Source: a virus. Taken from it: a stretch of 60,621 nucleotides of DNA. A program made the translations under genes and the position numbers. The stretch is from IMG/VR virus record IMGVR_UViG_3300048930_000296, positions 1 to 60,621 of that record; one strand, written 5' to 3'. This document shows, one piece after another, positions 1 through 60,621 of the stretch. The notes beneath the pieces were generated by a model, which saw only the letters and a list, made by a program, of their open reading frames with translations, ran no database searches and was not told the DNA's origin. The first letter of the stretch is position 1. Each line of letters opens with the position of its first letter.

Positions 1-126
1 ATGGCGCAATCAGTGCAGGGTTGACCACACTTGCCGACGTCAACCTTAACAGCGAGCTTCGTGCTCCTGGCCTTATGCTTCTTTGGCAGAGCGATTCACA
101 GTGGCAGGTTATAGGATTCGATTCTT
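1..126. repeat. Terminal overlap, left copy
   Basis: These 126 bases are identical to 60489-60614 at the other end of the window. The match breaks at base 127 (t here, a at 60615). This is what a circular assembly or a terminally redundant phage genome looks like when linearised, and it means the gene at 1-890 continues the gene that begins at 59789. Confidence 0.95.
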
Positions 127-890
127 TCGACGGTGATGATGCTCAGTTGAACACGGTGACGCAATCATTTTCGAATGCTTGGGTCATACCCTTGCGCTTT
201 GGTTTCGTTGAAGAGAATGCGACACGCAACTTTTTTGGATATGACGCAGCTTTTGATTTGACGTTCAGAATCCTGGACAATAAGCAGCTGACGCCAGCAG
301 CGCCGGCGCAGTATCTTGGTAATGACATCTATACCGAGCCAACCTTGATGCAAGGTTCAAGCTTGTCAGATGATATCATTTCAAATCTTGATGTTTTTGA
401 TCCGGGGGTTGGTCCTGTTTCGTTCTATTCAAACTGGCTTTACAGTAAGACAGCCAAGACCTACCGCGTTGTCTGCGAAGGGTTGGACGAGATTTGGGAA
501 TTGCGTGAGTTCTTGCATCGTCGTGCTGGTAGACTGCGTGCCTTCTGGCAACCAACTTTTGAAAACGATTTGGTTTTGCAGAATACTGGAACCATAACGA
601 ACACGTTGCTCATTCAAAAGGATAACTTCATTCGTTACGCCGCTGACCGCGAAAATATTGCTGTCGAAGCTGCGGGTGTTTGGTATCCAAGAGCAATCAC
701 GCTTATCACCGAAGTTGATTCTGATACTGTTCAGCTAACCCTCAGCAGTGCTTTGAACGTTGCAGCCAACCACGTTTCTCGCGTAAGCTGGTTGGGCCTA
801 CGGCGTCTCAATACTGACCGGGTTGAGATCCGCTATATAGGCGGTGGCGTTGCTGAAGTTTCGTTCAGAACCTTGGAGATCAGTCCGTGA
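1..890 (+). CDS. Tail protein, C-terminal part (gene split by window ends)
   Basis: This is the 3' part of a 529-residue protein whose first 240 residues are encoded at 59789-60488; the reading frame is continuous across the 126-bp overlap. It lies directly after the tape measure gene and before a DUF2163/BR0599-type gene, the usual place for a distal tail or baseplate-hub protein in siphoviruses. The product is rich in beta-type sequence with no catalytic motif that I recognise. An in-frame start at base 21 is only an internal TTG and should not be taken as the true start. The stop overlaps the GTG start of the next gene, which suggests coupled translation. The structural role is inferred from position. 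Confidence 0.85.
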   Translation, partial: GAISAGLTTLADVNLNSELRAPGLMLLWQSDSQWQVIGFDSFDGDDAQLNTVTQSFSNAWVIPLRFGFVEENATRNFFGYDAAFDLTFRILDNKQLTPAAPAQYLGNDIYTEPTLMQGSSLSDDIISNLDVFDPGVGPVSFYSNWLYSKTAKTYRVVCEGLDEIWELREFLHRRAGRLRAFWQPTFENDLVLQNTGTITNTLLIQKDNFIRYAADRENIAVEAAGVWYPRAITLITEVDSDTVQLTLSSALNVAANHVSRVSWLGLRRLNTDRVEIRYIGGGVAEVSFRTLEISP

Positions 891-1666
891 GCCAGCAATT
901 CGATCTCTTTCGGATTTCAATGGGCTCTTTGCTCTGGACTATGACTGCAGGCCCTGATGTAGAATACAATTCTGAGATTTATGAAGAAACGCCAATTAAA
1001 CGAAATGGAATTGAGCAAAAGAACGAAATCTCAAAGGCAACACTCGAAGTTTCAATTCCTATTGATCATCCAATTGCACTTAACCTTCTGACTACTTACA
1101 CTGAAGAAGTGATGACGATCACAATTTTCACAAAGATTGATGCAGTCTACGAAACTAGCTGGAAAGGAAGACTCGCGAGTATTAAGCCTGCTGATGAGAG
1201 CTTAACTCTGAACTTTGAATCTGTCTTCACAAGTCTTCGCAGGCCCGGTCTTCGTGCTCGCTTTCAACGTAGCTGCAGACATGCTCTCTACGGACGGGGC
1301 TGCGGTCTTGACTTTGCTGACCACGCGGTTCCAGCTACGATTACTTCAATCACAGGAACGACGCTCGTGGTTCCTGAGGCTGCTCTTCAAGCATCCGGGT
1401 ATTACACCGGGGGTATGATCGCCGCAGCTGATGGCGCGTTGTCTTACATCATATCACACACTGGATCTTCTTTGGTTCTACAACGAGTCAGTTATTCAAT
1501 TCTTTCAGAATTTGCAATTACAGGGTCCGGGACACCTGTTAATCTGTATCCAGGTTGTGACCATGCAAGATCAACTTGCATTGGAAAGTTCAATAACCTT
1601 CTCAACTACGGTGGATTTGACTGGATTCCAAATAAGAATCCGATGGGTGGGAGCTCGATAATCTAA
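887..1666 (+). CDS. Tail tip protein, DUF2163 / phage BR0599 family
   Basis: The 259-residue product has the hallmarks of the DUF2163/BR0599 tail family. These are a beta-rich N-terminal half, a cysteine-containing RSCRHALYGRGCGLD segment near residues 127-141, and a C-terminal LYPGCDHARSTC motif followed by a NPMGG-type ending. Such proteins sit at the tail tip between the distal tail protein and the central hub. The start is a GTG overlapping the upstream stop. The next gene begins immediately at the stop codon, so the tail-tip genes form a tightly coupled series. Confidence 0.82.
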   Translation: MSQQFDLFRISMGSLLWTMTAGPDVEYNSEIYEETPIKRNGIEQKNEISKATLEVSIPIDHPIALNLLTTYTEEVMTITIFTKIDAVYETSWKGRLASIKPADESLTLNFESVFTSLRRPGLRARFQRSCRHALYGRGCGLDFADHAVPATITSITGTTLVVPEAALQASGYYTGGMIAAADGALSYIISHTGSSLVLQRVSYSILSEFAITGSGTPVNLYPGCDHARSTCIGKFNNLLNYGGFDWIPNKNPMGGSSII

Positions 1667-1893
1667 TGTGGTTCTTTTTCGCTGTCTTTGTTGTTGCGTT
1701 CGTTATTGCTTACGCAACGATGCCGAAACCGCAGACACGCAAACCAGCGGGTCTTGATGAGTTCCAGGCACCTACCGCCGAGGACGGCCGCGAAATACCT
1801 GTTCTTTTTGGAACCCGTGATCTTAACGGACCAAACGTTGTTTGGTATGGCCATCTGAACGTTACTCCAATCAAGAAGAAGCAAAAGAAATGA
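1666..1893 (+). CDS. Small membrane-anchored tail-tip protein
   Basis: The 75-residue product starts with one strongly hydrophobic segment (about residues 2-17) followed by a MPKPQ turn. A soluble part then contains PTAEDGREIPVLFGT and ends in a lysine cluster. Small proteins of this layout precede the central tail-tip (J-like) gene in many siphoviruses. It is cotranslated with its neighbours: its start shares the A of the upstream stop and its stop overlaps the next ATG. The exact function is unknown; an assembly or tail-tip role is inferred from context. Confidence 0.75.
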   Translation: MWFFFAVFVVAFVIAYATMPKPQTRKPAGLDEFQAPTAEDGREIPVLFGTRDLNGPNVVWYGHLNVTPIKKKQKK

Positions 1894-2087
1894 CTTCAGA
1901 TGTAATAGTAACTATGGAGCACGTTCGAAAGGCTCAAATGTGCTCAAGGGGTTCGCGAAAATTCTTTGAACGGCATAATCTTGATTGGAATGACTTCTTA
2001 CTGAACGGGATACCTGCGTCGAAGCTGATTCCGTTGAATGACGCAATGGCCAACGAAGTGGTGGAGATCGCTTATGGGCGGAAGTAA
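1890..2087 (+). CDS. Small tail-associated protein
   Basis: A 65-residue protein starting at the ATG at 1890, which overlaps the previous stop (ATGA). I chose it over an upstream in-frame start inside the previous gene. The sequence is mixed helical with a MCSRGSRKFFERH segment and no recognised motif. Its stop lies inside the start region of the large tail-tip gene. It occupies a conserved small-ORF position in this type of tail module; function unknown. Confidence 0.7.
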   Translation: MTSDVIVTMEHVRKAQMCSRGSRKFFERHNLDWNDFLLNGIPASKLIPLNDAMANEVVEIAYGRK

Positions 2088-4659
2088 GAAACAGACTGTT
2101 GGCTACCGATACTTTCTCGGCCAGCATATGGTTCTCTGCCATGGGCCAATTGATCTGATTACTAGAGTTGAAATTGACAAAAAGACTGCGTGGCAAGGTT
2201 CAACCACGGGTGGAACAATTTCAATCAACAACCCAGCACTATTCGGCGGTGACGATAGAGAAGGGGGCGTTTCTGGCAACGTTGATATTGATATGGGTGC
2301 TCCTGACCAATTGCAGAACAGTTATCTGCTCTCAGTTCTTGGACCAACGGTTCCAGCTTTCCGAGGTGTGGTCAGCGCAATACTCAGGCAATGCTATCTT
2401 GGAAATAGCCCATATCTCAAAGCGTGGTCTTTTCGTGCAACTCGTATTCTCAAGACGAGTAACGATGAGCCCCAGTGGTATCCTGAAAAGGCTTACATTG
2501 CAAAACCTGATCTTCCGATTGGAGTAACAGTAACATATAATCTGGATTCAACTTTCCCTTTGCTAACCGTTGGAAATCCAAGTTATCCTGCAATTGGAAT
2601 GGACTATCCTGCAACTTTGACTATTGGACCTTTTTCAGACACTCGGAGAATTGTCGCTGGCCCAAGTGGAGTTCGTGCAGACGACCGATTTGTATTTAAT
2701 GGGGTTGTTTATGATAGCTCAAATAACGCTTCAATTCCAGGTGGAACAGTTTTTGCTGAACTTCAGCCAGGGCAAACCCTTACTGTTACTGTTCGAAACA
2801 ATGTGAACATACATTGCGATGCAGGTGGAGATCTTTTAGCAGTCCCAGTTCTTTCACCTCAGCCTGACATGAACCCTGCTCACATTATTCGGGAATGCCT
2901 TACAAATCCTGATTGGGGTATGGGTTATCAAGCTTCTGATGTTGACGACGACGCTTTTTCTGCTGTTGCCGATACTCTCTTTGCTGAGGGTCTTGGTATG
3001 TCTTTGCTTTGGGACAGGCAGATTGTCATTGAAGATTTTATCAAAGAAATTGTTAGACACATTAACGCTGCGCTTTATGTTTCAAGAACAACTGGTAAAT
3101 TCGTTCTGAAGCTTATTAGAAATGATTACGTTATAGACGATCTTATCGTTCTTGATGAAAGCAATATCAGCAAAGTTTCAAATCCAAATCGCCCTACATT
3201 CGGAGAATTGTCAAACAGCGTTAGTGTTACATTCTGGGACTACTTGACCGGAAAAGATGCTAGCGTAACTGTCACGGATACGGCTCTTGTTCAAATGCAG
3301 GGGCAAGTGATTGGAACAAATATCCAATACCCCGGTTTCACGCATCGCCGAAACGCTACGCTTGCTGCTCAGCGTGATTTGAAAGCGCTTTCATCTTCCA
3401 TCTTTTCTTGCACCATTTATTGCAAGAGCATTGCGAGATCGCTGAACATAGGGGACACTTTCAAGTTCAGCTGGCCCAGATGGCAGATTTCGAATATGGT
3501 TATGCGAGTCAGTGGTATCGCATTTGGTGATGGCAAGAGCAATCAAATTAGAATTACTTGCTCTCAAGATGTCTTTTCAACTCCCGATGCTGTTGTGGTA
3601 TCAGCACCTGGAACTGAATGGGTTGATCCATCTGCGCCGCCAGTAGCTGTCATTGATCAAATGGCAGCTGAAATCCCTTACTACGAACTAGTCCAAAGTA
3701 AAGGGCAACTCGACGTTGATAATAACTTAGCTGCAGACCCTGAAATGGGCTATGTGATGGCAGCAGCTCCAAAGCCTGATGGATCAATCAATGCAAGGTT
3801 GTGGACAGATATTGGTTCGGGCTACGAGGATTCAGCAAGTCTTGACTTTTGCCCTTACGCTTTAACAGCTGACGCAATCAGCCCCGCGCAGACAAGTATC
3901 CTTCTCTCTTCCGGGTTAAATCTAGATCAAGTTGAAGTTGGTTCTTTTGTCCAGATTGGAAAAGAAAATACTAACCTTGAAATTTGTAGGGTCGATGCAA
4001 TAGACCTGAACACGAATGTTCTTACTGTGGGAAGGGGTTGTCTTGATACAACTCCAAAACCGCACGATCAGGGAACTCCGCTATTCTTCTGGGACTTGTT
4101 TAACGGCTATGACCCTATCGATTATAGCTTGGCGGAGACTGTCGCGCTGAAGATTGCAGTAGTAACAGGTTCGGGTGAGCTGAGTCTTCTTGACGCAACT
4201 GAAATGCAAGTAACTTTGGACCAAAGAGCTTGGCGCCCGTATGCTCCTGGGCAGTTTCAAATCAATGCTGAATACTATCCCGAAGATGTCAGCCCATTCA
4301 GTGGACCTTTGGAACTTACATGGGTTGGCCGTGACCGTGTTCAGCAGACATCAGGTGTTGTTTATGACCACACTTACGCAAATATCGGCCCTGAAGCTGG
4401 AACGACCTACAGAGTTCAAGGTTATGTCAACGGTTCACTTGTTCATACAGAAGAACCCGCTGTTAGCGGAACTGATTGGTCTCCGGGTGAAGGTATAGTC
4501 AGAGTGGAAGTTCACTCAAAGAGGGATGGGGTTTATTCATTCCAGCCTGCCGCGCATGACTTCTATTGCACTCTAGGTGAATTGCGAATACTTGCGGAAA
4601 GTGATGACCTGCGCTATACTGAAACCGGCGATACTGAAATTCGCGTAACCGAGGACTGA
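2074..4659 (+). CDS. Central tail tip protein (J-like host specificity protein)
   Basis: The 861-residue product is the largest tail-tip protein and belongs to the class of central fibre/hub proteins of siphoviruses. The best start is the ATG at 2074 (MGGSKKQTVGYRYFLG) rather than an upstream GTG-region start, because it has a GGAG site just upstream. The N-terminal part (VGYRYFLGQHMVLCHGP) is typical of tail-tip hubs, and the C-terminal third is beta-rich and likely Ig- or fibronectin-like. It probably takes part in host contact or DNA release. The region is visibly AT-richer than the capsid genes, which may indicate a separate origin of the tail-tip module. Confidence 0.82.
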   Translation: MGGSKKQTVGYRYFLGQHMVLCHGPIDLITRVEIDKKTAWQGSTTGGTISINNPALFGGDDREGGVSGNVDIDMGAPDQLQNSYLLSVLGPTVPAFRGVVSAILRQCYLGNSPYLKAWSFRATRILKTSNDEPQWYPEKAYIAKPDLPIGVTVTYNLDSTFPLLTVGNPSYPAIGMDYPATLTIGPFSDTRRIVAGPSGVRADDRFVFNGVVYDSSNNASIPGGTVFAELQPGQTLTVTVRNNVNIHCDAGGDLLAVPVLSPQPDMNPAHIIRECLTNPDWGMGYQASDVDDDAFSAVADTLFAEGLGMSLLWDRQIVIEDFIKEIVRHINAALYVSRTTGKFVLKLIRNDYVIDDLIVLDESNISKVSNPNRPTFGELSNSVSVTFWDYLTGKDASVTVTDTALVQMQGQVIGTNIQYPGFTHRRNATLAAQRDLKALSSSIFSCTIYCKSIARSLNIGDTFKFSWPRWQISNMVMRVSGIAFGDGKSNQIRITCSQDVFSTPDAVVVSAPGTEWVDPSAPPVAVIDQMAAEIPYYELVQSKGQLDVDNNLAADPEMGYVMAAAPKPDGSINARLWTDIGSGYEDSASLDFCPYALTADAISPAQTSILLSSGLNLDQVEVGSFVQIGKENTNLEICRVDAIDLNTNVLTVGRGCLDTTPKPHDQGTPLFFWDLFNGYDPIDYSLAETVALKIAVVTGSGELSLLDATEMQVTLDQRAWRPYAPGQFQINAEYYPEDVSPFSGPLELTWVGRDRVQQTSGVVYDHTYANIGPEAGTTYRVQGYVNGSLVHTEEPAVSGTDWSPGEGIVRVEVHSKRDGVYSFQPAAHDFYCTLGELRILAESDDLRYTETGDTEIRVTED

Positions 4660-4661
4660 CA

Positions 4662-5417
4662 ATGGCTGGATTAAAACGAATCACTGATCTTCCAATAGCT
4701 TCGTCAGTTCTTGGCGATGAGCTAATTGAAGTTTCTCAAGTTTCGACGACAGTCAGGATTGTCGGAACAACAATTAGTGCGCAGGCGTCTGATAACAGTT
4801 TCAACGATTCCGGAAACGGTTTTATCACAGCGGGGTTTGCTGTAGGTGATAGAGTTCGAATAACAGGGTTTACTGGAAACGTCGCCAACAATATCGTTGC
4901 TGCTGTGGTCACTGCTTTGACTGCTGGAAAAATGACGATCGGCGGCGCTGATGGTGACGTCATTGTTGATGATGCTGCGGGCGAGAGTGTCACGATTGCA
5001 AAGTGGTTCAGCCGCCGACTTGCGATCGACGATCTTCCCTCTAGTGGCGGCGGTGGTGGGCCGGTCGACGAAAGCTTGATCATCGCGGTTGGGGATGAGA
5101 CGACGAACCTTTCGACTGGGACGGCGAAGGTCACATTTCGGATGCCTTACGCCTTCACCCTGTCGGCCGTTAGAGCTTCCCTTTCCGCGGCAAGCTCCTC
5201 GGGCACCCCTACGATTGACATCAACGAGGATGGGGTGTCGATCCTTTCGACCAAGCTAACGATCGATGCGAGCGAGAAGACCTCTTTGACTGCCTTGACC
5301 CCGGCAGTCATCTCTGATCCTGACCTTGCGGACGACGCTGAGATCACAATCGACATTGATGTTTCTGGCACGAATGCCAAGGGCCTTAAGGTAATTCTGA
5401 TCGGACAGCAAGCATGA
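4662..5417 (+). CDS. Tail fibre-type structural protein
   Basis: A 251-residue protein that starts two bases after the preceding stop. The N-terminal part opens with LKRITDLPIAS, a motif often seen at the start of phage tail appendage proteins. A glycine-rich linker (SSGGGGGP, about residues 126-133) separates it from a beta-rich, Ala/Ser/Thr-rich C-terminal half. No enzymatic motif is visible. The location between the J-like protein and a discoidin-repeat protein supports a tail appendage role. The downstream gene starts within its stop codon. Confidence 0.7.
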   Translation: MAGLKRITDLPIASSVLGDELIEVSQVSTTVRIVGTTISAQASDNSFNDSGNGFITAGFAVGDRVRITGFTGNVANNIVAAVVTALTAGKMTIGGADGDVIVDDAAGESVTIAKWFSRRLAIDDLPSSGGGGGPVDESLIIAVGDETTNLSTGTAKVTFRMPYAFTLSAVRASLSAASSSGTPTIDINEDGVSILSTKLTIDASEKTSLTALTPAVISDPDLADDAEITIDIDVSGTNAKGLKVILIGQQA

Positions 5418-6784
5418 GTATGATGGTTCAGTCTGGGCGCTTTGGGGCATCTGCACCGCCGCCCGATCTCACTGCACGTTATTGGCGCGTGCGGGTATAC
5501 GACAATTACAGTGGCGGGTCGACGGCTGCGATCTCGGCCGCAGAGCTTGAGATGAGGGCGACTGCTGGGGGAGCGGATCAATGTTCAGGCGGCACGCCGC
5601 TCGTCAGCAACACGAGCGAGGGATCTGCTGCTAACATCTTTGATAACAATGGCTCTACCTATTGGGTCTCAGTCAACACTGGATACGGAACCCACTTCCT
5701 TGGCTACGACTTCGGAGTTGGCAATGCTGTTGCCGTCACCGAGATCAGCTACTCGAAGCGACCGGACACTTTTGGTCGGAACGAAGCTATAACCTATGCT
5801 GACGTTCAGTATTCGAATGACGGGACAAACTGGATCACTGCTTGGTCGTTCTTCACCCTTTCCACTTGGGGAACTGGAGCTGAGACTCGAGTCTTTAACC
5901 GTGACGACGCCTTGCCGGTTGGCATCAACTGGCGCCTCTCGATTGACAAGACTGCATATAGTGAATTCGAAACAGTCACAAGCTCAGGTCTAGCCGAAGT
6001 CGAGATGCGCTTGACAGCGGGAGGTGCAGATCAGTGCAGTGGAGGTGTTGCTCTAGCCAATTCCGGAACAGCCGCAAACGCTTTCGACAACAGCACAGGA
6101 ACTTTGTGGAATCCGAGTTCAACTTCTCTACCTCACACCCTTCTCTATCAATTTGCTTCGCCGAAGGACATTCGTGAGATTGCCATAACCTCAAGAAGTG
6201 ACAGCTTCCTTGGAGATGGCACCACCGAGTTTCGCCTCCAGTCGAAAGACGGTCCTTTGGTCGACATCTTTACCTTCAAGACTGGCCCTTGGGGGCGAGG
6301 CGAGACTAGGTTGTTTAACCTAGACACTTTCGTTGAAGAGCCAGGAAAGTTCATTCGTATTCGTCCGACCGGAGTTCATGGTGGTGGATCTGCTCGCTTC
6401 TCTTGTGCTAAGATAGAGTTCAGAACCTCAGTCGGTGGTGCTGATATCTGCACTGGTGGAGTCGCCTTTGCTAGAGATTACTCAGATGCGAACTATCCTG
6501 CAAACGCTTTCGATGGCACTCTATCATCTCGATATTCACAGCGTCTTGTCGGCAACTTCTCTGGGAATCCCAGGAACTACATCGGTTATCATTTGACTTC
6601 TGAGATCGCACAAGACGTTGTTCAAGTTGCTCTGACTTGCACGAATGAGACTTTTGGTCCGAACGAAGCTCCGACTGGTTTCAAAGTAGAATATGGGATC
6701 GGTAACGTTTGGACTCTCCTCTGGGAAGAGACTAGCATCCCAACTTGGACGGCAGGCGAAACTAAGGTTTTCACCAAGCCTTAA
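5414..6784 (+). CDS. Tail appendage protein with three discoidin-like repeats
   Basis: The 456-residue product consists of three tandem beta-domain repeats (about residues 21-161, 170-301 and 311-454). Each contains a GGAD(Q/I)C(S/T)GG motif, an AxNxFD motif and a closing GETxVF or GETRLF strand. This resembles F5/8 type C (discoidin-like) carbohydrate-binding domains. As the last gene of the plus-strand late operon it most likely forms a receptor-binding tail appendage. The repeats have diverged, so they look like an old duplication. The start ATG overlaps the preceding stop, and a GC-rich hairpin follows at 6852-6886. Confidence 0.78.
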   Translation: MSMMVQSGRFGASAPPPDLTARYWRVRVYDNYSGGSTAAISAAELEMRATAGGADQCSGGTPLVSNTSEGSAANIFDNNGSTYWVSVNTGYGTHFLGYDFGVGNAVAVTEISYSKRPDTFGRNEAITYADVQYSNDGTNWITAWSFFTLSTWGTGAETRVFNRDDALPVGINWRLSIDKTAYSEFETVTSSGLAEVEMRLTAGGADQCSGGVALANSGTAANAFDNSTGTLWNPSSTSLPHTLLYQFASPKDIREIAITSRSDSFLGDGTTEFRLQSKDGPLVDIFTFKTGPWGRGETRLFNLDTFVEEPGKFIRIRPTGVHGGGSARFSCAKIEFRTSVGGADICTGGVAFARDYSDANYPANAFDGTLSSRYSQRLVGNFSGNPRNYIGYHLTSEIAQDVVQVALTCTNETFGPNEAPTGFKVEYGIGNVWTLLWEETSIPTWTAGETKVFTKP

Positions 6785-6818
6785 CGCAAGCCACGCAAGA
6801 CCTATACAGTAACCCCCA

Positions 6819-6903
6819 AAATTTGCCGCGCTGTGCCAGCTACAGGGTGCCGCGCGGCTAGGGTGGCGGCACTGCGCTAGCCGCGCTGTAGCGGCCCCTT
6901 ATG
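6819..6903. repeat. Composite dispersed repeat, copy 1
   Basis: The copy contains AAATTTGCCGC-3 nt-GTGCCAGCTA (6819-6842) and, 51 bases further on, CGCTGTAGCGGCCCCTT (6884-6900). The same two blocks recur at 35789-35870 at nearly the same spacing. The first block recurs at 43214-43237 with identical spacing, and the second inside a gene at 16972-16988. Confidence 0.7.
6852..6886. terminator. Hairpin between convergent operons
   Basis: A perfect 10-bp inverted repeat (6852-6861 and 6877-6886, arms GCGCGGCTAG/CTAGCCGCGC) with a 15-nt loop lies between the end of the plus-strand tail operon (6784) and the end of the minus-strand polymerase gene (6899). The position is right for a bidirectional terminator. 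No long T-run follows on either strand, so rho-independent activity is uncertain. Confidence 0.5.
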
Positions 6904-9127
6904 CAGCGTCAGTTTCAGTGGGCATCACACCGATGTCTCTTAGGATTCGTAATGCTTCAGCTTCATACCAGTCGTAATCAATATCCTGAGGAAATTGATC
7001 CTCGAAAGACATGACAGGCTTTGCTCCATCCGACCGCGGAACCTTGTTTCCATTCTTAGCGTAAACAAGCTCACCCTGAACGTTCTTTGCGTAATACCAG
7101 CGCACAGTCTTTCCGATGTATTCAGTATGGCCAGGAGCGCTCAGCATATCAACTGCCATCTTGTATGCCTGCTTGCCGTAGCGAGCATTCCTTTCAGTCT
7201 CGCCCTTACGGATCCAGGCGTCTTTGTTAATCTCATAGAAGCCCGCCATCTCAAGAAGTTCTTCTTCTGTCTCGTGCGGCGGTGGAGGCAAGCGATCCCA
7301 CACTTTGACAGCTCCGCCAGTGACACTGCGAACGCAGACAAACTTAGTGATATCCTGGCATGACCGGATTGTGGTCACAATCGACGTTCCGCTTGTAAGG
7401 AACGCATTCACTGCATCAACGCAGATAGTTGCCATCGGGTTCTTCTTGAGCTTTTCGTCACTTTTCTTCTTGGATGCCCACGGGTTGGCATATGCGCCCT
7501 TACCCTTTGTCCCATCCGGAACTTCAATCCAAGCTTTAGTTGCGTCATCGAATTTTTGCTTGACTGCGGTGTAGTTGTTCACATCCCGTGAGAACAAACC
7601 CATGTATCTGGTTTCTTCAGTTTCGAATCCGGTATCAATTTCCCATTGCTTGACAATCGCGTTCATGATATGCTGCGCTGCCCGGGGGCACTTGATTACG
7701 ATTCCATCTGTGTTCGCGCTGACCACAGGGATTCCCGCTAGCTCCAGTCGTTCAATAAGCATCAGCAGTGAAAGCTGACCAGTCATTGTCACTTGGAACA
7801 ACAGGTCAGGCGCGTAGAGGATTGAACATTTGCTTCCAAGCTTACCGAAAGACCCGTTGATAACGATCTTGAGTGAATCAGCAACAACCTTGTTCTTCGC
7901 GCGCTTCGCTGCTATGCGCCTTTCAACGATTCCGTGGTAGACCCGCAGGAAAGGTTCGCCCAGGTGCTTAGGGGACAGCGCTTGGTTCAGGATGATATAT
8001 GGGTAATATGACGCCACGTCTTTGTCAAAGAGAATGTTGTTCTCATCTGTGTAGTGAGCAATCGTCTCTTCGCAACTGTGCAGCCCACCAAGACCCATCT
8101 GGTAGACGCTTCCGTTTATCTTAAGCTTCAGCGATTTCACTTCGCCTGGAAGCGCAACTGAACCAGAGTCATCCACAACGAAATAGGCGTTGGCTACAGT
8201 CTCAAGCGCCCACTGCAACAAAGGTGATTGGAACCGTATGAAGTGAGGAACGTGGTATCGGTAAGCTGTTCCAATTTCGATCTTAGGTCTCTGCGCCCTT
8301 ACTCCGGTGATGCGGTAGTATTCATTTCCGATAATAGCTTCAGCAATCTGCGCATCAGACTTGCTACGCAGATCAATCTTGTATTCGTTAGATAAGGTGT
8401 AACGCAGATCAATCTGCTCAGACAACTCGTTGCGAAGGATTTCAGTGTTGCGAGTGTCGTTGACACAATACCAACGAGTGATTGTAATCTGATCGGGCGT
8501 GAGGACTGTTCCAGGTGCAAAAGGCAGATCCTGCATTCGAGGCGCGTGCAACCGTCCCGCGTATGTCTTAAGCGAAGCCATGAGCGGCGCGACTTCAATA
8601 ATGTCAATGTGGTCGCAATAGTAAGCCTTCAACTTGTTGGCTTTCAGGATGTCGCTTCCGCGAAACCCGTTGACGATAATGTTGTGCGTTGCTTCAAATA
8701 ACTTGCGCGGGCGCCATCCATAGGACGCCATCAGCAGAATCGGAAGGTCGTAATTGTTCGAGTTATACCCGATGGTTGTTGCTGACTTCATCAACCACAT
8801 CAGCAACTGTGCGTTCAGAGGTTCACCTCCCTCAACCTCTTCAAAGTAACAAACTCCACCTGACTGGACATGCGTGAAAACAACTAGGAAATAATTCGGG
8901 TAAGATTCGACGTCAACAATGAACTGCTCTTTTCGAGCAATCGCATCACTTACTTCACCGACACTCATTAGTTTTACGGGGAAGCGCCTGGCTTCTTCAA
9001 GGCCTGGGAGATAATCAGGGCGAAGCCATGTTGCTTCGGGCGGAATGCGCTTTGCTTTCTCAGCTTTAGGAGGCTTCGGGGGCGGGGTATCGTCCCAAAA
9101 GAATCCAACCATGTCATTCCGAGCCAT
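6899..9127 (-). CDS. Family B DNA polymerase
   Basis: This 742-residue replicative polymerase has both a proofreading and a polymerising half. The 3'-5' exonuclease motifs are visible as VDVES (D72, E74), GYNSNNYD (about 120-127) and YCVNDTRNT (D224). Palm motifs are DVASYYP (370-376, motif A), KIVINGSFGKLG (420-431, motif B) and ANTDGIV (471-477, motif C, TDG in place of the usual DTD). It extends DNA at the phage fork. The ATG overlaps the stop of the clamp gene just upstream by one base, so polymerase and clamp are likely made together. Motif A differs from the common DxxSLYPS only by conservative changes. The end of the gene runs into a dispersed repeat. Confidence 0.93.
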   Translation of the reverse strand: MARNDMVGFFWDDTPPPKPPKAEKAKRIPPEATWLRPDYLPGLEEARRFPVKLMSVGEVSDAIARKEQFIVDVESYPNYFLVVFTHVQSGGVCYFEEVEGGEPLNAQLLMWLMKSATTIGYNSNNYDLPILLMASYGWRPRKLFEATHNIIVNGFRGSDILKANKLKAYYCDHIDIIEVAPLMASLKTYAGRLHAPRMQDLPFAPGTVLTPDQITITRWYCVNDTRNTEILRNELSEQIDLRYTLSNEYKIDLRSKSDAQIAEAIIGNEYYRITGVRAQRPKIEIGTAYRYHVPHFIRFQSPLLQWALETVANAYFVVDDSGSVALPGEVKSLKLKINGSVYQMGLGGLHSCEETIAHYTDENNILFDKDVASYYPYIILNQALSPKHLGEPFLRVYHGIVERRIAAKRAKNKVVADSLKIVINGSFGKLGSKCSILYAPDLLFQVTMTGQLSLLMLIERLELAGIPVVSANTDGIVIKCPRAAQHIMNAIVKQWEIDTGFETEETRYMGLFSRDVNNYTAVKQKFDDATKAWIEVPDGTKGKGAYANPWASKKKSDEKLKKNPMATICVDAVNAFLTSGTSIVTTIRSCQDITKFVCVRSVTGGAVKVWDRLPPPPHETEEELLEMAGFYEINKDAWIRKGETERNARYGKQAYKMAVDMLSAPGHTEYIGKTVRWYYAKNVQGELVYAKNGNKVPRSDGAKPVMSFEDQFPQDIDYDWYEAEALRILRDIGVMPTETDAA

Positions 9128-10083
9128 TACATGCGCATCCCGATAATGGCCCCGCGCAAGCGCTCGCCAAAGAACATTGTCGGTTCAGGGTATCTTGTAA
9201 AGTCCGCGTGCGTTGCAACACCAGCCAACAAGCTGAGCATCTTGATCTGGTAAGCGCCTTCAAACCCAAGACCGTCGACCGCGTAACCGGCGCCGCTTTC
9301 CAAGTCATCGTTCTCAGTTCGGAGCATACCGTTTCTGATGTAGACCCTTCCCGCCTTATCCGTGAAACCGTCCAAGCTTGCAAGCGCTTCGAAGAGCCTT
9401 GGGTCAATTGGGGTTGGCTTGGATTGAACGTCAAGAATCTTGGTAAGCTCTGGCCAAGTGGTTTCCAAGAGCTGCGTGCGGATCCACCGCCCGTCACTGT
9501 AATGGAATGTGACCGAGTTAGTGTCCATCTGGGCGTAAGTAGGTGGCTCATCAATCCGAAGCATTTCAGTGATTGCCACTTCGGGAATGTTGATTACTTC
9601 AGGAAAGTTTGCAGCCAGCCAATACTCAATCAGGCAGACGTTATTCGTAGCGAATGCTGATTGACCACGCAGAAGCACCCCGTTCGTCCACGGCCGAGAC
9701 GCATCATCTCCAATGAACGGTGAAATGACTTTCAGTGCGTTCAGCAGTGCTGCTCCGTCAAAGTCAACCCTTACACCAGCAGGTTCAACATGATGCGTTT
9801 CACCTTCAATGCAGTCAACAAAGACGTGAAACGGTCCACTTGAGATTTCAAGCTTGCCGTTCGCGCAGAACGTCATCGTCATAACATCCTTGCACCGGCT
9901 AATCGCCTTCACCAGCTTGTCAGCTTTCGGAATGCAATCAATGTCGCAATCAATTGGACTGCACAGTGCCAGAACGCCATTGTATGAACGGACAAAACCC
10001 CCTTCAATCCTGAAGTGCGTCATTGCGGGCATCAGATCGCGCTTGGCAACTGCACCCTGAACAAACTTCAACTCCTTCAGCAT
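9127..10083 (-). CDS. DnaN-like sliding clamp
   Basis: The 318-residue product resembles the bacterial polymerase III beta clamp. It has a three-part beta-alpha arrangement, a GVLLRGQSAFATNNVCLIEYWL segment typical of the second clamp domain, and a C-terminal ending close to the MPMRL of DnaN proteins. It would tether the adjacent family B polymerase to DNA. The ATG at 10083 (MLKELKFVQ) is preferred over a more upstream start, because upstream residues overlap a small gene. It is shorter than bacterial DnaN (about 370 aa). Identity is inferred from motifs and position rather than from a search. Confidence 0.72.
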   Translation of the reverse strand: MLKELKFVQGAVAKRDLMPAMTHFRIEGGFVRSYNGVLALCSPIDCDIDCIPKADKLVKAISRCKDVMTMTFCANGKLEISSGPFHVFVDCIEGETHHVEPAGVRVDFDGAALLNALKVISPFIGDDASRPWTNGVLLRGQSAFATNNVCLIEYWLAANFPEVINIPEVAITEMLRIDEPPTYAQMDTNSVTFHYSDGRWIRTQLLETTWPELTKILDVQSKPTPIDPRLFEALASLDGFTDKAGRVYIRNGMLRTENDDLESGAGYAVDGLGFEGAYQIKMLSLLAGVATHADFTRYPEPTMFFGERLRGAIIGMRM

Positions 10084-10205
10084 TGCTTGAACTCCAAAAC
10101 AATGCCAAAGCACGGGATCGGAAAGATGTAAAGCTTGCGCTTTTTCGAATCCCAGAACAACCCAATCCAGAAGTCATACCAGGCAAAGATTGGTCTAATT
10201 TTCAT
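10077..10205 (-). CDS. Small aromatic-rich conserved phage protein
   Basis: A 42-residue reading frame between dpdA and the clamp gene encodes an aromatic-rich peptide (KIRPIFAWYDFWIGLFWDSK near the start). Its ATG overlaps the dpdA stop (ATGA), and its stop overlaps the clamp start region. Small proteins with a similar FAWYDFW-type N-terminus occur in other phages as far as I recall. Function is unknown; a peripheral membrane or protein-protein role is possible from the hydrophobic N-terminal half. Confidence 0.65.
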   Translation of the reverse strand: MKIRPIFAWYDFWIGLFWDSKKRKLYIFPIPCFGIVLEFKQC

Positions 10206-11164
10206 CAGAACAGCTCCCTCACTTGCGCCTTGAAACGTTCATTTCCGGAAGCATTGATCATTGCGTTAACGACGCCGAACGCCCACAGGTTGTAAGCTGC
10301 TCGCGATTCATAGACAGAAGACAAGCGCTCGTAGGTGAACCCGTTCTCTTCCAACGTTCTGAACAGGTAATCTACTTCAACAGGCGACAGCGTTGTCATA
10401 TGCTGGTTTGCATCGTGCCTGCTTGGTGACTTCTCTGACACGTTGATTGGCCAGGCTGGTGCGTTTGCACTGACACCTGGCATAATAACCGAACCAAACG
10501 CCGCTGACTGGATCCAGGAAGATGAGTCGCAGCTATACCACGGATATTCATTCATAATGGGAACCGAGGTAATGCCGAACCCGTGAACCTTGAGTCTAGG
10601 GTTGCCCGAACCGTCAGTCAAGAACTTGTCCCAAATGCGGTCAAGCCAGACCATAAGTTGCTTCGTTGAGCTGCCAACCATACCGCCCAACGTGATGTAT
10701 TCGTAATTTCGAACGTAGTGTTCGAGGTAGCGTTCATCCTCACCAGCGTGGAAGCACGGAAGCGGACGCAGGTCCATTCCGTAATCCTCCTTGAAGCGCA
10801 TTTCCATTTCGTTCTGATTGCGCCAGGTCTGCAATGGGTCGCCAATACCGTCAAGGACAGACGCCATTATGTCATTGCCTTCAACGCGGATGATGTCAAG
10901 ATTGCGAACGATATAATCGCAATACTCCTTGACTGAAAGCTCAACCCCAAGCGAGTAGGCTGAGAACGCTCCGCTGTCCAGAAAGATGCGAGCTTTGTTG
11001 TTGCGCATATGATCGACGAAGCTCTGCTTGCCAACGTAATGCCAGGACTCAAGGATGTTGGGCAGTGTGGTCACAACATCCCTTTCACGTTCAGTCAGCT
11101 TGACATAACGGTTCATTCCCGGCATGTAACTGTTGGAATAGACCGCAGCCATGTAGATGTGCAA
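10205..11164 (-). CDS. dpdA: DpdA-type 7-deazaguanine DNA transglycosylase
   Basis: The 319-residue product belongs to the tRNA-guanine transglycosylase-like DpdA family, which exchanges guanine in DNA for a 7-deazaguanine base. Conserved blocks are FLDSGAFSAY (61-70), VLDGIGDP (103-110), LPCFHAGEDERYLEHY (135-150), LGGMVG (159-164), KVHGFGITS (192-200) and YSCDSSSW (210-217). Aspartates in these blocks are the likely nucleophile and base. The usual zinc site of tRNA enzymes is not seen, as expected for DNA-directed members. The start is a TTG with an AGGAG six bases upstream; the first ATG (residue 5) is too far from that site. It has its own candidate promoter at 11295-11323 and closes the preQ0 operon. 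Confidence 0.85.
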   Translation of the reverse strand: MHIYMAAVYSNSYMPGMNRYVKLTERERDVVTTLPNILESWHYVGKQSFVDHMRNNKARIFLDSGAFSAYSLGVELSVKEYCDYIVRNLDIIRVEGNDIMASVLDGIGDPLQTWRNQNEMEMRFKEDYGMDLRPLPCFHAGEDERYLEHYVRNYEYITLGGMVGSSTKQLMVWLDRIWDKFLTDGSGNPRLKVHGFGITSVPIMNEYPWYSCDSSSWIQSAAFGSVIMPGVSANAPAWPINVSEKSPSRHDANQHMTTLSPVEVDYLFRTLEENGFTYERLSSVYESRAAYNLWAFGVVNAMINASGNERFKAQVRELF

Positions 11165-11197
11165 TTTTGGCTCCTAACCATGCGGCTGTTATCGATG

Positions 11198-11250
11198 CCG
11201 ACCGCCGACCACCCTCGCCCCTCGCTCACGGTTGTGGGGACCGACCGCCG
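11198..11250 (-). other. Structured GC-rich leader of dpdA
   Basis: The 148-base gap between folE and dpdA contains CCGACCGCCG twice as a direct repeat (11198-11207 and 11241-11250). A 7-bp hairpin, GTTCCAG/CTGGAAC (11264-11270 and 11282-11288), lies close to the predicted transcription start. No gene fits here on either strand. The leader may control dpdA expression separately from the preQ0 genes. Confidence 0.45.
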
Positions 11251-11294
11251 GTTGCTATCCGGAGTTCCAGAAGTGCTACCGCTGGAACCCCTGC

Positions 11295-11323
11295 ACTTTA
11301 ACAGCCCCTGGCTCAGCGTGCAA
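11295..11323 (-). promoter_or_regulatory. Candidate sigma70-type promoter for dpdA
   Basis: On the minus strand TTGCAC (11318-11323) is followed by a 17-base spacer and TAAAGT (11295-11300), with TGT just before the -10. It overlaps the last codons of folE and would give a leader of roughly 120 bases before the TTG start of dpdA. Confidence 0.5.
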
Positions 11324-11942
11324 GCTGCAAAAATTCGGCACGCACGATAGGGTCATCGCGGAAGATTCCGCGCGTGGCTGACGTCACCGTGTGGTGCCCT
11401 TGCTGGCAGACCCCGCGCGATTCCATGCACAGATGCCGCGCTTTGATAACCACAGCGGCGCCGAGCGGTTCCAGGTGCGTCATCAGTGCATCAACAACCT
11501 GACACGTCAGACGCTCTTGCACTTGGAGCCTGCGGGCATACACTTCAAGCAGCCTGGACAGCTTGCTCAAACCCACAATCTTTCCCTTCGGCAGATACGC
11601 GATGGTTGCGGTGCCGAAGATTGGCGCCATGTGGTGTTCACAGTGGGAGTAAAATGGGATGTCTTTCACCATCACCATCTCGTCAACACCCTCAGCACCA
11701 TCTTCGAAGGTCTTCAGAATGTCTGCCGGGTCAACACCGTAGCCAGAAGTCCAGAACTCCCAAGCTTTGGCAACGCGGTCGGGTGTCTCTTCAAGACCCT
11801 GCCTGACGTCTTCACTGTCAGGCACCTGTTCAATTGCACGAATTAGGGCACTGGCAGCGACTGCAAGCTGCCCCCGGCGGCTCAAGGACGTGTCGAGTTT
11901 CATGTTGGCCAGTTGGTCCAGGGCTTCACGCAGCTTGCTCAT
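11313..11942 (-). CDS. folE: GTP cyclohydrolase I
   Basis: The 209-residue enzyme converts GTP to 7,8-dihydroneopterin triphosphate, the first step of both folate and 7-deazaguanine synthesis. Zinc ligands are visible as C101 and H104 in FYSHCEHHMAPIFG and C172 in RHLCMESRGV. The substrate-binding QGHHTVTSATRG segment (181-192) is also intact. The length matches the FolE family. The four-base overlap with the upstream queD shows that its role here is to feed preQ0 synthesis. All key residues look intact, so it should be active. Confidence 0.95.
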   Translation of the reverse strand: MSKLREALDQLANMKLDTSLSRRGQLAVAASALIRAIEQVPDSEDVRQGLEETPDRVAKAWEFWTSGYGVDPADILKTFEDGAEGVDEMVMVKDIPFYSHCEHHMAPIFGTATIAYLPKGKIVGLSKLSRLLEVYARRLQVQERLTCQVVDALMTHLEPLGAAVVIKARHLCMESRGVCQQGHHTVTSATRGIFRDDPIVRAEFLQLAR

Positions 11943-12394
11943 TTCTTGTCTCCGGTGTAGGTTGCTGAATTCGCGCCGTGCTCACGGACGGTCACGTGGT
12001 GCATACGCACGCGGGGCGCGTATCCGTAGTCGGCAAGCCACACTTCAGCAGCTTCGTAAACTAGCTTCGCAAATGCTTCGCAACCCGTTGCTTCGACAAC
12101 GATCACATCCGCCAGTCCCATGCCAGACAAGCTGCACAGGAAGTCCTTCTGCGGATCGTCGTCGGCCACCAGAAGCTTGTGATCGAAGGTGCGCTCGAGC
12201 TGTCCCTTGAACGACTTCAGAGACCCAAAGTCGACAACCCAATTGCGTTCGTCCAGCTCGTCCGCCTCAAACTCAAGGTGAACCGAAAGGGCGTAGCCAT
12301 GCAGCAAGTGGCAGTGGCTCTGCGCCTTCCATTGGCGGAAGCACGCCGAAAGGCCAATCTCATGGCCATACGTCTTCGACGACCTGTAGGTCAT
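11939..12394 (-). CDS. queD: 6-carboxytetrahydropterin synthase (phage-type QueD)
   Basis: The 151-residue product belongs to the 6-pyruvoyl-tetrahydropterin synthase fold and should make 6-carboxytetrahydropterin from dihydroneopterin triphosphate. Visible landmarks are YGHEIGLSACFRQW (9-22), SHCHLLHGYA (26-35), NWVVDFGSLK (51-60) and FDHKLL (70-75). The classical HGH zinc motif reads HGY here, and the usual AAHR motif reads ACFR. I recall this variant from other phage and bacterial QueD-like proteins, so the metal is probably bound by alternative histidines (H11, H27, H32). It overlaps the genes on both sides by four bases. Confidence 0.85.
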   Translation of the reverse strand: MTYRSSKTYGHEIGLSACFRQWKAQSHCHLLHGYALSVHLEFEADELDERNWVVDFGSLKSFKGQLERTFDHKLLVADDDPQKDFLCSLSGMGLADVIVVEATGCEAFAKLVYEAAEVWLADYGYAPRVRMHHVTVREHGANSATYTGDKK

Positions 12395-13374
12395 ACTTTC
12401 ATCACTCCAATCAGGAAATCAAGGTTCTTTTGGTGGGTCAGGCAGTCGTCGGGGTCCCGCGTGTGGACGAACTTCGGATAGTGGCGTTCGGTCGCAAGCG
12501 CAGGAACCAGAAATGTCCGAAGTTCAGGATGCGGGTCACGTTTCAACATGACCGAGCTCACCGCGTTGAAGGTGTTTCCGCCGTGCCGAAGATAGATGAC
12601 GATCCGCTCATAGGACGCGCCGTAGGTATCAAGCCAGTCTTTGAACCGACGCTTGATTGCCGAGATGTGGTAATCCTTGACCTCAGGGGTGCAAAGGTCC
12701 CCGTTCCAGTCGTAGGCGTTGAACGGGTATTCCATCTCAGCAGACGCCGGAATGATACCGGCGTTCGAAATATGGATGTAGTCGCAGACAGGCAACATCT
12801 TGGCTTCGTGCAGTGCCTTGCGAATAGACGTGTGGATGAACGACTTGCTGTAGGGCTTCGCGTGTGAACAGATCGTCATGAAGGCTGTAGGCTTTTCGAT
12901 TTTGCGCCGATGCCAGACACCTCTCCAGGCGTCTTCGAACATGTCCACGTAAACCTTGCCCACGCCCGCAAAATAGGGCTTCGGGTTGTGGCTGCTGAAG
13001 AACTTGTCACGTTCGAAATCCGCAGGACCTTTCTTCTGGGATTCGGTGTGTATCAACGCCAGGATACGTTGCGGATTGTCGTCCCAACGGATAGCTTCAT
13101 CTCCGATGTAAAAATCAAAGCTTGCTTTGCCGCTCTCTGTTGGGTAAGGTGACCGATTGATCCCCATAAAATAGTCAATCAAGTGGTAGCGTTTCAACCA
13201 CTGCTTGACCACATAGTCAGCTCGACAGCTCCAAGCGTAGAGCATATGCCCGCGCGTGAACAACTCAACAACCAGCGCAGCCATCTTGGTGTTCGGTTCC
13301 GGGATCACATCACCGCCAGCCCAGCTACCGCCTTTGGCAAGCGTGCCGTCGATGTCAATTCCAATGACTGCCAT
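12391..13374 (-). CDS. HAD-like domain fused to ArcS/DUF5591-like domain
   Basis: A 327-residue two-domain protein. Residues 1-120 look like a small HAD phosphatase (DIDGT at 7-11, WSC at 48-50, IGDEAIRWDD at 90-99). Residues 163-300 carry ICS-2 nt-type spacing KPYSKS (168-178), H181, and SNAGIIPASAEMEYPF (203-218) followed by YDWNGD. This pattern resembles the C-terminal core of archaeosine synthase ArcS, which attaches an amine to the nitrile of preQ0. The start is the ATG at 13374, overlapping the aminotransferase stop. Its place inside the preQ0 operon suggests it modifies preQ0 or preQ0-containing DNA. The domain match is from memory of the family pattern; the reaction is inferred. Confidence 0.6.
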   Translation of the reverse strand: MAVIGIDIDGTLAKGGSWAGGDVIPEPNTKMAALVVELFTRGHMLYAWSCRADYVVKQWLKRYHLIDYFMGINRSPYPTESGKASFDFYIGDEAIRWDDNPQRILALIHTESQKKGPADFERDKFFSSHNPKPYFAGVGKVYVDMFEDAWRGVWHRRKIEKPTAFMTICSHAKPYSKSFIHTSIRKALHEAKMLPVCDYIHISNAGIIPASAEMEYPFNAYDWNGDLCTPEVKDYHISAIKRRFKDWLDTYGASYERIVIYLRHGGNTFNAVSSVMLKRDPHPELRTFLVPALATERHYPKFVHTRDPDDCLTHQKNLDFLIGVMKV

Positions 13375-14396
13375 TACGCCCACTCCCCTGCTTTGATCAT
13401 TACCGTGCGAAGCGTTTCAAGCTGCTCATCGGTTGTGTAGAAGTTCGGCCCGAGCCTGAGAACATTCCCGTGCCACGATGCAACGATATTTTCGCGCTCA
13501 AAGACGCTGCGCACTGATGAGCTTGGCAGCGTCAGATCCCTGAAGGCCAGCGCACCATAGACGCGGCCGAACCTGTATTGCCTCAGAAAGTTCTCAACCC
13601 GAAGAACCCTGTTGTTGAGTTCATCCTCATGCCACATCAGGTAATCAAGAACGTTCAGCGCGATGCTTGCGCAGAGATTGTTCCCGCCCCCGGTTGTATT
13701 CCAACCGATGGAAATCTTGTCGTTGAGCTTTTCTGAGATGCCCAGGACTGCCAGCGGTGCACCTTGCGCAAGACCTTTCCCGCTGACAATCATGTCCGCA
13801 TTGCGGGAAAGGAAACGCTCACCGCAACGGCCGAAGCCGGTGATCATCTCGTCGGCAACCAGGAGCGCTCCACGCTCATCACAGAGCTTGCGCATCTTGA
13901 TTGGACTGTTCCAGGTTCCGTCCCAACCCGAGACAGGTTCGTAAATCAGAACGTCAAAATGTTGCTTCGGGGCATCGGGGTGCAAGTCAAGTTCAACAAC
14001 CCCCATCGGGTTGCCCCATTCGATGTCATAGCGAATCCCAGCCATGGACAGGGACTTCCCGTGAAAGCTTCCAGGAAGAACCGCCACGATAGGCCGGCGC
14101 CCAAGGTGCAATGCTGCAACCTGGATTGCACGTTCGATTGCCTCTGCTCCGGTGTTGAGCAGCTTCCAGGTGAAGCCCGGCTTGTATTCAGCAAGCTTGG
14201 CGCGCAACTGCTCAGCTGCCAGCGAAGGCCGGTCGTAGCTATTCAGCAGCCCATTTGCCTCCACATCGTTCAGCGCTTGCCTGACAGGAAGTGACCCGTG
14301 CCCAAGCGAGACATTCAGAATCCCGCTCAGCATGTCAAGCCATTCGTTGCCCATTTCATCGTAGAGGTAAGACCCTCTTGCACCGCAGACTTTCAT
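13374..14396 (-). CDS. Class III PLP-dependent aminotransferase (GSA-aminomutase-like)
   Basis: The 340-residue product is a fold-type I class III aminotransferase. The PLP lysine is in MIVSGKGLAQGAPL (about K207). The pyridine-binding aspartate is in LLVADEMITGFGR (about D182), with NTGAEAIE near residue 83 and SFHGKS near 111. It is shorter than typical family members (about 430 aa), mainly at the N-terminus. The ATG at 14396 overlaps the queC stop, and its own stop overlaps the start of the HAD/ArcS-like gene. Tight coupling within the preQ0 genes points to a role in making or using an amino group for the base modification. The substrate is unknown; it could also be a 2,1-aminomutase or amino-acid transaminase. 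Confidence 0.8.
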   Translation of the reverse strand: MKVCGARGSYLYDEMGNEWLDMLSGILNVSLGHGSLPVRQALNDVEANGLLNSYDRPSLAAEQLRAKLAEYKPGFTWKLLNTGAEAIERAIQVAALHLGRRPIVAVLPGSFHGKSLSMAGIRYDIEWGNPMGVVELDLHPDAPKQHFDVLIYEPVSGWDGTWNSPIKMRKLCDERGALLVADEMITGFGRCGERFLSRNADMIVSGKGLAQGAPLAVLGISEKLNDKISIGWNTTGGGNNLCASIALNVLDYLMWHEDELNNRVLRVENFLRQYRFGRVYGALAFRDLTLPSSSVRSVFERENIVASWHGNVLRLGPNFYTTDEQLETLRTVMIKAGEWA

Positions 14397-15178
14397 CACA
14401 GAACGAACCCCGCTTCCTCGAGCGCGGCAGCGCTGTAGTTGTCAGTCGCAGGCAGAGGCATCAAACCTTCCCGCCATGCGCGAACCACAAGCGGGTCTGG
14501 CCTGCCAGCTTCCTCGAACCCGGCAGCGCGCAGGACGTTGGCATGGTTCATATCCGTTGGCGGATACTTCCCGTCATAGCTGGTATGGCTGTAGGCAAGC
14601 GCAGCCCAGCAAGCGGGGTTCGCAAACGCCATGTGGACCGTCTGCGCCTTGGTGGCGTTCATCAGCGGAGTGATGATGCGGATGGCGCTCTCCGGATCCC
14701 TGTGGTCATGTCCGAGTGCCTTGTTGATGTAGTCTTCGGTTGCCCGGATGAACACCTCGCGGCAGTCGTCATAGTTCGCATTGTCCATCTGACAGACACC
14801 TGTGATGATATCGGCGCCGCCAAGCGCTTCCGCACGGTTTGCCGCGATGGTCAGGAACAGCGCATTGCGCATCGGAACAAACGTCAGCTCGCGACGGTTG
14901 CCGATCACTTCTTCCATTTGCTGCGCGTCGCTGTAGCGCTCAAGTTCGTTGTTGCTGGTGAGCGGGCTGGTGCTGACAAGACAGTTGGGCACGTCAACAA
15001 TTTCATGCGTCCGCACCCCCGCCATTTCAGCGACCTTCACCGCAGCGCTGAGCTCAATGCGGTGCCGCTGACCGTAGTCAAACGTGATTGCATGAACCTC
15101 ACTGTAGAACTCGCGTGCCCAAAACAGGCACGTCGTCGAATCCTGTCCGCCCGAAAGGACAACAAGCGCTCTCTTCAT
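14396..15178 (-). CDS. queC: 7-cyano-7-deazaguanine synthase QueC, phage variant
   Basis: A 260-residue ATP-dependent enzyme that turns 7-carboxy-7-deazaguanine into preQ0. The PP-loop SGGQDSTTC (9-17), FDYGQRH (33-39), LTFVPMRN (98-105) and TGVCQMDNANY (126-136) are intact. In normal QueC the C-terminal part carries a zinc site (SCY plus CGxCxxC). Here the aligned stretch around 196-216 reads YSHTSYDGKYPP then TDMNHAN, so the four cysteines are absent. I recall other phage QueC proteins with the same change. The start at 15178 matches the family N-terminus and overlaps the queE stop. Confidence 0.88.
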   Translation of the reverse strand: MKRALVVLSGGQDSTTCLFWAREFYSEVHAITFDYGQRHRIELSAAVKVAEMAGVRTHEIVDVPNCLVSTSPLTSNNELERYSDAQQMEEVIGNRRELTFVPMRNALFLTIAANRAEALGGADIITGVCQMDNANYDDCREVFIRATEDYINKALGHDHRDPESAIRIITPLMNATKAQTVHMAFANPACWAALAYSHTSYDGKYPPTDMNHANVLRAAGFEEAGRPDPLVVRAWREGLMPLPATDNYSAAALEEAGFVL

Positions 15179-15909
15179 CACTCTACTCCGATGATCTTGT
15201 GGATTTGCAGTTGCATGATGTATCCGTGCTTCATACACGAATCGCGAACAGCCATGACGTTCCTTGCGTTCTCTGCAGTGTTCTTCGCGTCCATGGGCTG
15301 AAGATAGATAGGCCTATCCCACCAGTCTGGCGGTCGAGCGACACACGGATTGGCGCTGTGCATCAGCGCAGTGGCGGGCAACCCGTCATCGAGCATGTTC
15401 TGAGCTTCCATGACATACTTGACGCAACAAGCTTGCTGCCAAATCTCGTGATGCACCTTACCCGACTTGGGACTGCATACGATGTAGACTCCGGTCCGCA
15501 TACTCGGAACGGTGTTATATCCGTATTGCAACGGTGAAGGGGGAAGTGTCCCGTTCGTTTCAACCTGGACATAATAGCCGCTGTATTCGAGCAGCTCGAG
15601 AAGCCTGGTCAAATTCTGCCTGTAGGGTTCACCCCCGGTGATGACCACAAGGCCGCGCCTCCAATAGTGAGGACGCCAAAGATCGTTGACTTCTTCCAGG
15701 ATTGCGCCTGGCCCCATCAGCTTTCGCCCGCTGGTGTATTCGGTGTCACATGCAGGGCATTGGAGGTTGCATCCAGCGAGGCGCACAAAGACGCACGGGG
15801 TCCCACAGAAAGGACCTTCACCTTGGATGGTAACAAAAATCGAATGCACATCGAGCATCCCGTCTGGACGGTCAACACGCTTTTCGATTGGCTGGTCGTT
15901 GAGCTTCAT
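15178..15909 (-). CDS. queE: 7-carboxy-7-deazaguanine synthase (radical SAM)
   Basis: The 243-residue radical SAM enzyme rearranges 6-carboxytetrahydropterin to 7-carboxy-7-deazaguanine. The [4Fe-4S] cysteines are in AGCNLQCPACDTEYT (C47, C51, C54), the SAM motif GGEP is at 92-95, and the family N-terminal SIFVTIQGEGPFCG block is at 23-36. The C-terminal QIHKIIGVE ending is typical of QueE. It is the first gene of the preQ0 operon, with a strong GGAGGG site six bases before the ATG. The downstream queC overlaps its stop. Confidence 0.93.
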   Translation of the reverse strand: MKLNDQPIEKRVDRPDGMLDVHSIFVTIQGEGPFCGTPCVFVRLAGCNLQCPACDTEYTSGRKLMGPGAILEEVNDLWRPHYWRRGLVVITGGEPYRQNLTRLLELLEYSGYYVQVETNGTLPPSPLQYGYNTVPSMRTGVYIVCSPKSGKVHHEIWQQACCVKYVMEAQNMLDDGLPATALMHSANPCVARPPDWWDRPIYLQPMDAKNTAENARNVMAVRDSCMKHGYIMQLQIHKIIGVE

Positions 15910-15960
15910 AAGCCCTCCGGAGGTTTCTAACGCATCGCGCTAGGAGGTTTCGGGGGAGGT

Positions 15961-15993
15961 TGCGTCCCCGCCCAGCAAGGTAGCGGGGACGCA
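15961..15993 (-). promoter_or_regulatory. Strong hairpin upstream of queE
   Basis: A perfect 11-bp inverted repeat (15961-15971 and 15983-15993, arms TGCGTCCCCGC/GCGGGGACGCA) with an 11-base loop lies between the preceding gene and the queE ribosome site. No T-run follows on the minus strand. It could attenuate or process the transcript entering the preQ0 operon. I see no clear promoter between it and queE. Confidence 0.5.
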
Positions 15994-16036
15994 GGCCGGT
16001 AGCGGGGTTGGCCCTTGATGAACCAACCCGTGCCAG

Positions 16037-16591
16037 TTACTCAGCAGCCGCGGGCTCGGGAGCCACCGGAGCGGCCGGCGCAGCGGGCTTCGGAGCAGCG
16101 ATGCGGCCGGTCACGCCGTAGAACTTCCGCCAGCGCGCATACTCGGCGCGAACGTTCGCTTCGTTCAGACCGCGCGCCCGCGCGATTTCCATCGACTCGC
16201 CGATCGACGCGGTGCTCTGGTTGCGCTGCGACACCTCGTCGAAGATCGCCCAGGCCTGGCCACACAGGGTTTCGGGCTTCGGCCGGCGCACCCCGTTCGC
16301 TTCAGGCATCTTGTTCGCTTCCTTGGCAGCCAGCGCAGCGGCCTTCGCATCAGCCTTGGCCTGCTCCTTGGCAGCTTTCTCCGCCGCCTTGGCAGCCTTG
16401 GCAGCTTCGGCTTCCGCAGCCTTGGCAGCTTTCTGGGCTTCCTTCTCGGCAGCCTTCTGCGCCTTGGCAGCAGCCTTCTCAGCGTCCTTCGCTGCCTTCT
16501 CGGCAGCTTTGTCGGCAGCAGCCTGCGAGGCAGCAGCAGCCCTCACAGCGGCTTCATTAACCGCCGGAGCGGCCTCGGTATTCGTGTCCAT
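16037..16591 (-). CDS. Ala/Lys-rich protein with shared phage C-terminal domain
   Basis: The 184-residue protein has two parts. Residues about 5-95 are a long, charged alanine-, lysine- and glutamate-rich helix of the TolA or histone-H1 type. Residues about 98-160 are a compact domain beginning NGVRRPKPETLCGQAWAIFD and ending RWRKFYGV. The same domain recurs in two other proteins here (16684-17430 and 34544-35287). A DNA-binding or nucleoid-like role is plausible from the basic helix but not proven. The start has a GGAGAG site. A candidate promoter lies at 16638-16665. Confidence 0.75.
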   Translation of the reverse strand: MDTNTEAAPAVNEAAVRAAAASQAAADKAAEKAAKDAEKAAAKAQKAAEKEAQKAAKAAEAEAAKAAKAAEKAAKEQAKADAKAAALAAKEANKMPEANGVRRPKPETLCGQAWAIFDEVSQRNQSTASIGESMEIARARGLNEANVRAEYARWRKFYGVTGRIAAPKPAAPAAPVAPEPAAAE

Positions 16592-16637
16592 CGTATCTCT
16601 CCTTCAGGGTTAATGCCCACGCGGGCAGCGGTTCGTT

Positions 16638-16665
16638 ACGTTAGCACCCCTGCGGGCAATTACAA
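16638..16665 (-). promoter_or_regulatory. Candidate promoter, TGC-extended -10
   Basis: On the minus strand CCCTTGTAA carries a -35 TTGTAA (16660-16665), followed by 16 bases and TAACGT (16638-16643), preceded by TGC. It would drive the Ala/Lys-rich gene and perhaps the preQ0 operon beyond it. Confidence 0.5.
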
Positions 16666-16683
16666 GGGCGAATTTTAGAAAAC

Positions 16684-17430
16684 TTACGACAATCGGGCTT
16701 TCATCCACTGGCCCAATGTGTTCGAAGCTGTCGTGCGCTTAATGTCGTGCTGAGTCTCAAGCACTTCCATCATTGTCATCCGCAGCTTCAGAACGACTTT
16801 CGTGTCCTTGGGGCTTCCAGCTTCTTTCCACATCTTGTCAGCCACCATCCAGATCTCACCTGCAACTCCCCCGGTTGGCTCAGCACCAGCGGGGCGCGGG
16901 GTGCCCGCAGGCTGCCGCGCTACGCCAGCGGGGCGGGGTGCCGGTATGGTTGCCGCGGGCAGCGGTTGCAGCGCTGTAGCGGCCCCTTTGGCTGCGCTAC
17001 GCATAGCATCAGTCATTTGAAGTGTGCGGGGCAAAATATCGTCAACAGTCTTTGGCGTTCTGCTGCCGAGCGCATAACGGTAGAAAGGAACTTTGCCAAC
17101 CGGAAGCTTCAATTGTGCTTCAACGGATGTGATCTGTTTGTCAAGCTCTTGATCGTCAACGAGTGGTGGCTTCATCGCGCCAATGACCACAGTGAGCGCC
17201 GCTCGCCGTTCGGCGTGAGTCAATGCCAGACCGGGTTCACCTGTCACACTGGTGTAGAGAAGTTGCATCTGCAAGACCTTGAGCCCCGCCAGGAAGTAGG
17301 GGCTATCGGTGTTTTCGAACTTCACATTCTTCACGTTGGCAGCTTCAAGCTGAACCAGACCGTGAAGTATGTCTTGCACGCGATGCACGTTCAGCACGCG
17401 CATCTTGTCCATGTCAATCGCGACGTGCAT
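16684..17430 (-). CDS. Early phage protein with shared C-terminal domain
   Basis: A 248-residue protein of unknown function. Residues about 1-150 are mostly helical. A proline/alanine-rich linker covers about 155-185. The end (from VAGEIWMVADKMW) matches the compact domain seen in the neighbouring Ala/Lys-rich protein and in the zinc-finger protein at 34544-35287. I chose the ATG at 17430, which overlaps the upstream stop and lies five bases after AGGAGG, over a GTG one codon earlier. A copy of the dispersed repeat block (16972-16988) is embedded in the linker coding sequence. Confidence 0.7.
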   Translation of the reverse strand: MHVAIDMDKMRVLNVHRVQDILHGLVQLEAANVKNVKFENTDSPYFLAGLKVLQMQLLYTSVTGEPGLALTHAERRAALTVVIGAMKPPLVDDQELDKQITSVEAQLKLPVGKVPFYRYALGSRTPKTVDDILPRTLQMTDAMRSAAKGAATALQPLPAATIPAPRPAGVARQPAGTPRPAGAEPTGGVAGEIWMVADKMWKEAGSPKDTKVVLKLRMTMMEVLETQHDIKRTTASNTLGQWMKARLS

Positions 17431-17624
17431 CACTCCCTCCTTTTCGCAATAAGCGTCACGAACCGATCCCTGGACAAATCAATTTCGTGCTTCCACTTGC
17501 TGAAGTGATACTTGCACGAGAACTCGTTACATTTTGCGACGAACAGCTCTGGGTTCTTTTCAGCCCAGTTCATGTTCATCTCAATCTCAACGCGGACGAC
17601 ACCATCCATCTGATCAGTTGTCAT
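17430..17624 (-). CDS. Small hypothetical protein
   Basis: A 64-residue mixed-charge protein with no recognised motif. It overlaps the genes on both sides (11 bases upstream, one base downstream), so it is probably translated by coupling; its own ribosome site is weak. Two cysteines near the middle (VAKCNEFSCKYHF) could bind metal, but there is no full finger. Confidence 0.6.
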   Translation of the reverse strand: MTTDQMDGVVRVEIEMNMNWAEKNPELFVAKCNEFSCKYHFSKWKHEIDLSRDRFVTLIAKRRE

Positions 17625-18018
17625 TGCCCGGGCGCCCCTTCCAGCCGATCGTTTCCATCGCGCTCACCTTGCATGCGCGCTCCTGTGCGACCCGCTGAAT
17701 CGTCTTCATGAACTCCGCGCGGGTCTTCGAAGTTGCATTGGTCCGAAGACCGATGTGCATCTCAACGTCCTTCTTGCTCAGGTGGATTCCACCTTTCGGA
17801 CCGTTGAGCAAGCTGCCGTTGATCATCTGCCAGATGTTGACCCTCTCCCAGACTTCGTCCAGGTTCTTCTCGGTGATCTGGTAGAAGCCGCACGGTATGG
17901 TTGCCCACACCAGGACTTCAGTGACCGGGTGCCACTGTGCCTTCCCGAAGCGCTCATGCGGAGCTGTGGTCACATTCTGAAAGTCCTTCACCGCGCTGAC
18001 GTCAAAATCCAGGGACAT
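17614..18018 (-). CDS. Hypothetical early protein
   Basis: A 134-residue soluble protein with a good GAGGAG ribosome site eight bases before its ATG. The sequence contains WHPVTEVLVWATIPCGFYQIT and a C-terminal helical half. I do not recognise a family. It is the first gene after a candidate promoter (18053-18080), and it lies downstream of the helicase-nuclease block, so a role in replication or host takeover is possible but unproven. Confidence 0.65.
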   Translation of the reverse strand: MSLDFDVSAVKDFQNVTTAPHERFGKAQWHPVTEVLVWATIPCGFYQITEKNLDEVWERVNIWQMINGSLLNGPKGGIHLSKKDVEMHIGLRTNATSKTRAEFMKTIQRVAQERACKVSAMETIGWKGRPGNDN

Positions 18019-18052
18019 GGTTCGCTCCTCAAGCTGAATTGCCTACTTGCTT

Positions 18053-18080
18053 ACAGTAGCAGAACCAACAGCGAACGCAA
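18053..18080 (-). promoter_or_regulatory. Candidate promoter, TGC-extended -10
   Basis: On the minus strand TTGCGT (18075-18080), a 16-base spacer and TACTGT (18053-18058) preceded by TGC form an extended -10 promoter just upstream of the gene starting at 18018. Confidence 0.5.
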
Positions 18081-18090
18081 TAGCTAAAAT

Positions 18091-19968
18091 TCAGAACGGA
18101 ATGTCATCATCGTCAATGACTCGGGTTTCGCCTGCTTGCGTCGTTCCTGGTTTCTTCAACGTCGACATGTAGCCGGCAATCGCGGAAGTATCTGCTTCCA
18201 GCTCAATTGAAGGACCTTCGTCGTAATCTGAGCGCTCGGTTGCACCGAAGGCGGTTCCATCAAGGCAGGTCGCCATAATTTCCGGATATTGCTTGTTTGT
18301 CCAGACTCGCAAGTGTGTTGCAACGGGCAAGTTCTTCAAGACCGAAAGGACATGGTCTGTGGATCCAACAAAAGGTTCTTTAGTCCGTTCCCGCCACCAC
18401 TGTTGCGCTTTGCGAAGCGCATACTTATCGTGCTCAGGGCAGACGTATTCACTAAAGACACGACGACCGCAGTAGTATGAGACTTTAATCGACGGGGGCC
18501 GACCTTCTTTAAGATGCTTCTTGGCTACAACGTGGTCGACCGCAAATATCTGCATGACCGGAAAGTCACCTCGGATAAGTTGCTCAGACGCAGCTTCTTC
18601 TTTGAGTTTATTCGTGAACTGAAACTCATGTCCACACTCTTTGCCAGTTGAGCTGTCAATGCCAGTGCAGAATCGGGCGCTTGCGTGGCAGTAGCAGTGG
18701 CAGACCGGGCATTCCTTAACCGGCGCTTCACCTCCGCCTTCACCCTTTCGCTTCGGAATTACAGGATCGTTGACTGGACCGAGACGCTTTGTATTCTGGG
18801 CGTAATCAAGAACGAGACAGTTCTGCTTAGGACTTGCAGCAATCGACGCCAATCTACCCTCAGGGGTGTCAAGGTCAAACAGCGGTCCACCGTTATGCCC
18901 AGTCATTGGGTTGTGATAGAACGGTCGTGTTCCACGGCCAAGCATCTGCACCCAAAGAACGGGTGAAGCAGTTGGACGCAGAACAACAATCATGTCAATT
19001 CCAGGATCATCAAATCCCGTTGTCAACACATTGTTGTTCACCAGCGCGCGAAGCTTACCAGCTTTGAAATCACGAATTGCTTGGTCCCGACCTTCGCGCT
19101 TGCTATGGACGCAACCCGCAGAAACGCCAAGCAGATTAAGCATATCGGCAATGTGGTCAGCGTGATCGGTCCCAGACGCAAAGACCAGCCACTTGTTTCG
19201 ATCGTGCCCAAGCTCCATGGCTTCACGAAGTGCTGCCATTGTTGTTTCGTCTTTGTCGACAGCTTTCTGAAGCTCACTCTCAATGAACTCGCCGCCCCGC
19301 ATATGCACGCCCTCAACATCAAGTTTAGTGGCTGTCCGGCGTGGCACAAGCGGAACAAGGTAGCCTTCAGAAATCAGTCGATTGAATGCAATCACCCCCG
19401 TTATGTCGAAACATACGTCGGTGAAGATGCTTGGTGTTTCACTCTTGTCCGGATTAACCACAGGGCTGGTGATGTGCCCATGCCCAAGCCTCCACGGAGT
19501 TGCTGTCAACCCTATGACCTTCAGCATGGGGTTCATCGCGAGCAGTGCGTTAATGAACGTTTGATACATTGTCGACTCAGCTGGGCTTACCAGATGCGCT
19601 TCGTCAACAATAATCAAATCAACGTGCCCGAACAACGAAGCCTTATTAGCTACGGAAGCGATGCCAGCAAAGGTGATCGGACGATTGTGGGTCTTCTGGT
19701 TCAGGCCTGCACTGTATATCCCCGCTGGCGCAAAAGGCCAGACCATCATCAGCTTCTCATAGTTCTGTTGGATAAGCTCTTTAACGTGTGTCAGGATCAT
19801 CACTTTCTGGCCTGGAAAGTGCGAGTAGATTGACTGCAAGAATCGAGCGATGATAATCGACTTGCCCGTTCCCGTAGGCATAGCAACGACCGGGTTTCCG
19901 GAATTGCTTCTGAAATAATCCCAGATTGATGCTACTGCTTCAGTTTGGTAAGGCCGGTCCCTGATCAT
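18091..19968 (-). CDS. DEAD/DEAH-box DNA helicase
   Basis: A 625-residue superfamily 2 helicase of the phage replication/recombination type. Walker A AMPTGTGKS lies at 29-37, DEAH at 122-125, a GLTATPWR motif III region follows, and the C-terminal half has a QMLGRGTRP motif VI. A cysteine-rich stretch around residues 430-460 (CPVCHCYCH... CGHEF) looks like a zinc ribbon for DNA contact. The start ATG at 19968 overlaps the stop of the nuclease gene upstream, so the two are probably partners in unwinding and end processing. An upstream in-frame start would overlap that gene and is less likely. Confidence 0.9.
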   Translation of the reverse strand: MIRDRPYQTEAVASIWDYFRSNSGNPVVAMPTGTGKSIIIARFLQSIYSHFPGQKVMILTHVKELIQQNYEKLMMVWPFAPAGIYSAGLNQKTHNRPITFAGIASVANKASLFGHVDLIIVDEAHLVSPAESTMYQTFINALLAMNPMLKVIGLTATPWRLGHGHITSPVVNPDKSETPSIFTDVCFDITGVIAFNRLISEGYLVPLVPRRTATKLDVEGVHMRGGEFIESELQKAVDKDETTMAALREAMELGHDRNKWLVFASGTDHADHIADMLNLLGVSAGCVHSKREGRDQAIRDFKAGKLRALVNNNVLTTGFDDPGIDMIVVLRPTASPVLWVQMLGRGTRPFYHNPMTGHNGGPLFDLDTPEGRLASIAASPKQNCLVLDYAQNTKRLGPVNDPVIPKRKGEGGGEAPVKECPVCHCYCHASARFCTGIDSSTGKECGHEFQFTNKLKEEAASEQLIRGDFPVMQIFAVDHVVAKKHLKEGRPPSIKVSYYCGRRVFSEYVCPEHDKYALRKAQQWWRERTKEPFVGSTDHVLSVLKNLPVATHLRVWTNKQYPEIMATCLDGTAFGATERSDYDEGPSIELEADTSAIAGYMSTLKKPGTTQAGETRVIDDDDIPF

Positions 19969-20933
19969 CAGATAACTCTCGAGCGCTCGTAGTGGCTGCA
20001 ACCAGTTAGTTGTGTCTTCTTATCAATCGGGCCTGGGCAGACAACGTTTGAGCATTGCCAGACGCCACCGGGTGCAGGGTCAGAAAAGCGGCAAGTTCGG
20101 CAGTTGATGTCCGGCGCGGCGCCAAGGTGGCAGACGGGTTTGTGGTCACAGAATCTGCACTTCCAGAAGCCTGGGCTAGGATTCAATTTGTCGGGCGGCG
20201 TCTTGCTCCAGATGATTTGCTCACCTTTGTCAAGATACATCTGAGCCAGAAGCGGGTCGACCGTAAGAACCTCAGCGTAGAGATCATCGGTGTTCTTGTT
20301 CACCGCAACGTAGAGCGCGTGACCGATTCCCATCTTGTGCATATAGAGGTTCATCTGAACATAGTGTTCGAACTTTGCCTCCTTGACACCTTTCCCGGGA
20401 AACTTCGTAGTCTTTCCTGCAAGGTAGTCACGCCAGTCTTTCAGCGGACCAGCAAGCTCAATAAACGATTTTTCGCTATGCGTCTTGAACTCGCTCAGTG
20501 CAGGAAGCCCGGGCGGTATATCAGGAACGTTGATTGCGATACCGTCACCGCTGCCGCCCCCATGCCCGTCGCCAAAGTGGATACGAAACTGTTTCCCGTT
20601 TTCGTCCTGCTGATAAATCTGGCAACCAATCATCAGAAGCAGCGCAATAAAACGAGCTTCTTCAAGATGTCCCCGGTTGAACAACCGCAGCATCCGCCCT
20701 TCAAATGCCCCTTTTGTTGTCCAGTGAAAGTTATACCAGATTGCCCGATTGCACTCTTGCCCAAGAATGGACGCGCCAAGGTGCGACCTATGCTCTTCTT
20801 CATCGGTGCGATATGCGTCGCCTATATGCGGAATGACTTTTCCGAGCCATCCACGAAAGGAAGCACCTCCGTCAGCTGCAACGATTTCGTCGATTCTGCG
20901 GAGTGTCGCAAAGGCGACTTTTACGTTTGTCAT
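19968..20933 (-). CDS. Cas4/RecB-like PD-(D/E)XK nuclease
   Basis: The 321-residue product looks like a phage RecB-family exonuclease. The catalytic core reads SGDGIAIN (D130) and LSEFKTH (E148, K150), the PD-(D/E)XK signature. C61 near the N-terminus and a C-terminal cysteine group (CRFCDHKPVC, CRTC) suggest an iron-sulfur cluster or zinc site as in Cas4/AddB-type nucleases. It has a GAGGA site upstream and is coupled to the helicase gene. A role in recombination-dependent replication or host DNA breakdown fits the context. Confidence 0.8.
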   Translation of the reverse strand: MTNVKVAFATLRRIDEIVAADGGASFRGWLGKVIPHIGDAYRTDEEEHRSHLGASILGQECNRAIWYNFHWTTKGAFEGRMLRLFNRGHLEEARFIALLLMIGCQIYQQDENGKQFRIHFGDGHGGGSGDGIAINVPDIPPGLPALSEFKTHSEKSFIELAGPLKDWRDYLAGKTTKFPGKGVKEAKFEHYVQMNLYMHKMGIGHALYVAVNKNTDDLYAEVLTVDPLLAQMYLDKGEQIIWSKTPPDKLNPSPGFWKCRFCDHKPVCHLGAAPDINCRTCRFSDPAPGGVWQCSNVVCPGPIDKKTQLTGCSHYERSRVI

Positions 20934-20993
20934 CTGTTCCTCGCTGACTGAAAATGGCGCCCGTTTCCAGGCGCCTAGTTGAGGCAGCGAGCG

Positions 20994-21869
20994 TCAGCCG
21001 CCAGGCTTCTGAGTCCACGGAGGCGCGAACCCCTGAGCGGGGTGCGGTGCCTCGGGCGCAGCAGGAGCACCAGCCGCAGCGGGCGGAGCGCCAGGCGCAG
21101 CGCCACCGGGTTGCCCCCAAGGCTGCTGACCTGCCGGTTGCTGCCAACCCCCTTGTGCGGGCGGCGCTGCGGGCGCTGCGGGCGCTGCGGGCGGGGCAGG
21201 GGGTGCCGCTGGTGCAGCAGGCTGAGCAGGGAACCGAGCACGAAGATCAGCTTCGCTGAGAACTTCGTTTCCGGCGTAGTAGTAGCCGGGTGCGCTCGGA
21301 TGTGCCAACCAACCCGCAGGCGGGAACGCTGCGGCCGGCGGGGCGACCGGGGGTGCTGCCGGCGGAGCTGCGGGCGGTGCTGCCTGGGTCTGTTGCGCCC
21401 AGGGCTGCGCGGGCGGAATCTGGGCAGCGGGCGGTGCGGTAGCGGCCGGAGCACCAGCAGGCTGACCATCGACAGCTTCGTTGATGTTCTTGAAGCTGCG
21501 AAGCTCGTTCGACGGTTCGTAGCCCTCATCCTTCTTGACGATGGCTTTCACCTTCATCGGGATGTTGTGGAGCTGCTGCGTATCGCTCAGCTGCAGAACG
21601 CCGGCAGCGTGGCAAAGAGCGGACAGCTGGCGCTGAGCGATCTCGGACGTCTGAGCGTTCGTGTGCTGCAGATTGAACCGGGCGAACAGCTTCCGGCCCT
21701 TGTATTGGCCGTCGAGAATGGTGAACCGAAACTGCGTGTAGCTGTTCACGCCGTCCTTGGTCGGCTTGTTGCCGCTTTCGTCGATCGCCGCGTTATACCA
21801 GCCAGCGGGAACGACTTCGATCCCGTTGTCCGGTTCAACTTTGGACGCGTCAAAGTGAAGTTGTGCCAT
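20994..21869 (-). CDS. DUF669-type ssDNA-binding protein with Pro/Ala-rich tail
   Basis: The 291-residue product starts with a DUF669-like beta-rich domain (residues 1-130). It includes VPAGWYNAAIDESG and a YKGRKLFARFNLQHTN segment, and is often found next to Sak4-type ATPases. The second half is low-complexity proline, alanine, glycine and glutamine, resembling the flexible tail of single-strand binding proteins. It lies next to Sak4-like, nuclease and ligase genes, so it most likely binds single-stranded DNA. GC-rich antisense frames over the tail are compositional artefacts. Confidence 0.72.
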   Translation of the reverse strand: MAQLHFDASKVEPDNGIEVVPAGWYNAAIDESGNKPTKDGVNSYTQFRFTILDGQYKGRKLFARFNLQHTNAQTSEIAQRQLSALCHAAGVLQLSDTQQLHNIPMKVKAIVKKDEGYEPSNELRSFKNINEAVDGQPAGAPAATAPPAAQIPPAQPWAQQTQAAPPAAPPAAPPVAPPAAAFPPAGWLAHPSAPGYYYAGNEVLSEADLRARFPAQPAAPAAPPAPPAAPAAPAAPPAQGGWQQPAGQQPWGQPGGAAPGAPPAAAGAPAAPEAPHPAQGFAPPWTQKPGG

Positions 21870-21883
21870 GTGGAACTGTTCCT

Positions 21884-22726
21884 TTACTGGCGGTTGAAGA
21901 TATCAATCCCGGTCTGCGTATAGACCGCGTGAGCAAGCGCGTTCCATCCATTCTGCGGGGGAGCTGGGATTGGAATTTCCCCCGTGATGCCAAACCTGTT
22001 CCCGGCGGTATAGCCTGGCGTCCTGCTCAGACCCAAGACCCGCCCCTTATTCTGGGACATAGCCTTGGACAAGTTATCGGTTTTGCTGACATAGACAGGT
22101 TCGTAGAGAAACCCGATAATGTCAGCCCATTGGGTCATGCGTTCACGCTTCCCATAGGTCTTCTGGTTTTTCGGGGAATGCAGAAGCAAGTCCCACGAAT
22201 CGTATTCGCCCGCGGTAGGGTCCATCACCTTGCTTGAAAACACGTGGCAGGTGAGAACAATGTTCAGACCCCCGTAGACCGCCAGCGCGTCAAGTTTCAC
22301 AAGGATAGCGTCAAGGTCTTCGTTGGCAAGGTTGTATCCCTTCCCATAACCCCCGTGGCAACTTTCCATCGTGATGATTTTCTTGCTCCCAGGGCGGTAG
22401 AGCGGGTCGCGTTCGATCACCGCGTCATGGATCATCCGTTCCAATGCGGTGGCACTGTCAAAGACAAGTGTCTTGAATGGGAAATTCCCTTGCTGCGCAT
22501 ACATCGTCACTTCGTCAATCAGCGAGTGGACTTGCGCAAGCGTCTCAAGCCTTGGGGTCTTCGCAACAGCGACCCCCGCGAACCCGACTTCCAACGGAAC
22601 GAGCAGCGCGCCGGGCGCATAGCTGCACAAGGTAGTCTTGCCGAGCTTTTCCTGCCCCGCAATCAGAATTCGCAACCCGGTCCGGGTGGCACCCGTCGTG
22701 ATTCCACCAAGGATGCTCTGGCTCAT
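21884..22726 (-). CDS. Sak4-like RecA-fold ATPase
   Basis: The 280-residue product has Walker A AGQEKLGKTTL (23-33), Walker B TLVFDS about residue 90, and a length typical of Sak4/AAA_24 phage recombination ATPases. Such proteins act with an SSB-like partner in single-strand annealing, and the neighbouring DUF669-type gene fits that partner. The start overlaps the ligase stop (ATGA) with an AGAGGA site upstream. The precise recombination mode cannot be read from sequence. Confidence 0.82.
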   Translation of the reverse strand: MSQSILGGITTGATRTGLRILIAGQEKLGKTTLCSYAPGALLVPLEVGFAGVAVAKTPRLETLAQVHSLIDEVTMYAQQGNFPFKTLVFDSATALERMIHDAVIERDPLYRPGSKKIITMESCHGGYGKGYNLANEDLDAILVKLDALAVYGGLNIVLTCHVFSSKVMDPTAGEYDSWDLLLHSPKNQKTYGKRERMTQWADIIGFLYEPVYVSKTDNLSKAMSQNKGRVLGLSRTPGYTAGNRFGITGEIPIPAPPQNGWNALAHAVYTQTGIDIFNRQ

Positions 22727-23661
22727 GACATGTCCTCTTTCATGCGAATGCTCTGGAAGGTCGGGAATCGCAACTTGTCCTTCACTCCATGCGGGAAGTA
22801 TTGGAATTTCACAACCCTACCAACAATTTCAGCGGGGTGCAACAGGTAATGCGCCCGCTCTTCAGACGTCATTTTGCCAGCTGCGATTGTGATTTCTTCA
22901 CCAGCTTCGAACCGCTTATTCGGCGTTTCAATCGGCGCAAGAAGTTTCGCAGTCAGCGTGCCGACAAGACCGTTCTTGACCATGTTAGCTTGATGCGTGC
23001 TGCGCTCAGTGTATCCGAGCGCGTTGATTGTTGCTTCGTTGTTGTTGGTTTCCCCTTCGTGGACAGCAGTAACCACAGCTTCAGCGTCCATGAACGCCTT
23101 GATGCGCAACAAACCGCCTTCGCGAATCGTGCTGCGGCCTGACTTGTGTGGCGCGTGCGGGTCACGAAGAATTGTTCCTTCGTAGCCAAGTGCAGCGTTG
23201 ACATCAATCCGTGACTGAAGCTCGTCCATGTTGTGGCAGAGCACGCCTTCAACGACTTGCACGTGACGGAAAATGTCATTCCCCGCTGCGCCAAGCTTGG
23301 CAACTTCCTGATGCAGAATCTGAATTCGCTGCATGTAGGGCAAGCCTTTCGTGTCAGCCCGAACAAGATCAAACAGGTGCCAAGCAACCCAAGGCGAACC
23401 ATCATGCGAGCTGAGTGCGCTTGTGGTCATCCTGCACAGATCAGGATGCGTTTCAACTTCAACCGCCATTTCGCCATCGAAACCAAGGGTTGCGCTGTGG
23501 CTGAAGATACGGCTGACATACTTGTTGCCGAATGGCTTCAAGCTGCGCCCGGTGACCTGCCCGAAAAGGTTGATAGCGCGAACCCCGTCGATTTTGGGCT
23601 GCGCCAGAACCGGAAACTTGACCTTCTCCGGGTCCCAGTCATCAGCAAGCATTGGTTTCAT
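22723..23661 (-). CDS. ATP-dependent DNA ligase
   Basis: A 312-residue ligase of the short phage type. The adenylation lysine is in QPKIDGVRA (K23), with FDGEMAVE as motif III, YEGTILRD as motif IIIa/IV region and LLRIKAF as motif V. It seals nicks during replication. A GGAGG site precedes the ATG, which overlaps the stop of the small protein upstream. The protein is short but contains all core motifs. Confidence 0.88.
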   Translation of the reverse strand: MKPMLADDWDPEKVKFPVLAQPKIDGVRAINLFGQVTGRSLKPFGNKYVSRIFSHSATLGFDGEMAVEVETHPDLCRMTTSALSSHDGSPWVAWHLFDLVRADTKGLPYMQRIQILHQEVAKLGAAGNDIFRHVQVVEGVLCHNMDELQSRIDVNAALGYEGTILRDPHAPHKSGRSTIREGGLLRIKAFMDAEAVVTAVHEGETNNNEATINALGYTERSTHQANMVKNGLVGTLTAKLLAPIETPNKRFEAGEEITIAAGKMTSEERAHYLLHPAEIVGRVVKFQYFPHGVKDKLRFPTFQSIRMKEDMS

Positions 23662-23957
23662 TTCGGCGCCTCCAGTTGCAGCTGAGCAATGGTTCCGTCC
23701 GGTTGCGCTTCAAGAGCAACATAGCCGTCACCGGGTTTCACGCAGAGGCGCCCGAACTTGTCCTTGAACAGCGGGCCCTCATACGCCAACAAGTCCAACG
23801 TGCAACCCTCAACACTGGACTTGCCATCTGCGTTCAAGCGAACAAACCCGCCGCCGAACTTGGCAAAGAGCTGCCCACGATATTCGTAGATATCACAAGG
23901 CTTGTAGATGCCTCCTTTGCGAACAACTGCGCTTTGTCCGATCAGTTGGGTGAACAT
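23658..23957 (-). CDS. Small beta-rich phage protein
   Basis: A 99-residue beta-rich protein with repeated glycine turns (RKGGIYKPCDIYEYRGQLFAKFGG region). It has no catalytic motif. It overlaps the RNase H gene upstream and the ligase gene downstream and so is part of the replication operon. Proteins of this type occur in other phages; function unknown. Confidence 0.65.
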   Translation of the reverse strand: MFTQLIGQSAVVRKGGIYKPCDIYEYRGQLFAKFGGGFVRLNADGKSSVEGCTLDLLAYEGPLFKDKFGRLCVKPGDGYVALEAQPDGTIAQLQLEAPK

Positions 23958-24418
23958 GCACTAGACCTCAGCTTGTGGCGAACCTTCCGCATTGCCTGCT
24001 TGGCACGCTGGTCGCAATGGTTGTTGGCGGCAAAGCGTGCCCCCGGCGCATCACTATGCCCTTTCACATGGCGAAACTGAATTGTCAAATTCTTATCCGC
24101 CTTGTATCCGTCAAGGAAGCTTACTGCATCCCGTTCAGCCTGCTCGCCTGGAATGCGGCGACCTTCAAACGCCGCAATCGTGTTCTTGCTGTCAGTTTGC
24201 ACAAGGACAACATCACCCGGTTCAACAAGGCCCGAGTTAACAGCTTCGACAAGCGCGTTGCAGACAGCTTTCATTTCAACTTCAGTCGGGTTAATGCAGA
24301 CCCCTTTTATGGGTCCAGCACCAGGCTTCTTTCCACGGTAACTGGCAATCCAGTAACCGAAACCTCCTGCCCCTGTCTCGGGGCAGAAGGAACCATCAAC
24401 CATCAGGGTGACTTGCAT
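23942..24418 (-). CDS. rnhA: Ribonuclease H
   Basis: A 158-residue type I RNase H, which removes RNA primers or RNA in hybrids. Catalytic acids are D8 in LMVDGSF, E48 in PTEVEMKAV, D76 in VQTDSKNT and an aspartate near 140 in NNHCDQRAK. I chose the ATG at 24418 (MQVTLMVDGS), which overlaps the upstream stop, because earlier in-frame starts lie inside the preceding gene. Confidence 0.88.
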   Translation of the reverse strand: MQVTLMVDGSFCPETGAGGFGYWIASYRGKKPGAGPIKGVCINPTEVEMKAVCNALVEAVNSGLVEPGDVVLVQTDSKNTIAAFEGRRIPGEQAERDAVSFLDGYKADKNLTIQFRHVKGHSDAPGARFAANNHCDQRAKQAMRKVRHKLRSSACSPN

Positions 24419-24885
24419 TAGGTCTGCACCCTCTTCGGGATCACAATCTCCAGCGACGGTGAACCGTCCTTGATGATCAAGCACTGGTCAAAGTAGTGCC
24501 GTTCGTTGTCGGTCAGCTTGCGGTATTCGCTGATCGCCAACTCGGGCTTCCACCTGATCAGTTCGTCAAGTTTCAAAAGCGGAACCTGCGGGACGGTTCC
24601 CGGCGCCTTGCTTTCGCCCCAGTTCTCTTCCTGCGCCTTCTTCAACGCATCCAGCGCCGCGACGTCAACCTTGCGGTCGATCACACGGTTCGCCTTCAGG
24701 ACTGCACCAGTCCCATCGCCGATGTCGTAGTTGTTGGTCCCTTCCTTGGGGTCCTGGAAATAGTGGCGGTAGATGCGCCCGCGGAGCAGCGCTTCAGCTT
24801 GCTTCACCTTTGCAAGCGTGTCTTTGAGTTCATACCACTGCGCCAGCTCTTGCGGGGTGACGGGGTCGGGGTTGATGTCAACCAT
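24418..24885 (-). CDS. Hypothetical replication-operon protein
   Basis: A 155-residue protein with a helical N-terminal half (KVKQAEALLRGRIYRHYF) and a C-terminal ERHYFDQCLIIKDGSPSLEIV region. I recall similar proteins near phage Sak4/ligase/RNase H genes but know no function. It is coupled to genes on both sides by overlaps, and an AAGGA site precedes its ATG. Confidence 0.65.
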   Translation of the reverse strand: MVDINPDPVTPQELAQWYELKDTLAKVKQAEALLRGRIYRHYFQDPKEGTNNYDIGDGTGAVLKANRVIDRKVDVAALDALKKAQEENWGESKAPGTVPQVPLLKLDELIRWKPELAISEYRKLTDNERHYFDQCLIIKDGSPSLEIVIPKRVQT

Positions 24886-25126
24886 TGTTCGGATCCTTCG
24901 GTTTCTGGCCCAAGAAGCGTCTCTGGGCAGGTTTCGGGGTTAGTTCAGGCAGTATAAGCGGCGCGGGGCATTCTGTAAAGAGGGCTGTGTGGGCATAGCC
25001 ACCCAAATAGCCGTCAAACACGAAGTATTGATCTCCGCGCCGCAAAAGAACGACACCAACAATGCCGGAGTCATCAAGAACGAGCTCCTCCTTGGAGCCA
25101 TCGCTCAGCTGGAGGAGCGCACGCAT
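24878..25126 (-). CDS. Small hypothetical protein
   Basis: An 82-residue protein with a beta-rich core (GVVLLRRGDQYFVFDGYLGG) and a basic proline-containing tail. It has a strong GGAGGGG site before the ATG, which overlaps the upstream stop. No family recognised. Confidence 0.6.
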   Translation of the reverse strand: MRALLQLSDGSKEELVLDDSGIVGVVLLRRGDQYFVFDGYLGGYAHTALFTECPAPLILPELTPKPAQRRFLGQKPKDPNNG

Positions 25127-25401
25127 CAGTTCCCCTCCGCTTCCGAAAGCTCGTCGATCAGCTGGTCAACCTTTGCCACCAACTCATCAAGCGTGTCACA
25201 GATTTCTTCAGAGGTGCTCTGCGCGGTGTCGAGTGCATCAGCGGCAGCTTCGATTGCCTGCCCCCGTTCAGCTTGCTGCAACCCTTCAGAAAGGTTGTCA
25301 AACTTTTCACGCTCTTCACTTGCGAGCTCTTCGATCTCACTCTTGATGTCGTCAAGAGCTGCGACCCATTTCGCAATGAGCTTTCTTCCTTCTGCGTTCA
25401 T
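25126..25401 (-). CDS. Acidic coiled-coil protein
   Basis: A 91-residue, strongly acidic, almost fully helical protein with heptad-like spacing, likely a coiled coil. It is the first gene after a candidate promoter at 25440-25468. Function unknown; it may bind a replication protein. Confidence 0.62.
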   Translation of the reverse strand: MNAEGRKLIAKWVAALDDIKSEIEELASEEREKFDNLSEGLQQAERGQAIEAAADALDTAQSTSEEICDTLDELVAKVDQLIDELSEAEGN

Positions 25402-25439
25402 GTCAAACTCCTATCAACGCGGGCAACCCCGCAGAACTA

Positions 25440-25468
25440 ACCTTAAACGCCATTCGGTTCGATTGCAA
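25440..25468 (-). promoter_or_regulatory. Candidate sigma70-type promoter
   Basis: On the minus strand TTGCAA (25463-25468), a 17-base spacer and TAAGGT (25440-25445) lie upstream of the coiled-coil gene. It would start transcription of the ligase/RNase H/Sak4 block. Confidence 0.5.
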
Positions 25469-25471
25469 CAC

Positions 25472-27994
25472 CTAATTTGCCAAATCGTCAACTGCTTGGT
25501 TAGGCAGCTGAATAATCTTGAAGGCTTTCCCGTGGAAGTTGTAGGCGTCAGCAACCGCGTCTTTCTTGGCTTCCATAATGTATCCCGAAGCCATCATAGA
25601 TGCAAGAGCATCATCCAGCGCACGGTTTGAACCTGCCTTGTGGTTAAGGAAGGATGAAACTCTCTGCGTTCTGACTTGCAGATAGCTTCTTGGTATAATC
25701 GCGTTCAACCGCATTGGCTCAGGAACCTTATAGCCATCTGGAACAGGTTTCGACAGGTAATCGTGCATAATCGAAACAAGCTTCCGCTCGCGTGATTTGT
25801 CACCCTGTCCAACGTCGCCGCTTTCAAGACGCTTGCTCATAATTGCTATATCTTTCCTGACCACAGCTTGCGCCCACTGCACCTGTTCCAAGGTGATACA
25901 AGGTGTCAGCCAATTGTCAGCAACCGCCAGAAGCCCTGCAATTCTGAGTGATTTAAGCGCAGCACGGTTCCACATCTGCCTGCGCGATTCGTCGTTCGTT
26001 CCATTGATTTTGTTATCACACTCGAGCTCAAACGATTCCATCAGAATGCGAGCATCTTCGGTGCGGTTGATCAACTGCGAGTAATCTTTCGCAGTCATGT
26101 TGTCTGCCTGCTGGGCGATAGAATTGAGTGCTCGCTTCATATATTCATCAGGTGCGGTCAACGGAAGCTTGTTCGCTTCAGGGCGCAATCCGTCATATTC
26201 AACAATCAGGAAGCGTGACATAAACCCGTCTTCCATCATGCTTTCAGTCAGCGAGTCGTAGAATGTCCCCGGTGTTGTTTCGCCGATCATGCTGTAGCTG
26301 ACACCGCTAATCGATGCAACGTTGTTATCGGTTGCGCTATACCCGATGCCCCCAACTATAGATTGCGGGCCTGACTTCTGGTAGAGGTTCGTCATCTGCG
26401 TTCGCAGTGTTTGGATTGGACCATCTCGTCCATCCTCATGCGCAAGACGCTTCAGCTTTCGCCCCCACTCACCACTAACATTCAGGAAACACGGGTTAGC
26501 GACGCAAGCTTTGATAAGCGCAGGACCGGAAGCGTATTCTGTGAAGTCGACAAACTTCTGGAATGCAGGGTTCTCTCGCTTGCAAGCGCTCACAATCTCA
26601 CTGATCCCGTTGTGCATCGTTTCTTTACCGATAGCAGATTTCGCAATCAGGATAATATAAAGGTTCAAACCAGACTTTGGAATGTGCCACGCCTTACCAC
26701 ACAACCCGGCCAGCAGTCCAAGGGCTGCAACGATAGCAACCTCCTTGACCGGACGGTTCGCTGAGTTGTAGATATACCGTGCAATATGACCCGTGAACCC
26801 CGGCGGCCAAGGCAGCCCGTGCTCGCCGGCTTGCAGCGCCCCTTCAGTAATGGGTGCCAACCCTGCCAGCTGCACTGATTCGGGCGCTGGTGCCTGCGCT
26901 GGTGCGCTGCTGCCCGCAACGTGCAAAGGTGCCTCGCTGCGGGATTGTGGGGCACCGAATTCAACGGGGGTGGCTGCTACGCCCGTCAACCGTTGTATCT
27001 CAGCGGCGGTGCGCTCGCGAACGGTGCGGTTGGCTTCAGCAAATGCTTCAGCCTGCTTCAGCATGATGCTAATGTCAGCGCGCTGTTCTCGAGCTTCACG
27101 TTCCCTGATTGTGGTTAACGTCAAGTTCAAGTAACGATCGTCCTTGACAGCCTTTTCACGCTTGCCCAATCCACTCTCACGGAACAACCGTCTGCACTGA
27201 GAATTCGATGGACTGTAGAACGTAAGCATTGACATCAGCGCAAGGTCAGCTTCAGATTGGGAAGGAAAGTCAAGTTCCTTCCAACGGCCTTCCCAAAGTG
27301 GGATAAACTTTTCGCTGTTGGCTGCGCGGAATGCAGTTTCAAGAACTGCCCAGTCATCTTCTCGCTCAGGATGTTCCTCGAGCTTAAACTCACCTGGAGC
27401 AGGCATCATCCGTGAAACAAGGTTAGCCAGCATCAGTCGATTATCACGAATAGGGCGTGACATCACAACTTTACCAGTGCTGATAATGAAACGCTCCTGG
27501 CTGTATACCTCAACCCCGTCACGACGGAACCCTCGACCGACGTTACCTTTTATCCAAACGTGGACCCCTTTACCTCCACGGCTCAGCTCGGTGTAGCTGT
27601 CGAACTGCGTCATGATGCTGGTATATCGGTCGAACTGCTCAGGCGTTGTCCACAGGTGTGGCTCTGATGGGTTGCTCTGCGCGTCTTTGACGTCAAGGTC
27701 AATACAGGTAAACGGGTCAGCTTCATGCAGTATGAATCCAACGTCATACCCTGCCTGCTCAACAATGCTCCCATCTTTCAAAACATGTCGAGTGATAGTT
27801 TGCCCGTTCTCCCAAGCGTATCGCGCCGCTTGCTCAAATGGCATCCACTGACTTGGTTGCGTCACTGAAGCGTGGAACAACTTTCCATCTGCACCAATTG
27901 ACATTGGTGCCTTACTGGCACCCGCGACGCACCACTGCGCCAGCTCCTTGAGCTCGTCAGGGATGGTCGGCCATCCCGCTGCCCGGTCATTCAT
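25472..27994 (-). CDS. Primase-polymerase / DUF3987 helicase-like protein
   Basis: An 840-residue protein that looks like the NrS-1-type phage primase family. The N-terminal PrimPol-like core has CIDLDVKD (D99, D101) and LSRGGKGVHVWIKG (138-150, H145), followed by a small helical region. The C-terminal part from about residue 410 is DUF3987, with a P-loop-like AKSAIGKET at 451-459. It probably makes primers and helps open DNA at the origin. An Ala/Pro-rich linker covers about 345-390. The start overlaps the stop of the small HTH gene (ATGA). An intact second motif and ATPase function need an alignment to confirm. Confidence 0.82.
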   Translation of the reverse strand: MNDRAAGWPTIPDELKELAQWCVAGASKAPMSIGADGKLFHASVTQPSQWMPFEQAARYAWENGQTITRHVLKDGSIVEQAGYDVGFILHEADPFTCIDLDVKDAQSNPSEPHLWTTPEQFDRYTSIMTQFDSYTELSRGGKGVHVWIKGNVGRGFRRDGVEVYSQERFIISTGKVVMSRPIRDNRLMLANLVSRMMPAPGEFKLEEHPEREDDWAVLETAFRAANSEKFIPLWEGRWKELDFPSQSEADLALMSMLTFYSPSNSQCRRLFRESGLGKREKAVKDDRYLNLTLTTIREREAREQRADISIMLKQAEAFAEANRTVRERTAAEIQRLTGVAATPVEFGAPQSRSEAPLHVAGSSAPAQAPAPESVQLAGLAPITEGALQAGEHGLPWPPGFTGHIARYIYNSANRPVKEVAIVAALGLLAGLCGKAWHIPKSGLNLYIILIAKSAIGKETMHNGISEIVSACKRENPAFQKFVDFTEYASGPALIKACVANPCFLNVSGEWGRKLKRLAHEDGRDGPIQTLRTQMTNLYQKSGPQSIVGGIGYSATDNNVASISGVSYSMIGETTPGTFYDSLTESMMEDGFMSRFLIVEYDGLRPEANKLPLTAPDEYMKRALNSIAQQADNMTAKDYSQLINRTEDARILMESFELECDNKINGTNDESRRQMWNRAALKSLRIAGLLAVADNWLTPCITLEQVQWAQAVVRKDIAIMSKRLESGDVGQGDKSRERKLVSIMHDYLSKPVPDGYKVPEPMRLNAIIPRSYLQVRTQRVSSFLNHKAGSNRALDDALASMMASGYIMEAKKDAVADAYNFHGKAFKIIQLPNQAVDDLAN

Positions 27995-28230
27995 GCCCGC
28001 AGCTCCCCGCGCCTTGCTTTCAGATTAATGCGCCAAGCGTCAAGGTAAGGCATGACTTCACTGCGCTTCCAGAGCTGCACTTGTCCACTGCCCCCATCAA
28101 TCAAAATGGGCTCAGGAAGCAATCCCCTCTGCTTTCCTTGGACAATAGTAGATCTGTTGATATTCAGGTATTGGCAGATTTCCCTGGAGGTTATATACGT
28201 CTTGTCGAATTCTTCTTGTGCCGTCGGCAT
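27991..28230 (-). CDS. Small helix-turn-helix (MerR/AlpA-like) protein
   Basis: A 79-residue protein with a winged-helix or AlpA-like N-terminal part (YITSREICQYLNINRSTI) and a short basic C-terminal half. The ATG at 28230 has a strong GGAGG site; the longer in-frame start lies in the leader. It probably binds DNA and may control itself or the primase. Inverted repeats at 28243-28257 and 28307-28320 lie in its upstream region. Confidence 0.75.
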   Translation of the reverse strand: MPTAQEEFDKTYITSREICQYLNINRSTIVQGKQRGLLPEPILIDGGSGQVQLWKRSEVMPYLDAWRINLKARRGELRA

Positions 28231-28242
28231 ACTACCTCCAGG

Positions 28243-28257
28243 ACCCGTGTAACGGGT
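28243..28257. promoter_or_regulatory. Possible operator near transcription start
   Basis: The inverted repeat ACCCGT-gta-ACGGGT lies just downstream of the predicted -10 of the HTH gene, where a repressor or autoregulator could bind. Confidence 0.35.
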
Positions 28258-28258
28258 G

Positions 28259-28287
28259 AGCATAAACAACCCGCTGGGGCTTCGCAA
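28259..28287 (-). promoter_or_regulatory. Candidate promoter for HTH-primase genes
   Basis: On the minus strand TTGCGA (28282-28287), 17 bases and TATGCT (28259-28264) form one of the better sigma70 matches in the genome, about 30 bases upstream of the HTH start. Confidence 0.55.
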
Positions 28288-28306
28288 CACCTGTTTTGCA
28301 AGTCTA

Positions 28307-28320
28307 AGCTAGCGCTAGCT
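28307..28320. promoter_or_regulatory. 14-bp perfect palindrome
   Basis: AGCTAGCGCTAGCT is a perfect palindrome upstream of the HTH promoter and overlaps the end of the frameshifted reading frame. It may be a protein-binding site. Confidence 0.4.
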
Positions 28321-28708
28321 AACATCAGCCTGAAAAGCGCGGATTTCTTTTGCAAGAGCTTCGAGAAGCTCGGGCGTTGCCGGGTCCATCACCGGCCTTC
28401 CTGACAGACCGTCAATCCTGGTTTGCAAGAGCTTGCGGGCATTGTCACGCTTCTGCGAAGCAATACCCCGTTCGTAGACAGCTTTTGGAAATCAGGTCTG
28501 CCTGCCTCCACTTGCTTGACGGATTGATCTCATGCCCCCTGTTGTTGAACCGATAAACGACGGGGCTGCTCGCGGTCGGGATTTCAACGACAACCTGTCC
28601 GCTCGGAGTGATCTTCGTCACCTTACCACGTTTCAGACGGCTGTAAGCATCTGAAACATACGCGTCACCGCCGACGGACAGGTTCAGCCTTTCAACCAAT
28701 GTGGTCAT
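28315..28708 (-). pseudogene. Possible frameshifted small gene
   Basis: The ATG at 28708 (GGAGG site upstream) opens an 87-residue frame that stops at 28445. If one base of the TTTT run at 28483-28486 is skipped, the frame reads on for 56 more codons to a stop at 28315-28317. The added sequence looks like a real helical protein ending (YERGIASQKRDNARKLLQ, then DPATPELLEALAKEIRAF). The N-terminal half is beta-rich (VTKITPSGQVVVEI). Either the gene is broken, a +1 shift is programmed, or one base is wrong. Only the first 87 residues are certain. Confidence 0.5.
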
Positions 28709-28709
28709 C

Positions 28710-30173
28710 TCACACCTCCTTTCCTGCAAGTTCAATCATGTGAAGTTCTTCCTGGGCGCGGGTTGCTGCAACATAGCAGAGATTCAGTTCTTGCTGCTTC
28801 TGCCAATCCTGGCGGGCCCACTTAGCAGGGCACTCAGCGCGGCCCAACCAGAACACCCGCGGAGCTTCCAGCCCCTTGGACTTGTGAATGGTCGCCAGGA
28901 CAACCGCATCAGCCTTGTTGGCGAACAGGTAGTCAATGCCTGCTTCCAGATCAGGGATGGTGCGCTTGTTCTCTTTCAGGTTGTCGATCAGGAACAGCAA
29001 GCTCCCAACCTTATCCTCGAGCGCTTCAACTTTTGCATCTTCTTTCTTCGCCCGAAGCTTTTCGGATTCACGCTCGAGGTATGCTTCAAGCTTCTCTTGA
29101 AGCTTGTCCAATCCACGGGCGTTCATCTTCTTGATCAGTGCCTTCAGACCCTGCCCGATCTCACGTCCCATCACCGTGGCAGGCACATTGGCGCGGATGC
29201 AGCGGTAGGCAACCGTCAGCAGGGGTGCAGTCTTGCGACACACAACCAGATCACCGGAACGGAAGTCTTCAACTTTCCAGTCGGTGCCATGTTCCTGCAC
29301 CAGCCCCTCGGGCTTGCCCGGCGCTGCTTCAATGTGCGGGACCCACTGCTGGGCGTAGGTGACCACACTGGTCGGGCAACGGTAGGTGATGGTCAGCGGT
29401 AGCGGGTGGCAGTTGAACTCTTCACGCAAAAGGTCCATGGACGCACTGTCCGCACCGCGGAAACCGTAGATGGCTTGCGCGGAGTCGCCCACCGCAACGA
29501 TGCGCGCATTGGGGCGCATGATCTTCCGAAGCACCGCGCGCTGGATAGCGTTCGTGTCTTGTGCTTCGTCAACGAACACGAAGTCGAACTTGGGCAGGGT
29601 AATTCCGTCCTTGACTGCGAAGTAAAGCATGTCATCGAAGTCAACCATCTTGCTGGCGTTGGACAGGTCCAGCAACTCCCGCGCAACCTCGATTGCACGC
29701 CCGAAGTCAGCTTCATCCGCGTCGGGCTCGATGTTGTGGTGCTCGCACAGCTCGATCCACGCATATTCTGTGTCCTGCACCAGGCACCCAATGCCAACCC
29801 CGCGCGCAAGCCCCACCAGCTTCTGCGCGAACGCACCATACAGGCGGACGTCCTCACCGCTGAACCGTTCCTCCGTTAGCTTCCGCAGCTTGTTCATCTC
29901 AGGGTCACGCGCCCCGCGGGCACGCATCACGGGCATCATGCACAGCGAGTGGAAGGTGCGTCCGTTGACGCCAGCCTTCTTCAGCTCGTCAGCGATGGAC
30001 TTGTTGAACGCCAGGAAGATTGCTTCTCCCTTGACGTGCTTGAACGCCTCCTTGATGGTTGCGGATTTGCCAGACCCTGCAACAGCTTCAACGATCCCGT
30101 TGCGGGTGTCGTGCTTCACAAAGTCAAAGATTGCGGTCTGGTAGGCAGACCAAGTGCGAATCGGTGCGGACAT
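28710..30173 (-). CDS. UvrD/Rep-like superfamily 1 helicase
   Basis: A 487-residue SF1 helicase, shorter than bacterial UvrD. Motif I is EAVAGSGKSATI (about 30-41), motif II VFVDEAQDTNAIQ, motif III GDSAQAIYGFRGA, motif V ATIHKSKGLEA and motif VI YVAATRAQEEL. It could remove proteins or unwind nicked DNA during replication. The ATG at 30173 has an AGAGGA site eight bases upstream; a TTG three codons earlier is less likely. It has its own candidate promoter (30214-30242). Confidence 0.9.
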   Translation of the reverse strand: MSAPIRTWSAYQTAIFDFVKHDTRNGIVEAVAGSGKSATIKEAFKHVKGEAIFLAFNKSIADELKKAGVNGRTFHSLCMMPVMRARGARDPEMNKLRKLTEERFSGEDVRLYGAFAQKLVGLARGVGIGCLVQDTEYAWIELCEHHNIEPDADEADFGRAIEVARELLDLSNASKMVDFDDMLYFAVKDGITLPKFDFVFVDEAQDTNAIQRAVLRKIMRPNARIVAVGDSAQAIYGFRGADSASMDLLREEFNCHPLPLTITYRCPTSVVTYAQQWVPHIEAAPGKPEGLVQEHGTDWKVEDFRSGDLVVCRKTAPLLTVAYRCIRANVPATVMGREIGQGLKALIKKMNARGLDKLQEKLEAYLERESEKLRAKKEDAKVEALEDKVGSLLFLIDNLKENKRTIPDLEAGIDYLFANKADAVVLATIHKSKGLEAPRVFWLGRAECPAKWARQDWQKQQELNLCYVAATRAQEELHMIELAGKEV

Positions 30174-30213
30174 TTCGATCAATCCTCTAGACGGGCACCA
30201 TTGCCCATGAACA

Positions 30214-30242
30214 AAAGTAGCACAAGGGAACTAGATGTTCAA
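30214..30242 (-). promoter_or_regulatory. Candidate promoter for UvrD-like gene
   Basis: On the minus strand TTGAAC (30237-30242), 17 bases and TACTTT (30214-30219) with a TGC extension lie about 40 bases before the helicase ATG. Confidence 0.5.
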
Positions 30243-30348
30243 GAACTATTTGCGGATAGCGCTGAACTATTTGCACCCGCCCGACATTGCGGTCCGGTTG
30301 CAGGGTTGCGGGCGCACTGGTGGGAAGGTGCGCCCGCATGGGATTCGT

Positions 30349-30579
30349 CTACTTGGAGAAAGCCTTCAGGAAAGCTCGCACCTCTTTGGCTTTGTCACCG
30401 CGCCACCGGGTGATGTTACCCAGGATGTAGAGCGCCTGCACCTTGCGCGCGTAAGCGTCTTCCTTGGGAATCCTGTAGATGCCTGCGTAGGCGTAGTTGA
30501 CCGCGTAGTTGACCTGATTGACCTGCTTCGGGTCATTACCAGCGTCAACGATTGCCTGGCACGCTTCTTCGAATGTCAT
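30349..30579 (-). CDS. Small helical hypothetical protein
   Basis: A 76-residue protein starting at the ATG at 30579, which has a GAGGTG site. It is basic and helical (YAVNYAYAGIYRIPKEDAYARK region). A longer in-frame start upstream is inside the preceding gene and is rejected. Function unknown. Confidence 0.62.
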   Translation of the reverse strand: MTFEEACQAIVDAGNDPKQVNQVNYAVNYAYAGIYRIPKEDAYARKVQALYILGNITRWRGDKAKEVRAFLKAFSK

Positions 30580-30580
30580 C

Positions 30581-30811
30581 TCACACCTCATAGTTGATAG
30601 ACTTGCAGGCAGCTCGGAATCCTTCCAGATGCTCTGCGTTGTCAGCCACGGTTCCGTTGTAGAAGAAATGCCGCACTTCGTTTGCCTGCATGAACAGCGC
30701 AACCGCAAGCGGATTCCGCCCAAAGAAAATCCAGTGCTTCTCTTTGGAAGTAACAACTTCCAGCCCGAATCCTCCGTAGTAGGACAGGCTCACAAACTTG
30801 GCACCAATCAT
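30581..30811 (-). CDS. Small hypothetical protein
   Basis: A 76-residue protein (FGLEVVTSKEKHWIFFGRNP region) ending just before the next gene. The ATG at 30811 lacks a near ribosome site. A good AGGAG lies upstream, eight bases before an in-frame ATT, so the true start may be that rare codon four codons earlier. No family recognised. Confidence 0.55.
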   Translation of the reverse strand: MIGAKFVSLSYYGGFGLEVVTSKEKHWIFFGRNPLAVALFMQANEVRHFFYNGTVADNAEHLEGFRAACKSINYEV

Positions 30812-30869
30812 CGCGTTTGGAATAGTCTGAACTCCTCACATATCGGCGAGCCAACCTCCCCGTGCTGCA

Positions 30870-30899
30870 ACCCTAGCACAAGGGGTGAACTAGCGGCAA
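30870..30899 (-). promoter_or_regulatory. Candidate promoter with conserved leader box
   Basis: On the minus strand TTGCCG (30894-30899), 18 bases and TAGGGT (30870-30875) preceded by TGC. Downstream lies the GGGGAGGTTGGCTCGCC box (30845-30861) shared with two other promoters. Confidence 0.45.
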
Positions 30900-30912
30900 G
30901 CGAATTGTTCAG

Positions 30913-31191
30913 CTACTTTGGAACTTCCTCGAGCAGCACCTTGCGCGCATTCGTTGCGGGCACGCTTCCGATAGCATCCGTGCCTTTGTTGAGCTCACCG
31001 TTCTGCCCAATGAAGAACAACAGATGCGCTCCGGGCTTCGCAAAGGCTGCGAAGCGAGCGCTGCTGCGGTTGTGGTCAACCTTGTATCCACGGGCCGTCA
31101 AAGCGTCAATCAGGCGCGCTTTAACACTGCGCCCAGCTGCCACCGTCTTTCCGTTCTTCCGTGCTGCAAGGTGCAGGGTTTCACGTGCCAT
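30913..31191 (-). CDS. Small basic hypothetical protein
   Basis: A 92-residue basic protein starting at the ATG at 31191 (GGAGG site eight bases upstream). It has an alternating beta/alpha pattern (VKARLIDALTARGYKVDHN, then LLFFIGQNGELNKG). No family recognised; DNA or RNA contact is possible from its charge. Confidence 0.62.
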   Translation of the reverse strand: MARETLHLAARKNGKTVAAGRSVKARLIDALTARGYKVDHNRSSARFAAFAKPGAHLLFFIGQNGELNKGTDAIGSVPATNARKVLLEEVPK

Positions 31192-31525
31192 GAGCAACCT
31201 CCGTTGCGATGTAGATAACCTTGCGGTTCCCGTCATAGGTGACGTGGATGTCGCCCTGGCTGTCAATGCCAACCGTCCTGACACCAGCTCCGAACAGCGA
31301 AGGCATCAGATTTGTCAAATGCACAGGCCGGATAAGCAACGCCGGATCAGGCACGCGGAACGCAGCTTTGACAGCGTTCTCTTCAGCCTGCTTGCGCTGC
31401 GCCTCAATCTCAGCATAGCGGCGATCTTCCTGCCTGTTGTATTCTTCATACTCCAGGTCAGGCTTCTCCAACCAGCGTCCAACGCTAGCTTCGAACCTGT
31501 CAAGCATCCGTGTAAGGAATTTCAT
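31181..31525 (-). CDS. Hypothetical early protein
   Basis: A 114-residue protein with a charged N-terminal helix (about 20-55) and a beta-rich C-terminal half (GVRTVGIDSQGDIHVTYDG). It overlaps both neighbouring genes. Function unknown. Confidence 0.6.
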   Translation of the reverse strand: MKFLTRMLDRFEASVGRWLEKPDLEYEEYNRQEDRRYAEIEAQRKQAEENAVKAAFRVPDPALLIRPVHLTNLMPSLFGAGVRTVGIDSQGDIHVTYDGNRKVIYIATEVAHGT

Positions 31526-31716
31526 TTCTTCACCGCCTCTCTGACCAGTGTCATAATGTAGTCGTGCGGGACACCCGCGCCAAGGCGCCCAGCGACATCC
31601 ATCTCGGAAATCGCACCGCGCCCATCCTGCACCGTAACGCTCACAGACCCATCAGGATTCCTGAACAGGTTCAGTGTCGCAAGGTGCGTTGCAAGCTTCG
31701 GCGAGCCAACCATCAT
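31522..31716 (-). CDS. Small hypothetical protein
   Basis: A 64-residue protein with a beta hairpin (DGSVSVTVQDG) and a C-terminal helix. It is coupled to its neighbours by four-base overlaps. No family recognised. Confidence 0.55.
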   Translation of the reverse strand: MMVGSPKLATHLATLNLFRNPDGSVSVTVQDGRGAISEMDVAGRLGAGVPHDYIMTLVREAVKK

Positions 31717-31898
31717 CCGCCCTCCTTCGTCTCTACGAGCAGAACCGCAGTGTAGAACTGGACGGTGATGTCCTGTCCGAACTGCTCATAGGCAACCTGC
31801 CTGTCGTGGCCTTCGACCAGATAGGACTTACCGTCCTCATGGGTCGTCACCCGCATGAAGTCAAGCGTGTCTCCAGGCATAGGTTTTGCATCAGACAT
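31713..31898 (-). CDS. Small hypothetical protein
   Basis: A 61-residue beta-rich protein (KSYLVEGHDRQVAYEQFGQD) with a GGAGG site before its ATG. No family recognised. Confidence 0.55.
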   Translation of the reverse strand: MSDAKPMPGDTLDFMRVTTHEDGKSYLVEGHDRQVAYEQFGQDITVQFYTAVLLVETKEGG

Positions 31899-31918
31899 TC
31901 TCTTTTACCTCCGAGTTG

Positions 31919-32482
31919 TCAAATAATTCGAGCCACTTCCAGTGCAATCATATCCGGCCCATAGACATGCTTCCGAGTCTTGAAGTGCCGCCCAGTGCGC
32001 TTCGTGATGCGGTTGATATAGACGTTCACCCGGTTCTGCAGCACGCGCGCCTCGGCCATCGTGTGGACCTGCCACACGAGCGATTCCATTGGCTTCAGCT
32101 TCAGAAGTGGATACTTGGCGTCGGCCGGATCCTCAGGTTCGTCAAATTCCACGCCCGCGGCAAGCAACTCCTCGATTTCCTGCGCCATTTCCGGGCTACA
32201 GGGGCCGCACCAGGGCGCGTGCCAAGGGTCTGTGGTGACCACAGGCATTGGCTCAGCTGGCACCAGTGCAGCGCTTGCGGGCTGTGCGGGCACGGGAATC
32301 GGGGGCGGTGGCTCAGGTGCAGGAAAGAACGTCGAAGGGTCAAATTCTGCAGGGTCACCCGTGTAATGCTGCAACTCCCGAGCGGCAACTTGCTGTGCAT
32401 CTTCGACGCTGGCGATGCCGATATATTCGGCTTCGTCAAATATCGGCTTGGGCGCTGGTGCGGTAGTCCATTCGTCAGACAT
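31919..32482 (-). CDS. Early protein with Pro/Ala-rich middle
   Basis: A 187-residue protein. A short acidic N-terminal part is followed by a proline/alanine-rich stretch (about 54-85), a WHAPWCGPC segment near residue 88 that resembles a CxxC redox or metal motif, and a helical C-terminal half. It is the first gene after the large non-coding region, with a GAGGA site. Function unknown. Confidence 0.6.
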   Translation of the reverse strand: MSDEWTTAPAPKPIFDEAEYIGIASVEDAQQVAARELQHYTGDPAEFDPSTFFPAPEPPPPIPVPAQPASAALVPAEPMPVVTTDPWHAPWCGPCSPEMAQEIEELLAAGVEFDEPEDPADAKYPLLKLKPMESLVWQVHTMAEARVLQNRVNVYINRITKRTGRHFKTRKHVYGPDMIALEVARII

Positions 32483-32544
32483 GGTATGTCCTCAACGGGC
32501 GAGAGTGCTGGCGCAATGGTTGCACGGTTCAAATATGGATAGCA

Positions 32545-32561
32545 AGCTCAAATATTGAGCT
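32545..32561. promoter_or_regulatory. Inverted repeat, possible operator
   Basis: AGCTCAA-ata-TTGAGCT has perfect 7-bp arms. It lies next to two TTGACA hexamers on the minus strand upstream of the gene at 31919-32482, a natural place for a repressor site. Confidence 0.45.
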
Positions 32562-32616
32562 CGAATTGTCAAATTTTACCCGATTGTCAAAATTAGCCGG
32601 AACTGCCAAAATTTTG

Positions 32617-32796
32617 GGCTATAAAGCGAGTTGTGTAGCCCTTTAGCAATTTAGCTTAAATAGTCGAGGGGGGTATATACCCGAAAAGCTGTGTAGCCGG
32701 CTATAAAGGGGCTATAAGGCTATAAGGTAGGCAACGGGTTGAGGTTAAAGTGGGTTGTGTAGCCTGCCGATCTTCGAACGCTAAAAGGGGCTATAC
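32617..32796. repeat. Iteron cluster
   Basis: GGCTATAA occurs at 32617, 32699, 32710 and 32718, with a variant at 32789. TTGTGTAGCC occurs at 32631 and 32755, with TGTGTAGCC at 32690. The two motifs alternate, as in protein-binding iterons of replication origins. Confidence 0.65.
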
Positions 32797-33000
32797 GGCA
32801 TTTCTCACATTGCTGTTAAAGTGTTAAAACTGTTAATTTTTACACCCTATAGGGGTCCCCTAAATCCCTACTATTCGAGCCAACCTTGCGCTAGTTTTCG
32901 AACTACAGATGCTTCGGATAACAGTGTGCATCCACTCTAATTGCATTATATCCACAATTAGGCCTTGCGATGCGGTTGCCCGGCGTGCTAGGGTGCAGCT

Positions 33001-33110
33001 AGGAACCTTTGAACCTTGGATACTGAATCTGAACCTTCGGAGACGTCGGCCTTTCCGACTGCCTAAGTTACTGGCGATTGGGATGTAACTCTAGCTGACG
33101 TCTCCACTAC
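33001..33110 (+). ncRNA. Candidate structured small RNA
   Basis: An extended -10 promoter (TTGCGA 32965-32970, 18 bases, TGC then TAGGGT 32989-32994) points into this segment, which has no gene. It contains GAACCTT three times (33003, 33011, 33031). An outer 9-bp stem (33039-33047 with 33097-33105, arms GGAGACGTC/GACGTCTCC) encloses two inner hairpins, GTCGG/CCGAC (33045-33059) and AGTTAC/GTAACT (33066-33090). The first inner hairpin shares bases with the outer stem, so they may alternate. It lacks a T-arm and a 7-base anticodon loop, so it is not a tRNA. Confidence 0.4.
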
Positions 33111-33380
33111 ACCCCGAACCGCCACAGGGCGAGAAGTAGCCGCCACACCCCTCTCCACTATAGGGGTGATGCCAAATTAGCCGACGCTCTTTGATAACTT
33201 TGATGCTGACCGCCAGCCTGCCGAGCTCGATAGCTTTCTACATCTGCAGATGTCTATTGGCGGTCGTGCGCGCTGCATCCGCGAACCTCGAGGTTGTGGT
33301 CATGCACGGGGTCAGTCCCCTGCTCACGAGTTCACCCCGCCAGCTGTGTCTGCTAGCGGGGTCAACTGGTGCGGGTCAGG

Positions 33381-33626
33381 TTAGCAGTGGATGTTCACCT
33401 TCTTCCAGGTGCCCGCGCTGTAGGTCTCAAGCCAGATCGAGTGCAACCGGACCGGGGGGAGCGCCCCCGGCAGGTTGTGCGTCCGCGCGAACTTGATAAG
33501 CTGTCCCTCACCCGCTGCTTCAACCGCAGCGCGCGCCTCCTGCTCGTCAGAGTAGTCCTTGGACTGCACCGTCTCGGCGTAGCGCCCAGGGGTCCAGGTG
33601 CGAGCGTCGTATACCGGGGCCAACAT
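33381..33626 (-). CDS. Small hypothetical protein
   Basis: An 81-residue protein. The ATG at 33626 overlaps the stop of the gene upstream and has a GGAGG site nine bases away; a GTG three codons earlier is less likely. It is mixed alpha/beta with no known motif and is the last gene before the non-coding region. Confidence 0.6.
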   Translation of the reverse strand: MLAPVYDARTWTPGRYAETVQSKDYSDEQEARAAVEAAGEGQLIKFARTHNLPGALPPVRLHSIWLETYSAGTWKKVNIHC

Positions 33627-33811
33627 CACTGCCACCCTCCGATGCGCCCCTGGAGCACAACCCGCAACGGGGGTTCCTGCTCCCGCAGCTTGCGCTCCAG
33701 CTCAGCCGCCTCAGCGCGCGCCGCAGCACGCTCAGCGGGGGTGTATTCGGGGTGACGCGCCTCTTCCCGCAGGATTGCGAGCTTGCGGTGCAGGTCTTGG
33801 GTCGGGCTCAT
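33626..33811 (-). CDS. Small charged helical protein
   Basis: A 61-residue, Arg/Glu/Ala-rich, helical protein (TPAERAAARAEAAELERKLR). A strong GGAGGA site precedes its ATG at 33811. Likely a small coiled coil; function unknown. Confidence 0.58.
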   Translation of the reverse strand: MSPTQDLHRKLAILREEARHPEYTPAERAAARAEAAELERKLREQEPPLRVVLQGRIGGWQ

Positions 33812-34032
33812 TGTGCTTCCTCCGGTTCGCAGGTGTAGGTGGCGGGCGCAGTGGTGTAGCGCTGCAAGGTCCAAGCGACCTCTTCGCAGTCCTCGGGGGT
33901 GTCGTATGCTGCGACCAGCACGTCAACCTCGGGGGTGCTGAATACCAGCACGGTGGCGGGGTGGGCGTTGGCAACCGTAGCGGTTGCAAGCAGACCGCTC
34001 AACGCGGTCAGTGGTCCAAGGTGCTTCAGCAT
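33808..34032 (-). CDS. Small exported protein
   Basis: A 74-residue protein with a clear signal peptide (MLKHLGPLTALSGLLATATVA, likely cut near ANA-HP). The mature part is acidic and has two cysteines. The start at 34032 is favoured by an AAGGAA site. An exported early protein could act on the host envelope, for example in superinfection exclusion; this is only inference. Confidence 0.6.
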   Translation of the reverse strand: MLKHLGPLTALSGLLATATVANAHPATVLVFSTPEVDVLVAAYDTPEDCEEVAWTLQRYTTAPATYTCEPEEAQ

Positions 34033-34277
34033 CAGTTTTCCTTCCATTCATGCCCGGGGCCCAGCGCCCTGGAGCTCATGTGGTATGCGTTGCAGTCGTA
34101 GATGTCCAAGACCTCCTTTGCGCAGAAGTCCTCGGGGAAATATGACGTGTATTCCCCAGCGATCATCCGGTCGTGGTCCCGGAAGGTGACAACGTTGTCG
34201 TCATGCAGGACAGCGACAATGCGCTGCCCCTGGGCGGTGTAGCGCCGCCCGGTGTTGAACTGAATACGCTTCTGCAT
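34032..34277 (-). CDS. Small hypothetical protein
   Basis: An 81-residue beta-rich protein (RRYTAQGQRIVAVLHDDNVVTF). The ATG at 34277 overlaps the stop of the small membrane peptide upstream, so it is probably translated by coupling. Longer in-frame starts overlap that peptide and lack ribosome sites. Function unknown. Confidence 0.55.
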   Translation of the reverse strand: MQKRIQFNTGRRYTAQGQRIVAVLHDDNVVTFRDHDRMIAGEYTSYFPEDFCAKEVLDIYDCNAYHMSSRALGPGHEWKEN

Positions 34278-34384
34278 CACAGCCACCGCGACGTGACGGT
34301 TGCAAACGTAGCGGACGCAATGACCGCACCGAGCACAAGCGCGGCGGGGTATGCGCGGAGGTATTCCATAGCGAGTTCGAACAT
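34277..34384 (-). CDS. Small single-span membrane peptide
   Basis: A 35-residue frame with a good GGAG site before its ATG. About residues 13-30 (AALVLGAVIASATFATV) form a likely membrane segment with a short charged N-terminus. It overlaps the next gene. The start lies 51 bases after a candidate promoter (34435-34463). Confidence 0.55.
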   Translation of the reverse strand: MFELAMEYLRAYPAALVLGAVIASATFATVTSRWL

Positions 34385-34434
34385 TGGTAGCTCCTACTTG
34401 ATGTGGCGGGTGAGTCAAACCTCCCCGTGCTTAC

Positions 34435-34463
34435 AAGGTAAGCCCTCGGCCGACCGATAACAA
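34435..34463 (-). promoter_or_regulatory. Candidate promoter with conserved leader box
   Basis: On the minus strand CCCTTGTTA gives -35 TTGTTA (34458-34463), then 17 bases and TACCTT (34435-34440). A GGGGAGGTTTGACTCACC box follows (34410-34427). Confidence 0.5.
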
Positions 34464-34502
34464 GGGCTGTCGAACGGAAAAGTTAGCTCACCTGACGACA
34501 AA

Positions 34503-34520
34503 GGGCGCCCGAAGGCGCCC
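34503..34520 (-). terminator. Intrinsic terminator with UUCG loop
   Basis: On the minus strand GGGCGCC-TTCG-GGCGCCC is followed by TTTGT, a compact 7-bp stem with a stable tetraloop, 24 bases after the stop of the gene at 34544-35287. Confidence 0.7.
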
Positions 34521-34543
34521 GATGTGCTTTGCGCGGGTTGTGG

Positions 34544-35287
34544 TCAGTTACCGGCGTCGGGTTCCGGGGTGCTGGCAAGCTTCTCGTCAGCTTCGGCGTT
34601 GCGCGCTGCTTCGTGCTGGGCCAGCTGCTCCTCGGCGGTCGGTGCAGCCCACTTCTTCCAACGGTAAAACTCGATCGTCGCGTTGTTGACGTTCCACTGC
34701 ATGGTTGCAGCGTGCTCCTTCACCTGCTTCACCGTCAGCGGGGTATCGGGGTTCAGCGCTTGCATCTCAGCACAAGCATCCCAAACGCTGCGGCACGCGC
34801 CACCGATGCTCGGCTGTTTGATACCGTTGCGCATCACCCGGTCCTTTTCGATCTTCAGCCCGGTTCCTTTGATCTCCTTCGTGCTCGGCTTGCGGGGGGC
34901 AACGTAGGGTTCGCGCACATCGCCCCACTGTCCGCCGCACCCCATGCACTCCCAGTGCGCAACCATCCCTTCCTGGTGCAGCGTCACCCCGGGCTTGTTC
35001 GCAGCCTCGTCGTCCCGGGAAACAACCCCGTTGTCGAAGTGGTTGATACCGCAGTGCGGGCACACAGCGGTTTCAGCGCTTTCCCCCTCGCCGAACTCAC
35101 CCAAAGAAGCGAGGTAGCTCGCACGGTCCGCAAGCGCCGCTTCGTCCGCTGCACGCTGGGCGCTCAGCGCAGCATGGTGAGCGCTCAGCGCGGCCCGCAT
35201 GTTGTCGTTGCTCATCCCACCGTAGGAGATGCGGGCGTCCTTGCAGGCTGCGCGAAGGGTGGCTTTGTTCATCGAAGCGAAGTCCAT
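34544..35287 (-). CDS. Zinc-finger protein with shared phage domain
   Basis: The 247-residue protein starts with a helical, Ala-rich region. It then has two cysteine pairs, CPHC (about residue 75) and CMGC (about 115), which form a likely zinc ribbon. The C-terminal third (NGIKQPSIGGACRSVWDA... RWKKWAA) is the same domain as in the proteins at 16037-16591 and 16684-17430. The ATG at 35287 has an AGGAG site. A DNA- or RNA-binding regulatory role is plausible. A terminator follows the gene. Confidence 0.7.
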   Translation of the reverse strand: MDFASMNKATLRAACKDARISYGGMSNDNMRAALSAHHAALSAQRAADEAALADRASYLASLGEFGEGESAETAVCPHCGINHFDNGVVSRDDEAANKPGVTLHQEGMVAHWECMGCGGQWGDVREPYVAPRKPSTKEIKGTGLKIEKDRVMRNGIKQPSIGGACRSVWDACAEMQALNPDTPLTVKQVKEHAATMQWNVNNATIEFYRWKKWAAPTAEEQLAQHEAARNAEADEKLASTPEPDAGN

Positions 35288-35372
35288 AGTAGTTCTCCTA
35301 TCTTGCACCGTAGGGGTGCGGGTTATGCTGCGCAGGTGCAGCGGAATGGAGGTGCAGCGCACCCCCTAACCG

Positions 35373-35576
35373 CTACACCTCCGACATGCGCTTCAACCAT
35401 GCACGGAAATGCGCACGGTCCAGTTCCGTGCATTGGGTGCGGTTGTAACCCCGCACCATGTTGCGGAAGCGCAGCGCGCTAGCAAGGGTTTCGACGCAAC
35501 CGCTGTTTTCGGCGCTTGCGACGTAAGCGTCGGCTTCGGCAAAGCGCAGCGGGACGGGACGGGTAGCTTGCAACAT
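35373..35576 (-). CDS. Small basic hypothetical protein
   Basis: A 67-residue Arg-rich protein starting at the ATG at 35576 with an AAGG site. It follows a candidate promoter (35626-35654). Function unknown. Confidence 0.58.
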   Translation of the reverse strand: MLQATRPVPLRFAEADAYVASAENSGCVETLASALRFRNMVRGYNRTQCTELDRAHFRAWLKRMSEV

Positions 35577-35625
35577 GGGTAGCACCTTTCGAGCTAGGGG
35601 TGAGCCAACCTCCCCCCACTCCACT

Positions 35626-35654
35626 AACATAGTTCCAGCTGGACCCAATTACAA
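35626..35654 (-). promoter_or_regulatory. Candidate promoter with conserved leader box
   Basis: On the minus strand CCCTTGTAA gives -35 TTGTAA (35649-35654), then 17 bases and TATGTT (35626-35631). The GGGGAGGTTGGCTCACC box (35599-35615) follows. Confidence 0.55.
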
Positions 35655-35662
35655 GGGCAATG

Positions 35663-35685
35663 GTGGGATTTTTCCCACTATTTTT
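35663..35685 (+). terminator. Possible plus-strand intrinsic terminator
   Basis: GTGGGA-tttt-TCCCAC (35663-35678) followed by TATTTTT. It could stop antisense transcription entering the early region. Confidence 0.45.
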
Positions 35686-35788
35686 AGGTCGACCGGATGT
35701 AGTGGTTTGCAATGTTTGCAGCCCAAGCTCTTGTGTGGGGCCCTATAGGTTGGGCCGACCCAGGTCGTAGCCCATACGAAAAAACCCG

Positions 35789-35870
35789 ATTTGCCACGTG
35801 GTGCCGGCTAACCCCTTACTCGCCCCAAGGGTCAAGGGACCGCAGACCTACGCTGTAGCGGCCCCTTATG
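35789..35870. repeat. Composite dispersed repeat, copy 2
   Basis: ATTTGCC-5 nt-GTGCCGGCTA (35789-35810) and CGCTGTAGCGGCCCCTTATG (35851-35870) match both blocks of copy 1 at 6819-6903 with almost the same spacing. Confidence 0.65.
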
Positions 35871-35888
35871 GGCTGTGCTGGCAGACCT

Positions 35889-35948
35889 ACCCCTTGCAAG
35901 GGGTGCGCTTGCTTGTGCCCAGGCAGCATCTATGCTGCTGTGCAGCAT
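35889..35948. repeat. Nested palindromes
   Basis: A perfect 16-bp palindrome (35889-35904) is followed by GCAGCAT, ATGCTGC and GCAGCAT at 35923, 35932 and 35942. The middle arm can pair with either neighbour, giving two alternative hairpins. Confidence 0.5.
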
Positions 35949-36302
35949 CATGGTGATGGGTGCTGCTGTGCAGGGGTAAGTGGTGCTGCTGCTTGGGTGC
36001 TAGTGGATGCCCATCCATACATATGCCTAGATGGATATGTGTTGTCCATGGTGTTACACTATAACAGCTAGGCCGTCAGGCAGGTGTCGCCTCGAGATGG
36101 GGCCGGCCACGTCCCCCTCCTCCCTCTGTGGTCCGACGACGATTCTCGCGATCCGAGCCCGACCAGCCTCTCGCGGTTTTTCGTTATATCTAACCCTAGT
36201 CTGCCCTAGTTCTGATTGTTTGCCGTATAGCCGGGGGTAGGCTAAGTTCTGTGCAAATCGCTCACCCCGAGCAAAAAATAGCGCGCGCCCCTAATTCTGA
36301 GT

Positions 36303-36512
36303 TTATCTAACTTTGCCTGTGGGTCCTTTGAGCAGTGAAAGCGCCTCTTCACCGCTAAAGCCATGCACAAGGAGAAGACCAAGAGCAGTTCCAAGGCAGT
36401 TCTCACAGTCTTCAGGCTTGCCACCGACTGTGTTGCTGCAACCTTTTCTGAATTCAAGCACAATGTCGTCTGGTGACATGGCAGGAACACCGAGTTCAGC
36501 AGGTGTGGTCAT
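36303..36512 (-). CDS. Small cysteine-containing hypothetical protein
   Basis: A 69-residue protein with three cysteines (FRKGCSNTVGGKPEDCENC) and a helical C-terminus. A GGAGG site lies upstream and overlaps the end of the previous gene. Function unknown. Confidence 0.6.
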   Translation of the reverse strand: MTTPAELGVPAMSPDDIVLEFRKGCSNTVGGKPEDCENCLGTALGLLLVHGFSGEEALSLLKGPTGKVR

Positions 36513-36513
36513 G

Positions 36514-36744
36514 TCAAAACCTCCGGTATTCGTCCGACTTCGTGAACCAACTGTGCAACGGGGTTAGACTTCCGTCAATTTCTTCAAGCTGGTATGCAAT
36601 GCAATTGAGTTGCTCAGCCTGATCCGCAGCAATGCAGAGCTCAACGATGCGTGCTCGGTGGTTCGGATCGGTGATGTAGTCGAAACTACAGCCTGCAATC
36701 AGCATGGACATGGTATTCAGGTCGTCTATTTCGGGCATACGCAT
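36514..36744 (-). CDS. Small hypothetical protein
   Basis: A 76-residue mainly helical protein (RARIVELCIAADQAEQLNC). A GGAG site precedes the ATG at 36744, and a hairpin lies between it and the exported acidic protein gene. Function unknown. Confidence 0.58.
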   Translation of the reverse strand: MRMPEIDDLNTMSMLIAGCSFDYITDPNHRARIVELCIAADQAEQLNCIAYQLEEIDGSLTPLHSWFTKSDEYRRF

Positions 36745-36767
36745 GATTTTCTCCGGTTGTTTGAGAA

Positions 36768-36789
36768 GCTAGCTCCTTTCGGAGCTAGC
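36768..36789 (-). terminator. Hairpin with GAAA loop
   Basis: GCTAGCTCC-loop-GGAGCTAGC (9-bp stem) follows the stop at 36802 on the minus strand. The T-run after it is poor, so it may be a partial terminator or an RNA-stability element. Confidence 0.45.
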
Positions 36790-36801
36790 CAGCTGAAACA
36801 A

Positions 36802-37332
36802 TCAGTCTTTCTTGTCTTTCTTGGGCTTGCTGCCGCTTGGGTTGTCCGGGTCGTTGCACCCGCGCCCTTGGCAGTCACCTTCATCGCCGTTCCCGTGACC
36901 ATTGTTGTCCTTCGGGTCGTCTTCGTCATCCTCGCCATCTGGCGGGTCTTCATCATCTGGGTCTTCCTCGCAAGGAGGATCACCTTCGTCATCATCCTCA
37001 TCGTCAGGCGGGTCACCTTCATCGTCATCATCGGGCGGGTCGGTGTCGTCATCCGGATCTTCAGGTTCGTCGTCATCGTCCGGAGGGGTTTCATCCGGCG
37101 GCCTCGGCGTAAACTTGGGAACCATGATATCAGAACCACTGGGCTCGGTGACCACAGGAACAACTCCGCAGTCACAGTCTGTCAGCTGCTCAGCTGTCAT
37201 CCAGCGGATGGTGCAGTAGGCGGTTTCACCCGCTTTGTTCAGAATTCGGACGCTGCACTGCATCCTTTCAACTGCAAGCGCTGGGAAACTCAGCGCGCAG
37301 AGTGCGGTTGTTGCAATAAGTAGACGTTTCAT
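36802..37332 (-). CDS. Exported Asp/Pro-rich acidic protein
   Basis: A 176-residue protein with a clear signal peptide (KRLLIATTALCALSFPALA), a short cysteine-containing domain (about 21-60) and an extreme low-complexity tail of Asp, Glu and Pro (about 75-145). A Gly/Asn/Asp segment and a lysine-rich end follow. The tail could bind calcium or coat a surface. A strong AAGGAGG site precedes the ATG. Such a protein is unusual among phage early genes; it may act in the periplasm. Function is unknown. Confidence 0.65.
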   Translation of the reverse strand: MKRLLIATTALCALSFPALAVERMQCSVRILNKAGETAYCTIRWMTAEQLTDCDCGVVPVVTEPSGSDIMVPKFTPRPPDETPPDDDDEPEDPDDDTDPPDDDDEGDPPDDEDDDEGDPPCEEDPDDEDPPDGEDDEDDPKDNNGHGNGDEGDCQGRGCNDPDNPSGSKPKKDKKD

Positions 37333-37418
37333 TTAAGCCTCCTTGTTTACCGGGGACCGCCCGGCGCGGATTCACTTGTTCAGCTGCGCTAGCGTGCGCA
37401 ACCGTTGCTGAGCGCGAG

Positions 37419-37853
37419 CTAGCGTTCGTCTCCAGAGCCGCGCAATGCGTCCCTGTCGGTGCGGTCCTTCAGCTTCTCAAGGTTGATCATTGCAGCTTCT
37501 GCCAGGCTGATGCCAAGCTCGTTGCAGATGGCGCTCAGATACCACAGCACGTCACCGACCTCTTTGATGATCAGGGCCTTGCGACCATCAGTCAGCTTGG
37601 CGTGTTCAAGATACACAACAGCAGTTCCCGGGTCATAGGGTATCAGCCCGTCATCCCGCATTGCCTTGCCGACGTGCTCTGCGAGCTCACCCGCCTCCCC
37701 ATTCAGCTTCAGGGCGCAGTAGGCAAGCCCGAGCGGGGTGCCCTGGCCGGGGTAGATCGCTGACTTGGTTGCGACTTCTTGGTAGACGCGCAAACTTTCG
37801 TCAGTGTTGAACCGAGCAAGGTCGTGACCCGTGATGCGGTTGATTGTGGTCAT
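37419..37853 (-). CDS. MazG-like nucleotide pyrophosphohydrolase
   Basis: The 144-residue product has the MazG signature: NGEAGELAEHVGKAMRDD (EExxE-type helix) and IIKEVGDVLWYL (ExxD helix). MazG-type enzymes hydrolyse nucleoside triphosphates or (p)ppGpp and are common in phages. The ATG at 37853 has an AAGGAG site; the longer in-frame start overlaps the upstream gene and is rejected. Confidence 0.85.
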   Translation of the reverse strand: MTTINRITGHDLARFNTDESLRVYQEVATKSAIYPGQGTPLGLAYCALKLNGEAGELAEHVGKAMRDDGLIPYDPGTAVVYLEHAKLTDGRKALIIKEVGDVLWYLSAICNELGISLAEAAMINLEKLKDRTDRDALRGSGDER

Positions 37854-37854
37854 T

Positions 37855-38067
37855 TCAGACAAACTCCTTGAATCTGAAGGTTTCTTCGTGTTGCTTCTCC
37901 AACTTCCGCACAACGTAACGGAAGCGTGGCCCACCGTATTGGAGGGCTGTCTCACCTTGCTTCTTGTTCTTCCTGAACACCCCAAGAACAAGACCAGTCT
38001 CTACCGTTGCGCAGAGTCTGTATTCTTGCCCGGGTTCTTTCAGTTTGAAATTGACGTAAGTTGTCAT
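37855..38067 (-). CDS. Small hypothetical protein
   Basis: A 70-residue beta-rich protein (YRLCATVETGLVLGVFRKNKK). Its start overlaps the stop of the gene upstream, and the mazG-like gene follows two bases after its stop. Function unknown. Confidence 0.58.
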   Translation of the reverse strand: MTTYVNFKLKEPGQEYRLCATVETGLVLGVFRKNKKQGETALQYGGPRFRYVVRKLEKQHEETFRFKEFV

Positions 38068-38231
38068 TTCAGCAACGCCTCAAGAACGTCAGCTGCATTT
38101 CGCAGCCTTTTTACCCATCTAAGCACGGCAGCCTTCGAAACAGGTTGCTTCTTTTCGATAGCAAGAGAAATTTCTCCGTTGACGCCTGCCATAGCGTGCC
38201 ACGCAGCAGCCAGAACTTGCCCGGCGCTCAT
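38064..38231 (-). CDS. Small helical protein
   Basis: A 55-residue frame (MSAGQVLAAAWHAMAGVNG at the start, basic helical end) that fills the gap between two genes and overlaps both by a few bases. Function unknown. Confidence 0.55.
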   Translation of the reverse strand: MSAGQVLAAAWHAMAGVNGEISLAIEKKQPVSKAAVLRWVKRLRNAADVLEALLK

Positions 38232-38464
38232 TACCATGGCCCTTGAAAGCTTAGTTGAAGCCTTCGTTTTGGCGCGTCTTCGCTATAAATATGACAGATT
38301 TCTTTGAAAGGAAGGTCAAAATGCTCAACTGCAATCGCTTTCGGCGGGTTTCTAAACACTTTGCGAGCGCCTTCAGTTCTTTTTTCAGACGGAGGTTCTT
38401 TGCTGTAGTATATAGCTGGGCACCAGTTGCCACGAAAGCCTTTTTCTTCAACGAACCACTTCAT
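38231..38464 (-). CDS. Small hypothetical protein
   Basis: A 77-residue basic protein (KWFVEEKGFRGNWCPAIYYS). It is the first gene of the minus-strand arm, with a GAGGA site before the ATG. A weak promoter-like pair (TTGCAA, 17 bases, TTAACT) lies upstream on the minus strand. Function unknown. Confidence 0.6.
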   Translation of the reverse strand: MKWFVEEKGFRGNWCPAIYYSKEPPSEKRTEGARKVFRNPPKAIAVEHFDLPFKEICHIYSEDAPKRRLQLSFQGPW

Positions 38465-38614
38465 CTGAGTTTCCTCTGTTGTGTTGACCTACAGTTAAGC
38501 AGGCACTCACCCGCGTTGCAAGTAAAAAACGCCCGTTGTGAACAGTGTTTTGCCCTTGCGATGGCGCTTACCTGTGCATTAAGCTGCCTGAACACGCCAG
38601 TCACGGAGTTGGCA
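38465..38614. promoter_or_regulatory. Divergent control region
   Basis: This gap separates the minus- and plus-strand arms. On the minus strand TTGCAA-17-TTAACT with a TGC extension points to 38464. On the plus strand CCCTTGCGA gives a -35 TTGCGA at 38556-38561, but the -10 (TTAAGC, 38579-38584) is weak. Exact starts are uncertain. Confidence 0.45.
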
Positions 38615-38824
38615 ATGCTGAGACGTTTCTTTCTGATGGGGTTTCTGAATGACGAATGCACGCATTGCAAAGGTGCGGGCTTTCACAAGTATCCGGCTCT
38701 TCGGCCAATGGTTTGCGAGACCTGTGACGGCACAGGAAAGAACGCTAACCCACTCGCAACGATTGTTTGGATCTTTGCGATACTGGTTCTGACGTTCGGA
38801 CCCGTTATCTGGTATTTCAGCTGA
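38615..38824 (+). CDS. Small zinc-finger membrane protein
   Basis: A 69-residue protein with two DnaJ-like CxxCxGxG motifs (CTHCKGAG and CETCDGTG) and a C-terminal membrane helix (TIVWIFAILVLTFGPVIW). The ATG at 38615 has a GGAG site; the longer frame upstream lies in the divergent control region. It may bring a zinc-ribbon domain to the membrane. Function unknown. Confidence 0.65.
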   Translation: MLRRFFLMGFLNDECTHCKGAGFHKYPALRPMVCETCDGTGKNANPLATIVWIFAILVLTFGPVIWYFS

Positions 38825-39651
38825 TGCCAAAAGAGCGCGGAACGGTTCTTGGGGGCGGTGTTCGAAAGGCATACGCTAGCAAAGGGGATGACACGACTCT
38901 TTCGAGATTCGTGAAGGTTCATGGTGCTAAACCGCTGAGACAGAAGCCCAAGCAGGGCTGGCTGAAAGGAACTCGTTTCGACGTTTCAACCATAGGCAGG
39001 TCGGTCTTTTACCGCAACGGGGTCAAAGCTCCGGATAAGAAACCTCTTGTCAGCGGCCACAGCAATGCGAAAATTGGACGCGATGTCCGTAAAGGCAGAT
39101 TGTTCCGCGGATACTGGATCTATACGCTAACGCTTGAAGAGCGGGCAACCTGCCCTCGGAGCTGTTTCCACTGGGACACTTGTTACGGCAACAACATGCC
39201 TTTTGCGAAGCGAGTTGATCACACTGATCATCGCGCCTTGCAGCAAGCTATTGTCGACCAACTTTACATCGAATTGAATAAAGCTGGTCGCGCTGGTGTT
39301 CTGGTGCGCTTGCACGCTCTCGGAGACTTCTTTTCAGTTGAATATGTTCGCTTCTGGGAGCGACTGCTTGAACACTGGCCCAGGCTTGCTGTCTTCGGTT
39401 ATACCGCGTGGAAGCTGAATACGGAAATTGGCTGTGAGGTGGCAAGGGTAAAGGGGCGCCACGGCAGGCGCTTTGCAATTCGCTGGTCGGATGGGTGGGG
39501 CGCAGAGGATTGTGCAATTCCAATAGCGTTTGAATCCGACTGTCCTGACAATGCGTTTGTCTGCCCTGAGCAGACAGGCAGAACCGCAGCTTGTGCGACC
39601 TGTGGCCTCTGTTGGAACTCGACCCGTAACGTCGCCTTTCTGGAGCACTAG
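38824..39651 (+). CDS. gp88-like cysteine-rich phage protein
   Basis: A 275-residue protein with a conserved set of cysteines: CPRSCFHWDTCYG (about 102-114), RLHALGDFFS and CPEQTGRTAACATCGLCW near the end. It resembles the phage gene product 88 family, widespread but of unknown function; the cysteines could bind iron-sulfur or zinc. The ATG at 38824 overlaps the previous stop; an earlier in-frame start lies inside that gene. Confidence 0.68.
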   Translation: MPKERGTVLGGGVRKAYASKGDDTTLSRFVKVHGAKPLRQKPKQGWLKGTRFDVSTIGRSVFYRNGVKAPDKKPLVSGHSNAKIGRDVRKGRLFRGYWIYTLTLEERATCPRSCFHWDTCYGNNMPFAKRVDHTDHRALQQAIVDQLYIELNKAGRAGVLVRLHALGDFFSVEYVRFWERLLEHWPRLAVFGYTAWKLNTEIGCEVARVKGRHGRRFAIRWSDGWGAEDCAIPIAFESDCPDNAFVCPEQTGRTAACATCGLCWNSTRNVAFLEH

Positions 39652-40002
39652 ATGAAACTGCCTGAAACTGTTCTCGTTGGTTGGAAAACGTTCAAGGTTG
39701 AAGATTGGGATCCGAAGCTTGCTGCGTCAAGTCGCCGGTATGGTGAGTGTGACCATACGCCAGCGATCATCCGCATTGACACTTCGCACAGCCCCGAGCA
39801 GGTCCTTGAGACTTTTTTGCATGAGCTGTATCACGCAGCAATTGAGGTTGGAGGCCTGGTTGCAGGACCTGGACCTCAATGGGACGAGGAGCGTGTGGTC
39901 ACATACTTCGCGTCATGGCAGTCAACTCTTCTCAAGCAGAACCCAGCTCTTGCAAAGCTGATCTGGCAGGTGTATGGTGCAGCAGAAGGAGAGACCAAAT
40001 GA
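39652..40002 (+). CDS. HExxH metallopeptidase-like protein
   Basis: A 116-residue protein with a zinc-protease motif in LETFLHELYHAAIEVGG (HELYH, about 61-65) and a downstream DEE (about 83-85) that could give the third ligand. Small phage proteins of this type resemble SprT or ImmA-like peptidases. It starts immediately after the previous stop. A role in cleaving a host or phage protein is possible. Confidence 0.65.
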   Translation: MKLPETVLVGWKTFKVEDWDPKLAASSRRYGECDHTPAIIRIDTSHSPEQVLETFLHELYHAAIEVGGLVAGPGPQWDEERVVTYFASWQSTLLKQNPALAKLIWQVYGAAEGETK

Positions 40003-40490
40003 AACCTCAGAAGCAACGTTATCGCCACAAGCCTGAAGAAGGCATCTACGGGGATTGTCACCGCACTTGTATCGCCATGCTTCTTGACATGGATCGTGAT
40101 AGCGTTCCGCACTTTGCTGAACAGCATCCAGATGATTCGCGGTCATTCCAGCGCGCCTGCGAGGACTGGTTGAACGCCCACGGGCTTGCTACGGTCAATA
40201 TACCGTTCAATGCAAGCCTTCAGGAAGTGTTTGATTTCATGCGGGTCGTGAACCCTGGAGTCTACTACATTCTTGGCGGTGAGTCGAGAACCGGAGTTAA
40301 CCACAGTGTCGTCGCTGTGAACGACATGATTGCTGCCGATCCGTCGTTGAATGATTCTGGAATTATTGGTCCAACAAAGCCTGACGGGCATTATTGGGTG
40401 ACGTTCTACGTTCCAATGAGTTTGAAGTTGAATTCCGGATATGCTTCCGACCCTACTTATGAAGGGATTAAGGAGCCCGCGGATGATTGA
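39999..40490 (+). CDS. Papain-fold/C39-like cysteine peptidase candidate
   Basis: A 163-residue protein with IYGDCHRTCIAMLLD near residues 17-31 and NHSVVAVNDM about residue 106, which look like the Cys and His/Asn-Asp blocks of a papain-like fold. Similar small proteins occur in many phages without assigned function. The start overlaps the preceding stop (ATGA) with a GGAGA site. Confidence 0.55.
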   Translation: MKPQKQRYRHKPEEGIYGDCHRTCIAMLLDMDRDSVPHFAEQHPDDSRSFQRACEDWLNAHGLATVNIPFNASLQEVFDFMRVVNPGVYYILGGESRTGVNHSVVAVNDMIAADPSLNDSGIIGPTKPDGHYWVTFYVPMSLKLNSGYASDPTYEGIKEPADD

Positions 40491-40977
40491 CTTCTTTGAT
40501 GAGATGTTCAAGAGCGCACAGAGCCCTTTCGCGCCGCAGCTAACGCCTCTGCAAATGATGGAAATGGGGGTGTTCGGGCGCAGCTACTTCACCGAGGCAA
40601 CTGAAGAAGATTTTGAAGGCCTTGCGCCTGCAGTTGAAGAGCTGGCACGGAAGCAGGTTGGGAAGTATAGCCCCAAGCTGAACCGATTTAAGGTTCGCAG
40701 CGGTGACAGTAAGCAAGCCTGGGCAGCGCAAGGATGGTTGAAGCCGGAAGACCCGCTTGGCTGGTTCCATTGGTATTGCCGATATCACAACGGGCGTCGG
40801 CATATGCGCGACGAATGGCAGATTGAACGCTGGCGCAACTTTGGAATTCGTTGGGGCAGATTTGGTCGAGACCAAGTGCGGACGCGCGGATGGTGTTCCC
40901 CTGTAGTCAAGCAGAGTCTGCTCCATTGGGCGTATGAACCCGAGACAATTCTGAGGATTGGCAATGGACCTTCTTGA
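40483..40977 (+). CDS. Hypothetical accessory protein
   Basis: A 164-residue protein rich in aromatic and basic residues (GWFHWYCRYHNGRRH). I recall related proteins in other phages but no function. The ATG at 40483 overlaps the end of the preceding gene; a longer in-frame start is rejected for the same reason. Confidence 0.6.
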   Translation: MIDFFDEMFKSAQSPFAPQLTPLQMMEMGVFGRSYFTEATEEDFEGLAPAVEELARKQVGKYSPKLNRFKVRSGDSKQAWAAQGWLKPEDPLGWFHWYCRYHNGRRHMRDEWQIERWRNFGIRWGRFGRDQVRTRGWCSPVVKQSLLHWAYEPETILRIGNGPS

Positions 40978-41539
40978 AAAGCTTGACACCGCCAGGCAGC
41001 ACGCTCACAATGGCGGGATTCCTGTTCGTCGTAAAGACGGAAAGCTCTATGCTCTACTTTCCGAATGCCTTTCGATCTGCGAAGAAGTGATTGCTGAAGG
41101 TATGTTCGAGGAACTTCGTCAACTGGCTCGGGTTTCTGTCAATGAGCGCAAGCCTAGAGGGTCTGTAACTCGTGCTGAAAGCAATAATGGCCGAGGCCGC
41201 AACTATGTCGAAAAAGGCTCTGACGCTTTCATCCTTGTCTGCAGATATGTTCTTAGCGGGGTTGACGAACGTAACTCGTCTTATCGCTACGCCACAACCC
41301 TGCGTGAAGCGCACCGTCGGTCAATCAGATCCAATGATCTTGCTTCTTGGCTGAAAGAGAACGGTGGCGTCAATGCTCTTTATGGGCGAGCAATCTACAA
41401 AGGTGATATCAACAGCAAACGAACACTTCATCTGAACGAAGCTGTTTCATTTCCCCGTGAAGGTGAGTTCACCATAAGGTTGAAACACGACGGAAAAGGT
41501 TTCTTCGACGTTGTGCAAAAGCCCTTGCGATGTGACTAG
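40964..41539 (+). CDS. Hypothetical accessory protein
   Basis: A 191-residue protein; the ATG at 40964 has a GAGGA site seven bases upstream and is preferred to a TTG two codons earlier. It is mainly helical with a beta-rich end. No motif recognised. Its last codons overlap a candidate promoter (41525-41553). Confidence 0.6.
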   Translation: MDLLEKLDTARQHAHNGGIPVRRKDGKLYALLSECLSICEEVIAEGMFEELRQLARVSVNERKPRGSVTRAESNNGRGRNYVEKGSDAFILVCRYVLSGVDERNSSYRYATTLREAHRRSIRSNDLASWLKENGGVNALYGRAIYKGDINSKRTLHLNEAVSFPREGEFTIRLKHDGKGFFDVVQKPLRCD

Positions 41540-41553
41540 TGTTGCGCTAGCCT
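41525..41553 (+). promoter_or_regulatory. Candidate plus-strand promoter
   Basis: CCCTTGCGA gives -35 TTGCGA (41525-41530), then 17 bases and TAGCCT (41548-41553). It lies 31 bases upstream of the next gene. Confidence 0.45.
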
Positions 41554-41583
41554 ACGTTCAACAGCAATCGGAAAGGTTATACT

Positions 41584-42057
41584 GTGCCACCCATCAACGT
41601 TCGTGCCAAGGGGCAGACAGGCGAGCGCGAAGTCGCTGACATGCTGAACTTTATTATCTACAAAGCGATGCAGCGTTGCGGAAAGCCCGAAGCTGAATGC
41701 TTGAAGGCAATGAGCACGGTTCAACGCAACCAGAACCAGAGTGCAGTTGGCGGAAACGATCTCACCAACTGCCTTGGCTTGTCGATTGAAGTCAAGCGTC
41801 AAGAAAGCCTCGCGATTCCGCAATGGTGGCGCCAGACGGTTGCTGCCGCTGAACGGAACGGAGAAGTGCCTGTTCTGATTTACAGGCAGAACCGCAAGCC
41901 CTGGCACGTTCGTTTGCCAATCTTGATCCCTGTCCCGGGTCAAGTCGTCCAGGGTTCGATGCCTGCGGTGGGCGAAGTGGACATTGACACGTTCAAATCC
42001 TGGTTCGCTGAATGGGCGTTCCGGGCAATTCAACTGGGAATGGAGGTGAGGTCATGA
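41584..42057 (+). CDS. Holliday junction resolvase-like nuclease
   Basis: A 157-residue protein with a PD-(D/E)XK-type layout: GQTGEREVADML (E, about residue 14), GGNDLTN (D about 59) and LSIEVKRQE (E-x-K, about 67-73). It resembles phage Hjc/VRR-type resolvases that cut branched DNA before packaging. Its location near the packaging genes fits. Confidence 0.65.
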   Translation: MPPINVRAKGQTGEREVADMLNFIIYKAMQRCGKPEAECLKAMSTVQRNQNQSAVGGNDLTNCLGLSIEVKRQESLAIPQWWRQTVAAAERNGEVPVLIYRQNRKPWHVRLPILIPVPGQVVQGSMPAVGEVDIDTFKSWFAEWAFRAIQLGMEVRS

Positions 42058-42107
42058 GCTACGGTGACAAGAAGAAGCCGAAAGGCAAAGGGGGTAAGCC
42101 GAAATGA
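42054..42107 (+). CDS. Tiny lysine-rich peptide
   Basis: A 17-residue frame (MSYGDKKKPKGKGGKPK) with GGAGGTGAGG just upstream. Its start overlaps the preceding stop and its stop overlaps the next ATG, so it is probably translated. Seven of 17 residues are lysine. Function unknown; it could also serve only as a coupling leader. Confidence 0.5.
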   Translation: MSYGDKKKPKGKGGKPK

Positions 42108-42466
42108 CCCCGCTCACGCCTGAGCAAGAGCTCAAACTGAACCCGCCGAAAAGGCGTGACATTTCCGAGCTTGAAGCTTGGGCGAATCGGGACATGCGAC
42201 CCGTCGTGTCTGCACAAGGCTACGACGGGCGTCACTGTGGTGGAAGGTTTGGAAAAGACGATGGTGTCCTCGATGGTCTTGGTTGGATGGCAACGCAGGA
42301 TCTTGACGGGCAAATCGAGCTCAGCGCGTCGTTCAGCCACAAGCGTCCCAACAACTTCGAAATCATGCGGTTGTTCGGCAAGTTCGGCTGGACTTATTTC
42401 CGCGAAGAATCCCGAGCTGTCGGACGCGTCCGGCATTTCGTTGTGCAAAGGGGAATCACATCGTGA
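42104..42466 (+). CDS. Hypothetical accessory protein
   Basis: A 120-residue protein with a basic, glycine-rich middle (YDGRHCGGRFGKDDG) and a C-terminal beta part. Its overlaps with neighbours show coupling. No family recognised. Confidence 0.58.
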   Translation: MTPLTPEQELKLNPPKRRDISELEAWANRDMRPVVSAQGYDGRHCGGRFGKDDGVLDGLGWMATQDLDGQIELSASFSHKRPNNFEIMRLFGKFGWTYFREESRAVGRVRHFVVQRGITS

Positions 42467-42648
42467 TCACAAAGATAGGTGACCTGATCAACCGCGTGAC
42501 AGCTTCGGTCAGACAGTTTGGGATTGACCCTCACTCTGACATTGTGGTAAGGGTTGGTGATTTTGGTCATGAGCTGCCGATCGAGCATCTCAAGGTCCAA
42601 GGGGGTATTCGGCCGAAACTGGTTCTGCAAGTGAAGTCACAACCATGA
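42463..42648 (+). CDS. Small hypothetical protein
   Basis: A 61-residue beta-rich protein (DIVVRVGDFGHELPIEHLKV). It is coupled to both neighbours by four-base overlaps. Function unknown. Confidence 0.58.
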   Translation: MITKIGDLINRVTASVRQFGIDPHSDIVVRVGDFGHELPIEHLKVQGGIRPKLVLQVKSQP

Positions 42649-42959
42649 CGGAACCGTTTGAACCTCCTCGGCGTTTGTCGATCTGGCTTTCGCATCCTGC
42701 CTATCACCCATCGTATGCGCGGGTTGGCATCAAGTTCAACGGCGTTGAGCGAAACGATGTTCAGTGGTATGATTTGGACAAGCGCCAGATCCGTATCAAG
42801 GACACCAATGAACTGTTGGAAGGCGATATTGTTGCCTTCTGGCGCTACCCTGAAACCCGCCAGCAGAGACGTGCTCGCGAATCCTGGGAGAAGAAAAATG
42901 TTCGGAACGATCTGGGGAATGGCCCTTCGGGCGCAACTGGAAGCAAGAGTGAGGGCTGA
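42645..42959 (+). CDS. Hypothetical protein with basic tail
   Basis: A 104-residue protein with a beta-rich core and a basic C-terminal segment (ETRQQRRARESWEKKN). No motif recognised. It starts within the previous gene's stop region. Confidence 0.58.
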   Translation: MTEPFEPPRRLSIWLSHPAYHPSYARVGIKFNGVERNDVQWYDLDKRQIRIKDTNELLEGDIVAFWRYPETRQQRRARESWEKKNVRNDLGNGPSGATGSKSEG

Positions 42960-42964
42960 AACAA

Positions 42965-43192
42965 ATGATCGACGCGCAAGCAATTCAGAAGGAAATCAGT
43001 CAGCTGACGTTGCGGGGGGTTTCCCTTCAGCAACAGCAAATCGCTCAGACCCACTTGTTCAACGCTGCGGCGATCATGATGGACGGGAATATGATGGACA
43101 GCCACCGCGCATCCATTCACGCGGTCGTTGACGAAATCCTTGACGGGAATGCGCGGATGTTTGCGCTGACCCGGCAGCTGAACGCCCTGTAG
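42965..43192 (+). CDS. Small helical hypothetical protein
   Basis: A 75-residue, largely helical protein (LTLRGVSLQQQQIAQTHLFN). It is the last gene of the plus-strand accessory operon; a hairpin and composite repeat follow. Confidence 0.58.
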   Translation: MIDAQAIQKEISQLTLRGVSLQQQQIAQTHLFNAAAIMMDGNMMDSHRASIHAVVDEILDGNARMFALTRQLNAL

Positions 43193-43213
43193 GGTTGCAG
43201 CTTGCACCCCGTG

Positions 43214-43247
43214 AAATTTGCCGCAGCGTGCCAGCTAGCGCTGCGGC
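43214..43247. repeat. Composite dispersed repeat, copy 3 (partial) with hairpin
   Basis: AAATTTGCCGC-3 nt-GTGCCAGCTA (43214-43237) matches copy 1 at identical spacing. It overlaps a 9-bp hairpin (43220-43228 with 43239-43247, arms GCCGCAGCG/CGCTGCGGC) that could end transcription of the accessory operon. Confidence 0.6.
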
Positions 43248-43316
43248 CGTAGGGTAGGCCGCCCCTAACAAGCGCACCCTACAGCGTGGCCCCTGCTGGG
43301 CTACAGTGAAAGGCCC

Positions 43317-43346
43317 TTGCTGACTGTCTGGCTCCTATGCTATGGG
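43317..43346 (+). promoter_or_regulatory. Candidate promoter for lysis genes
   Basis: CCCTTGCTG gives -35 TTGCTG (43317-43322), then 18 bases and TATGGG (43341-43346) with a TGC extension, about 58 bases upstream of the first lysis gene. Confidence 0.45.
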
Positions 43347-43403
43347 TTGTCCACCGACGGTCGATGGCGACTCGGTAATTCCGCAAGTTGCCTAGAGGTG
43401 CCC

Positions 43404-43634
43404 ATGGAAAATCTGATCGATTCTGTTGCAGGCACGTTAGCGGGCTATGGCGTTCTCGGCGCCTGGGCTCTCTATCTTATCTGGCAGAGCTGGCAAAAAG
43501 ATAAAATCATTGAGCGCCGCGATGATCGAATCAATGACTTGATGGATCGGTCAGCTCAACGTGAAATCGATGCAACTAAAACATTGACAGAGCTGACAAT
43601 CCTTGTCCGAGCAATCGGAGGGGGTAAACAATGA
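43404..43634 (+). CDS. Holin-like small membrane protein
   Basis: A 76-residue protein with a single N-terminal membrane segment (about residues 9-27, GTLAGYGVLGAWALYLIW) followed by a charged soluble tail. Together with the three-span protein downstream it could form a holin/antiholin pair. The ATG has an AGAGG site; longer in-frame starts lie in the non-coding gap. Confidence 0.6.
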   Translation: MENLIDSVAGTLAGYGVLGAWALYLIWQSWQKDKIIERRDDRINDLMDRSAQREIDATKTLTELTILVRAIGGGKQ

Positions 43635-43807
43635 GCTTGCGCACAATGTTCTTTGGCGAATCGAAAAACACGGTTGCTGCCCGCAAAGAAGAACGATATG
43701 ACGAAGCAGACACCATGCTTCGTGAACTTGAAGCGAAACGTGAGCAAATGCGGGAGCAACTGTCCCAGGCGCTGCACGAAATTATCAAAGGAACACCTGG
43801 AACATGA
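43631..43807 (+). CDS. Small charged helical protein of lysis cassette
   Basis: A 58-residue frame (helical, Arg/Glu/Lys-rich) that overlaps both flanking lysis genes by four bases. No membrane segment. It may regulate lysis or be structural. Function unknown. Confidence 0.55.
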   Translation: MSLRTMFFGESKNTVAARKEERYDEADTMLRELEAKREQMREQLSQALHEIIKGTPGT

Positions 43808-44217
43808 TTACGCAACTCACTAGCTTGATCACGGTCATGAGCGCGCTGGTGGCATCGCTGATGCTCGTGCTGGTGGTTTACGGGTTCAGACGCTACATCA
43901 AACGTCCCCGCACCGCTCCAATTGACTATATTGCAACTGGCATTTGGATGATGGCTGTCGCGAAGCTTTTGAGGCTTCTGTGGTGGGACGTTGTTCCTTT
44001 CACATTCCTTCCAAACCTGACAGAATTCCGTGTCGCGCAGCATGAAGTCAATTGGGTCTTTGACGTCATTGTGGTCATTGCGTGCTGGTATATGCTCAAG
44101 GGCATCTACATCATGGTGGAAGCCAAAGAGCCTGGCAAGTATAACGTTCTGACCGCCGTCTTTTATCCCAAACGGCTGCGGATGTGGTTGATCTCACGCC
44201 CTGATGAAGAGGAATGA
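43804..44217 (+). CDS. Three-span membrane protein, probable holin
   Basis: A 137-residue protein with about three membrane segments (LITVMSALVASLMLVLVVYG, IATGIWMMAVAKLLRLLWW, VNWVFDVIVVIACWYML) and a basic C-terminus. It lies directly before the endolysin gene and is the most likely holin. Confidence 0.65.
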   Translation: MITQLTSLITVMSALVASLMLVLVVYGFRRYIKRPRTAPIDYIATGIWMMAVAKLLRLLWWDVVPFTFLPNLTEFRVAQHEVNWVFDVIVVIACWYMLKGIYIMVEAKEPGKYNVLTAVFYPKRLRMWLISRPDEEE

Positions 44218-44219
44218 AC

Positions 44220-44864
44220 ATGACCCCTTGGATTGGCGCAGCCAAGCGCATTGAAGACATCGACATTCCCCGCATCGGTCATGAGATTGGTGTTGGGGAG
44301 GATGAACTCCACGCTGTGATGGATGTTGAAGCTCGGGGAACTGGTTTTGACCGTCAGGGGCGTGTCATCATGCTGTATGAACCGCATGTCTTCAACCGCG
44401 AAGTTGAGCCAAGCCTTCGTGCCGAGGCGGTCGCGCAAGGCCTCGCTTATCCCAAGTGGGGAACCAAGCCCTATCCGAAGAGCAGCTATCCAATCTTTGA
44501 GCGCGCGCTCGGATTGGACCGTGATGCAGCTTTTCGCTCGTGCTCTTGGGGCTTCGGGCAGATCATGGGCTTCAACTGCAAACTGGCTGGATATTCCACC
44601 GCTGAAGCGATGGTTGCTGCTTTCGCTGCTGACGAAGAAACGCACCTTGAAGCGATGGTGCGGTTCATCAAGAATGCTGGTCTTGATGATGAACTTCGCA
44701 GGCACGACTGGGAAGGTTTCGCTCGCGGATACAACGGTTCGGGATACGCGAAACACAACTATCATGGAAGGCTGGCTGCAAGATACAAGTTCTGGGCAAG
44801 CAAACCTGACACGCCCTGGGAGCCTGGAATGCGCGGATGCAACTGCCCGGCGGAGGCTGCCTGA
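44220..44864 (+). CDS. Endolysin, N-acetylmuramidase (DUF3380) family
   Basis: A 214-residue muramidase. The likely catalytic glutamate is in VMDVEARGTGFD (about E38), followed by IMLYEPHVF, SWGFGQIMGFN and GYNGSGYAKHNYHG, all typical of the DUF3380 family. I chose the ATG at 44220, seven bases after GAGG; the ATG at 44214 is too close. It degrades peptidoglycan for host lysis. Confidence 0.85.
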   Translation: MTPWIGAAKRIEDIDIPRIGHEIGVGEDELHAVMDVEARGTGFDRQGRVIMLYEPHVFNREVEPSLRAEAVAQGLAYPKWGTKPYPKSSYPIFERALGLDRDAAFRSCSWGFGQIMGFNCKLAGYSTAEAMVAAFAADEETHLEAMVRFIKNAGLDDELRRHDWEGFARGYNGSGYAKHNYHGRLAARYKFWASKPDTPWEPGMRGCNCPAEAA

Positions 44865-45199
44865 TGTGGAGATACCTGTCCGGAGCGATGCTGATTGCTC
44901 TGTTGGCTGCGGGAGGTGTGGTTATGCACCAGCGCGCCACCATCGCTCAGCAAGAAACCGAAATGTCAGCGCTCGTTCGCGAGCGCGACAATCTGAAGAG
45001 CGAATTGTCTGTTGCTGCTGAGCGTCTGCGCCAGAGCCAGCGTGCTCAGATGACCACAGCTGAAGCGCTGTCTCGCGCCCAGGAGGCTTCGAGGGAACTT
45101 GCGTCCCTCAAGGATTGGATCAAAGGAAACGAAGATGCGCCGATTCCTGATTGGTTTGTCGATCTGCTCAATCGCCTTGGTTTCAGCGTGCGGCCCTGA
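44864..45199 (+). CDS. Inner-membrane spanin (Rz-like)
   Basis: A 111-residue protein with an N-terminal membrane segment (about 3-22, YLSGAMLIALLAAGGVV) and a long coiled-coil periplasmic part. The Rz1-like gene starts inside it at 45135 in another frame. This is the classic two-gene spanin that fuses the host envelopes at lysis. The ATG at 44864 overlaps the endolysin stop. Confidence 0.82.
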   Translation: MWRYLSGAMLIALLAAGGVVMHQRATIAQQETEMSALVRERDNLKSELSVAAERLRQSQRAQMTTAEALSRAQEASRELASLKDWIKGNEDAPIPDWFVDLLNRLGFSVRP

Positions 45200-45458
45200 A
45201 CCACAGATTGAGATTCGGACTGAAATTGTCAGGACCGAAATTCCGGCGCCGCTTCTTGAACCTGTTGAAGTGAGAGCACGTCGGGTGACTGGTCTGCAAG
45301 GTGTTGGCGAAGTTCTTGTTGATGCAGCTGATGCGCTTACGCGCGCCAACTGCCAGCTGTCAGGGATTGACGCCATTGACCGTGAAGCTCGCGGTGCTGA
45401 ACTCCGTGATTGGAGCAAATGGTGCCCCGTAAAGGCAGAAGAAACTCCGACGAAATAG
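45135..45458 (+). CDS. Outer-membrane spanin lipoprotein (Rz1-like)
   Basis: A 107-residue lipoprotein. The signal ends in LVSAC, so C19 should be lipidated. The gene starts within the Rz-like gene in a different frame and extends beyond it. The mature part is longer than in classic Rz1 and not especially proline-rich. It should pair with the inner spanin across the periplasm. Confidence 0.8.
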   Translation: MRRFLIGLSICSIALVSACGPEPQIEIRTEIVRTEIPAPLLEPVEVRARRVTGLQGVGEVLVDAADALTRANCQLSGIDAIDREARGAELRDWSKWCPVKAEETPTK

Positions 45459-45485
45459 GTCCAAAAGGATTATTTTTATCACCTG

Positions 45486-45515
45486 TTGCAAAACGAGTGC
45501 GGTCTCCCCTATACT
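45486..45515 (+). promoter_or_regulatory. Candidate promoter for packaging genes
   Basis: TTGCAA (45486-45491), 18 bases and TATACT (45510-45515) lie about 40 bases upstream of the small terminase gene. This is one of the better sigma70 matches on the plus strand. Confidence 0.5.
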
Positions 45516-45553
45516 CAGCACGAAAGCACCTCTGACATACTAGGGATTGGGCT

Positions 45554-45979
45554 ATGGACTCGGACGCAAGATTTTCGGAGCAAGAGCTCACTGCTGACGA
45601 AATCGCTCTGCGCGATTCCTTCGTATCTGAATATATGCTGGACTTCAACATCTTCCTTTCAGCTATCCGGTGCGGGTTCACAGCGGCTCACGCTTTGGAT
45701 TGGGGGAAGAAGCTTTTCGAAGATGCTTATGTTCAGAAACGCATCATTGAGCTGACCCGCAAGGCACCCGAGAACCCTGAGGCTCAAGCCCAGGCTGACA
45801 AAGAGCTGATTGCGAACACCTATCGCAGCGCAATGGCAACGGGAACCAAGGCTGAACAAATTGCCGCGGCACGAGCGCTGGCAGCAATGCGTGGATTTGA
45901 GAAGCCCGATACGGTTGGCGATGCTGCTGCTGCACTGGCTGACGTCATGCGCGAATTTGCAACTCGAGCTCCTGTGTAA
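45554..45979 (+). CDS. Terminase small subunit
   Basis: A 141-residue helical protein placed directly before the large terminase, whose start shares the last base of its stop. It has an N-terminal region typical of DNA-recognition domains and an Ala-rich C-terminal half for oligomerisation. It recognises the phage DNA for packaging. Identity rests on position and general layout. Confidence 0.7.
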   Translation: MDSDARFSEQELTADEIALRDSFVSEYMLDFNIFLSAIRCGFTAAHALDWGKKLFEDAYVQKRIIELTRKAPENPEAQAQADKELIANTYRSAMATGTKAEQIAAARALAAMRGFEKPDTVGDAAAALADVMREFATRAPV

Positions 45980-47301
45980 TGACGAACTTAGTTCTCGAGC
46001 GCCAGATGGCGCGATGGTATCAGCTGAAAGAGCATCCTGTCCAGCGTTCACTTGTGAATGCTGTCGAGAACGGCATTCGTTTTCCAATCGTTCCCGCGGG
46101 ACGTCGATCAGGCAAGACTGAACGTGCGAAACGTTTTGTCGCTCGCCAAGCGATGTGGTATCCCGAAGAAAAGTTCTTCCTTGCTGCGCCCACCTATACG
46201 CAAGCCAAGAAGATCTGGTGGGACGACATGAAGATGCTTACACTGAGTTGCCTGCATGAGCGGAAGCCAAGTGAATCAGAGCTCAAGATCTTTCTTCCGA
46301 ACTCTACTGAGATCCACATTATTGGACTCGACCAACCGCAGCGCATTGAAGGCATCAACTGGACAGGCGGCGTCATTGACGAAATTGCTGACGTTAAGTC
46401 TGAGTCGCTTGAAGCTAACATCATGCCTGCACTTAACACGGTCAATCCAACAAGACCGTTTTATCGTGCCTGGTGCTGGTTCATTGGTGTTCCAGACGGT
46501 CTGAACCATTATTACGATATGGCTGAATACGCCAAGAACAGCGGCGACAAGGACTACGGATATTTTCATTGGACGTCTGAGGAGATTCTTCCTGCTGACG
46601 TGATTGAAGCTGCTAAACGGACAATGTCTAAGAAGCAGTATGACCAGGAATACCGCGCAAGCTTTGAAACTGCAGGCGGACGCATCTACGAAGACTATGG
46701 CAAGGACAACTTGTCAAAAGCTGAAGTAATGCCTCACGAAGTCCTTCATTGGACCCATGACCAGAACTTCACACCTCTGTCAAGCGCAATTGTTGTCATA
46801 CGCGGCGATATGCCATACCTTGTTGACGAAATCGTTCTGACCAGTGCAATCAGCAGGCAGTCCGCAGTAGAGTTCGTTGAGCGGTATAAGGACCATGAGA
46901 ACAAGACTGTTTATATCTATGGTGACCCCGCAGGTCGAGCTGGCGAGAAACATGGGCACAAATCTGATTATACTGAGATTGAAGAAGTTCTTCGCTTGCA
47001 TGGTTGGAAGTTCGAGCGCAGAGTTCGCCCTTCCCATCCGTCTATCAAAGATCGGCAGAATGCGGTCAGGGCGCGTATCAAGAACGCAAAAGACGAAGTT
47101 AAATTCTTCGTGAACCCTATTAAAGCTCCTTGGAGCCACAAAGGGTTGAGCACTGTGCAGCATAAGGAAGGGTCGACTTTTCAAGAAGATGATACGAACA
47201 AATATCAGCATATAACGACTGCGATAGGTTATTTTATAGACTGGCATTGGCCCGCTGGACGATCGCCCGGCGGTAGTGGTAAGGTAACTGGCAACTTCTA
47301 A
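45979..47301 (+). CDS. Terminase large subunit
   Basis: A 440-residue packaging motor. The ATPase has Walker A PAGRRSGKTE (about 38-47) and Walker B GGVIDEIAD. The nuclease half has WTHDQNFTP and YGDPAGRAGEKHGHKSDY. It cuts and pumps DNA into the procapsid through the portal encoded downstream. Confidence 0.92.
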   Translation: MTNLVLERQMARWYQLKEHPVQRSLVNAVENGIRFPIVPAGRRSGKTERAKRFVARQAMWYPEEKFFLAAPTYTQAKKIWWDDMKMLTLSCLHERKPSESELKIFLPNSTEIHIIGLDQPQRIEGINWTGGVIDEIADVKSESLEANIMPALNTVNPTRPFYRAWCWFIGVPDGLNHYYDMAEYAKNSGDKDYGYFHWTSEEILPADVIEAAKRTMSKKQYDQEYRASFETAGGRIYEDYGKDNLSKAEVMPHEVLHWTHDQNFTPLSSAIVVIRGDMPYLVDEIVLTSAISRQSAVEFVERYKDHENKTVYIYGDPAGRAGEKHGHKSDYTEIEEVLRLHGWKFERRVRPSHPSIKDRQNAVRARIKNAKDEVKFFVNPIKAPWSHKGLSTVQHKEGSTFQEDDTNKYQHITTAIGYFIDWHWPAGRSPGGSGKVTGNF

Positions 47302-47316
47302 AACGGGGGCAGCCCA

Positions 47317-48903
47317 ATGGGCCTCGATTCCAAACATCCTGACTATCTGTCGCACATTGACGACTGGATTATGATGCGGGATTTCTATCGGGGTGAGCGG
47401 GTTGTCAAATCGAAGACGACCACATACCTTCCTGCAACTTCAGGTATGATCATTGACGGAATGGGGAAGGCTGCTTCTGGGCGTGTCAACCTTGGGCAAG
47501 CTGCCTATGACGCGTATCTTACCAGAGCATTGTTCCCTGACTATGTCAAAGAGGCGGTTGAGGCGTATATCGGTCTTCTGCACCAGAAGTCGCCTACTAT
47601 CCAACTGCCTAAGGCGCTGGAGCCACTTCGTGAAAAGGCTTCGCTGTATGGTGAATCCCTTGAGATGCTTCTTCGCCGGATTAACGAGGAGCAGCTCGTT
47701 AGCGGTCGGATGGGCATTCTGCTTGATCTCCCCGGTGAAGTGACGTTCGGCCCGGATACAGTTCCGTATATTGCAACGTATGTTGCTGAATCAGCAATCA
47801 ACTGGGACGCTGGCCAAATTGGTGAGGGTGCAGCTAAGCTTGAATTAGTCATTCTTAACGAAAGCGGTGTTCGTCGCAATCAAAGCTTCGATTGGGTTGT
47901 TCAATCGAAATACCGTGTCTTGGAGCTGCACAATCCCACAGAAAGTGATCAACTCCAAGAAGGGATTGAAAATACTGAAGCGGTAACGCCAGTTCAGCAG
48001 ACTGGTAGAACATATCGTTTTGGTGTATTTACAAGCGAAGGCAATGGTGCGCCATCCTACGTTGAAACTGACATGCGAGAAGCACTCTGGCGCGGTCAGA
48101 CTTTGGACGAAATTCCATTTGTCTTTGTCAATTCGAAAGACATTACCGCTGAGCCTGATGAGCCGCCGTTGATGGGGTTGGCGCGCCTGTGTCGTGCGAT
48201 CTACTGTGGCGAAGCTGACCTGCGACAGAACCTGTTCATGCAAGGCCAAGACACGCTTGTCATTTCCGGTGAGCGCAAAAAGCCTGTTGATGCAGTGGTT
48301 AGTGATACCGCTATTCGCACAGGCGCAGGAAGTATGATTGAGCTTGAGCAGGGTGGGACAGCTGAATATGTTGGTGTTACTGCAAACGGGCTGAACGAAC
48401 AACGTGAAACCCTGAAAGATGATCACCAGCGGGCTGCATCTCGAGCTGGTCAGCTTATCAACACAAAAGCAAACGGTGTCGAAAGTGGAGATGCGCTGAA
48501 GACTCGTGTTGCAGCTCAAACCGCTACACTGAACATGATTGCATTAACGAGTGCAGCCGCGCTCGAGCAGCTTCTGAAGATTGCTGCCAAATGGGTTGGA
48601 GCTGACCCTGATGAAGTCAAGGTGCAACCGAACCTTGAATTCTCTGATTACGATATGACTGGCGACAATCTTGTTAAGCTGATGACAGCTCGGAAAGAAG
48701 GCGCGCCGCTCAGCAAGGAATCGATCCATGCGCTTATGGCTGATCAGGGCCTGACCCGTATGGACTTCAAGACTGAGATTGCTACCATCAAGAAAGAGGA
48801 TGCTGATATGCCTCCTCCTGCTCCTTCGTCTGGCACACCTGGAGCACAAACGACCCCCGCGCCAAAAGAACCCAAGCCTGGGGAAGAAACGAAAACGCCA
48901 TAA
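47317..48903 (+). CDS. Portal protein (DUF4055 type)
   Basis: A 528-residue protein located between large terminase and scaffold, with an N-terminal region and AAALEQLLKIAAKWVG-type C-terminal helix typical of DUF4055 portal proteins. It forms the ring through which DNA enters. The C-terminal Pro-rich tail (about 500-528) is low complexity. Confidence 0.82.
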   Translation: MGLDSKHPDYLSHIDDWIMMRDFYRGERVVKSKTTTYLPATSGMIIDGMGKAASGRVNLGQAAYDAYLTRALFPDYVKEAVEAYIGLLHQKSPTIQLPKALEPLREKASLYGESLEMLLRRINEEQLVSGRMGILLDLPGEVTFGPDTVPYIATYVAESAINWDAGQIGEGAAKLELVILNESGVRRNQSFDWVVQSKYRVLELHNPTESDQLQEGIENTEAVTPVQQTGRTYRFGVFTSEGNGAPSYVETDMREALWRGQTLDEIPFVFVNSKDITAEPDEPPLMGLARLCRAIYCGEADLRQNLFMQGQDTLVISGERKKPVDAVVSDTAIRTGAGSMIELEQGGTAEYVGVTANGLNEQRETLKDDHQRAASRAGQLINTKANGVESGDALKTRVAAQTATLNMIALTSAAALEQLLKIAAKWVGADPDEVKVQPNLEFSDYDMTGDNLVKLMTARKEGAPLSKESIHALMADQGLTRMDFKTEIATIKKEDADMPPPAPSSGTPGAQTTPAPKEPKPGEETKTP

Positions 48904-48915
48904 GAGGAGTTGAAC

Positions 48916-49728
48916 ATGGCACTGAAGGCAATTCTTGATTCAATTGATGATCTCCCGGACGCCCTGAAGGGGGAATACGTCCAGAAGGGGGACAAGTATG
49001 AGCTCCAGGTTGAGGGAATGAAGACTGAGGCTGACGTTGCCCGGGTCCAAGAAGCCCTCCGCAAGGAGAAAAACGATTTCACCGCGTTCAAGGCGCAGTT
49101 TGCCCCGCTGGCGGGCAAGAAGGTTGAAGACGTCGTTGCTGCACTCGACCGCATCCCTGAGCTTGAAGCTGCCGCTCAGGGAAAGCTCGATGACACCAAG
49201 ATCAACGAGATTGTCGAGACCAGGCTGAAGGCGCGCGTCGCCCCGATCGAACGTGAGAACACGCAGCTGAAGGCGACCGTCGCGGAAAAGGATACGGTCA
49301 TCGCTGGCTACGAGGGCAAGGAAAAGACCCGCAGCATCCATGATGCTGTGCGGAAAGCTGCGAACGCGGTGAAAGTTGTCCCCGAGGCAATCGAAGATGC
49401 CCTGATCCTTGCTGAGCGCCATTTCCAGGTTGACGAATCCGGCCGTGTGGTCACAAAGGATGGTGTCGGGGTGACGCCTGGTATCCAACCCGAGGCCTGG
49501 TTCACCGATCTTCAGTCGACTCGGAAGCATTGGTGGGGCGCGAACATCGGTGGCGGCGGGAATGGGAATCGTGGCGGTAATGGTGGCGCTGACAACCCGT
49601 GGACCGCCGAAAACTGGAACATGACCAAGCAAGGCCAGATCGTTCGTGAGAATCCGCAGAAAGCGGAACAGCTTGCGAAAGTTGCTGGAACGAAGGTCGG
49701 CGGCCCGAAACCCGCCCCGAAGAAGTAA
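48916..49728 (+). CDS. Capsid scaffold-like protein
   Basis: A 270-residue protein, mainly helical and charged, with a Gly/Asn-rich linker (about 205-225) and a basic end. Its position between portal and major capsid genes fits a scaffold. The ATG at 48916 has a GAGGAG site. Confidence 0.72.
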   Translation: MALKAILDSIDDLPDALKGEYVQKGDKYELQVEGMKTEADVARVQEALRKEKNDFTAFKAQFAPLAGKKVEDVVAALDRIPELEAAAQGKLDDTKINEIVETRLKARVAPIERENTQLKATVAEKDTVIAGYEGKEKTRSIHDAVRKAANAVKVVPEAIEDALILAERHFQVDESGRVVTKDGVGVTPGIQPEAWFTDLQSTRKHWWGANIGGGGNGNRGGNGGADNPWTAENWNMTKQGQIVRENPQKAEQLAKVAGTKVGGPKPAPKK

Positions 49729-49757
49729 AGTTCGCAATTTTCGGGCTTGCGTGCTAA

Positions 49758-49802
49758 GGTTGGTCCATGCTACTGTCACTGATAAGGTGGCATGGGCCAA
49801 CC
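49758..49802 (+). promoter_or_regulatory. Long hairpin before major capsid gene
   Basis: GGTTGGTCCATGC (49758-49770) pairs with GCATGGGCCAACC (49790-49802), 13 bp with one G-T pair and a 19-base loop. It may stabilise or process the capsid mRNA, or act as a partial terminator. Confidence 0.5.
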
Positions 49803-49881
49803 TCCAACACAGGCGTTGACCGAGCATGGGTTCGGATCAGTCTGGAACAAATCTGAAACCAATCCCAAGGAGATATGTCCC

Positions 49882-50919
49882 ATGGCATCGGGCATCACCA
49901 AACTTGCTGACGTCATCGTCCCGGAAGTCTTCAGCCCCTACACGCAGCAGATGACGCAGGAGAAATCCCGTCTGATCCGCTCCGGGGCGATCGTGATGGA
50001 TGGCGCACTGAACACTGCGCTGGCTGGAGGCGGTCTGACGTTCAACGAGCCGTCGTTCAAGGACCTCGACAACGACGCTGAGAACGTTTCGTCCGACGAC
50101 AACACCACGACGTCCACGCCGAACAAGATCGGCACCGCAACCGAGATCCAGGTCCGCCTGTCGCGGAACAACTCCTGGAGCTCCATGGACCTTACCGGCG
50201 ACCTGGCTGGTGAAGATCCGATGAACGCCATTTCCAACCGCGTGTCCGACTATTGGGTGCGTCGTGTGCAGGCTGCGTTCGTTGCAACCCTGACCGGCGT
50301 GTTCGCTGACAACGACGCGGCTCCTGGCGGCAGCGATACCCACACGGCGGGCGACATGACCCACGATGTGTCAGGCGCTGTGTTCGCTGAAGGCATCACC
50401 AACTTCACCGCTGAAGCGTTCATCGACGCGACGGCCACCATGGGCGACTCCATGGGGAATCTGACGATGGTGATGATGCACTCGTTGGTCTATGCCCGGG
50501 CGCAGAAGAACAACCTGATCGACTTCGTGTCGGACAGCGTCAACGGCAACGCGGTTTCCATCCCGACCTTCCTGGGACGCGAAGTGATCGTTGACGATGG
50601 CGTCACCCAGGCGGCCGGCGTGTTCAACACCTGGCTCTTCGGTGCTGGTGCGATCCGGATGGGTATGGGTTCGCCCAAGGTTCCCACCGAAGTCGATCGC
50701 GCGCCTGCTGCCGGCAACGGCGGTGGTCAGGAAGTGCTCTACAACCGCGTCGAGTGGATCATCCACCCGGTCGGTCACGCCTATGTGGGCACCCCCGCCA
50801 ACGGTGGTCCGTCGAACGCCAGCACTTCCAACAACCTGGCGAACGCTGCCAGCTGGAGCCGGCGTTTCCCGGAGCGCAAACAGATCAACATCGCGCGTCT
50901 GATCACCCGCGAATACTGA
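49882..50919 (+). CDS. Major capsid protein
   Basis: A 345-residue protein (MASGITKLADVIVPEVFSPY at the start), with the length and place of an HK97-fold coat protein. The ATG at 49882 has an AAGGAG site and is preferred over an in-frame start 30 codons upstream inside the leader. GC-rich codons set it apart from the AT-rich tail-tip genes. Confidence 0.88.
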   Translation: MASGITKLADVIVPEVFSPYTQQMTQEKSRLIRSGAIVMDGALNTALAGGGLTFNEPSFKDLDNDAENVSSDDNTTTSTPNKIGTATEIQVRLSRNNSWSSMDLTGDLAGEDPMNAISNRVSDYWVRRVQAAFVATLTGVFADNDAAPGGSDTHTAGDMTHDVSGAVFAEGITNFTAEAFIDATATMGDSMGNLTMVMMHSLVYARAQKNNLIDFVSDSVNGNAVSIPTFLGREVIVDDGVTQAAGVFNTWLFGAGAIRMGMGSPKVPTEVDRAPAAGNGGGQEVLYNRVEWIIHPVGHAYVGTPANGGPSNASTSNNLANAASWSRRFPERKQINIARLITREY

Positions 50920-50977
50920 TCGGTCGCAGGGGGCGTCTAACGGCGCCCCCTAACGCAACCTCTGGAGAAACATCGAA

Positions 50978-51502
50978 ATGGGTAAAGGCCTCGCACGTTC
51001 GCTGGCACGCGGAAAGTCCGCTGTCGCACCCATCATCAAGCAGACCATCGGGCTTGATGATGTCGCCATCACCGTCACTGCTGTCAGCACTGCTGTCGGT
51101 TTCGGAACCGCTGTCATCGGGGATTTCCCCGCCGGCAACATCCTGTTCCTTGGCGCAGTTTCCTATCTGCGCTTCACCACGGCGGACACCGACCTGACCG
51201 CCACCTTTGACGGCGACTACAGCATCGGAACTGCTCCGACTGCCGATGCCACGCTGAGCGGCTCTGAAGTTGACGTGATTCCGTCGACTGCGCTTGGCGC
51301 AGCAACTGCTCGGGTCTCCCCCGTTGCGCGGGGCGCAAGCGCTGCCGCTCAGACCGGGGTGATCTTTGACAACACCGACGGTTCGCTTGAGCTGAACCTG
51401 AACTTGCTGATTGACGCTGCGAACATTGCAGACGATACATCAGCGACGTTGACGGTTGACGGTGTCGTCTACGTCTCCTACATCGTTCTCGGCGACGATT
51501 GA
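50978..51502 (+). CDS. Capsid-adjacent structural protein
   Basis: A 174-residue Ala/Thr/Val-rich protein with a beta-rich pattern (FDGDYSIGTAPTADATLSG). It follows the major capsid gene with a GGAG site and may be a decoration or head-completion protein. No family recognised. Confidence 0.58.
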   Translation: MGKGLARSLARGKSAVAPIIKQTIGLDDVAITVTAVSTAVGFGTAVIGDFPAGNILFLGAVSYLRFTTADTDLTATFDGDYSIGTAPTADATLSGSEVDVIPSTALGAATARVSPVARGASAAAQTGVIFDNTDGSLELNLNLLIDAANIADDTSATLTVDGVVYVSYIVLGDD

Positions 51503-51525
51503 TCGCCCCCAACCTGGAGTTGAAA

Positions 51526-52257
51526 ATGGATATCCCGGCGCTTCAAGCGGTCCTGCAGAAACTGGATGTCACCAACGACACCCATTGGACGGCGGACGGT
51601 CAACCCCGCCTTGACACTGTGAAGATGATGGCGGGGAACCCCGGCGTCACCCGTGAGCAAGTTGAGGCCGCTGCGCCGGGGTATTCCCGCAGCAACGCGG
51701 GCAGCTACACTATGCAACCCCCTGCCGCTGCACCCCAGGCCGGGGAAACCGGGACCGCCCCTGTAGAGGCCCCTGTTGCGCCCCCTGCCCCAGCTGACAT
51801 CACCAACCCCGAGTCGGAGGGTTCTGATGGTGCTGCTCCCTTTTCCGAGGTCAAGTCCGAACAGCCCGCGCTGGTCGACGGAATCGGATCTGCCGGTGCA
51901 GAAGATGACGTCGCATCGCTGGAAACGAAGCTGGCCGAAGCGATCGCGCATACCCAAGAGATCCGTGAAGCCTTGGACCATGTGAACAAGCTTCTGAAGG
52001 AAGCGATCGCTGAGGAAGACCGTCTGCGGGACTTGCTGAAGGTGGATGAACGCACGTCGAACATCCAGGCGATCCAGGGCTACCTCGCCAGCCAGAAACG
52101 CATTCTGGAAGATCGCGCCCGTCGGCGTGCTATCATTCAGGAATCTGGCGTCGACCTGAAGGAGCTCACCGCAAACCTGAAGGCGCCGATCGACGCTGCA
52201 ATGGCCCGTCGGACAGGCCGTGGTGGTTCGCGTCCTTCGATTCCGCTGAAACGCTGA
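51526..52257 (+). CDS. Capsid-module protein with coiled coil
   Basis: A 243-residue protein. A short N-terminal domain (KLDVTNDTHWTADGQPRLD) is followed by a Pro/Ala-rich linker and a long coiled coil (about 130-200). Similar proteins often follow the major capsid gene. The ATG at 51526 has a GGAG site. Confidence 0.6.
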   Translation: MDIPALQAVLQKLDVTNDTHWTADGQPRLDTVKMMAGNPGVTREQVEAAAPGYSRSNAGSYTMQPPAAAPQAGETGTAPVEAPVAPPAPADITNPESEGSDGAAPFSEVKSEQPALVDGIGSAGAEDDVASLETKLAEAIAHTQEIREALDHVNKLLKEAIAEEDRLRDLLKVDERTSNIQAIQGYLASQKRILEDRARRRAIIQESGVDLKELTANLKAPIDAAMARRTGRGGSRPSIPLKR

Positions 52258-52270
52258 AAGGGGATCAACG

Positions 52271-52603
52271 GTGCAACTTTCAAAGGACCGTCGGCAGCGG
52301 GCAAAGATTGACGCGGTGAGGTTCAAGCCCCTTATCGCAAGCCCTGCCGTTGGCCCTTTTATCATGCCTGGCAGCGCAACTCTCTTTGCTCTGAGCATTG
52401 CGGGTTGCGCTGCCGGAACGACTGCCGCAACCTACACCTCGAGCTCTGGTGCAAAAGCAGTGAAGACGCCATTGCTTGTCGCAGGGGGGTTCACGCCTAT
52501 CGGTTTCGTTGAAAAAGGCATCACTCTTACTCCTGCAACAGGCTTTGAAATTTACATGGATTCAGGCCTTGGTCGCAGGGTGAAAATCGCGAAAGGTGCG
52601 TGA
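52271..52603 (+). CDS. Small head-module protein
   Basis: A 110-residue protein starting at a GTG with an AAGGGG site. It has a basic N-terminus and a hydrophobic stretch (about 33-50). No family recognised. Its stop overlaps the next start. Confidence 0.55.
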   Translation: MQLSKDRRQRAKIDAVRFKPLIASPAVGPFIMPGSATLFALSIAGCAAGTTAATYTSSSGAKAVKTPLLVAGGFTPIGFVEKGITLTPATGFEIYMDSGLGRRVKIAKGA

Positions 52604-53097
52604 TGGCATTCACTGTCGAAGATGGCACGGGTGTAACCGACGCCAACTCCTGGACCGATGTTGCGTTTGCTGACGCATACTTTGCCGACCGAGCTATCAC
52701 CGCTTGGACTGGCTCGAACAGCGTCAAGGAAGCTGCGCTGATCCGCGCAGCAGATTACATCCATACTCGGTTCGGCGCAAACTGGATTTACGTCGACCCC
52801 GATGAGGTTGATCCGAACGTTCTTTACACTTTCGGCGGAACGATCCCTGTTCTTCTGAAGAAAGCTCAGAGCGAGTATGCAGTTCGCGCATTGACCACAG
52901 TGCTGGCACCTGACCCCGAAGTTGACGCCAGCGGGGTTCAGACTGTGGTTATCCAGAAAGTTCTTGGGCCACTCGAGAAGAAATTCCAACGAGTTGGCAA
53001 TCCGATGTCTGCCCCGCCTTTGCTGCGGAACTACCCTGCCGCTGACCTGCTTCTTGCTTCGCTTGTCAATCCTGCAAGCGGAAGGACGTATCGCTGA
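52603..53097 (+). CDS. Head-tail connector, adaptor-like
   Basis: A 164-residue protein (MAFTVEDGTGVTDANSW at the start) of a family often labelled DnaT-like in phages but located as a head-tail adaptor. Helical with conserved ADYIHTRFG-type motif. The ATG at 52603 overlaps the preceding stop; a GTG one codon earlier is possible. Confidence 0.68.
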   Translation: MAFTVEDGTGVTDANSWTDVAFADAYFADRAITAWTGSNSVKEAALIRAADYIHTRFGANWIYVDPDEVDPNVLYTFGGTIPVLLKKAQSEYAVRALTTVLAPDPEVDASGVQTVVIQKVLGPLEKKFQRVGNPMSAPPLLRNYPAADLLLASLVNPASGRTYR

Positions 53098-53522
53098 TGT
53101 CACTCGAAGACGATCTTGACTTTCTTGAGCTTGCACATGAGCTCATCAACGAGAACGGTCGGACCGTCACCGTTGGAAAGATGCTTGACGTCAAGCCTGA
53201 TGCTGCCCGACCCTGGAAAGGAGCAGGCACTGGTGTCGCTCCTGGGTTGAATCCGAGTTACACGGTCAAAGGCGTCTTTCTTCCGGACATGACGCTTGGC
53301 CTCATTGGTGGCAGCGGATTCGGTCGAATGGACAAGATCGAGGAGCTAATCAAAGAGTCTGAGCGAGTTGTTCTTGTTGCTCACCCTGATGGTGTAACGA
53401 TCGCAAACTTCACGTCCTGCAACGTTGTTGTTGATACGGATGGGCGGTTTCGCATTCATGCTCGCAAGGTTCTGATGCCTGGTGACACGCCCATCTTTTA
53501 CGCATTGGGGTTGATTAGATGA
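53097..53522 (+). CDS. Head closure or neck protein
   Basis: A 141-residue mixed protein between the adaptor and the tail terminator genes, a position that fits a head-closure protein. No specific motif. Start and stop overlap neighbours. Confidence 0.55.
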   Translation: MSLEDDLDFLELAHELINENGRTVTVGKMLDVKPDAARPWKGAGTGVAPGLNPSYTVKGVFLPDMTLGLIGGSGFGRMDKIEELIKESERVVLVAHPDGVTIANFTSCNVVVDTDGRFRIHARKVLMPGDTPIFYALGLIR

Positions 53523-53929
53523 CGCCCGAGCAAGCGGTTGACGCAATTCTTGACATCTTCAAAGCTGCCTGGGATACAACTGGATATCCTGCGCTTTATG
53601 ATGACAAGTCGGGTGAAATTCCCACTAGCGAAACCCCGTGGGCTCGTGCTACTATCAAGCACGCTACAGGGGCTCAATCGACTCTAGCTGGTGCGTCTGG
53701 GACGAAACGGTTCACTGAGACTGGGACTCTGTTTGTTCAAGTGTTCACGCCTGTAGGAGATGGCTCGACGGCGTGCTATAAGCTGGCTAAAGTGGTGCGA
53801 GATGCTTATCGGGACGCACGCGATCCGGAACTGTGGTTCCGCAACGTGTTCTTGGAAGAGATCGGTATCAACAAAGCCTTCCGTCAAATCAATGTCCAAG
53901 CGACATTCTCCTACGATGAGGTGAGATAA
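53519..53929 (+). CDS. Tail terminator / completion protein
   Basis: A 136-residue protein with an alternating alpha/beta layout (GTLFVQVFTPVGDGSTACYK) typical of small tail completion proteins. It lies just before the tail tube gene, the usual terminator position. Confidence 0.6.
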   Translation: MTPEQAVDAILDIFKAAWDTTGYPALYDDKSGEIPTSETPWARATIKHATGAQSTLAGASGTKRFTETGTLFVQVFTPVGDGSTACYKLAKVVRDAYRDARDPELWFRNVFLEEIGINKAFRQINVQATFSYDEVR

Positions 53930-53934
53930 GCACA

Positions 53935-55461
53935 ATGGCTGACAAAATCGACTCCAACGTCACCGGGCTGAGCTTCGCTGAAGAAGCGTCGCTTGGCGTT
54001 CTTCCGGGTTCCCCTGTCTGGCACGCCCTTGAACCGAACAGCTATTCGGACTTTGGCGGGCAGATCAAGACGGTTGCGCGCAACCCGATCAACCAGACCC
54101 GTCAGCGCAAGAAGGGCGTCATCACCGACCTCGATGCTTCTGGTGGCTTCAACCAGGACCTGACGTTCGCGAACACTATCCGCATTCTGCAAGGGTTCAT
54201 GTTCGCAAACATCCGCGAGAAGAAGACCACGAAGCCGCTCAACAGCGCAGCGATTCCGGTCACTGGTGTCACCGCCGCTGACGACACCTTTGCTGCCGCG
54301 TCTGGTCTGAGCGGGTTCCTGGCGAACCAACTGGTGCTGGCTTCCGGGTTTGGTGTTCCTGCGAACAACGGATTGAAGGTTGTGGCGTCTGCTTCCACAG
54401 CAACTGCTGTCGTTGTCGGTGATGGGTTGGTTGACGAAGCTTCCCCGCCTGCTGATGCAGCTTTGCAAGCGGTCGGATACCAGTTCGCCAGTGCCACGCT
54501 CAATGTGGTCATGTCTGGTAACATCTGCACGCTGTCCCGCGCCTCCGGAACGTTCGATCTGACGACGCTCGGTCTGTTGCCGGGTGAGTGGATCTTTGTT
54601 GGCGGTGACAATGCTTCGCTTCGTTTCGCCAACAACCAAGGGTGGGCCCGTGTCAAGAGCGTGACCGCAACTCTGATCACCCTCGACAAGACGAGCTGGA
54701 CTGGTGGCAACGAGACGGGCACCGGCAAGACGATCCAAATCTTCTTCGGAGACATCCTGCGGAACGAACCCGCAGCGGCTGACATCGTTCGTCGCACCTA
54801 CCAACTCGAGCGCACCTTGGGCGAAGACGATGATGGCACGATGTCTGAATATCTTGTTGGCGCAGTTGCCAACGAGATGACGATCAACATCCCGATGGCG
54901 GACAAGGTCATGCTGGACATGTCGTTCGTTGCAATCGACAACGAGCAGTATACGGGACTTGAGGGAACGAAGTCCGGGACCCGCGTGCCTGTCGTTGAAG
55001 AAGACGCTTACAATACCAGCGTCGACGTTCGCCGTGTGAAGCTTTACCAGTCGGATGATACCAATTCGGCACCAGCTCCGCTCTTTGCTTTCGCAACTGA
55101 GCTTTCGCTGATGGTGAAGAACAACGCAAGCCCGAACAAGGCTATCGGGGTTCTCGGTTCGTTCGAAGTGACGACCGGCACGTTCGAAGTTGGTGGTTCC
55201 TTGACCGTCTACTTTGCCAACATCGAAGCTGTGCAGGCGGTCCGGAACAACGCGGACATCACCCTGGACATCTGCCTGGTGAAGGACAACAAGGGGCTTC
55301 TGATCGACGTCCCGTTGATTGCTCTTGGTGACGGTCGTCTGTCTGTTGAGCAGGACCAGCCCATCACGCTTCCGTTGGAAACGATGGCAGCGCAGCATGG
55401 GACGCTTGGCTATACCCTGCTCATCGGGCGCTTTTCCTACTTGCCCGACCTCGCTAGCTAA
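53935..55461 (+). CDS. Major tail tube protein
   Basis: A 508-residue protein, the largest in the tail body module, located before the tail assembly chaperones. The beta-rich sequence and the N-terminal GLSFAEEASLGVLPGSPVW region match phage tail tube proteins. It forms the hollow tube of the non-contractile tail. Confidence 0.82.
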   Translation: MADKIDSNVTGLSFAEEASLGVLPGSPVWHALEPNSYSDFGGQIKTVARNPINQTRQRKKGVITDLDASGGFNQDLTFANTIRILQGFMFANIREKKTTKPLNSAAIPVTGVTAADDTFAAASGLSGFLANQLVLASGFGVPANNGLKVVASASTATAVVVGDGLVDEASPPADAALQAVGYQFASATLNVVMSGNICTLSRASGTFDLTTLGLLPGEWIFVGGDNASLRFANNQGWARVKSVTATLITLDKTSWTGGNETGTGKTIQIFFGDILRNEPAAADIVRRTYQLERTLGEDDDGTMSEYLVGAVANEMTINIPMADKVMLDMSFVAIDNEQYTGLEGTKSGTRVPVVEEDAYNTSVDVRRVKLYQSDDTNSAPAPLFAFATELSLMVKNNASPNKAIGVLGSFEVTTGTFEVGGSLTVYFANIEAVQAVRNNADITLDICLVKDNKGLLIDVPLIALGDGRLSVEQDQPITLPLETMAAQHGTLGYTLLIGRFSYLPDLAS

Positions 55462-55517
55462 GGGTAAGGTGCCTGGGCGGGGGTGCAGCTCCCGCCCAAC
55501 CACACAGGAGAAAGTCC

Positions 55518-55937
55518 ATGTCGCTTTTCAAGCAGTTCGCAACTGACCCGGAACTCGAGAAGAAGGGTATTCTTCTTGACTACGGCAAGAACGCTGATGG
55601 CACCAGCATCTGCATTCGAATTGCCCGCGCCGGGGGTGCCAACAAGCAGTTCGACAAGCGCATGGAAGCGCTGACGAAACCGATCCGCCGCCAGCTCCAG
55701 AACGAGACTGCTGAAGCTGAACAGATTGACACCATCTTCCGCAAGCTTTGGGCCGAGACCGTCGTCCTTGGCTGGGAGAATGTTCAGGACGAAGACGGAA
55801 AGCCGATTCCGTTCAACGTTGCGAACTGCGTGGCTCTGTTCGACAAGCTGCCCGATCTTTTTGCGGATATCCAGGAGCAGTCCCGCAAGGCTGCGCTGTT
55901 CCGCAAAGCCAACCTGGAGGCTGACGCAAAAAACTAA
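55518..55937 (+). CDS. Tail assembly chaperone (gpG-like)
   Basis: A 139-residue helical protein between tail tube and tape measure genes, the position of the gpG chaperone of lambda-like tails. It ends with AAA AAC TAA, the slippery sequence used for the gpGT fusion. An AGGAGA site precedes the ATG. Confidence 0.82.
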   Translation: MSLFKQFATDPELEKKGILLDYGKNADGTSICIRIARAGGANKQFDKRMEALTKPIRRQLQNETAEAEQIDTIFRKLWAETVVLGWENVQDEDGKPIPFNVANCVALFDKLPDLFADIQEQSRKAALFRKANLEADAKN

Positions 55938-56299
55938 CTGACTGCCTTCTCTACATGCTCGAACAAGGGCCAACCGAGAAGGTAATCTTAGAGCAGTGCT
56001 ACCGGAACAAGATGCCCTTACCAGAGAGCATCAAGAACGCCCCTGAACTTCTTCCAGGGCTTGAACTTTTCTACGTTGCGTTCTTTGACTTGACGTCTTG
56101 CCGGACTGGGCTGCATTCTACCGAAGGACCTATCCAATGGACCGCAATGGACCGTTGGGCAGAGCGCTACCAACTGGACGAAGAACAGTGGGAAGACCTT
56201 GTCTACCATCTCGGTCAAATGGATGAGGCCTACCTGAAGTTTAAGACTAAGAAGTTGTCCAGTATCACAAAGCCACCGCCTACGAGGGGCAAGAAGTAA
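55518..56299 (+). CDS. Tail assembly chaperone fusion (gpGT-like) by -1 frameshift
   Basis: A -1 shift at A-AAA-AAC (55928-55934) joins residue 139 to a 121-residue frame ending at 56299, giving a protein of about 260 residues. The downstream frame is open and starts before its first ATG (55955), which has no ribosome site. A 7-bp hairpin (55945-55951 with 55976-55982) lies 10 bases after the slippery site. This is the standard chaperone arrangement in siphoviruses. Confidence 0.82.
55928..55934 (+). promoter_or_regulatory. Slippery heptamer for -1 frameshift
   Basis: A AAA AAC in the zero frame immediately before the TAA stop. It is a canonical X XXY YYZ slippery site. Confidence 0.85.
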
Positions 56300-56770
56300 A
56301 TGGCAGGCATTGACATCGGTTCTCTGCAAGTTCGCATTGAAGCCCATGTCAATGCTCTGACCAGAAACCTCAGCGTTCTCACTCGGAACACTACCAGAGC
56401 GATTGTTAACCGGCTTGCTACGTCAACGCCTGTTGATACCGGGGACGCTGTTTCCAACTGGCAAGTGAGCTTGAACGGACCGCCAACAACCAGGCTTCCG
56501 CCTTATTTCCCGGGCAACGCTGGAAGCACTCGCGGTGAAAACGCGCGGGCCATGCTTATCGCTGCTCGCGCTGTAATTCCGAACTTCTACGTTGGGAAAG
56601 GTGACATCCTTTACATTGGAAACACCGCTCCTCATATCGAAAAACTGAACAAAGGAAGCTCGACGCAAGCTCCGGCTGGTTTTGTCGAAGCTGCTATTCT
56701 TGCAGGCTCGCAGCATGTAAGAAGTTCTGCTCCGATCATCACAGGAAAGTATACCGACGATGTCAGTTAA
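56300..56770 (+). CDS. HK97 gp10-like tail/neck protein
   Basis: A 156-residue protein with an N-terminal helix and a TSTPVDTGDAVSNW motif that resembles the TPVDTG block of HK97 gp10-like neck proteins. It lies unusually between the chaperone and tape measure genes. Its end overlaps the tape measure start by 11 bases. Confidence 0.6.
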   Translation: MAGIDIGSLQVRIEAHVNALTRNLSVLTRNTTRAIVNRLATSTPVDTGDAVSNWQVSLNGPPTTRLPPYFPGNAGSTRGENARAMLIAARAVIPNFYVGKGDILYIGNTAPHIEKLNKGSSTQAPAGFVEAAILAGSQHVRSSAPIITGKYTDDVS

Positions 56771-59700
56771 TGAAGCAGTCGTTATCACCGTCAGAGAAGA
56801 CGGAGCACTTGTGGTCAAGCGGAACCTTGAATCAATGGGTGCTGCGGGAACGACTGCATCCAAAGGAATTGACCGGGTCAAGATGGCACTTGGCCAGATG
56901 ACCACAAGCATCACGAACGCCAACCCCGCGATGACCGCAATGCAGCAACGCATCGGAATCATTACGGGTTCGCTTGGAAATGTGATGAAATCAGCTCGGG
57001 ACAGCGCATCTGCGTTCTCGGGCTTCCAGACCGCAAGTGATAACGTCGATGCCCTGCGTGCATCGCTTGACCCCGCGTATGCGGCGCTCTTGAAGTTCAA
57101 CCAAGGGTTTGACCTGCTTGAGAGTTCTCTTGCCAGTGGCGCCATCAAGAACGAACAATACAGCAAAACTCTCGAGCTACTGATCCGTGACTACGATGGA
57201 AGCAGTGCGGCGGCACGTGAGTTCGCAACGGCGCAGACCGCGTTGCAAGGCAGGCTTGATTCGCTTCGTGCGTCGTATGACCCGCTCTTCGCTGCTTCAA
57301 AACGCTATGAGGCTGCGGTCGAGACACTCAACCAAGGTTTGAACGCGGGGCTGATGAGTGTTGCTCAGTATGAACGAGCTCTCGAAAGCTTGGGGCAGCA
57401 ATACCTCGTCACCGGCGCGCAATCCCAATCGCTCGGTGTTGCATCAGCGAACACTGCGAACCTCTTTGCGCAGTTCAACGATATTGGCGTCATGCTTGCA
57501 GCGGGGCAGAATCCGTTCCAACTTGCTATCCAGCAAGGCACGCAGATTAGTCAGGTGCTTACGGGCATCTCAACTGCTGGTGGCGGGGTCATGGGGATGC
57601 TTCGCGCCTTGGGTGCAGGCTTCATGTCCTTGATCAGCCCGATCACGTTGCTCACTGTGGGTATCATTGCCTTCGGTGCAGCGGGGTTCCAGTGGCTTAT
57701 GACTCTGATCCCTGAGACGGTCACTCTTGCTGATCGAATGGACGACCTTCGCGATTCTGTTGCTGCTTATCAAGAGATTGCTTCCGTTGCATCAGGAACA
57801 ACTGCTGAACTTACTGAACAGTTCGGACAGTCAGGCGTTGAGATTGGCAAAGCTGCACAGATTCTTTCCGAGTTTGTCCAAGCTCGCGCTATCACGCAAA
57901 TGAAGGACACTATCAAAGCTCTGTCTGAAGAGTATGGTGGATTCAGCAGGGAAGCGCTTGTTGCGTCTTACAGCCTCAGCGGTGTTGGTGGTATCATGTT
58001 TGAGATTGAAGCAACCATGGCTGATCTGCGTGAGCAGTTCCAGCTTGGAAAACAAGACGCTGCTCAACTGACCCTTGCGCTTGAAGCCATGTCGCTCGCG
58101 TCAACCCCCGAAGCTGCGATTGAGGCGTCTACTCGTTTCAACGAAGTGCTTCTGCAGATTTACGGGACTGCTGAAAAGGTTCCACCAGAGTTCCAAGAGA
58201 TGGCTATCGCGGCGGGTGAAGTGGCGCGGATGGGTGGTGAGATCCTGTCTGCCGAAGAGAAGATTGCTCAAGCTCGCGCTCGCAACTTGCAGATGCAGAT
58301 GCAGATCTATGCTGATTCGCGGATGGCTGCTGCCGCTGCTCAAGCTGAAGCAAACCAGATGATTGCGTCTTACCAAGAGCAGACGCGAATGCAGCAACTT
58401 ATCGCAATGTATGGTGAAGGTAGCGTTCAAGTCACTCGTGCCCGTCAGGCTGCTGAGATGGATGTTCTCCGTGCCCAGGTGCAGCAACTTGATGTCAGTC
58501 AAGACGTCAAGAACGCTATTCTGCAGGCAGCGCAAGCAACGAATAACGCGGTCAACGCCACCAATGCTTGGGCCGGTGCAATGGCAGGGGTTGCAGCGCA
58601 GATTCGGGGAATCATGGCCGCGCTGTCTTCGCTCGCTGGAACGATGATCAGCAACGCTTCAACTCAAGTCGAAATCCAGGCGCTGAAAGCAGGAAAGACG
58701 ATTGCTGAGGCGCGGATTGCTGCCACCAAGTATGAAATCGAAACTGAAATGAACGCCCGTGAGATGGCTGCGGGAAATATGTTCGAACGCGGTCTGGTTT
58801 GGATGGAAAAGAAAGCCAAGCTGCGTGCTGTCGACCAGGCTGAAGAGCTCACCGGGCTTCAAGCTATCGCAGCTGAGCGTGAGCGTGCTAATGCTGGTGG
58901 ATCTGGTGGTGGCGCTGGTGGAGGTAAGATTAGCGACCAGCTTAAGATGGAAAACGAACTGCTTTCTGAGGGGATTGGTAAGCGAGCTGAGTTCCTTGAA
59001 AAGCTGATGGCTGTGAATGCGCTTCTTGCTGACGAAAGTAGTGGCTACACAAAGAACGATGCGTTCCAAGAGATGAGCCAAATGGTTGGCGCTGATATCT
59101 TTGCTGGAACGCAAGAAGCAATCGACATGCAGCTTGAGCGCTTCCGCGTTATGTATGAGCAAATTGAGCTTATGCGTCAAGCTGACCTCATCAGCGAACA
59201 AACTGCGCGCCAAGCGATGCAGCAAGTTAACTTGATGTATGTCGAAGAGCGCCTGGCAAGTCAGAAAGCATTCTTTGGTGAACTAGCTAAGCTTTCGCGC
59301 AGTGGGAACCGAACGATTGCAGCAATCGGAAAAGCTGCGGCTGTGACGCAAGCTACAATCGACGGATATCTGGCAATACAAAAAGCTCTTGCTAGCCATC
59401 CTCCGCCGATGAACTACGCTATTGCGGCCGCTATCGGAGCGACGACTGCTGCCAATATTGCGGGCATCCTTTCACAGAACGCGAACTTTGCAACCGGGGG
59501 TTCGTTTGTTGTTCCTGGTAGTGGCGGGGTTGACTCGCAGCTTGTTGGCTTGCGCGCCAGCCCAGGAGAGCGTGTAACGGTGCAAACCCCTGCTCAGGTG
59601 CGTAAGGGCACAGAGGCTGCAAACGGCACCAGCGGGCAAGCTACGGGCGCTGCGCCGCAAGTCAACCAGCGGATCATCAACGTTGTTGACCCCGCGATGG

Positions 59701-59789
59701 TTGGTGACTTCCTTGCTACTCCCGAAGGTGAAGATGTCTTGGTGAATGTCATCACTCGAAGCGGTATCATGGGACGGAGCGGCGCGTAA
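56760..59789 (+). CDS. Tail tape measure protein
   Basis: A 1009-residue, mainly helical protein, by far the longest in the genome. It has a hydrophobic zone (about 275-322, MSLISPITLLTVGIIAFGAAG) that could insert into the host membrane, and long coiled coils rich in Gln, Ala and Glu. Tape measure length sets tail length. At about 0.15 nm per residue (established rule) a tail near 150 nm is expected. The gene ends at the start of the distal tail gene. Confidence 0.92.
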   Translation: MSVNEAVVITVREDGALVVKRNLESMGAAGTTASKGIDRVKMALGQMTTSITNANPAMTAMQQRIGIITGSLGNVMKSARDSASAFSGFQTASDNVDALRASLDPAYAALLKFNQGFDLLESSLASGAIKNEQYSKTLELLIRDYDGSSAAAREFATAQTALQGRLDSLRASYDPLFAASKRYEAAVETLNQGLNAGLMSVAQYERALESLGQQYLVTGAQSQSLGVASANTANLFAQFNDIGVMLAAGQNPFQLAIQQGTQISQVLTGISTAGGGVMGMLRALGAGFMSLISPITLLTVGIIAFGAAGFQWLMTLIPETVTLADRMDDLRDSVAAYQEIASVASGTTAELTEQFGQSGVEIGKAAQILSEFVQARAITQMKDTIKALSEEYGGFSREALVASYSLSGVGGIMFEIEATMADLREQFQLGKQDAAQLTLALEAMSLASTPEAAIEASTRFNEVLLQIYGTAEKVPPEFQEMAIAAGEVARMGGEILSAEEKIAQARARNLQMQMQIYADSRMAAAAAQAEANQMIASYQEQTRMQQLIAMYGEGSVQVTRARQAAEMDVLRAQVQQLDVSQDVKNAILQAAQATNNAVNATNAWAGAMAGVAAQIRGIMAALSSLAGTMISNASTQVEIQALKAGKTIAEARIAATKYEIETEMNAREMAAGNMFERGLVWMEKKAKLRAVDQAEELTGLQAIAAERERANAGGSGGGAGGGKISDQLKMENELLSEGIGKRAEFLEKLMAVNALLADESSGYTKNDAFQEMSQMVGADIFAGTQEAIDMQLERFRVMYEQIELMRQADLISEQTARQAMQQVNLMYVEERLASQKAFFGELAKLSRSGNRTIAAIGKAAAVTQATIDGYLAIQKALASHPPPMNYAIAAAIGATTAANIAGILSQNANFATGGSFVVPGSGGVDSQLVGLRASPGERVTVQTPAQVRKGTEAANGTSGQATGAAPQVNQRIINVVDPAMVGDFLATPEGEDVLVNVITRSGIMGRSGA

Positions 59790-60621
59790 TGGCTTTGATT
59801 GCACTTGAAGCGTTCTGGGAACACCAGTCAGTTTCGAACGATGTTCCAGCAAATCCTGCTCTTGTCACAGTTCCGTCAACGAGCTGGTCAGCCGCTTCTT
59901 TGTCACCATTTGGTGAAGGCGATTTCACTGATTCACCACTCACACCTCCTAACACCGCATGGGCTCGCGCAACTGGGCTCTGGATTCGACGTGGTGTCAC
60001 GCTCAACGGACAGGCTCCGATTCTAATCAAAGGGAACTGCGAACAAGCAATGTATCTCTATTTTGACGGAGATTACGTTGGCACTCTTAACCCGACGAAT
60101 GCAGCTAGGTCAGATAACCCCGAATACAATGTGGTCATTCCTGTAGAACTTGCAACGACAGGAACTCACGAGATTGCTCTTCTTTGCCTTGATGATACGG
60201 GAGTTCTAACGCCCGACATAAGTTACATTTCGGTTGAAGCTGATTACCTTCCAGCGTTCTTTCCTTTTCAACCTGAAGCTCCTGTAAATGAAGAGCTTAC
60301 TTGGTTCACTGATCTGATTGTTGCAAAGGATGGTTCTGAAGAGAGGCGTCAGATCTCCCAATACCCGAGACAAAAGTTCACTTACCTCTATCCCGCTATT
60401 GCTCGCAAGAAAGCTAATGCGCTGAACATTGTTTGGGGAGCTCTTCCTGATCGTTGGTTGGTTCCGGTATGGCCGCAAGCTGAACGCTATGGCGCAATCA
60501 GTGCAGGGTTGACCACACTTGCCGACGTCAACCTTAACAGCGAGCTTCGTGCTCCTGGCCTTATGCTTCTTTGGCAGAGCGATTCACAGTGGCAGGTTAT
60601 AGGATTCGATTCTTAAAACCT
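59789..60621 (+). CDS. Tail protein, N-terminal part (gene split by window ends)
   Basis: This is the first part of the 529-residue tail protein completed at 1-890. The stop codon near the window end (60614-60616) is false, because it depends on seven bases (60615-60621) that do not match the sequence after base 126. The ATG overlaps the tape measure stop. The product is beta-rich, and the role is inferred from position. Confidence 0.85.
60489..60614. repeat. Terminal overlap, right copy
   Basis: Identical to bases 1-126. The last seven bases (60615-60621) differ from 127-133 and may be a read or assembly artefact. Confidence 0.95.

Follow-up and report, generated by a model that had tools for sequence, protein, structure and literature searches.

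The operon described here raises the question of which base is placed in phage DNA when a PLP-dependent aminotransferase (AT) and a fusion of a HAD phosphatase with an ArcS core are encoded among the genes for preQ0 synthesis and DNA insertion. The locus lies in the virus record IMGVR_UViG_3300048930_000296, which was analysed over its whole length of 60,621 bases (hereafter the window); a direct terminal repeat of 133 bp at its two ends indicates a nearly complete phage genome. Using HMMs from Pfam, PHROGs, and NCBIfam, all seven genes listed in the initial annotation (queE, queC, AT, fusion, queD, folE, and dpdA) were recovered on the minus strand between 10205 and 15909 (Table 1). The joint presence of folE, queD, queE, queC, and dpdA in one phage identifies a preQ0 and DpdA operon, in which FolE, QueD, QueE, and QueC would convert GTP to preQ0 and DpdA would swap guanines in the phage DNA for a 7-deazaguanine, presumably as a restriction shield.

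Table 1. Genes of the operon, contents of the queC–queD slot in related phages, and other features discussed in the text.
Feature	Record	Position	Strand	Family evidence or content
queE	window	15178..15909	-	PHROG_2076 E=4.7e-59; NCBIfam QueE models
queC, preQ0 synthase without Gat domain	window	14396..15178	-	PF06508 E=2.2e-49; SGGQDS motif kept
AT, class-III PLP aminotransferase, 341 aa	window	13374..14399	-	PF00202 E=1.9e-32
HAD phosphatase + ArcS-core (DUF5591) fusion, 330 aa	window	12391..13383	-	PF17884 6e-9; NF040592 1.4e-6; PHROG_1238 7.3e-10
queD, 6-carboxytetrahydropterin synthase	window	11939..12394	-	PF01242 E=7.5e-19; PHROG_2389 8.8e-42
folE, GTP cyclohydrolase I	window	11313..11942	-	PF01227 E=1.6e-66
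dpdA, DNA guanine transglycosylase, TTG start	window	10205..11164	-	PHROG_887 E=3.2e-85; NF041059 1e-3
dnaN-like sliding clamp (context)	window	9127..10113	-	PHROG_947 E=2.1e-73
DNA polymerase (context)	window	6899..9127	-	PHROG_1252 E=2.1e-204
Direct terminal repeat, 133 bp	window	1-133 and 60489-60621		128/133 identical
Ala/Lys-rich protein	window	16037-16591
Ala/Lys-rich protein	L003 (cyanophage)	7301-7882
Ala/Lys-rich protein	L005	6039-6752
Ala/Lys-rich protein	L004	2-376
RpiB/LacAB-type isomerase	L003 (cyanophage)	9990-10433		also in L002 (cyanophage)
queD, canonical HGH type	L005	10954-11331		21% identity
DUF5591 protein, ORF19	L011 (Sulfolobus virus STSV1)	3971-4534		exact ArcS signature
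Slot	MMDA13			QueF-like gp33 + small membrane-like protein
Slot	MiCath			59-aa ORF; Gat-QueC
Slot	PaMx25			nothing; Gat-QueC
Slot	R7M			nothing; QueC of Gat-QueC length
Slot	Iggy			small ORF
Slot	CAjan			preQ0 transporter + two unknowns
Slot	L021 (Klebsiella phage K4PH164)	1820-3294		three unknown genes + small ORF
Slot	VpKK5, RHEph04, a Stenotrophomonas phage			nothing

The proposal that all seven genes are tightly coupled holds for six of them, which overlap by 1–10 bp, but not for dpdA, which lies 148 bp beyond folE. The queC frame opens at 15238, and the ATG at 15178 is its likely start by alignment, giving a 1-bp overlap with queE; the likely start of the fusion gene is the ATG at 13374, the same as in the related contig L004. 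The following junctions are all negative (queC–AT −4, AT–fusion −10, fusion–queD −4, and queD–folE −4), and the two extra genes thus share the start/stop overlaps of the pathway genes, as had been claimed. Downstream, dpdA is separated from dnaN by 91 bp and dnaN overlaps pol by 1 bp; dnaN also follows dpdA in L004, L005, L008–L009, L013–L014, and L018–L023. The order queE-queC-queD-folE-dpdA-dnaN-pol, together with related replication genes, marks the window by gene order as a Queuovirinae-type siphophage, with Sphingomonas phage MMDA13 as the nearest named relative (DpdA 74.7% identical).

The backbone genes and their order are common to the window and the Queuovirinae operons of CAjan, MMDA13, PaMx25, Iggy, and R7M; the difference lies in the slot between queC and queD, which holds AT and the HAD-ArcS fusion in the window and a QueF-like enzyme, a transporter, a small ORF, or nothing in the others. 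Comparison of ten related operons with the backbone queE-queC-slot-queD-folE-dpdA-dnaN-pol showed that the slot frequently, but not in every case, holds a protein that handles the nitrile base, and therefore AT and the fusion are placed functionally downstream of preQ0. Products have been reported or predicted for such phages: the DNA of CAjan carries dPreQ0 (PMC6884629), and dG+ made by QueF-like or Gat-QueC enzymes is the predicted product of sister phages in the subfamily (PMC7472734). In the window, the Gat extension is absent from QueC, and there is no separate QueF gene in the operon, where PF14489 matches only FolE, below its cut-off. The slot genes of Klebsiella phage K4PH164 may likewise form a tailoring set that has yet to be described.

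Since aldehydes can be aminated by aminotransferases, preQ0 might instead be reduced or hydrolysed first, with AT then acting directly on a carbonyl attached to the base and no amine being condensed. This route is highly improbable, as the operon encodes no QueF-type reductase or other nitrile-reducing enzyme and the conserved ArcS core would be left without a role.

The zinc cysteines C-x8-CxxCxxC are lost from QueC of the window, L004, L005, MMDA13, and Iggy and are kept in E. coli QueC, cyanophage QueC, and Gat-QueC. This loss was considered as a mark of the pathway and rejected, for MMDA13 and Iggy show it without the AT–fusion pair; the HGY variant of QueD was rejected in the same way, being shared with MMDA13, MiCath, Iggy, and R7M, which also lack the pair. 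In L005, queD itself is swapped for a gene of canonical HGH-type QueD, with the pair and its neighbours kept. Because Iggy is reported to carry dPreQ0 (PMC11008142), this QueC type is possibly zinc-free. In CBASS IV/Qat defence, QueC-family enzymes have been proposed to link deazaguanine to proteins (PMC13329287), and a QueC lacking the canonical zinc cysteines could accordingly suggest that the operon yields a free small-molecule deazaguanine or a protein adduct against host defence, with no further DNA modification. There is very little chance of this: the operon encodes a full DpdA with 75% identity to that of MMDA13, and the same QueC trait in dPreQ0-carrying Iggy makes it very likely that the window encodes an ordinary preQ0 maker.

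The pair proved to be rare. Among 50,697 phage records, a DpdA homologue was found in 223 and the fusion in only two, both Synechococcus phages of one near-identical type, for which Yong-L2-223 and Ssp-JY38 are the named isolates with the pair, and IMG/VR added two contigs with the fusion, L004 (67% identical) and L005 (54%). Because AT and the fusion are kept at 39–67% identity in three other phage lineages, they are not a chance set of ORFs. In all four lineages (window, L004, L005, and the cyanophages), the two genes are adjacent and overlapping, and every genome with the pair also has queE, queC, queD, folE, and dpdA. The search for the same seven-gene order elsewhere, recommended in the initial annotation, gave a divided answer, with gene order in two of the lineages known from incomplete contigs only: L004 and L005 have the pair at precisely the same place as the window, in the queC–queD slot, but in the cyanophages it sits outside the que operon, about 4 kb from the que genes and beyond dnaN and pol. 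A different gene order has thus separated the two genes neither from each other nor from a genome with preQ0 and DpdA genes. The opposite case, the extra genes without any preQ0 gene, was looked for in the phage records, IMG/VR, and prokaryote genomes and was not seen. No relatives of the fusion were detected in 84,980 prokaryote genomes by exact peptide patterns, which can miss distant relatives, and no additional viral lineage came from scans with individual proteins of the cyanophages or L005.

These layouts bear on whether AT and the HAD domain are passengers that serve host or sugar and amino-acid metabolism, leaving only the ArcS core to act on preQ0. Both families, the class-III aminotransferases and the HADs, are broadly metabolic, and the position of the cyanophage pair, away from the que genes and beyond dnaN and pol, would suit such a role. 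Nevertheless, all lineages have the HAD domain covalently joined to the ArcS core and an AT frame that overlaps the frame of the fusion, and in three of them the pair is inserted precisely in the queC–queD slot, which makes passengers quite unlikely. An Ala/Lys-rich protein with a conserved C-terminal domain (..KMPExNGxRxPKPxxLCxxxWxIxD..) is encoded upstream of queE in the window, L004, and L005 and directly upstream of AT in the cyanophages; a role in DNA binding or regulation is possible.

AT was assigned to the class-III PLP aminotransferases by its PF00202 match, the catalytic Lys, the PLP Asp, and the phosphate-binding residues. Alignment with E. coli GabT and ArgD showed that the PLP lysine K208, D183, E154, H113, T236, and the carboxylate-binding R315 are kept, and the catalytic residues are intact across the four lineages. 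Judged by the roles of the corresponding GabT residues, the substrate side differs in all four lineages: the gate glutamate (GabT E211) is replaced by Trp or Leu, R141 by Lys, and Q242 by Ile or Val. AT thus appears to be an active aminotransferase with an unusual substrate pocket, and the loss of the gate glutamate would be compatible with both substrates being anionic. Identity between the window and L004 is 54% for AT, the lowest in the operon, and 94% for DpdA.

The ArcS core (DUF5591) forms the C-terminal half of the fusion (PF17884, 36.4 bits against a cut-off of 26). The segment ICSHAKPYSKSFIH fits PCx3KPYx2Sx2H, which we take to be the ArcS family signature; its sole mismatch, and a weak spot of the assignment, is the leading Pro, here Ile. 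C172-x3-KPY-x2-S-x2-H184 is invariant in the four lineages. STSV1 and A. fulgidus AF0587 (2q07) carry the full signature exactly, and a profile built from the phage proteins together with the nt-1 and STSV1 homologues matches AF0587 at E=1.7e-9. The STSV1 homologue is a stand-alone DUF5591 protein. Of ArcS, the fusion contains only the core and is not filed as ArcS, because the full-length architecture is missing and the NCBIfam equivalog model gives 27.3 bits against a cut-off of 440. Compared with the cyanophage proteins, the ArcS core is 51–54% and the HAD half 41–43% identical, making the core the best conserved part across distant lineages.

The HAD half carries the DxDGT motif and the Lys and Asp of motifs III and IV that characterise HAD phosphatases, with D10, D12, K86, and D95 invariant in the four lineages; no Pfam HAD model matched it, and PHROG_1238 was the only family hit. 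Its closest solved relative is 9iqw (AfhF), a weak profile match (E=0.006) with a structure match probability of 0.94, being the best PDB match by profile and among the better plausible ones by structure. AfhF, from phage HY126, is a stand-alone protein of remote similarity, annotated in its PDB title as a phage arabinose-1,5-diphosphate phosphatase. Structures predicted from three-sequence alignments, too weak for firm fold claims, gave clear matches to class-III aminotransferases for AT (pLDDT 59) and no search match at E<=0.001 for the fusion (pLDDT 65).

Considering the gene content, families, motifs, pairing, and slot observed, the locus is probably, with moderate confidence, a hypermodification operon in which AT and the HAD domain would make an amine and the ArcS core would join it to preQ0 in the DNA pathway; we infer the reactions and their order from sequence. 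AT would transaminate a carbonyl compound, which is likely phosphorylated, with glutamate as the probable donor, to give a small amine; the HAD domain would strip the phosphate; and the ArcS core, acting on either the free base or DNA, would condense the amine with the C7 nitrile of preQ0 to an N-substituted amidine, a decorated archaeosine. The joining step is assigned to the core because archaeal ArcS does likewise with lysine. The earlier idea of a base decorated beyond preQ0, for example by an amine on the nitrile, is thereby strengthened, by analogy with archaeal ArcS and through the core signature and the slot. QueE was the only radical SAM protein found in the 60,621-base record; with no RaSEA-type enzyme to cleave it to plain G+, the amine adduct is probably the final product.

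The ArcS core could also make plain dG+, using ammonia, Gln/Asn, or an amino acid, and AT and the HAD domain would then only supply or recycle the nitrogen donor. The dG+ predicted for phages of the same subfamily agrees with this, as do the reported use of NH4+, Asn, or Gln by M. jannaschii ArcS (stated in PMC11298593) and the measurements on nt-1, the one measured phage with an ArcS homologue, in which only traces of dG+, dADG, and dPreQ0 were found (PMC6884629). Even so, an enzyme fed by Gln needs neither a dedicated aminotransferase nor a fused phosphatase, both of which are kept in four lineages, and RaSEA is missing for cleaving an amino-acid adduct, so that plain dG+ is an unlikely outcome. 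For the preferred amine adduct, the chief doubts are the RaSEA dependence of archaeal ArcS, the trace-level modification in nt-1, because of which phage ArcS activity is not established, and the identity of the amine.

In the cyanophages, a gene for an rpiB-like sugar-phosphate isomerase overlaps the end of the fusion; rpiB was not found in the window. Together with the weak likeness of the HAD half to 9iqw, RpiB points, as a speculation, to an amine derived from a sugar phosphate. A tentative and rather doubtful extension is that a sugar phosphate (pentose or other, supplied by RpiB in the cyanophages) might be transaminated, dephosphorylated, and joined to preQ0 to form an N-(polyhydroxyalkyl) archaeosine in DNA. 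If this polyol form were true, it would represent a new class of phage hypermodification, with amidine formation on the 7-deazaguanine nitrile.

The 7-deazaguanine operon and an ArcS in a phage (nt-1) are known already. Searches of the literature, with Cui et al. 2023 outside their scope, did not find an aminotransferase and HAD-ArcS fusion combined with genes for preQ0 and DpdA, nor did a set of 5.39 million open papers contain anything under DUF5591 or the names of the cyanophages; the resulting DNA base is apparently not described before. Cui et al. 2023 are said to have reported four additional phage 7-deazaguanines, and the phage bases reportedly include carboxy-, unsubstituted, methyl-, and formyl-preQ1-type forms, none of them from an AT–fusion pair. 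Those in the literature examined bear small C7 groups (cyano, aminomethyl, amide, and amidine). If true, the amine-adduct pathway would widen the range of phage 7-deazaguanines to bulky adducts and would be the first biosynthetic route dedicated to making one. Its ArcS core, independent of tRNA, would allow nitrile–amine condensation to be studied, and the adduct could serve as a chemical handle in DNA and hinder restriction enzymes in a further way. Because the gene set is small, defined, and can be expressed in E. coli, the question is open to direct test.

Archaeal ArcS, the alpha subunit of archaeosine synthase, is among the closest known systems; its lysine transfer acts on preQ0 in tRNA. 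The enzyme of Thermococcus kodakarensis attaches lysine to preQ0, even on the free nucleoside, and transfers it only in complex with RaSEA (PMC11298593). The fusion resembles archaeal ArcS in its DUF5591 core and its C-x3-KPY-x2-S-x2-H and YPF-N-x-YD motifs, whereas it has no TGT-like N-terminal domain, PUA domain, or RaSEA partner. Vibrio phage nt-1 likewise has a DUF5591 protein adjoining queD and folE, but this is a stand-alone ArcS without a HAD fusion or an annotated aminotransferase beside it, and its signature has R in place of K and lacks the final His. Unlike archaeal ArcS, the phage core described here shares its polypeptide with a HAD phosphatase, and its gene is coupled to that of an aminotransferase.
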